From an uncultured Oxalobacteraceae bacterium (lineage in GTDB: Bacteria > Pseudomonadota > Gammaproteobacteria > Burkholderiales > Burkholderiaceae): a stretch of DNA of 11,513 nucleotides. Location of the stretch: the NCBI GenBank assembly GCA_946479255.1, contig CAMLFK010000152.1, positions 1 through 11,513 on the forward strand. The letters run 5' to 3'. Positions 1-11,513 of this stretch are shown here, in pieces. Positions within the stretch are counted from its first letter, which is position 1. Each line of letters starts with the position of its first letter. The notes under the pieces are model-generated. The model did not search any database, was not told the DNA's origin, and saw only the letters and a program-made list of their open reading frames with translations. Made by a program: the position numbers and the translations under genes.

Positions 1-2379
1 GGACGCAGGCGTCGAGCTGACGCCGTCTTCGTCGTTCGCATGCAGCTTGATGTACGAGGGCCCGGTCAGCGGATTGTCGAAAGTGTAGACCACCGAGCCT
101 GCGCCAATGCCATCCTTGAACGATGTGGCCGCCACGCTGACCTCGTCCGCGGCCGCCGCGGTGATGGATGCTTTGACTGAACCGTTGACGGTGCCGGTAC
201 TGCCGTAGGCCGAGATCGTGACCTTTTTCGCATAGTCGCCACTGTAATTGGCGGTAATGCCCTCATTGGCGCTACGCGCGGTGAGCGCGGAGATAAGCAG
301 CGGCTGGCCAGAGTAGGTGAAGGTCAAAGGCTGTGACAGGTCCACGCTGAAATGATGGGGAATGAAGCGGCCGACATTACCTTTGGCCGAGGCACAGGGG
401 ATGCCGCCGGTGCCGGTGTTGCCGGTGGTCCGGGCGAGCCCGGAACCCATGTAGCTGGTGTTTTTCAGCGTTGCGGTGAGGTCGATGAGACCCACTTCGC
501 TCCAGCTGAGGCTCGCCGTTGCGGCGCCGTCGGAGAAGGCGCCGGCACTGCCCGTCAGGGTGCCTGAATTGACGCTCGACACCCCCGGCGCGCACTTGAG
601 GTGGGAGAGCGTGAGCGATTCGGGGGCGCTTTCCATTCCAAAATTTTTCGCAGTGTTGTTGGCAAATGTCTTTGCCGTCACCGTGCCGGTGAAGTTCACC
701 CCAGCCTTGATGAGCGGCGTCTTCATCGCATTGAAACTGAAATTGCTGAAGGCAAAAGTGTAGGGGGCGGCGACGAAGCTGCCGCTGCCCGACATCGACG
801 GGCTGGCAATGCTGGCCGTGATGCTGACCTTGCCCACGTCGGCGTAGCTGAGCGTGGCTTTCGCGGTGCCGCTGGCGTTGAAGGTGAGCGACACCGCCTT
901 GCCCGCGCCGTCGCAGACCGCGGCGTTGTTGCCGGCTGCATTGAGGGCGAAGCCACCAATGCGCACGGGCACGTTGCCGCTGGCCGGGTCCAGATAGGCG
1001 CACTTGAGCGTGACCGTTTTGGCGCCGGTGAAGGCCGGCGCGCAGCTGGTGCTCGAACCGGTGTTCTTGACCGCCCTGAGCGTCAGGAAACCATCGTCGC
1101 TTTCGGCGATGTGATCCGGCGTGTTGACCAGCAGCGCCGCGTCGAGGAAGGCGATCTTGCAGTCCGTGGTGACCGGGCTGGCACCCGTGCCGGTGCAGCG
1201 CAATGGCGGCGGCGAGCTGCCCGACAGATTGATCGTGGCGCTACCGGCGGTGCTCTGGCTGACTGCTGCGGTATCGTTGATGCCGCTTGGGCCGATCGTG
1301 ACGTTGGTGCCGCCGGGATTGAGCGCCACAGTGACCCCGCCCGTGTACAGGCTGCTGCAGCTGGCATTGGCGCAGGCCGTCAGGGTCACGGTTTGCGGCA
1401 TGCAGGTGGAGGCGGTGGTGGGATGGCTGACGCGGATATGATCGGCGCCTGCACCCGCCACCGCCGCACAAGAAGGGCCGTTGGCGGAGTTGACGGCGTA
1501 GCCGCTGTTGTTGATCACGCAGTCGCAGCCACCCGCCGTGGTGCCGCCGGTGCAGTAGATCTTCTTTGCCACGCGCCCCGCCGAGCCGAGCGTTGCCAGC
1601 CGCACGGTAGCGGTGCCGCCGACGTAGGCATTCGATGCTTCCAGGGTCAGCGTGTCGGCCGTTACATTGCCGGTGATCTGGTTGCCGGACGCGAGGAGCA
1701 CGCTGCCGGTGGAGGTGACGTTGCCGGTCAAGACCACATTGGATCCGAGCAGCTTGACGTCGGGCGAATCGAGGTTGCCTGTCATGGCGGCCTGCGATCC
1801 CAGCGAAAACGAGGTGCTCGCGCTCACCGATCCCTGGATCGTCACGTGTGAACTGGCGGCGACCACAGCCCCGGTAATATTGCCGATGACGGTCATGTGC
1901 TCGCCGATGGTGATGTTGCCCGTGGCCTCCAGGGTGCCGGTGATGCTGCCGTGCGACCCGCTTCCGAGCACCAGTTGGGCTGCCTTGAAGTTTGCCGTGA
2001 TGTCGTGCTTCTGGGAACCCATGTAAATGGTGCGCTCACTGACAATCGAACCGCCGGTCAGATCGAGTGACTTGGACTTGATATTGCTGATGTCGATATC
2101 GCGGGAACTGGTGAGGAGCGCGGTGCCGCTCATCTTCAAGCCCTGGTTGTGGTCAAAAACGGCAGCTTCGGACAGCTTGACCTGGATGCCGCTGGCGATC
2201 TCGATGCTATCCTTTTTATCCGCCAGCGCAAGCGTCGAGCAGGTATAGACCGGGGCACTGAAGGTGCAATCGGGCTGCGCGCGTCCATCATAGACATACG
2301 TGTCGGCATGGGCGAAGCCGGTGCAGGCAAGAAGCATGCAAGCCACCAGCCAAGACCCTATGCGCCCCAAAGTGACCAT
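1..2379 (-). CDS. mshQ: MshQ-like DUF6701 secreted protein, C-terminus beyond the window
   Basis: One frame stays open from an ATG at 2379 to the left edge, giving 793 codons without the C-terminus. The start has GGAAGG 8 nt upstream. Residues 1-25 form a Sec signal peptide with a likely cut after AHA. Residues about 75-265 are repeated short strands rich in Gly, Ser, Thr and Asn with a G-N-I/V-T pattern, suggesting a beta-solenoid stalk. A Cys-rich segment follows (about 276-345), then the DUF6701 part: DHIRVSHP at 313-320, paired-Cys immunoglobulin-like stretches, and the signature GRFIPHHF at 670-677. In Vibrio, MshQ is encoded with the MSHA pilus genes and is thought to be a large surface or pilus-associated protein; its exact role is unclear. 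This gene lies divergent to mshI with its own promoter candidate. The family call is firm; calling it the functional MshQ rests on the neighbouring operon. Confidence 0.8.
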   Translation of the reverse strand, partial: MVTLGRIGSWLVACMLLACTGFAHADTYVYDGRAQPDCTFSAPVYTCSTLALADKKDSIEIASGIQVKLSEAAVFDHNQGLKMSGTALLTSSRDIDISNIKSKSLDLTGGSIVSERTIYMGSQKHDITANFKAAQLVLGSGSHGSITGTLEATGNITIGEHMTVIGNITGAVVAASSHVTIQGSVSASTSFSLGSQAAMTGNLDSPDVKLLGSNVVLTGNVTSTGSVLLASGNQITGNVTADTLTLEASNAYVGGTATVRLATLGSAGRVAKKIYCTGGTTAGGCDCVINNSGYAVNSANGPSCAAVAGAGADHIRVSHPTTASTCMPQTVTLTACANASCSSLYTGGVTVALNPGGTNVTIGPSGINDTAAVSQSTAGSATINLSGSSPPPLRCTGTGASPVTTDCKIAFLDAALLVNTPDHIAESDDGFLTLRAVKNTGSSTSCAPAFTGAKTVTLKCAYLDPASGNVPVRIGGFALNAAGNNAAVCDGAGKAVSLTFNASGTAKATLSYADVGKVSITASIASPSMSGSGSFVAAPYTFAFSNFSFNAMKTPLIKAGVNFTGTVTAKTFANNTAKNFGMESAPESLTLSHLKCAPGVSSVNSGTLTGSAGAFSDGAATASLSWSEVGLIDLTATLKNTSYMGSGLARTTGNTGTGGIPCASAKGNVGRFIPHHFSVDLSQPLTFTYSGQPLLISALTARSANEGITANYSGDYAKKVTISAYGSTGTVNGSVKASITAAAADEVSVAATSFKDGIGAGSVVYTFDNPLTGPSYIKLHANDEDGVSSTPAS

Positions 2380-2413
2380 CACAACAGCCTTCCAAACTCA
2401 TCCCGGAGCGCCG

Positions 2414-2422
2414 ATTCTAGCA
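2414..2422 (-). promoter_or_regulatory. Extended -10 promoter candidate for the mshQ-like gene
   Basis: Read on the minus strand, TGCTAGAAT is a TGn plus TAGAAT extended -10 element. It lies about 35 bp before the ATG at 2379, which gives a short leader containing the GGAAGG ribosome site. I see no good -35 hexamer at 17 bp; extended -10 promoters often do without one. The assignment is by consensus only. Confidence 0.4.
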
Positions 2423-2522
2423 TGTGCCCCAAGCCAATATCTTCTTCACCCAGGCGGAATATTTCCGTGGCGCATTGTTCTGCGACGCAAATCCCACGCT
2501 TTCAATTGCTCTAGGTAAAAAG

Positions 2523-2558
2523 TTAAAGAAATCCCCATCAAACTTGAATATAATCAAG
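2523..2558 (+). promoter_or_regulatory. Promoter candidate for the msh operon with a dyad over its -10
   Basis: A perfect TATAAT lies at 2549-2554, about 52 bp before the mshI start, in the only AT-rich patch of the intergenic region. The best -35 is a weak TTAAAG at 2523-2528, with 20-bp spacing, so an activator may be needed. The -10 is enclosed by an inverted repeat, CTTGA (2543-2547) and TCAAG (2554-2558), which could be an operator. It is the only evident promoter upstream of the seven-gene cluster. Confidence 0.45.
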
Positions 2559-2606
2559 CCGCTAGCGCGTGAACTTCATGTGTTGCTAATCTTACAGAAC
2601 GTGGGC

Positions 2607-3551
2607 ATGAGATTTTTCTCGAAACCGAAGAAGACCAAGGGATCGCTGGCGATCGCCTTCGATGGCGAAGGGGTATGCGCGGCCCGCGTTAAGTGGGTTG
2701 ACGGTGCCTTGCCGCAAGTGCGGGTGGCCACCCACCTGCCCGCCAAGGAGCCCCGCTCGGCCGAACTGATGGTCAAGGCCGGCAAGGACCTGCATGCCAA
2801 TCTGTATCAGTTCGCCACCCTGCTCGGCGGCGGCGAGTACCAGTTCCTGTCGGTCGAGGCGCCTACCGTGCCTGCCGAGGAAATGAAAACCGCGATCCGC
2901 TGGCGCCTCAAGGACATGCTCGACTATCCGGTCGACCAGGCCACCATCGACGTGCTCGAGATCGCCGTCGACAAGGCCGCCAGCGGCCGCGCCAACAATG
3001 TGTTCGTCGTAGCGGCGCGCAACAGCGTGATCGAGGCGCGCCAGAACCTGTTTGTCGATGCCGGCCTGAACCTGACCGTCATCGATATCCCTGAAATGGC
3101 ACAACGCAATATCTCGGCCCTGCTGGAAGCGGAAGGGCGCGGCGTGGCCGTGCTGTCCTTCGGCGCCGACGGCGGGTTGCTGACCGTCACCTACCGGGGC
3201 GAGCTGTATCTGTCGCGCCGTATCGATGTGACTGTCGAACAGTTGCGCGATACCGATCACGAGCGCAAGAACACCTGTTACGACAAGATCACTCTCGAAC
3301 TGCAACGCTCGCTAGACCACTTTGAGCGCCAGTACAGTTTCATCAGCGTCTCCAAGCTGGTGCTGGCGCCCACCGGTGCGAGCGGCCTGGACGAATACCT
3401 GTCGAGCAACCTCTACACCAAGGTCGAAACCCTGGACCTGGCCAGCGTGCTCGACCTCTCCGCCGTGCCGGAACTGGCGGCGCCAGCGGTGCAGCAGCGC
3501 TTCTTCATGACGCTCGGCATGGCCTTGCGCCGTGAACAGGCTGTGTCATGA
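2607..3551 (+). CDS. mshI: MSHA biogenesis protein MshI (PilM-like actin fold)
   Basis: The product is a 314-residue cytoplasmic protein with no signal or membrane segment, matching PilM-type proteins of type IV pilus alignment complexes. The start SLAIAFDGEGVCAARV (about residues 13-28) and the block GVAVLSFGADGGLLTVTY (about 190-207) look like the two phosphate-loop strands of an actin-like ATPase fold. PilM-type proteins bind the cytoplasmic tail of PilN; the next gene encodes such a partner. The frame is open upstream to an ATG at 2424, but residues from there do not resemble the family and would overlap the promoter candidate, so I chose the ATG at 2607, in front of MRFFSKPKK. The ribosome site before it is weak. 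The stop overlaps the next start by 4 nt (ATGA), which suggests translational coupling. Confidence 0.85.
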   Translation: MRFFSKPKKTKGSLAIAFDGEGVCAARVKWVDGALPQVRVATHLPAKEPRSAELMVKAGKDLHANLYQFATLLGGGEYQFLSVEAPTVPAEEMKTAIRWRLKDMLDYPVDQATIDVLEIAVDKAASGRANNVFVVAARNSVIEARQNLFVDAGLNLTVIDIPEMAQRNISALLEAEGRGVAVLSFGADGGLLTVTYRGELYLSRRIDVTVEQLRDTDHERKNTCYDKITLELQRSLDHFERQYSFISVSKLVLAPTGASGLDEYLSSNLYTKVETLDLASVLDLSAVPELAAPAVQQRFFMTLGMALRREQAVS

Positions 3552-4183
3552 GCAAGCAGATCAACCTCTTCAACCCCGCCTTGCTCAAGCAAAAGGCGGT
3601 GTTTACCACGGTCACGATGGCGCGCGCGCTGGGCGTGCTGGTGCTGGGCTTGTGCGCGCTGGCGCTGTATGGCCAGCACAAGGTGTCTGGTCTGCAGCAA
3701 GCGGCCGATGCCGGCGCGGAGCAGCTCAAGCAGCGCAAGGCGCGCCAGGCCGCGGTGGCCGTAGAGTTCGCCGCGCGCACCAAGAATGCCAATATCGAGC
3801 AACAGATTGCCCAGGCAGAAGCCCAGGTTCGCGCGCTGCGCGATGTCGAAGGCGTACTGCGCGGCGGCGAACTGGGCGATACCAAAGGGTATGCCGAGTA
3901 TTTCAAGGCACTGGCACGCCAGAGCCGGGGCGATCTGTGGCTGACCGGCGTGTCCATTCAAGGCGCCGGTCAGCAGATCGGTCTGCAGGGCAGGGCGCTG
4001 GAACCGACCCTGGTGCCGGCCTACATCGGCCGCCTGACCCGCGAACCGATTATGCAAGGCAAGAGCTTCGGCAGCTTGCAGATCAGCCAGGCAGTGAGCA
4101 AGGATGAGAAGCCGGTCCCGGCACCTTATATCGAGTTCAGCCTGCAGTCCGAGCTGGCCGACAAGCCGGAGGCAGCGCAATGA
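3548..4183 (+). CDS. PilN-like MSHA pilus assembly protein
   Basis: The product is a 211-residue bitopic inner-membrane protein. Its short cytoplasmic N-terminus contains INLFNPALL (residues 5-13), which corresponds to the PilN tail motif that docks into PilM. A single membrane segment follows at about 22-42. Residues 45-100 are a charged, Gln- and Ala-rich coiled coil, and a small periplasmic alpha/beta domain occupies about 115-200. PilN pairs with the PilO-like protein through these periplasmic parts; here that partner is the next gene, mshJ. The gene overlaps both neighbours by 4 nt and is clearly part of the operon. Some annotations call this protein MshI2 or a PilN-domain protein; I leave the symbol blank because naming is inconsistent. 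Confidence 0.8.
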   Translation: MSKQINLFNPALLKQKAVFTTVTMARALGVLVLGLCALALYGQHKVSGLQQAADAGAEQLKQRKARQAAVAVEFAARTKNANIEQQIAQAEAQVRALRDVEGVLRGGELGDTKGYAEYFKALARQSRGDLWLTGVSIQGAGQQIGLQGRALEPTLVPAYIGRLTREPIMQGKSFGSLQISQAVSKDEKPVPAPYIEFSLQSELADKPEAAQ

Positions 4184-4935
4184 AGAAACGCTTGATTGTC
4201 TTGCGCGACAAGATCGATGCCCTCAGCGTGCGCGAGCGCGTCATGACGTTTGCCGGTGTTGCCGGCGTTCTGGTCTTCCTGTTCTACTCGGTGGTATTGA
4301 CGCCCTTGTTCAAGCGCGAAAAGGCGCTGCGGATCCAGATCACCCAGCAGAACAACAACATCGCCGGGATCGACGCCGAGATCGTGGCGGTCGTGCAGGC
4401 TTACGCCGTGGACCCGGACGCCGTCAGCCGGCTCCGCCTGGCCTCGATTCAAAACGAGGCGATGGCACTGAGCGAATCCTTGCGCACCCAGCAGAGCGGT
4501 TTGCTGGCACCGCAACAAGTTGCGCCATTGCTGGAGACCATGCTGAGCGCCAATGGACGGCTGCGCCTGGTCGACCTGAGGACGCTTCCCGTCAGCCCCA
4601 TGAACGGCAGCGCGGATGCGGCTCCGGCGGTGGCCGGCAGGCCGCCCGAACTCGTTCGCCAGATGGAACAGCTCCAGCAGCTTCAGCCGGGGCAGCGAGC
4701 TCAGCCACAAGCAGCGCCGGCGCTGGCCGCGGCGCCCTTGCTGTATCGCCATGGGGTTGAAGTGGCCGTGCGCGGCAACTACCTGGACATGATCACCTAC
4801 ATGGACGCGTTAGAATCGATGTCAACCAAGCTGATCTGGGGGAAGGCCGAGCTGACCGTTGAAGACTATCCGAATTCGCGCCTGAGCTTGACTGTGTACA
4901 CGCTGAGCCTCGACAAGAAATGGATGAAGCTTTGA
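4180..4935 (+). CDS. mshJ: MSHA biogenesis protein MshJ (PilO/GspM-like)
   Basis: The product has 251 residues: a basic N-terminus with RERVMTF (residues 18-24), one membrane helix at about 22-42, a coiled coil to about 75, and a periplasmic C-terminal domain. A Gln-, Ala- and Pro-rich linker (about 145-185) precedes the conserved end, with HGVEVAVRGNYLDMITY at 191-207 and a strand near LSLTVYTLSLDKKWM. This is the PilO/GspM ferredoxin-like arrangement; MshJ should dimerise with the PilN-like protein and link the cytoplasmic MshI to the MshK/MshL envelope part. A strong GGAGG (4168-4172) lies 7 nt before the ATG. The start overlaps the previous stop by 4 nt, and the 3' end overlaps mshK by 16 nt. 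Confidence 0.85.
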   Translation: MKKRLIVLRDKIDALSVRERVMTFAGVAGVLVFLFYSVVLTPLFKREKALRIQITQQNNNIAGIDAEIVAVVQAYAVDPDAVSRLRLASIQNEAMALSESLRTQQSGLLAPQQVAPLLETMLSANGRLRLVDLRTLPVSPMNGSADAAPAVAGRPPELVRQMEQLQQLQPGQRAQPQAAPALAAAPLLYRHGVEVAVRGNYLDMITYMDALESMSTKLIWGKAELTVEDYPNSRLSLTVYTLSLDKKWMKL

Positions 4936-5273
4936 AACTCCTGTGCCTTGCCGTGATGATGGCCGCGGCGTCCGGCGTCGGCGCGCAGGGTTTGCCGGAT
5001 CCGACCCGGCCGCCTGCCTCGCTGCTGCGCGGCACTGGCGGCGGCGCGGTGGACAGCGGGCCGAAAGCGCCCGCGCTGCCACAGCTGCAGTCGATACTGA
5101 TCGCGCCGCATGAGGGCGGGCGCCACCTTGCGGTGATTGACGGCCAGACCTTGCGTCTGGGCGACACCTATAAAGGCGCCGTGCTAGCCTCGGTGACACC
5201 GACTGAAGTGGTGCTAAAGACCGGCAACAAGCGCCAGGTGCTCAAGCTGTTCCCGACAGTTCCTTCACGATAA
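4920..5273 (+). CDS. mshK: MSHA biogenesis protein MshK (PilP/GspC-like periplasmic protein)
   Basis: This is a small periplasmic protein of 117 residues. A hydrophobic signal segment (residues 5-21) ends near GVGA, with cleavage probably after Ala22. The mature start LPDPTRPP (25-32) is the hallmark of MshK and resembles the Asp-Pro-rich lead-in of PilP/GspC HR domains. Residues 56-112 form the compact beta domain: LQSILIAP, then AVIDGQTLRLGD and VVLKTG. PilP-like proteins bridge the inner-membrane PilN/PilO pair to the secretin, which is encoded next. The ATG at 4920 lies inside mshJ with a poor ribosome site. A TTG at 4932, preceded by GGATGAAGC, would give a more typical signal peptide starting MKLLCL and is a real alternative. 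Confidence 0.8.
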   Translation: MDEALKLLCLAVMMAAASGVGAQGLPDPTRPPASLLRGTGGGAVDSGPKAPALPQLQSILIAPHEGGRHLAVIDGQTLRLGDTYKGAVLASVTPTEVVLKTGNKRQVLKLFPTVPSR

Positions 5274-5301
5274 GAAGTTTAGAGTGGGTATAAAGAAAAG
5301 C

Positions 5302-7092
5302 ATGCATAAATTTCTGGTGATGGCAGGTGTGGTGGCGGGTGTGACAGGAGCCGCGCTGGGGCTGGCCGGCTGCGATACCACGCCCAAGCGCGACACCTAC
5401 GAGGCCATCGGCGCGCAACTGGCGCCGGCCAGGCCGGCCACACCCGCGCTCGACGCGGCCGTGGCCGATGCCCTGTTGCCGCCGGTCTCCTCGCTGGCCA
5501 GCCGCCTGCCCAAGGCAAACCAGGCCCTGGAAGAACGCTTCAATGTGGCGTTCAACAACGTGCCGGCGCGCCAGTTCTTCAATTCCATCGTGGCCGGTAC
5601 CCGCTACAACATGCTGATCCATCCGGACGTCAGCGGCACCATCAGCGCCAACCTGAAAGACGTGACCCTGGCCGAAGCGCTGGACGCGGTGCGCGAAATG
5701 TACGGTTACGAGTACCGCATCGACGGCACGCGCGTGTCGATCAAGCCGCTGACCATGCAAACCCGCATGTTCCAGGTGAACTACCTGGTCGGCAAGCGCA
5801 AAGGGCAGTCGAACCTGCGCGTGAGTTCCACATCGGTGGCCAATGCCGGCGTGAGCAACAGCGGCGGCCAGAACAGCGGCCAGAACGGCAGTGGCAATAA
5901 CAACAATAGCAACAATAACAATCCATCCAACCCGGCCGGTGGCGCCAACCAGCAGCAAATGGACAGCGCCAACGTCACCACCAATTCCGACAGCGACTTC
6001 TGGCTGGAACTGAAGGCGGCGCTCGAAGCCATCGTCGGCCCGTCGGAAAAGGGCGGGCGCAGCGTGGTCATCAGCCCGCAATCTGGCGTGCTGGTGATCC
6101 GCGCCATGCCGGACGAGTTGCGCAGCGTCGACATGTACCTGAAGGCGACCCAGTTGTCGGTCGACCGCCAGGTGATTCTCGAAGCGAAGATCCTCGAAGT
6201 CGAGCTCAACGACAGCTTCCAGAGCGGCATCAACTGGGCCTCGTTCGCCTCCTTCAAGACCGGCCACGACAACCGCGCCTCGGGCGGTTTCCTGTCGCCG
6301 GGCGCCACCTTGCAGCCGCTGCCCTTCGCCGGTGGCCAGCCGCCGCTCATTTCCGACGGTGGCAATTTGTCGGCCAGTACCGGCTTCCTGCTGTCGAACG
6401 CGGCCAACGCGGCCGGCTCGATGTTCGGCCTGGCCTTCCAGACCAGTAACTTCGCCGCGCTGATTTCTTTCCTGGAATCGCAGGGCACGGTGCACGTGCT
6501 CTCCAGCCCGCGCATCGCCACGCTCAACAATCAAAAGGCCATTCTCAAGATCGGCACCGACGAGTTCTACGTGACCGGCGTGACCACCACCACCAATAGC
6601 AGCGCCGCCGGTGCCACGGTCAGCCCGACCGTGACCCTGCAGCCTTTCTTTTCCGGCGTGGTGCTGGACGTGACGCCGCAGGTGGATGATAAGGGCAACA
6701 TCCTGCTGCACGTGCACCCCTCGGTCAGCACGGTGACCACCATCAACAAGGGTATCAACCTCGGCAGTGCCGGCAACCTCAATTTGCCGCTGGCCGCTTC
6801 GTCCACCTCGGAAATCGACAGCGTGGTGCGCGGCCAGGACGGCCGGGTGGTCGCCATCGGCGGCCTGATGCGCCAGTCCTCGGTGGCCGACGGATCGCAG
6901 GTGCCGGGTGCGGGCAAGCTGCCCATCCTCGGCAACTTGTTCCGCAACCGCAGCAATAACAACCAGAAGCGCGAGCTGGTGGTGCTGATCAAGCCGACCA
7001 TCGTCGAAGGGGCCAATGCCTGGAACCAGGACTTGCTCGACACCAAGTCGCGCATCGACAAGCTGGACCCGCGTTCGCAGGAGCTGCGCTGA
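5302..7092 (+). CDS. mshL: MSHA pilus secretin MshL (outer-membrane lipoprotein)
   Basis: This is the 596-residue secretin through which the pilus would cross the outer membrane. The signal peptide ends in the lipobox LAGC (acylated Cys24). Residues about 76-150 match the STN/N0 secretin domain (LEERFNVAFNNVPARQFF). A low-complexity Asn-, Ser- and Gly-rich loop (about 183-220) interrupts the next N-domain, which includes VVISPQSGVLVIRAMP (255-270). The secretin core spans about 288-570, with VILEAKILEVELND, VHVLSSPRIATLNNQKA (397-413) and the late motif VPGAGKLPILGNLFR (534-548). The length fits MshL. The frame also has a GTG start at 5284 (six more residues); I prefer the ATG, though neither has a strong ribosome site. 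MshK is 28 nt upstream and mshM begins 2 nt after the stop. Confidence 0.92.
   Translation: MHKFLVMAGVVAGVTGAALGLAGCDTTPKRDTYEAIGAQLAPARPATPALDAAVADALLPPVSSLASRLPKANQALEERFNVAFNNVPARQFFNSIVAGTRYNMLIHPDVSGTISANLKDVTLAEALDAVREMYGYEYRIDGTRVSIKPLTMQTRMFQVNYLVGKRKGQSNLRVSSTSVANAGVSNSGGQNSGQNGSGNNNNSNNNNPSNPAGGANQQQMDSANVTTNSDSDFWLELKAALEAIVGPSEKGGRSVVISPQSGVLVIRAMPDELRSVDMYLKATQLSVDRQVILEAKILEVELNDSFQSGINWASFASFKTGHDNRASGGFLSPGATLQPLPFAGGQPPLISDGGNLSASTGFLLSNAANAAGSMFGLAFQTSNFAALISFLESQGTVHVLSSPRIATLNNQKAILKIGTDEFYVTGVTTTTNSSAAGATVSPTVTLQPFFSGVVLDVTPQVDDKGNILLHVHPSVSTVTTINKGINLGSAGNLNLPLAASSTSEIDSVVRGQDGRVVAIGGLMRQSSVADGSQVPGAGKLPILGNLFRNRSNNNQKRELVVLIKPTIVEGANAWNQDLLDTKSRIDKLDPRSQELR
5854..5940 (+). 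repeat. Asn/Ser/Gly low-complexity tract inside mshL
   Basis: This stretch encodes about 29 residues made almost only of Asn, Ser, Gly and Gln, including runs of AAC/AAT codons around 5895-5925. It lies in a loop of the secretin N-domains and is probably flexible and length-variable. Repeated trinucleotides make it a candidate slippage site, but the frame is intact here. Confidence 0.6.
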
Positions 7093-7094
7093 TC

Positions 7095-7985
7095 ATGTAC
7101 AGCTCGCATTTCGGCCTGCGCGAAGCACCCTTCGGGATCACTCCCGATACCAGCTATTTCTTCACCAGTCCGCATTCGCAGGAAGCGCTCAACACGCTGC
7201 TGATCGCCGCCCGCAACGGCGAAGGCTTCATCAAGATCACCGGTGAAGTCGGCACCGGCAAGACGCTGTTGTGCCGCAAGTTCATGTCGACCCTGGGCGA
7301 CGACTTCGTTACCGCCTACATTCCCAATCCCTACCTGGAGCCGCGCACCTTGATGTTGGCCCTGTCGGATGAGCTGGAGATCAAGCTCGAGAAAGACGTC
7401 GACCAGCATCAACTGCTCAAAGCCATCACGAACCGCTTGATGGAACTGGCCGCCGAGGACAAGAAGGTGCTGCTGTGCCTGGACGAAGCGCAGGCGATTC
7501 CGATCGAAAGCCTGGAAGCGCTGCGCCTTTTGACCAACCTGGAAACGGAAAAGCGCAAGCTGCTGCAGATCGTCCTGTTTGGCCAGCCCGAATTGAACCG
7601 CAATCTGGCGCTCGACTCGATCCGCCAGCTGGCCCAGCGCATCACCTTTCACTATCACCTCGGGCCGCTCACGCGCGACGACCTGGAGTATTACCTGGCG
7701 CACCGGCTGCGCATTGCCGGCTACACCGGTTCGCGGCTGTTTACGCGCGCGGCGATCCGGCGCCTGTATTCGGCCAGCGGCGGCATACCGCGGCTGGTGA
7801 ATATTCTCGCGCACAAGGCGCTGATGCTCAGTTACGGCCAGGGCAAGCAGCAAGTTACCCTCAGCCACGTGAACGCTGCCGCCAGCGACACCTTGTCAAT
7901 CAAGCGCCGCGTGTGGCCGTGGGCGGCTGGGCTGACGGTGGCGGTGGCCGCCGCCGGTGGCCTCGCATGGGCGGTCGCCCGATGA
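7095..7985 (+). CDS. mshM: MSHA biogenesis AAA ATPase MshM (ExeA/GspA family)
   Basis: The product is a 296-residue ATPase of the ExeA family. FGLREAPFGITPD (residues 6-18) is the family N-terminal signature. Walker A is GEVGTGKT (50-57), Walker B VLLCLDEAQ (125-133), the sensor-1 region LFGQPEL (161-167) and the sensor-2 region GGIPRLVN (229-236), all intact. A single membrane helix at about 274-295 closes the protein. ExeA itself is longer and carries a periplasmic peptidoglycan-binding domain; MshM here stops after the helix. ExeA-like proteins help the secretin pass or assemble at the peptidoglycan; the same role for MshM is an inference. GGAG at 7080-7083 is the ribosome site. The stop overlaps mshN by ATGA. 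Confidence 0.9.
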   Translation: MYSSHFGLREAPFGITPDTSYFFTSPHSQEALNTLLIAARNGEGFIKITGEVGTGKTLLCRKFMSTLGDDFVTAYIPNPYLEPRTLMLALSDELEIKLEKDVDQHQLLKAITNRLMELAAEDKKVLLCLDEAQAIPIESLEALRLLTNLETEKRKLLQIVLFGQPELNRNLALDSIRQLAQRITFHYHLGPLTRDDLEYYLAHRLRIAGYTGSRLFTRAAIRRLYSASGGIPRLVNILAHKALMLSYGQGKQQVTLSHVNAAASDTLSIKRRVWPWAAGLTVAVAAAGGLAWAVAR

Positions 7986-9049
7986 GCCTGATTAATAAAA
8001 TGCTGCAGGACCTGGATGCCCGCGGTACGCAGGGCGCCGGCCCGCAGGCGGCCGAGATCCGTCCCGTGGCACGCCCCGAGCGCCGCTTGCCGCTGCCGGT
8101 GCTGCTGGTCAGCCTGTGCAGTGCGCTGGCCCTGGGCGCCGGGGGCTATGCCGCACTGAAGTTTTTCCAGAACCGCGCTGCAGCACCTGCGCCTGCTGTG
8201 AAGATGGCGGCAGAGCCCATGCCGGCACCGAAGCCTGTGATTCCGGCAGCGCCAGTTGTGCCGGATGTGCCGGCCCCTGTGGCAGAGGTAAAACCGGAAC
8301 CGGAGCCAGCCAAGCCGGTTGCGCCGGTTGAGGTCAAACCGGCAAAGGTCAAGGTCAAGCCGGTGGCAGCCAAGCCGAAGCAGGAAGTAGCGAAGAAGGC
8401 GCCGGCCAAGCGCGTGCTTCCTGCGGCCGCTGTCAAGAAGGCAGCGGTACCGGCCAAGCCGCTTGCGCAGATCCGGCCGCCGCCGAAGCCGCTGGCGGCC
8501 GATCAATATCGCGTTGCCTTGGCACGCATGTCGGAAGGCCGGGTTACCGAAGCGATCGCATCGCTCGAACAGACGCTGCGCACAGACCCGCGCCACGAGG
8601 GCGCGCGCCAGACATTGGTCGGCCTGCTGATCGAAAACGGCCGCCACGACGACGCAATGCGCCACCTCCAGGCCGCGTTGGCGCTCGATGTGCGCCAGCC
8701 ATCGATGGCCGTGCTGCTGGCGCGGCTGCAGATTGAGCGTGGAGGCAATGGCATCGACACCTTGATGCGCAGCTTGCCGGCAGCGGCGGGCAAGCCGGAT
8801 TATCACGCCTTCCTCGCCGGTGCCTTGCAGCGCGCCGGCCGTCACGGCGAAGCGGCCGAGCAGTACATGGCCGCGCTGCGGACCTCGCCGCAGAACGGTG
8901 TCTGGCTGATGGGGCTGGGAATTTCTCTGATGGCCGAGCATCGCAATGCCGATGCCGCGGAGGCGTTCAAGCGCGCCAAGGCTAGTGGCAATTTATCGGC
9001 GCAGCTGCAAAACTTTGTCGAGCGCAAGCTGAATCAGTTAGCGCAATGA
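7982..9049 (+). CDS. mshN: MSHA biogenesis TPR protein MshN
   Basis: The product has 355 residues. MSLINKMLQDLDARG (residues 1-15) is the MshN signature, so I take the ATG at 7982 although the frame is open far upstream to 7475, inside mshM. A membrane helix lies at about 37-58. It is followed by a Pro-, Ala-, Lys- and Val-rich linker of about 105 residues (66-172), long enough to span much of the periplasm. The C-terminal half (about 174-335) is a set of TPR helix pairs, for example MSEGRVTEAIASLEQTLRTDP, RHDDAMRHLQAAL and RHGEAAEQYMAAL. MshN is required for MSHA assembly in Vibrio, but its step is not well defined; a link between inner membrane and secretin is plausible. It overlaps mshM by 4 nt and is the last gene of the operon. 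Confidence 0.9.
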   Translation: MSLINKMLQDLDARGTQGAGPQAAEIRPVARPERRLPLPVLLVSLCSALALGAGGYAALKFFQNRAAAPAPAVKMAAEPMPAPKPVIPAAPVVPDVPAPVAEVKPEPEPAKPVAPVEVKPAKVKVKPVAAKPKQEVAKKAPAKRVLPAAAVKKAAVPAKPLAQIRPPPKPLAADQYRVALARMSEGRVTEAIASLEQTLRTDPRHEGARQTLVGLLIENGRHDDAMRHLQAALALDVRQPSMAVLLARLQIERGGNGIDTLMRSLPAAAGKPDYHAFLAGALQRAGRHGEAAEQYMAALRTSPQNGVWLMGLGISLMAEHRNADAAEAFKRAKASGNLSAQLQNFVERKLNQLAQ

Positions 9050-9072
9050 TCTTGCCTCCGTGCGGGGCGAAA

Positions 9073-10011
9073 CTATAAGCTCGCCAACTCACCCCACACC
9101 TGCTTCATGGTAAAGCGCAGCCTTGCCTGGTCTTCGTGCAGCGCTTCTTCAATTGCGTGCTCAGCGACGTCGGTATTGCGGTGCACCTCGGGCGTGAGCA
9201 TCCGGCCATCGGCGTCACGCAGGGAACACACGTGCACCTCAGGCGTCCCGCGCCACAGCACCACACCCGTTTCGCCATTCGCCAGGCGCACCAGCGTGCC
9301 CGGCGGATAAGCCCCAAGCTCGCGCGCAAAATGGGCCAGCACGGCTGGATCGACCGGCATGGCGCGCTCGGCGCGAAGCCGTGCAAGCGCTTCGGGCGGC
9401 ACCAGCGAACGGCGGTAATTGCGCGCTGAAACAAATGCGCAATAGCGGTCCGCCAGGCCGATCAGCTTGGCGTTCTGGGCGATTTCGTCGCCCATGCGGC
9501 CTTCCGGATAGCCGCTGCCGTCGTCGTTCTCATGGTGCAGGAGCACATAATCGAGCCATTCCTCGTCGGTCACACCGGCCCAGCGCAAGAGCTCGACGCT
9601 GTCGCGCGGATGGCGCCGCACCAGCGCGCGTTCTTCGCTGCTCAGTGCGCCCTCGCGGCTCTGGAAGACATCGGCCTGGCGCACCATGCCGACGTTCATG
9701 GTCAGCGCGGCGGCCGTCACCAGCAGCAACTCGCCATCGGACTTGCCCATGGCGCGCCCAATCAGCGACACCACGATCGCGGTCTCGATGCAATGCCGCA
9801 CCGCGTACGGTCCGGCGATCTGGTTGAGGAAGAGGGCGCCCAGCGCAATGTCGGGATCGCGCCGCACCGTGGCGATCAGTTCGGAGGAAATGGCGCGCAG
9901 CTCGGTATCGGCACTGGCCTCGTCGCGCAGATGCATCAGCGTGCGCTCGAGCCGCTTGTTGAGCTGATTGAGCGCCTGCAGTATCGATTCCTGATGATGT
10001 GCTTCGGCCAA
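9073..10011 (-). CDS. HD-GYP family protein with degenerate HD motif
   Basis: The product has 312 residues from the chosen TTG start. Residues 1-60 are helical; the HD-GYP domain spans about 65-205, with H73, H134, HHENDDGSGYP (159-169) and the D188...RNYR part retained. The position of the canonical L-HD-IGK motif reads L-TMN-VGM (103-109), so the metal-binding His-Asp pair is Met105-Asn106. Classical HD-GYP proteins hydrolyse cyclic di-GMP with a bi- or trinuclear metal site; loss of two ligands makes activity doubtful. Residues 230-280 form a small beta domain. A longer frame reaches an ATG at 10152, but those residues are read out of frame through an aminotransferase tail. The TTG at 10011 has GAGAGG (10021-10026) 9 nt upstream. 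The stop lies 23 bp from the convergent mshN stop. Confidence 0.75.
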   Translation of the reverse strand: MAEAHHQESILQALNQLNKRLERTLMHLRDEASADTELRAISSELIATVRRDPDIALGALFLNQIAGPYAVRHCIETAIVVSLIGRAMGKSDGELLLVTAAALTMNVGMVRQADVFQSREGALSSEERALVRRHPRDSVELLRWAGVTDEEWLDYVLLHHENDDGSGYPEGRMGDEIAQNAKLIGLADRYCAFVSARNYRRSLVPPEALARLRAERAMPVDPAVLAHFARELGAYPPGTLVRLANGETGVVLWRGTPEVHVCSLRDADGRMLTPEVHRNTDVAEHAIEEALHEDQARLRFTMKQVWGELASL

Positions 10012-10020
10012 GATTGCTGT

Positions 10021-10026
10021 CCTCTC
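10021..10026 (-). promoter_or_regulatory. Ribosome binding site deciding the HD-GYP start
   Basis: Minus-strand GAGAGG lies 9 nt before the TTG at 10011 and directly after the stop codon of the aminotransferase tail (10032-10034). The duplicated copy at the right edge has a perfect GGAGG at the matching place (11488-11492), which supports this as the conserved translation start. Confidence 0.55.
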
Positions 10027-10031
10027 GGGTG

Positions 10032-10228
10032 TTACAAACTGGCCACGCGCAGGGGCGCGAGGCGCAGGGTTTCGTCTTCTTGGCAAAGCAGAACCGTACG
10101 ATGCCGGACTCTGTCGCATCGCTGTAAAACGCCGATACGGGGATCGCGGCAACCTTGATTTCCGTGGTCAGCCACTCTGCAAAGTCCGCCTCCAGTATAG
10201 GCGAAATCGCGTCGTACCTGACAGACTG
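10032..10228 (-). pseudogene. C-terminal remnant of a PLP-dependent aminotransferase, frameshifted
   Basis: The minus strand encodes VRYDAIS, then ADFAEWLTTEI, VAAIPVSAFYSD and IVRFCFAKK, which I recognise as the C-terminal end of class I/II aminotransferases of the methionine/kynurenine transaminase (YbdL-like) type. After AKK a single base is missing between 10075 and 10076. Restoring it gives DETLRLAPLRVASL and a TAA at 10032-10034, exactly before the HD-GYP ribosome site. No catalytic part (the PLP lysine region) is present, so only about 66 codons remain. The fragment has no start codon context and cannot be functional. It marks the ancestral order aminotransferase then HD-GYP gene. Confidence 0.7.
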
Positions 10229-10402
10229 CTTAGGTGAGAAGCACCTCTTGCAACGCTGTGTTGGAAACCGTCCGCCCCGCCAGGGTCGCCGCCGATTGCG
10301 CGATTTCATTTGGTCTTTACGCATTTTCGTAATGGCGGCGTGGAGAGTGGGCGCGCAAAATTGCAGCGCTGCCGCTGCGGCGGGGGAAGGTTTTCTAAAC
10401 CT
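10229..10402. other. Non-coding stretch left of the hydrolase gene
   Basis: No convincing gene is present here. The left part has a small hairpin (AGGTG/CACCT around 10232-10246). The right part has a perfect 7-bp inverted repeat, AAGGTTT and AAACCTT with a 3-nt loop (10387-10403), next to the hydrolase promoter candidate. The similarity to the aminotransferase stops at about 10228, so this edge is one boundary of the inserted segment. Confidence 0.4.
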
Positions 10403-10441
10403 TTGTTGCCCTGCATTAAGAATAATTATAGTCAATTGAGG
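10403..10441 (+). promoter_or_regulatory. Promoter candidate and ribosome site of the hydrolase gene
   Basis: TTGTTG (10403-10408) and TATAGT (10427-10432) are 18 bp apart in an AT-rich patch. The ribosome site GAGG (10438-10441) lies 7 nt before the ATG and is clear. With this -10 the transcript would start very near the ribosome site, so the true -10 may lie slightly upstream. On the minus strand the same tract reads TATAAT (10425-10430), which could fire towards the HD-GYP gene. Confidence 0.35.
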
Positions 10442-10448
10442 AAAAAAT

Positions 10449-11348
10449 ATGAGACATGTATGCGCTGCGTTACTTCTCACCACGCTCGTTGCTTGCGGAG
10501 GTGGTAAAAGCGCCAGTAGCCCTTCAACATCAACATCGTCAACTCCCGTCACACCGCCGGTTACGTCGACTCCCGTCACACCGCCGGTTACGTCGACTCC
10601 CGTCACACCGCCGGTTACGAGCACCGCGGGCTGTGGCAGCGGGGCCAAGTTTGCCACCGGCCTGCAGTCGCTCACCAGCGACAGTACCCAGCGCAGCTAC
10701 TGGATCGAGATGCCGGCCAACTACGACCGCAACAAGGCCTATCCCGTGATCATCGGGCTGCACTGGCGTGGTGGGAGCGCCTCCGAGATCTACGGTTGGA
10801 ACGCCTTTTTCGGGCTGAGGAATTTGTACGGCGGCAATGCCATCTTTCTTGCCCCGCAGGGCCTGGATGCGGGTTGGGCCAACCCTGGCGACCGCGACAT
10901 CCGCTTCTTGCGCGCCATGATCAGCGAGGTACAGCAGGGCACTTGCACTGACAATCGGCGGGTCTTTGCTACTGGCTTCAGCTTTGGTGGCATGATGTCC
11001 AACGCCATCGGGTGCCAGATGGGCGACGTGGTGCGCGCGATCGTGCCCATGGCCGGTTCGCTCTGGAGCGGCTGTGCCAATTCTTCCCACAAGGTGGCGG
11101 CCCTGTTCATTCATGCAAAAGACGATACCACGGTGCCTTACTCAGCGGGTGAGGCGGCGCGCGCTACTTTCCTTGCGCGCAATAGCTGTAGTGCCACCAC
11201 ACGGCCACTGGGTAGTAACGGCTGCGTAGAATACCAGGGCTGCGACAGCGACAAGCCCGTGGTTTGGTGCGGCACGGAGACCGGCGGCCACTGGTACCCA
11301 GATTTTTCGCCGAAGGAGTCCAAGACCTTCTTTGATCGGTTCAACTAG
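10449..11348 (+). CDS. Lipoprotein alpha/beta-hydrolase, feruloyl esterase/PHB depolymerase type
   Basis: The product has 299 residues. The signal peptide ends in the lipobox LVAC, with Cys16 as the lipidation site; the next residues are Gly, not Asp, so sorting to the outer membrane is likely. A Ser/Thr/Pro linker holds three exact copies of STPVTPPVT (residues 31-57). The hydrolase domain starts near 65: YWIEMPANYD (84-93), the oxyanion strand VIIGLHWRGG (100-109), the nucleophile motif GFSFG with Ser178, an acid at Asp225 or Asp226 (HAKDDTTVPY) and GGHWYP with His281. Several cysteines probably form disulfides. This is the CE1-like LpqC/PHB depolymerase family; members cut feruloyl or acetyl esters of plant polysaccharides or polyesters, and the substrate cannot be read from the sequence. 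The gene has its own ribosome site and terminator and is unrelated to the pilus operon. Confidence 0.8.
   Translation: MRHVCAALLLTTLVACGGGKSASSPSTSTSSTPVTPPVTSTPVTPPVTSTPVTPPVTSTAGCGSGAKFATGLQSLTSDSTQRSYWIEMPANYDRNKAYPVIIGLHWRGGSASEIYGWNAFFGLRNLYGGNAIFLAPQGLDAGWANPGDRDIRFLRAMISEVQQGTCTDNRRVFATGFSFGGMMSNAIGCQMGDVVRAIVPMAGSLWSGCANSSHKVAALFIHAKDDTTVPYSAGEAARATFLARNSCSATTRPLGSNGCVEYQGCDSDKPVVWCGTETGGHWYPDFSPKESKTFFDRFN
10539..10619 (+). repeat. Three tandem 27-bp repeats in the hydrolase linker
   Basis: Three consecutive 27-bp units (10539-10565, 10566-10592, 10593-10619) each encode STPVTPPVT. Units two and three are identical, and unit one differs by a single base near its start. The near identity at the DNA level points to recent expansion and to possible copy-number variation of the linker between strains. 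Confidence 0.9.
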
Positions 11349-11379
11349 CCGAACAAAAGCGTCGTAAAATTTCTACCGT

Positions 11380-11414
11380 AAAGCCGGCTTCGTAAGAGAA
11401 GCCGGCTTTTTTTT
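11380..11414 (+). terminator. Strong rho-independent terminator after the hydrolase gene
   Basis: A perfect 12-bp stem (11380-11391 with 11398-11409) with the loop GTAAGA is followed by a run of eight T (11407-11414). It starts 32 bp after the hydrolase stop. On the other strand the stem is followed by only three T, so it acts mainly for the plus strand. It would shield the region to the right from hydrolase transcription. Confidence 0.9.
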
Positions 11415-11429
11415 GATGTCGAGCAGTTG

Positions 11430-11492
11430 CTGGCCTCGTCGCGTAGATGCATCAGCGTGCGCTCGAGCCGCTTGTTAAGCTTGCTGTCCTCC
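11430..11492 (-). pseudogene. Duplicated 5' remnant of the HD-GYP gene
   Basis: Bases 11430-11480 match 9914-9964 in the intact HD-GYP gene at 49 of 51 positions and encode LNKRLERTLMHLRDEAS. After 11480 the copy skips about 49 bp of the original (9965-10013), which removes the start codon and first codons, and resumes at 11481 with the ribosome site (GGAGG, 11488-11492). The frame is broken, and similarity ends near 11430, just after the terminator. This is a dead fragment of about 33 codons. Confidence 0.8.
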
Positions 11493-11497
11493 GGGTA

Positions 11498-11513
11498 CTA
11501 CAAGCTGGCCAGG
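11498..11513 (-). CDS. 3' end of a probable aminotransferase gene entering from the right
   Basis: Only the last four codons, LASL, and a TAG stop (11498-11500) lie in the window. They match the VASL-stop end of the aminotransferase remnant at 10032-10045, and the following ribosome site is conserved as well. By analogy this should be the 3' end of the full-length aminotransferase gene, transcribed leftwards. With so few residues the identity rests entirely on the duplication. Confidence 0.45.

Follow-up and report, generated by a model that had tools for sequence, protein, structure and literature searches.

In the stretch of DNA analysed here (11,513 nucleotides from an uncultured Oxalobacteraceae bacterium, in the following called the window) the junction between an aminotransferase gene (AT) and an HD-GYP-like gene is duplicated around an esterase gene. 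In relatives this junction is found empty, and in five of them it is interrupted in the same manner by different cargo. On balance we favour the reading that the promoter of the HD-GYP gene lies within the end of AT and that after the duplication one copy would have kept the coding function and the other the promoter. We give about even chances to a wider proposition based on sequence comparison, namely that a gene end doubling as promoter of its neighbour was repeatedly duplicated together with cargo (three independent times plus a nested insertion in genome G160) and split into pure coding and pure promoter copies, that the pseudogene-like scar would thus be a working promoter and that the junction would accept new genes only along with such a tail. 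The recurrence of the pattern with other cargo and the promoter-like box in the remnant go beyond the preliminary description of this DNA and are new. The literature searched contains no mention of this locus.

The source of the window is related to Oxalobacteraceae bacterium UBA6018 (L001), and the window contains pilus genes, with an MshL model over cut-off, followed by the convergent HD-GYP-like gene. The latter (9073-10011, minus strand, TTG start) is the downstream neighbour at the junction, matches Pfam HD_5 with 8.4e-22 and is 75% identical to its counterpart in L001, where an AT gene of the family Pfam Aminotran_1_2 ends directly upstream of HD-GYP. The sequence HHENDDGSGYP is present in the window, L001 and L067; the combination of a catalytic HD dyad with GYP was not found in these three, which show MNVGM at the place that we take to be the position of the HD dyad. 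The N-terminus of the window protein is about 55 amino acids shorter than that of L001. The idea that this shortening is common to both copies in the window was dropped, as the place in question falls within the 49-nt gap of the right copy.

The left copy of the junction (9914-10047, minus strand) comprises the head of HD-GYP, its leader and the AT end, and it had been claimed to reappear at 11430-11513. This is borne out: global alignment of the reverse complements gave 78 matches among 84 aligned bases, six mismatches and two gaps (1 and 49 nt), with a score of 63.6 compared to 14.1 for the best of 1000 shuffles. In the HD-GYP part the repeat search found 50 of 52 bases identical between 9914-9965 and the right head fragment at 11430-11481 (minus strand; BLAST E 7e-20 for 52 bp). 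The left copy runs on as an AT tail up to 10228, as had also been described, and aligns in frame from AT nucleotide 961 (= 10228) to the stop; this remnant (10032-10228, minus strand) is 79-83% identical to the AT ends of relatives and is frameshifted by the loss of one base near 10080. The right copy contains 16 bases of the AT end before it is cut off by the window edge (last codons and stop, 11498-11513, minus strand; stop at 11500-11498), and a full AT presumably lies to the right of 11513. Thus repeat search and global alignment both support the direct duplication with the hydrolase gene between the copies that had been proposed. One could suspect an assembly error behind the right copy, since only 84 bases of it are visible and these lie at the contig end. 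This is very improbable: the right copy differs from the left by six substitutions and the 49-nt deletion, and the left AT remnant by itself already reveals that the junction is interrupted, as it is in five relatives.

The cargo of the window is a lipoprotein esterase of the feruloyl-esterase-like type (10449-11348, plus strand; Pfam Peptidase_S9 and Abhydrolase_2). Its 299 residues comprise a start that we take to be lipobox-like, a Thr/Pro repeat and an esterase core, and residues 58-298 match feruloyl esterase 8jh8 (PDB) with 4.3e-53. In this core it resembles 8jh8 and PHB-depolymerase-type esterases, but it differs from them in its lipoprotein-like leader and Thr/Pro repeat linker, and the depolymerase models of NCBIfam were matched below their cut-offs only. 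The gene is preceded by a leader region (10229-10448, plus strand), in which DNA common to other hydrolase loci extends back to 10395 at most, and followed by a terminator-like hairpin (11380-11409, plus strand), of which one was found compared to 1.6 expected in shuffled sequences, so that it is weak evidence when taken alone. At E 1e-30 the hydrolase occurs in 13 of 392 genomes of the family, in G353 and G385 as fragments only. Seven of the 13 loci have one convergent neighbour in common, and the common DNA ends near the gene. The idea of a mobile cassette in which the hydrolase is flanked by repeats of its own was rejected, as no direct repeat spanning the hydrolase was detected at the 13 loci (blastn word 11, E 1e-6, at which shorter repeats would escape). 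A plasmid origin was rejected as well, a search for the hydrolase on plasmids having returned four weak records, all below 60% identity.

The empty site that had been predicted, with AT and HD-GYP adjacent, was found in L001 and is the prevailing arrangement. At E 1e-50 an HD-GYP match is present in 161 of 392 genomes, and among the 104 of these that were compared the two genes are adjacent in 93, separated by a somewhat longer spacer in six and parted by an insert in five. The pair comparison comprised 98 of these relatives, including 93 whose listed AT shares contig and strand with HD-GYP; the gaps (measured to the alignable part of HD-GYP) were 18-266 bases in 89 of the latter and 1180-3188 in four. 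The remaining five of the 98 are G223, G068, G283 and G178, which are adjacent (gaps 89-179), and the insert-bearing G182. The six further relatives have gaps of 370-449 and show neither a second AT match nor CTATACT.

In the five carriers (G160, G112, G139, G182 and G046) the order is the same as in the window: full AT, cargo, AT-tail remnant, HD-GYP. The remnant of L063 is visible in the nucleotide comparison only. The cargo differs: G160, G112, G139 and G182 contain a secreted-looking protein of 198 amino acids and/or a frame of 123-148 amino acids with a below-cut-off Tox-HDC match, and G046 contains two small proteins with no Pfam match over cut-off. A further nested cargo, flanked by AT nucleotides 901-964 at 84% identity, is present in G160. 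The AT tree unites G160, G112, G139 and G182 in a clade (99/90), with the empty G149, G204 and G193 next to it, and groups G046 with G109, G004 and G071. In the HD-GYP tree the window stands outside the seven-genome clade beside L001 (93/90), and in the ATPase tree it groups with L059 and L060 (85/92); these two trees differ on its nearest kin and agree on its separation from the carriers. From these three separate placements, i.e. the four-genome clade, G046 and the window, sequence comparison points to three independent insertion events.

Concerning the route of entry, the preliminary description had suggested a single crossover or a duplication-insertion event. A Campbell-type entry is possible, and the layout of the window fits it: the left side is complete for HD-GYP, and the right side shows the HD-GYP head and the AT end up to the window edge. 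The right HD-GYP piece, with 50 of 52 bases identical to the left copy, is much closer to it than to L001, L059, L060 and L062 (32-39 of 52), so its source is the same or a very close lineage. Against this history, neither a circular donor nor an integrase or transposase was seen, and the five other carriers duplicate AT with the HD-GYP head left unduplicated; a search for a duplicated head in them gave a single chance-level match of 17 bp in L064. The claimed absence of integrase and transposase holds for the frames read in the window, and none was found among those read at the five carriers either, Pfam having been applied to six cargo proteins only. If elements integrated site-specifically, using an attachment site at the 3' end of AT and each bringing a new AT end, this would explain repeated insertion at one gene end and a remnant on one side only. 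We regard such integration as extremely improbable, since the core is unlike between remnant and full copy, the remnant starts are spread from about AT nucleotide 200 to 961 and no recombinase was recognized among the cargo frames.

The evidence that the remnant is more than debris comes from a short box. In the empty relatives L001, L059, L060, L062, L066 and L067 the sequence CTATACT lies across AT codons 330-332 and includes the isoleucine codon ATA, which accounts for four of 95 isoleucine codons in the window genes counted. All six remnants (window, G160, G112, G139, G182 and G046) have kept CTATACT, in the window at 10200-10194 on the minus strand, and among the 65 7-mers aligned in all of them only CTATACT and the overlapping TATACTG are intact in every one. 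By contrast, none of the five visible full AT copies contains it; at this position they read GCGCTGCCC, GCGCTGCCA, CCGATGCCG (twice) and GCGATACCG. As the full AT of the window would lie past 11513, these five copies are those of the other carriers. Over AT nucleotides 980-1000 five remnants agree with the empty consensus at 20 of 21 positions and the full copies at 13-17; in G046 the remnant agrees at 14 and the full copy at 13 of 21. Further downstream the relation is reversed: over nucleotides 1051-1100 the full copy is better kept than the remnant in five of five carriers, and over 1101-1155 in the four with an alignable remnant. Fisher's test of six of six remnants against none of five full copies gives p 0.002, which overstates the evidence because the rows are related, and the box region was picked after the alignment had been viewed.

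The simplest alternative is a plain insertion-duplication by single crossover or transformation, in which the AT tail is a functionless, decaying scar. The window layout is what one crossover with a circle yields, and retention of the box by chance alone is no more than moderately improbable (naive estimates 0.01 when six remnants are counted and 0.07 when three lineages are). This explanation appears rather unlikely to us, since the box has had opposite fates in remnant and full copy in all five carriers that show both, and since the box stands before HD-GYP wherever the pattern search described next encountered it.

This search used the box in its AT context, not CTATACT alone, and returned one match in each of 14 of the 373 genomes, all 14 before HD-GYP; a reversed control pattern gave no matches in the same 373 genomes. 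Thirteen of the matches, including five remnants, are at places that had already been located before HD-GYP; the fourteenth, in G232, is in an AT, and the HD-GYP behind this AT is split over frames. G193 escaped the search through a variant base after the box. The box is present in nine of 46 ATs that adjoin HD-GYP compared to none of 20 others (two of which, L098 and L107, have a partial HD-GYP match nearby); the contrast by adjacency is marginal (p 0.048). The other 37 adjacent ATs are devoid of the box, as are the six relatives with longer spacers. G004, whose AT lies away from HD-GYP, is without the box and is sister to the box-bearing G109 (99/82); G071, close to G046 in the same group, has an adjacent AT-HD-GYP pair and is also without it.

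The clade of four carriers nests among box-bearing ATs, so their full ATs have most simply lost the box. Alternatively, the full AT and the cargo of the carriers might have come from a box-less donor, with the remnant as the old native tail. The identity of the full ATs of G160 and G112 to their empty sisters falls from 0.85-0.95 to 0.77-0.82 after nucleotide 945, a drop that fits loss of the box and also a foreign AT end. Foreign origin is nevertheless decidedly unlikely: the whole ATs of the four carriers are sister to those of G149, G204 and G193, the drop is small in G139 (0.85-0.89), and CCGATGCCG in G139 differs from CCTATACTG by three bases.

With respect to function, the orientation and sequence of the box (10194-10200, minus strand) suggest a -10 element of the HD-GYP gene, whose promoter would then lie inside AT about 183 nt before the start codon in the window. 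Escherichia coli sigma-38 promoters are described with a -10 motif CTAtacT and no distinctive -35 (PMC3923258, PMC5650638). A scan for sigma-70 promoters (-35 and -10 hexamers at 16-18 nt) found none in 9900-11513, which fits a promoter type without distinctive -35, and the sigma-38-type motif CTATACT is present at 10200-10194. The promoter would probably be of the sigma-S type; of 17 genomes of the genus, 16 have an RpoS gene over cut-off. The sigma-38 (RpoS) promoters of E. coli resemble the putative window promoter in the CTATACT -10 and the lack of a clear -35 (PMC3923258, PMC5650638), but the latter differs in that it would be situated within the coding end of the preceding gene.

We infer that the box acts as promoter of HD-GYP and that the tail persists because selection maintains the box. 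The box might also have been kept for another role at the DNA level beside HD-GYP, for instance as a site for a regulator or as promoter of a small RNA. AT nucleotides 928-953 are likewise invariant in the six empty relatives, as a regulatory site might be. Another role of this kind appears quite unlikely, since the box has the sequence of a known sigma-38 -10 motif in the right orientation, Rfam gave no matches in 9900-11513, and the window remnant is without this upstream block. Synonymous change is low over codons 310-333 in the six empty relatives (p 0.033 compared to random codon sets) but not in three carriers, a post hoc and weak observation.

For the promoter reading we suggest the following course of events. 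In this group of Oxalobacteraceae AT is followed by HD-GYP, whose promoter would lie within the final 60 codons of AT. Foreign DNA, in the window the esterase gene, would have entered the junction along with a duplication of it; without a duplicated AT tail, an insertion behind the AT stop would deprive HD-GYP of its promoter. The tail beside HD-GYP would then decay as a gene and keep the promoter box, and the full AT would go on coding and be free to lose the box. A tail that no longer codes and a full copy devoid of the box are both observed. The nested insertion of G160 lies upstream of CTATACT and has left the box in place, which agrees with the prediction of this reading.

Subfunctionalisation by duplication, degeneration and complementation means that two overlapping roles of one sequence are split between two copies. 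The proposed history is similar in that roles would be divided over two copies, but here these roles would be protein coding and the promoter of a neighbour, and the duplication would arrive with cargo. Merodiploids made by transformation in Streptococcus pneumoniae contain duplications of about 100 to 900 kb that arise via alternative pairing of repeats (PMC3784515). Such merodiploids, like Campbell-type insertions, share with the window the tandemly duplicated DNA, the involvement of foreign or repeated DNA and one intact copy of each gene; the window differs from the merodiploids in that only a few hundred bases are duplicated around a small cargo and that one copy is a remnant.

Two things are new here, a possible promoter function of the scar and the repetition of one outcome at a single junction. 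Short remnants beside insertions are usually dismissed as scars, but in this case there seems to be a reason for keeping the remnant, and one that can be tested. That one motif fared in opposite ways in the two copies offers a natural experiment on sequence with overlapping coding and promoter roles, and the pattern suggests a simple rule, namely that some junctions take up new genes only along with a duplicated tail.

The esterase carried as cargo in the window, a feruloyl-esterase-like lipoprotein hydrolase, is sporadically distributed, being present in 13 of 392 genomes (loci L046–L058), and at seven of these 13 loci it is convergent to one common neighbour gene. From the aminotransferase gene to the alignable part of the HD-GYP gene there are 370–449 bases in six genomes (L133–L138), and these spacers revealed neither an aminotransferase remnant nor the CTATACT box, the proposed -10 element of the HD-GYP gene. 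In the aminotransferase gene of G223 (L059) the aminotransferase matches are split over two frames with the junction at residue 204/205, a frameshift or an assembly error.

The junction of the insert-carrying relative G160 (L061) contains a second, nested cargo flanked by two aminotransferase fragments that have nucleotides 901–964 of this gene in common (84%). In genome G004 (L099, 1151–1411) a relative of one G046 cargo protein (49% over 87 amino acids) is encoded immediately 3' of an aminotransferase gene without HD-GYP neighbour. At the left end of the window a large minus-strand open frame (1–2382) with a signal-peptide-like start adjoins pilus genes.

The HD-GYP-like protein of the window (9073–10011) shows MNVGM at what we take to be the position of the HD dyad but retains HHENDDGSGYP. 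Since its counterparts in the empty-site relatives L001 and L067 exhibit the same pattern, this group may be non-catalytic.
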